Positions 1-5,248 of a DNA stretch of 5,248 nucleotides are shown here, in pieces. The stretch is from positions 1-5,248 of the forward strand of contig JALGWK010000173.1 of NCBI GenBank assembly GCA_025774205.1, given 5' to 3'. The notes beneath the pieces are model-generated. The model was not told the DNA's origin. It ran no database searches and worked only from the letters and a program-made list of their open reading frames with translations. Position numbers and translations under genes: made by a program. Numbering within the stretch: position 1 is the first letter of the stretch; each line of letters starts with the position of its first letter. The DNA comes from a bacterium (GTDB lineage: Bacteria > Blakebacterota > Blakebacteria > Blakebacterales > Blakebacteraceae).

Positions 1-49
1 GAGCGGGCGGGGGACAACAGCCGCCGCCATCGCCGGAAGTTGGTGACGG

Positions 50-725
50 CTACCAGTTGTACGCCAGGACCATGATAGGGAAAAGATTCGGATCGGTAAT
101 GGGATTGAACGCTCCCATCCCGAAATCGGCAGAGAGCCTCTCCCCGATGATCCGTAATCCGAGCGAGATGACCGGATCGGAAGCCGGCAGAAAGTGACTC
201 TCGCTGATCAGTTTTACCGTGGGCCCCAGGCGCAGTTCACCGCCGATCAATACTGCCGCTCCGTCGGCTGTCAGGGTTTCGAAACCCAGAGAATTCTCGA
301 AGTACGCGTAACCCGCCCCGCCGGTCAGGGAGAGAGCATCATCCCCGATCGTGACCACGCCGTATACCATCCCCCAGATATTCTCACCCCCGAGGACCGT
401 CATGCCGGCCAGCGCCGCCTCGAAATTCCGATGGGTGGGCAGGGCCAGTTTGCCGGAGATGAGCCATGACCGGGTTCCATCAGTCTCGGTCGCGAAAGGA
501 GTGCCGTTCGTTCACCGTATAACTGAAGGTCGGCATGATCAGTTCATAGAGGGTGACGGCGGCTTTCCGCTCAGGGACGATCCGGGCCGTAGGCGCGAAG
601 AGGAGCCGTCCGCCGTTCGGATCTGAACTCCATTTTGATCCCTCCGCCTGGGCGAACAGGGAGGTGGCGGGAATCAAAACGAGGAGTGCTGACAGAAGGA
701 TTCTTTTGCCGCACGGCGTCCCCAT
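50..725 (-). pseudogene. Outer-membrane beta-barrel-like exported protein, frameshifted
   Basis: This looks like one gene read in two frames. The first part starts at ATG 725, which has a GAGGG ribosome-binding site at 731-735 (5-nt spacing). It encodes a signal peptide (basic KR, then LLSALLVLIPATSLFAQA), then a PNGGRLLFAPTAR segment, and runs to SYTVNER before ending at a TGA at 480-482. The second part, in the frame one base away, is open from about 511 to the TAG at 50-52. It gives alternating glycine/hydrophobic beta-strand sequence (GMVYGVVTIG, LIGGELRLG, LGLRIIGERLSADFG) and ends in the aromatic residues YNW. Joined near 503 the product is about 225 residues, resembling exported beta-rich proteins of unknown function found in diderm environmental bacteria. 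A one-base insertion or two-base deletion would explain the break. It may be a true pseudogene or a sequencing/assembly error. The barrel assignment rests on composition and strand pattern only. Confidence 0.6.
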
Positions 726-1335
726 CGTAGCCCTCATTGTACTTCCAGAGCAGCGATTTGTAAGTGTTGATGGCGCGGTCGGGGCGATCGAGGTCCTCCC
801 AGTCACGCCCCAGCCGGAGAGCTGTTTCGACCCACAGGCCCGATCCGACTCCTTCTATCTTGAGCAGTCGATTACGGGCTTCGGCGGCGCGTTCTACATC
901 GAAGATATTGTTGCTGAGTATCTCGACGATCCGCTGCTGCGCCTTCCAGTCGTTCGGATCTTTTATGACCGTTTCGGTGAACCAGTCGACCGCTTCCTCG
1001 TACTTCTGCCGCTGCATGAGGGATTCTCCCTCACTGTGGGCCCTCGCCGTATGGCCTTTCTCCGGCCAGAAAAGATGTCCGATGCTCTTCCGCACAACGG
1101 TATCGAGGAACGGTGCGAAGAACCAGCCGATGACCGGACTGGTGAAGGCTATGATGCGGAAGACCGTAGCGAGGGGTTGGTCACCGCCCATGGAGAAAGC
1201 GATAGAGAATACGAAGAAGGATATGAATCCCCAGGTACCCATGAGGATCGCCATCTTCACGCGCAGGTAATAGTCAGCGCCCCGATCCTTGACGGTACGC
1301 TGGGGTTTCTTCTTATGGTCTGTCTGTGCGCTCAT
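571..1335 (-). CDS. TPR-repeat protein with two N-terminal membrane segments
   Basis: The protein is 254 residues, starting at ATG 1335 (MSAQTDHKKK) with a GAGG ribosome-binding site at 1345-1348. An upstream in-frame ATG at 1404 has less support and would sit in the divergent regulatory region. A basic N-terminus is followed by two hydrophobic segments at about residues 27-49 and 57-78, suggesting an inner-membrane hairpin. TPR-like helices follow at about 97-130 (EGESLMQRQKYEEAVDWF), 131-164 and 168-200 (DRPDRAINTYKSLLWKY). TPR domains mediate protein-protein contacts, but the partner is not identifiable. The sequence is TPR-like up to about residue 211. The last ~40 residues are rich in Arg and Pro and look like out-of-frame translation of the downstream signal-peptide gene, which overlaps residues 204-254. 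The natural stop may therefore have been lost, or the overlap may be real. I do not recognise a specific family. Confidence 0.75.
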   Translation of the reverse strand: MSAQTDHKKKPQRTVKDRGADYYLRVKMAILMGTWGFISFFVFSIAFSMGGDQPLATVFRIIAFTSPVIGWFFAPFLDTVVRKSIGHLFWPEKGHTARAHSEGESLMQRQKYEEAVDWFTETVIKDPNDWKAQQRIVEILSNNIFDVERAAEARNRLLKIEGVGSGLWVETALRLGRDWEDLDRPDRAINTYKSLLWKYNEGYDGDAVRQKNPSVSTPRFDSRHLPVRPGGGIKMEFRSERRTAPLRAYGPDRP

Positions 1336-1354
1336 TGAGTATTGCCTCGCCAGC

Positions 1355-1383
1355 ATCATACCCGACCTCCGGAACCGGCTCAA
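1355..1383 (-). promoter_or_regulatory. Possible sigma70-like promoter for the TPR gene
   Basis: On the minus strand there is a TTGAGC box (1383-1378, 4/6 to TTGACA), a 17-bp spacer, and TATGAT (1360-1355, 5/6 to TATAAT). The predicted start would fall near 1348, almost on the ribosome-binding site at 1345-1348, leaving a very short leader. That weakens the call. Confidence 0.3.
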
Positions 1384-1425
1384 ACGGGATGGTTGGAACG
1401 GCATGGTTGGAACGGGTAGTGGTTG
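1383..1425. repeat. Three tandem 14-bp units in the divergent intergenic region
   Basis: Units are aacgggatggttgg (1383-1396), aacggcatggttgg (1397-1410) and a diverged, one-base-longer third unit, aacgggtagtggttg (1411-1425). Units 1 and 2 differ at one position. The array lies between the TPR gene (-) and the permease (+). Its 3' end overlaps a perfect TTGACA (1423-1428) and its 5' edge touches the candidate -35 of the minus-strand promoter. The placement suits a regulator-binding array, but that function is inference. Confidence 0.6.
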
Positions 1426-1451
1426 ACATGACTACGCTCATGGTTCTGCTT
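1423..1451 (+). promoter_or_regulatory. Candidate -35 element upstream of the permease
   Basis: A perfect TTGACA lies at 1423-1428, overlapping the last tandem unit. At 16-18 bp spacing there is only a poor -10 (for example ctgctt at 1446-1451), so this may be an activator-dependent promoter or a chance match. Confidence 0.2.
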
Positions 1452-1473
1452 CTGGAAGTGAAGGGAGGTCGGG

Positions 1474-2568
1474 ATGGCCGCAGCCGTTACAGAGATCATC
1501 ACTGCCGCCTGGCAGATCCTGCTCGATTCCGCGCCGTTCGTGCTCTTCGGCTTCCTGGCGGCGGGGATCATCAAGGCCTTCGTGCCCGATGACATGGTGG
1601 CGCGTCACCTGGGAACGAAGAGTACCGGCTCGGTGCTCAAGGCCTCACTGCTGGGCGTCCCGCTGCCCCTCTGCTCCTGCAGTGTTCTGCCGACCGCCAT
1701 CAGTCTCCGGAAACAGGGCGCCGATAAGGGCGCTTCAGCAGCCTTCCTGGTCTCCACTCCCGAATCGGGTGTCGATTCCATTGCCATCACCTGGGCCCTG
1801 CTCGATCCCCTCATGACCGTGGCCCGTCCGATCGCCGCCTTCTTTACCGCCACGGTCACCGGTCTCTCGATCAACGCGCTTCCCGACGAGGTCACAGCCG
1901 GGCCGGGAGCTGACGCAGCGGAGGAAGATGAAGAGGAGGGCGAAGCGCCCGGCTATGGTTGCGGTTCTTCAGCCTGCGATTCGTCCGGTTCTGATGATAC
2001 CGTGGCGGAGGTATCGTTCTTCCGCCGTATGATGGCCGGGATCGCCTACGCCTTCGACGATCTGCTCAGCGAGATCGGCGGCTGGCTGCTGATCGGGCTG
2101 GCGGTCGCGGGCGTGATCACCTGGCTGCTGCCGGCCGACCTCTTTGCGGGACGGCCAGGCGGGGAGTTCACCTCGCTGCTGCTGATGCTGGTGGTAGGCA
2201 TACCCCTCTATATCTGCGCTACCGCCTCGACCCCGATTGCCGCGGCGCTCGTCCTGAAGGGGCTGTCACCCGGGGCGGCGCTGGTCTTTCTCCTGGCGGG
2301 ACCGGCCACCAACGCGGCGACCCTGACCGTGGTTCTCAAGCACTGGGGGCGGAAGGCTACGGTCGCCTATCTCGTTTCGATCTCCCTCTGCGCCCTCCTG
2401 CTCGGCTGGCTCCTCAATCGGATCTATGCCGCGGCTGGCCTCGATATCACGAGGTGGGTGCAGGCCCGGGAAGAGGGATCCGGCGGTCTCTTCGCGATCA
2501 TCTGTGCGGTAGTGCTCCTGGGCCTGATCGTGAGATGTCTGCTGCCGAAGCGGGCGCGAGCCTCCTGA
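1474..2568 (+). CDS. SO_0444/ArsP-type permease, probable metal (Cu/Zn) or metalloid efflux
   Basis: This is an integral inner-membrane permease of 364 residues, starting at ATG 1474 with an AGGGAGG ribosome-binding site at 1462-1468 (5-nt spacing). The hydrophobic N-terminal half contains the family hallmark PLPLCSCSVLPTA (Cys67, Cys69) and STPESGVDSIAITWALLDPLM (94-114). The C-terminal half repeats the pattern with PLYICATASTPIAAAL (244-259, Cys248) and LAGPATNAAT. Several transmembrane helices flank each motif. The two halves are joined by a hydrophilic loop (about 138-180) with an acidic run (EEDEEEGE) and a small Cys cluster (Cys163, Cys168), where relatives often carry metal-binding Cys/His residues. 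Members of this DUF318/ArsP_1 family are known or proposed to export arsenicals or Cu/Zn. The CSCS motif and metal-ligand-like loop favour the SO_0444 Cu/Zn branch, but the substrate cannot be fixed from sequence. It has no co-transcribed partner gene. Confidence 0.9.
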   Translation: MAAAVTEIITAAWQILLDSAPFVLFGFLAAGIIKAFVPDDMVARHLGTKSTGSVLKASLLGVPLPLCSCSVLPTAISLRKQGADKGASAAFLVSTPESGVDSIAITWALLDPLMTVARPIAAFFTATVTGLSINALPDEVTAGPGADAAEEDEEEGEAPGYGCGSSACDSSGSDDTVAEVSFFRRMMAGIAYAFDDLLSEIGGWLLIGLAVAGVITWLLPADLFAGRPGGEFTSLLLMLVVGIPLYICATASTPIAAALVLKGLSPGAALVFLLAGPATNAATLTVVLKHWGRKATVAYLVSISLCALLLGWLLNRIYAAAGLDITRWVQAREEGSGGLFAIICAVVLLGLIVRCLLPKRARAS

Positions 2569-2571
2569 ACG

Positions 2572-2596
2572 AGAGCCTTCTGAAAAGCGCTCTTTA
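2572..2596 (+). terminator. Weak hairpin downstream of the permease
   Basis: AGAGC (2572-2576) pairs with GCTCT (2589-2593) around a 12-nt loop, followed by a short T run. It begins 4 nt after the permease stop. The stem is only 5 bp, so termination is uncertain. Confidence 0.3.
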
Positions 2597-2609
2597 GTTA
2601 GCACTGCCA

Positions 2610-2639
2610 TTGATATCTGCTACCCACCTGTTGTATTCT
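2610..2639 (+). promoter_or_regulatory. Sigma70-like promoter for the selenoprotein gene
   Basis: TTGATA (2610-2615, 5/6 to consensus), an 18-bp spacer, then TATTCT (2634-2639, 4/6), with TG just upstream of the -10. The predicted start near 2646 gives a leader of about 30 nt before the GTG at 2675. It would place the upstream in-frame TTG at 2639 outside the transcript. Confidence 0.45.
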
Positions 2640-2663
2640 TGGGAACAGAGTCCACCCTGATTC

Positions 2664-2668
2664 GGAGG
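2664..2668 (+). promoter_or_regulatory. Ribosome-binding site that selects the GTG start
   Basis: GGAGG lies 6 nt upstream of the in-frame GTG at 2675. The in-frame ATG at 2690 would be 21 nt away and the ATG at 2670 is out of frame, so GTG 2675 is the best start. Confidence 0.6.
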
Positions 2669-2674
2669 CATGTC

Positions 2675-3304
2675 GTGATCGGTACCACCATGAAGAGAAG
2701 CGGTCTCATCCCGCTGGCTCTCATCCTTATCATATCTCTGCCTGTCATCTCCCAGGCCCAGGAGCAGCGCCGACCGCGGAGCGGGAGGGGGATGTTCGCG
2801 GAGTTCCCGGAGCGTGAGCCGAAGGTCGGTGAGATAGCACCCGACTTCACCCTGAAGACCCTCAATGACGAGACCTTCACGCTGAGTGAAGCGTACGAGC
2901 AGGGACCGGTCGTCATCGAATTCGGTTCCTTCACGTGACCTCCCTATCGACGGTTGGCAACCGTCGTCGAGGAGCAGCGGGAGAAATACGAAGGGAAAGT
3001 GACCTTCATCGTCCTCTATCAGCGGGAGGCGCATCCGGAGCAGATGCAGTTCGCGACGATCAAACAGCCGGAGACCTATGAGGAACGGCAAGCTCTGGCG
3101 CAGAGGACCTGCGATGAACTGACGGTGGCGACCACGATCGTCATTGATGGGATAGATAACGCCGTCCGTGAAACCTACGGGGGACTGCCGAACAGCGCCT
3201 ACATCATCGAGAAGGGCGGCAAGATTCTCCACAAGGAAGGCTGGGCGGCGCCCGACGGCTGGGATGAGATCCTCGACAAGCTGCTGGGCGGTGTAAGCCG
3301 GTAA
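2675..3304 (+). CDS. Iodothyronine deiodinase-like selenoprotein (in-frame TGA read as Sec), exported
   Basis: One frame is open from GTG 2675 to TAA 3302 (a second TAA follows) except for a TGA at 2936-2938. Read as selenocysteine it gives 209 residues with Sec at position 88. Residues 1-28 form a signal peptide or membrane anchor (MKRSGLIPLALILIISLPVISQA). A redoxin-type start follows (KVGEIAPDFTLKTL, 50-63), then VVIEFGSFT-U-PPYRRL, matching the FGSxTUPPF active site of deiodinases. Next come FIVLYQREAHPEQ (His120, matching the EAHPSDGW region), EERQALAQRTC (136-146), and a C-terminal thioredoxin-fold end (GGLPNSAYIIEKGGKILHKEGW). Deiodinases (Pfam T4_deiodinase) use Sec for reductive dehalogenation. 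Bacterial relatives are of unknown substrate, so a thiol/selenol redox role is equally possible. The position filled by Cys in DIO1/DIO3 is Phe here. The only Cys is Cys146. A SECIS-like hairpin follows the TGA. Automated callers will split this gene or call it a pseudogene. Confidence 0.85.
2936..2972 (+). promoter_or_regulatory. Bacterial SECIS-like stem-loop at the Sec codon
   Basis: Immediately 3' of the TGA, CCTC (2939-2942) can pair with GAGG (2969-2972). Above a small internal loop, CGACGGT (2948-2954) pairs perfectly with ACCGTCG (2960-2966). The apical loop is UGGCA, or GGC if one more pair forms. The loop starts 16-17 nt after the TGA and has G in its first two positions. This agrees with the known bacterial SECIS pattern (as in E. 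coli fdhF), recognised by SelB to deliver Sec-tRNA. The element is also translated as part of the protein. Confidence 0.75.
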
Positions 3305-3306
3305 TA

Positions 3307-3327
3307 AGAGATCGGTCTTCGATCTCT
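3307..3327 (+). other. Perfect inverted repeat after the selenoprotein stop
   Basis: AGAGATCG (3307-3314) and CGATCTCT (3320-3327) form an 8-bp stem with a 5-nt loop, starting 2 nt after the stop codon. There is no following T tract, so it is more likely a 3'-end stabilising hairpin or part of a two-hairpin terminator than a terminator by itself. Confidence 0.45.
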
Positions 3328-3348
3328 CACCGCTGACTGCAATACCTG

Positions 3349-3393
3349 CTCCTCCCGACCGGATCTGAACCGGTCCGGGAGGAGTTCCATTTT
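3349..3393 (+). terminator. Probable intrinsic terminator between the selenoprotein and peptidase genes
   Basis: The left arm 3349-3362 (ctcctcccgaccgg) pairs with 3370-3384 (ccggtccgggaggag) apart from one bulged C, giving a 14-bp GC-rich stem with a 7-nt loop. It is followed by ttccatttt, a modest U-rich tail. It would isolate the peptidase gene from upstream transcription. Confidence 0.6.
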
Positions 3394-3479
3394 GATCCTG
3401 ATGAGACTTGTAGAATCGACCGATTTGAACAAAACTGAGAGCTGATCTGCCTGCGACAACTCCTGCTGAGAGGTTCTTC

Positions 3480-5248
3480 ATGAAGAAGATCACCGGTTGG
3501 CTCTCCATCACGGCGCTCCTGCTGATCACTCTGCCTGCCTCCCTGGCGGCGCAGGGTCCGGTCCCGACTCCCGAATCGGTGCTCGGGTTCAAGCCGGGTG
3601 CCGACTTCCACATCTTTACGTATGAAGCGGGGATCGATTATCTCCGTCTGGTGGAGAGTGCCACCGACCGGCTCGAGCTGGTCGAAGTGGGCCGGACCAC
3701 GAACGGCCGCGCCATGTACATCGCGCTCATCTCCTCGGCCGAGAACCTGCAGAACGTGGAACAGTACCGGGATATCTCTCTGCGACTGGCCCATCCGGAA
3801 GGGTTGAGTGACACGGAAGCGCGCCGCCTGGCAGCGGAGGGGAAGGCGATCGTTCACATCGATGGCGGCATGCATTCGAGCGAGGTGGCCGACCACCAGC
3901 ATACGATCCAGCTCGCCTACGACCTGGTCACCGGTAACGACGATCCCGAGATCGCGGCGATCCTCGACAACGTCATCTTCATCCTCTGGCCGACGCTCAA
4001 TCCCGAAGGACAGACGATGGTGGCCGAGTGGTACATGTCGAACGTCGGTACCCGCTTCGAGGTCGCCTCAATGCCCGAGCTCTACCAGGAGTACGTCGGA
4101 CACGATAACAACCGCGACGGTTACATGCTGAACATGATCGAATCGCGGGTCATTACCCGGGTGCTCCGGGAGTGGGAACCGCAGATCCTCTACAACCATC
4201 ACCAGACCGCTCCCTTCCCGACGCGGATCTGGATCCCGCCCTTTGCCGAGCCGGTCTCGCCCCATGTGCATCCTCTCATGTGGCGGACGGTGAACCTGAT
4301 GGGCATGTCGATGTCGCAGGCGCTCGAGGAACGGGGGCAGCGCGGGGCGACCCACATGGGGACCGGTTTCGATGACTGGTATCCCGGCTTCATGGACCAC
4401 GCCAACAGCTTCCACAACATCGCCAGTTTCCTGACTGAAACCGGGCTCTACCGCTATGCCACGCCTCACTTCTACACCGTCAACGATTTCCCGGAGGATA
4501 AACGGGATCTCCGGCCGGAGTCGCTCTACCCGAGTCCCTGGCAGGGTGGGTGGTGGCGGCTCGGCGACGCCACCGACTATATGAATACCGCCTCGATCTC
4601 GGTTCTCGACTTCGCGGCCAAGTACCGGTTCGATGTTCTCTACAACCGTTTCCAGGCAGGCCGCGACATCATCGCGCATTACAGCGAGAATCCGCCCTAC
4701 GCCTACCTCGTCCCACAGGACCAGCGCGACCCGGTGGCGCCGGTGGAACTCCTCCGGCGGCTCGCCTTCAACGGTATCGAGGTCGATCAATTCACCCGGA
4801 CGGTAACGTATGACGGCTTCAATTACCCGGCCGGAACCTGGGTGATCCGGATGGATCAACCCTTCGCGAACTTCGTCCGCCAGCTGTTCGACGTCCAGGA
4901 TTACCCCGACCTGCGTCAGTACGAGGGCGGCCCGATGGACCAGCCGTACGACGTGGCCGGCTGGACGCTGCCGCTGCAGATGGATATCCGGGTCGTGGCG
5001 GCCGAAAGCCCGCTTACCGAGGACTTCCGGTCGGCTCTCGAGCCAGTGAGCGGCACTGCGGTAGCCTGGGACGCTGCGGATAACTTCGGGAGCACCTTCG
5101 ATTCGCCGCCCGACGTCGGTTTCGACGCCGACGGGGTGGCGGCGGGAATCGTTCCCCGGGCGGTCGACGTGACCGGCCGCGGCGTCGGGGAGTACCTCGA
5201 TCCCGCCCAGAACAACGTCTTCAGGGTTCTGAACGCGACCTGGAACCA
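3480..5248 (+). CDS. Secreted M14-family zinc carboxypeptidase, 3' end outside window
   Basis: The frame is open from ATG 3480 to the window edge (589 complete codons, no stop). A GAGAGG ribosome-binding site lies at 3468-3473 with 6-nt spacing. Residues 1-24 are a clear signal peptide (MKK, then a hydrophobic core ending SLAA before QGP). The M14 catalytic features appear in order: GGMHSSE with the zinc ligands His132 and Glu135; HDNNRDG (208-214), where Arg212 corresponds to the family's substrate-carboxylate-binding Asn-Arg region; YNHHQ (238-242), with the third zinc His at 240 or 241; and LTETG, with Glu320 as the likely catalytic acid/base. The protein would cleave C-terminal residues from peptides, or act on peptidoglycan-like substrates, outside the cytoplasm. 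The ~250 residues after the catalytic domain belong to the long secreted M14 proteins common in environmental bacteria, which usually reach 800 or more residues. Substrate is unknown. It probably has its own promoter in 3394-3467, where I see TAGAAT (3411-3416) but no convincing -35. Confidence 0.9.
   Translation, partial: MKKITGWLSITALLLITLPASLAAQGPVPTPESVLGFKPGADFHIFTYEAGIDYLRLVESATDRLELVEVGRTTNGRAMYIALISSAENLQNVEQYRDISLRLAHPEGLSDTEARRLAAEGKAIVHIDGGMHSSEVADHQHTIQLAYDLVTGNDDPEIAAILDNVIFILWPTLNPEGQTMVAEWYMSNVGTRFEVASMPELYQEYVGHDNNRDGYMLNMIESRVITRVLREWEPQILYNHHQTAPFPTRIWIPPFAEPVSPHVHPLMWRTVNLMGMSMSQALEERGQRGATHMGTGFDDWYPGFMDHANSFHNIASFLTETGLYRYATPHFYTVNDFPEDKRDLRPESLYPSPWQGGWWRLGDATDYMNTASISVLDFAAKYRFDVLYNRFQAGRDIIAHYSENPPYAYLVPQDQRDPVAPVELLRRLAFNGIEVDQFTRTVTYDGFNYPAGTWVIRMDQPFANFVRQLFDVQDYPDLRQYEGGPMDQPYDVAGWTLPLQMDIRVVAAESPLTEDFRSALEPVSGTAVAWDAADNFGSTFDSPPDVGFDADGVAAGIVPRAVDVTGRGVGEYLDPAQNNVFRVLNATWN

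Follow-up and report, generated by a model that had tools for sequence, protein, structure and literature searches.

A predicted deiodinase-like selenoprotein encoded across an in-frame UGA codon in a Blakebacterota genome

The 5,248 nt stretch of DNA analyzed here, hereafter the window (contig JALGWK010000173.1 of assembly GCA_025774205.1), contains two apparent open reading frames, one ending at position 2938 and the other resuming at 2954. Do they form a single selenoprotein gene, and if so, what might its product do in a bacterium? The two ORFs share one frame, whose sole interruption between 2675 and 3304 on the forward strand is a TGA codon. The initial annotation, which had joined them into one protein by reading this TGA as selenocysteine (Sec), was correct in both coordinates and frame. 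The read-through product carries the segments FGSFT-U-PPY, QREAHP and EERQALAQRTC, and the GGAGG sequence upstream supports the GTG at 2675 as the start codon (Table 1). Standard gene calling would split this gene at the TGA codon. We consider it likely that the locus is a genuine selenoprotein gene for an exported deiodinase-like enzyme that works as proposed below.

Table 1. Positions of the deiodinase-like selenoprotein gene and its features in the window
Feature	Position	Strand	Description and basis
Ribosome-binding site GGAGG	2664..2668	+	6 nt 5′ of GTG 2675; from sequence
Deiodinase-like selenoprotein gene, complete	2675..3304	+	GTG start, TAA stop at 3302-3304, 209 residues including one Sec; read-through translation
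Predicted signal peptide MKRSGLIPLALILIISLPVISQA	2690..2758	+	Cleavage expected before Gln29; judged by eye
UGA codon, predicted Sec88	2936..2938	+	TGA in 20 other bacterial homologs at that codon, Cys codon in 6
Putative bacterial SECIS hairpin	2948..2966	+	8-bp stem 2948-2955/2959-2966, apical loop GGC 2956-2958; fold, pairing and compensatory changes
Glu118-Ala-His120	3026..3034	+	Matches Dio3 Glu200/His202 of the proposed proton relay; Glu and His in 29/29 rows
Pro132	3068..3070	+	His (Dio3 His219) at this place in deiodinases and most bacterial homologs; alignment
Cys146, candidate resolving thiol	3110..3112	+	No other Cys in the protein; shared with L023 and L024 but not with paralog L025

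Homologs were present in 14 of the 386 genomes searched. Sec/Cys pairs of the kind anticipated at residue 88 are seen among them: in an alignment of 27 bacterial rows including the window gene, the codon is TGA in 21 and a Cys codon in six. The TGA is found at the identical codon in orthologs from genomes G001 (75% identity) and G002 (67%) and in a second G001 copy, a 55% relative. Over the approximately 120 codons 3′ of the TGA, dN/dS was 0.13 against the ortholog L023 and 0.09 against the ortholog L024, which indicates purifying selection; synonymous sites are almost saturated (dS 0.9-2.3 between the window gene and related TGA genes). The region after the TGA resembles the region before it in both comparisons, and the differences are concentrated at the third codon position. 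Together with the hairpin, the Sec machinery and the TGA stops described below, these comparisons indicate that the TGA at 2936-2938 is almost certainly read as Sec.

Bacterial SECIS elements are recognized by an apical loop of 3-9 nt with a G in the first two positions, a stem of 4-16 bp, a distance of 16-37 nt after the UGA and an MFE of -7.5 kcal/mol or lower (PMC13188914). The window contains a hairpin, CGACGGTT-GGC-AACCGTCG, with a stem of 8 bp, a loop that starts with G and lies 17 nt past the UGA, and a local folding energy of -10.6 kcal/mol. Between orthologs the stem varies by paired substitutions (UU/AA to AA/UU and A-U to G-C). Among seven rows, which were picked after the hairpins had been seen, we counted 12 double-change cells against 3.8 expected, a number reached in none of 500 shuffles. 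Synonymous recoding of the window gene, L023 and L024 gave an equal number of pairs in 0.05-0.3% of trials, although the figure for the window is biased because the fixed stem was taken from it. In this fixed register the other Sec homologs have 2-8 of the 8 positions paired, because of loops that vary by a few nucleotides. The energy of the hairpin was not unusual for a GC-rich stretch when compared with dinucleotide shuffles (z = -0.93), so the case for a SECIS element rests on pairing and covariation. Separately, the homologs L047-L050 from Planctomycetota are Cys forms. In L047, a GGCG..CGCC stem is partly preserved where the SECIS would lie, which may be a trace of an earlier Sec codon.

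The initial annotation had proposed selA, selB, selC and selD as a check on the Sec reading, and all four are found in the genome of the window. The tRNA-Sec gene (selC) was detected by both ARAGORN and Rfam, SelA lies on two contigs, and SelB is also present. SelD is likewise divided between two contigs, each piece scoring below the cut-off; its gene (L019, reverse strand of contig C412) has an in-frame TGA (CAGUASKLGP), which makes SelD itself a selenoprotein. SelB scored above the cut-off in eight of the nine other genomes with a TGA homolog, versus one of the four with a non-Sec homolog. The exception is G002, a 72%-complete genome in which neither SelA nor SelB was found. The homolog L038 has Asp at the Sec site (SLTDPMTAS), and its genome, G177, encodes SelA and SelB.

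If the TGA were a real stop, the locus would reflect a recent nonsense mutation, a sequencing error or two separate ORFs. The TTG at 2954 is formally a possible restart codon, but the TGA recurs in separately assembled genomes, selection remains purifying downstream of it, and a confident predicted fold spans both halves, which makes a real stop very improbable. A genome-wide code change turning TGA into an ordinary amino acid codon is more improbable still: we found no point in its support, and it is contradicted by the neighboring permease gene and selA, for both of which TGA is the ordinary stop, by the single TGA across a 209-codon frame and by the dedicated tRNA-Sec.

The read-through protein matched the Pfam family T4_deiodinase (PF00837) with 51.1 bits against a cut-off of 27 (E = 1.4e-13), and the joined frame places FGSFT-U-PPY where deiodinases have FGSCTUPPF, in agreement with the initial annotation on both counts. 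The top PDB matches by sequence were Dio2 and Dio3, the best being mouse Dio3 (E = 3e-12). An AlphaFold2 model built on an 18-row alignment has 149 residues with pLDDT of at least 90. When the model was compared with solved structures, mouse Dio2 ranked first (Z 21.3, 161 residues, 2.1 Å) and mouse Dio3 second (Z 20.5), followed by ResA, DsbE and AhpE (Z 17-19). The predicted fold is of the thioredoxin/peroxiredoxin-like type found in iodothyronine deiodinases, and Sec88 lies at the N-terminal end of its first core helix. In the phylogenetic tree, the window protein groups with L023 and L024 (support 96/90), and L025 is adjacent (94/93). Deeper forks are weak, so we draw no conclusion about the branching position of the animal enzymes. 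G001, which belongs to the same genus, has three deiodinase-like genes with TGA, L023, L025 and L027.

In 2005, Zhang et al. described bacterial deiodinase-like selenoproteins of the Sargasso Sea, some with Sec and others with Cys, and considered their function probably redox rather than hormone-related (PMC1088965); the 2008 GOS ocean survey reported such proteins again (PMC2398784). The initial annotation regarded a bacterial, exported member as little characterized; the bacterial family was already on record (PMC1088965, PMC2398784, PMC13188914). As such proteins have been catalogued since 2005, the window protein adds a modestly varied member to a known but uncharacterized kind. It shares with them the Pfam family, the Sec/Cys active site, the bacterial SECIS and the thioredoxin-like fold, and differs in its predicted signal peptide, in Pro for the second His and in the lone Cys146. 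Recent reviews give the motif UxxC for these proteins (PMC9312934, PMC13188914), which is not part of the Pfam definition; Dehalococcoidia members have UPPC, whereas the window clade has U-P-P-Y/F (U-P-P-Y in the window protein) and animals have UPPF. The NCBIfam model NF038285 (deiodinase family protein) gave 131 bits over its C-terminal half; this model is 347 long with a cut-off of 250, and the window protein is shorter and scores below it. The phylum of the window gene has only four genomes in the comparison set, and the family has animal relatives with no bacterial role assigned.

We then compared the active site with those of vertebrate deiodinases (Dio2, 9h48; Dio3, 4tr3). For these enzymes a proton relay next to Sec, made up of Ser, Thr, Tyr, Glu and a pair of His, has been proposed, with Dio3 His202, Phe258 and Arg275 giving the hormone site its shape (PMC11592359). 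Common to both are FGSxTUPP(F/Y), EAHP, a fold similarity of Z ~21 and the proposed relay residues Ser85, Thr87, Tyr115, Glu118 and His120. Dio3 His202 is thus retained as His120, whereas Pro132, Pro172 and Ala191 stand at the places of His219, Phe258 and Arg275. Nearly all bacterial rows have Pro in the Phe258 position, whereas loss of the second His is limited to a few clades, that of the window among them. In contrast to the vertebrate enzymes, the window protein lacks the proximal Cys, has a shorter insertion loop and a predicted cleavable signal peptide, and is encoded with a bacterial SECIS within the gene. The distal Cys is not at the same place either: in our own reading of the alignment, Dio3 Cys239 falls seven positions past Cys146. 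The initial annotation had placed REAHP and EERQALAQRTC in the conserved deiodinase order; both segments are present, but the Cys of QRTC is not the distal-Cys equivalent and the His of the segment is Pro132 here. Since the equivalents of His219, Phe258 and Arg275 are missing, thyroid hormone is not a likely substrate. A protein that keeps most of the proposed relay and not the hormone contacts would be useful for testing deiodinase-type Sec chemistry without thyroid hormone.

Read by eye, the first 28 residues look like a signal peptide: the start is charged, a hydrophobic core follows, and the small-x-Ala|Gln cleavage site recurs in L023, L024 and L025. This agrees with the export proposed by the initial annotation.

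Sec coding, the Sec machinery, the fold and the active-site residues are well supported by computation, and a mechanism can be proposed from them. The ribosome would start at the GTG and, at the UGA, SelB bound to the downstream hairpin would deliver Sec-tRNA(Sec), so that translation could continue to the TAA. The signal peptide would direct the protein to the cell envelope, and Ser85, Thr87, Tyr115, Glu118 and His120 would surround Sec88 in the mature protein. As a selenolate, Sec88 may reduce a small oxidized or electrophilic substrate, such as a peroxide, presumably other than thyroid hormone, and Cys146 or an external thiol may then reduce the oxidized selenium. A selenol redox role in the envelope, either peroxidase- or reductase-like, is probable. 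The narrower assignment as a peroxidase with Cys146 as resolving thiol is possible and somewhat doubtful; this resolving step is the weakest, as L025, the 55% paralog, is devoid of the segment holding Cys146.

Two other functions could be envisaged for the same selenoprotein. A ResA/TlpA-like thiol-disulfide oxidoreductase, with disulfides of envelope proteins as its substrates, would accord with the signal peptide, with the cis-Pro-like Pro172 and with ResA, DsbE and CcmG-like proteins as the next best fold matches (Z 16-19). ResA/TlpA oxidoreductases and 1-Cys peroxiredoxins (AhpE and Bcp) share the fold (Z 17-19), and the ResA type is also located at the envelope. However, the CxxC (or UxxC/CxxU) active site is absent, the window clade having U-P-P-Y/F with no CxxC partner; Sec replaces Cys, the deiodinase EAHP segment is present, and deiodinases score higher by both sequence and structure. 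We therefore regard this function as unlikely.

A true reductive dehalogenase, in which Sec88 would strip iodine or bromine from aromatic compounds in the envelope much as deiodinases treat thyroid hormone, appears less likely again. Dio2 and Dio3 are the nearest solved relatives and the proposed relay keeps its Sec, Ser, Thr, Tyr, Glu and His, but three hormone-site residues of Dio3 are substituted, the insertion loop is shorter, and no halogen-related gene was seen in the neighborhood. It would be a long shot to propose an exported Blakebacterota clade whose deiodinase-like Sec site, helped by a resolving Cys at a new place, dehalogenates halogenated aromatics from the environment. If true, bacteria of a sparsely sampled phylum would carry out reactions akin to those of animal deiodinases.

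We compared the neighborhoods of the window gene and its relatives and found no conserved neighbor hinting at a substrate. The upstream permease gene (1474-2568, forward strand) encodes an SO_0444 family Cu/Zn efflux transporter (NCBIfam, 421.6 bits against a cut-off of 300), which is also related to SaoE and has a Cys/Ser/Asp-rich loop. A conserved operon with this permease was rejected as a clue to function: in L045 the gene adjoins the TPR gene with no permease between, and the contig L044, of the same genus, begins too close to the gene to show the linkage. A link to the downstream M14 peptidase gene was also discarded, being retained in L044 only, across a gap of ~175 bases. Distant members are flanked by genes of the GFO/IDH/MocA, luciferase-like, FA desaturase, Rieske, ADH and beta-lactamase families with no common theme. 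Carriage by a phage or plasmid was not supported by the searches, which gave no phage records, no viral contigs and two weak plasmid matches, and the literature on ArsP or organomercury links offered nothing useful. In G001, L025 lies near a rubrerythrin gene. At the other end of the window, 50-725 on the reverse strand contains a probable outer-membrane barrel gene over two frames, with the signal peptide part at 480-725 and the C-terminal part in the other frame. This split suggests a frameshift near 480-515, due to either an assembly error or a pseudogene.
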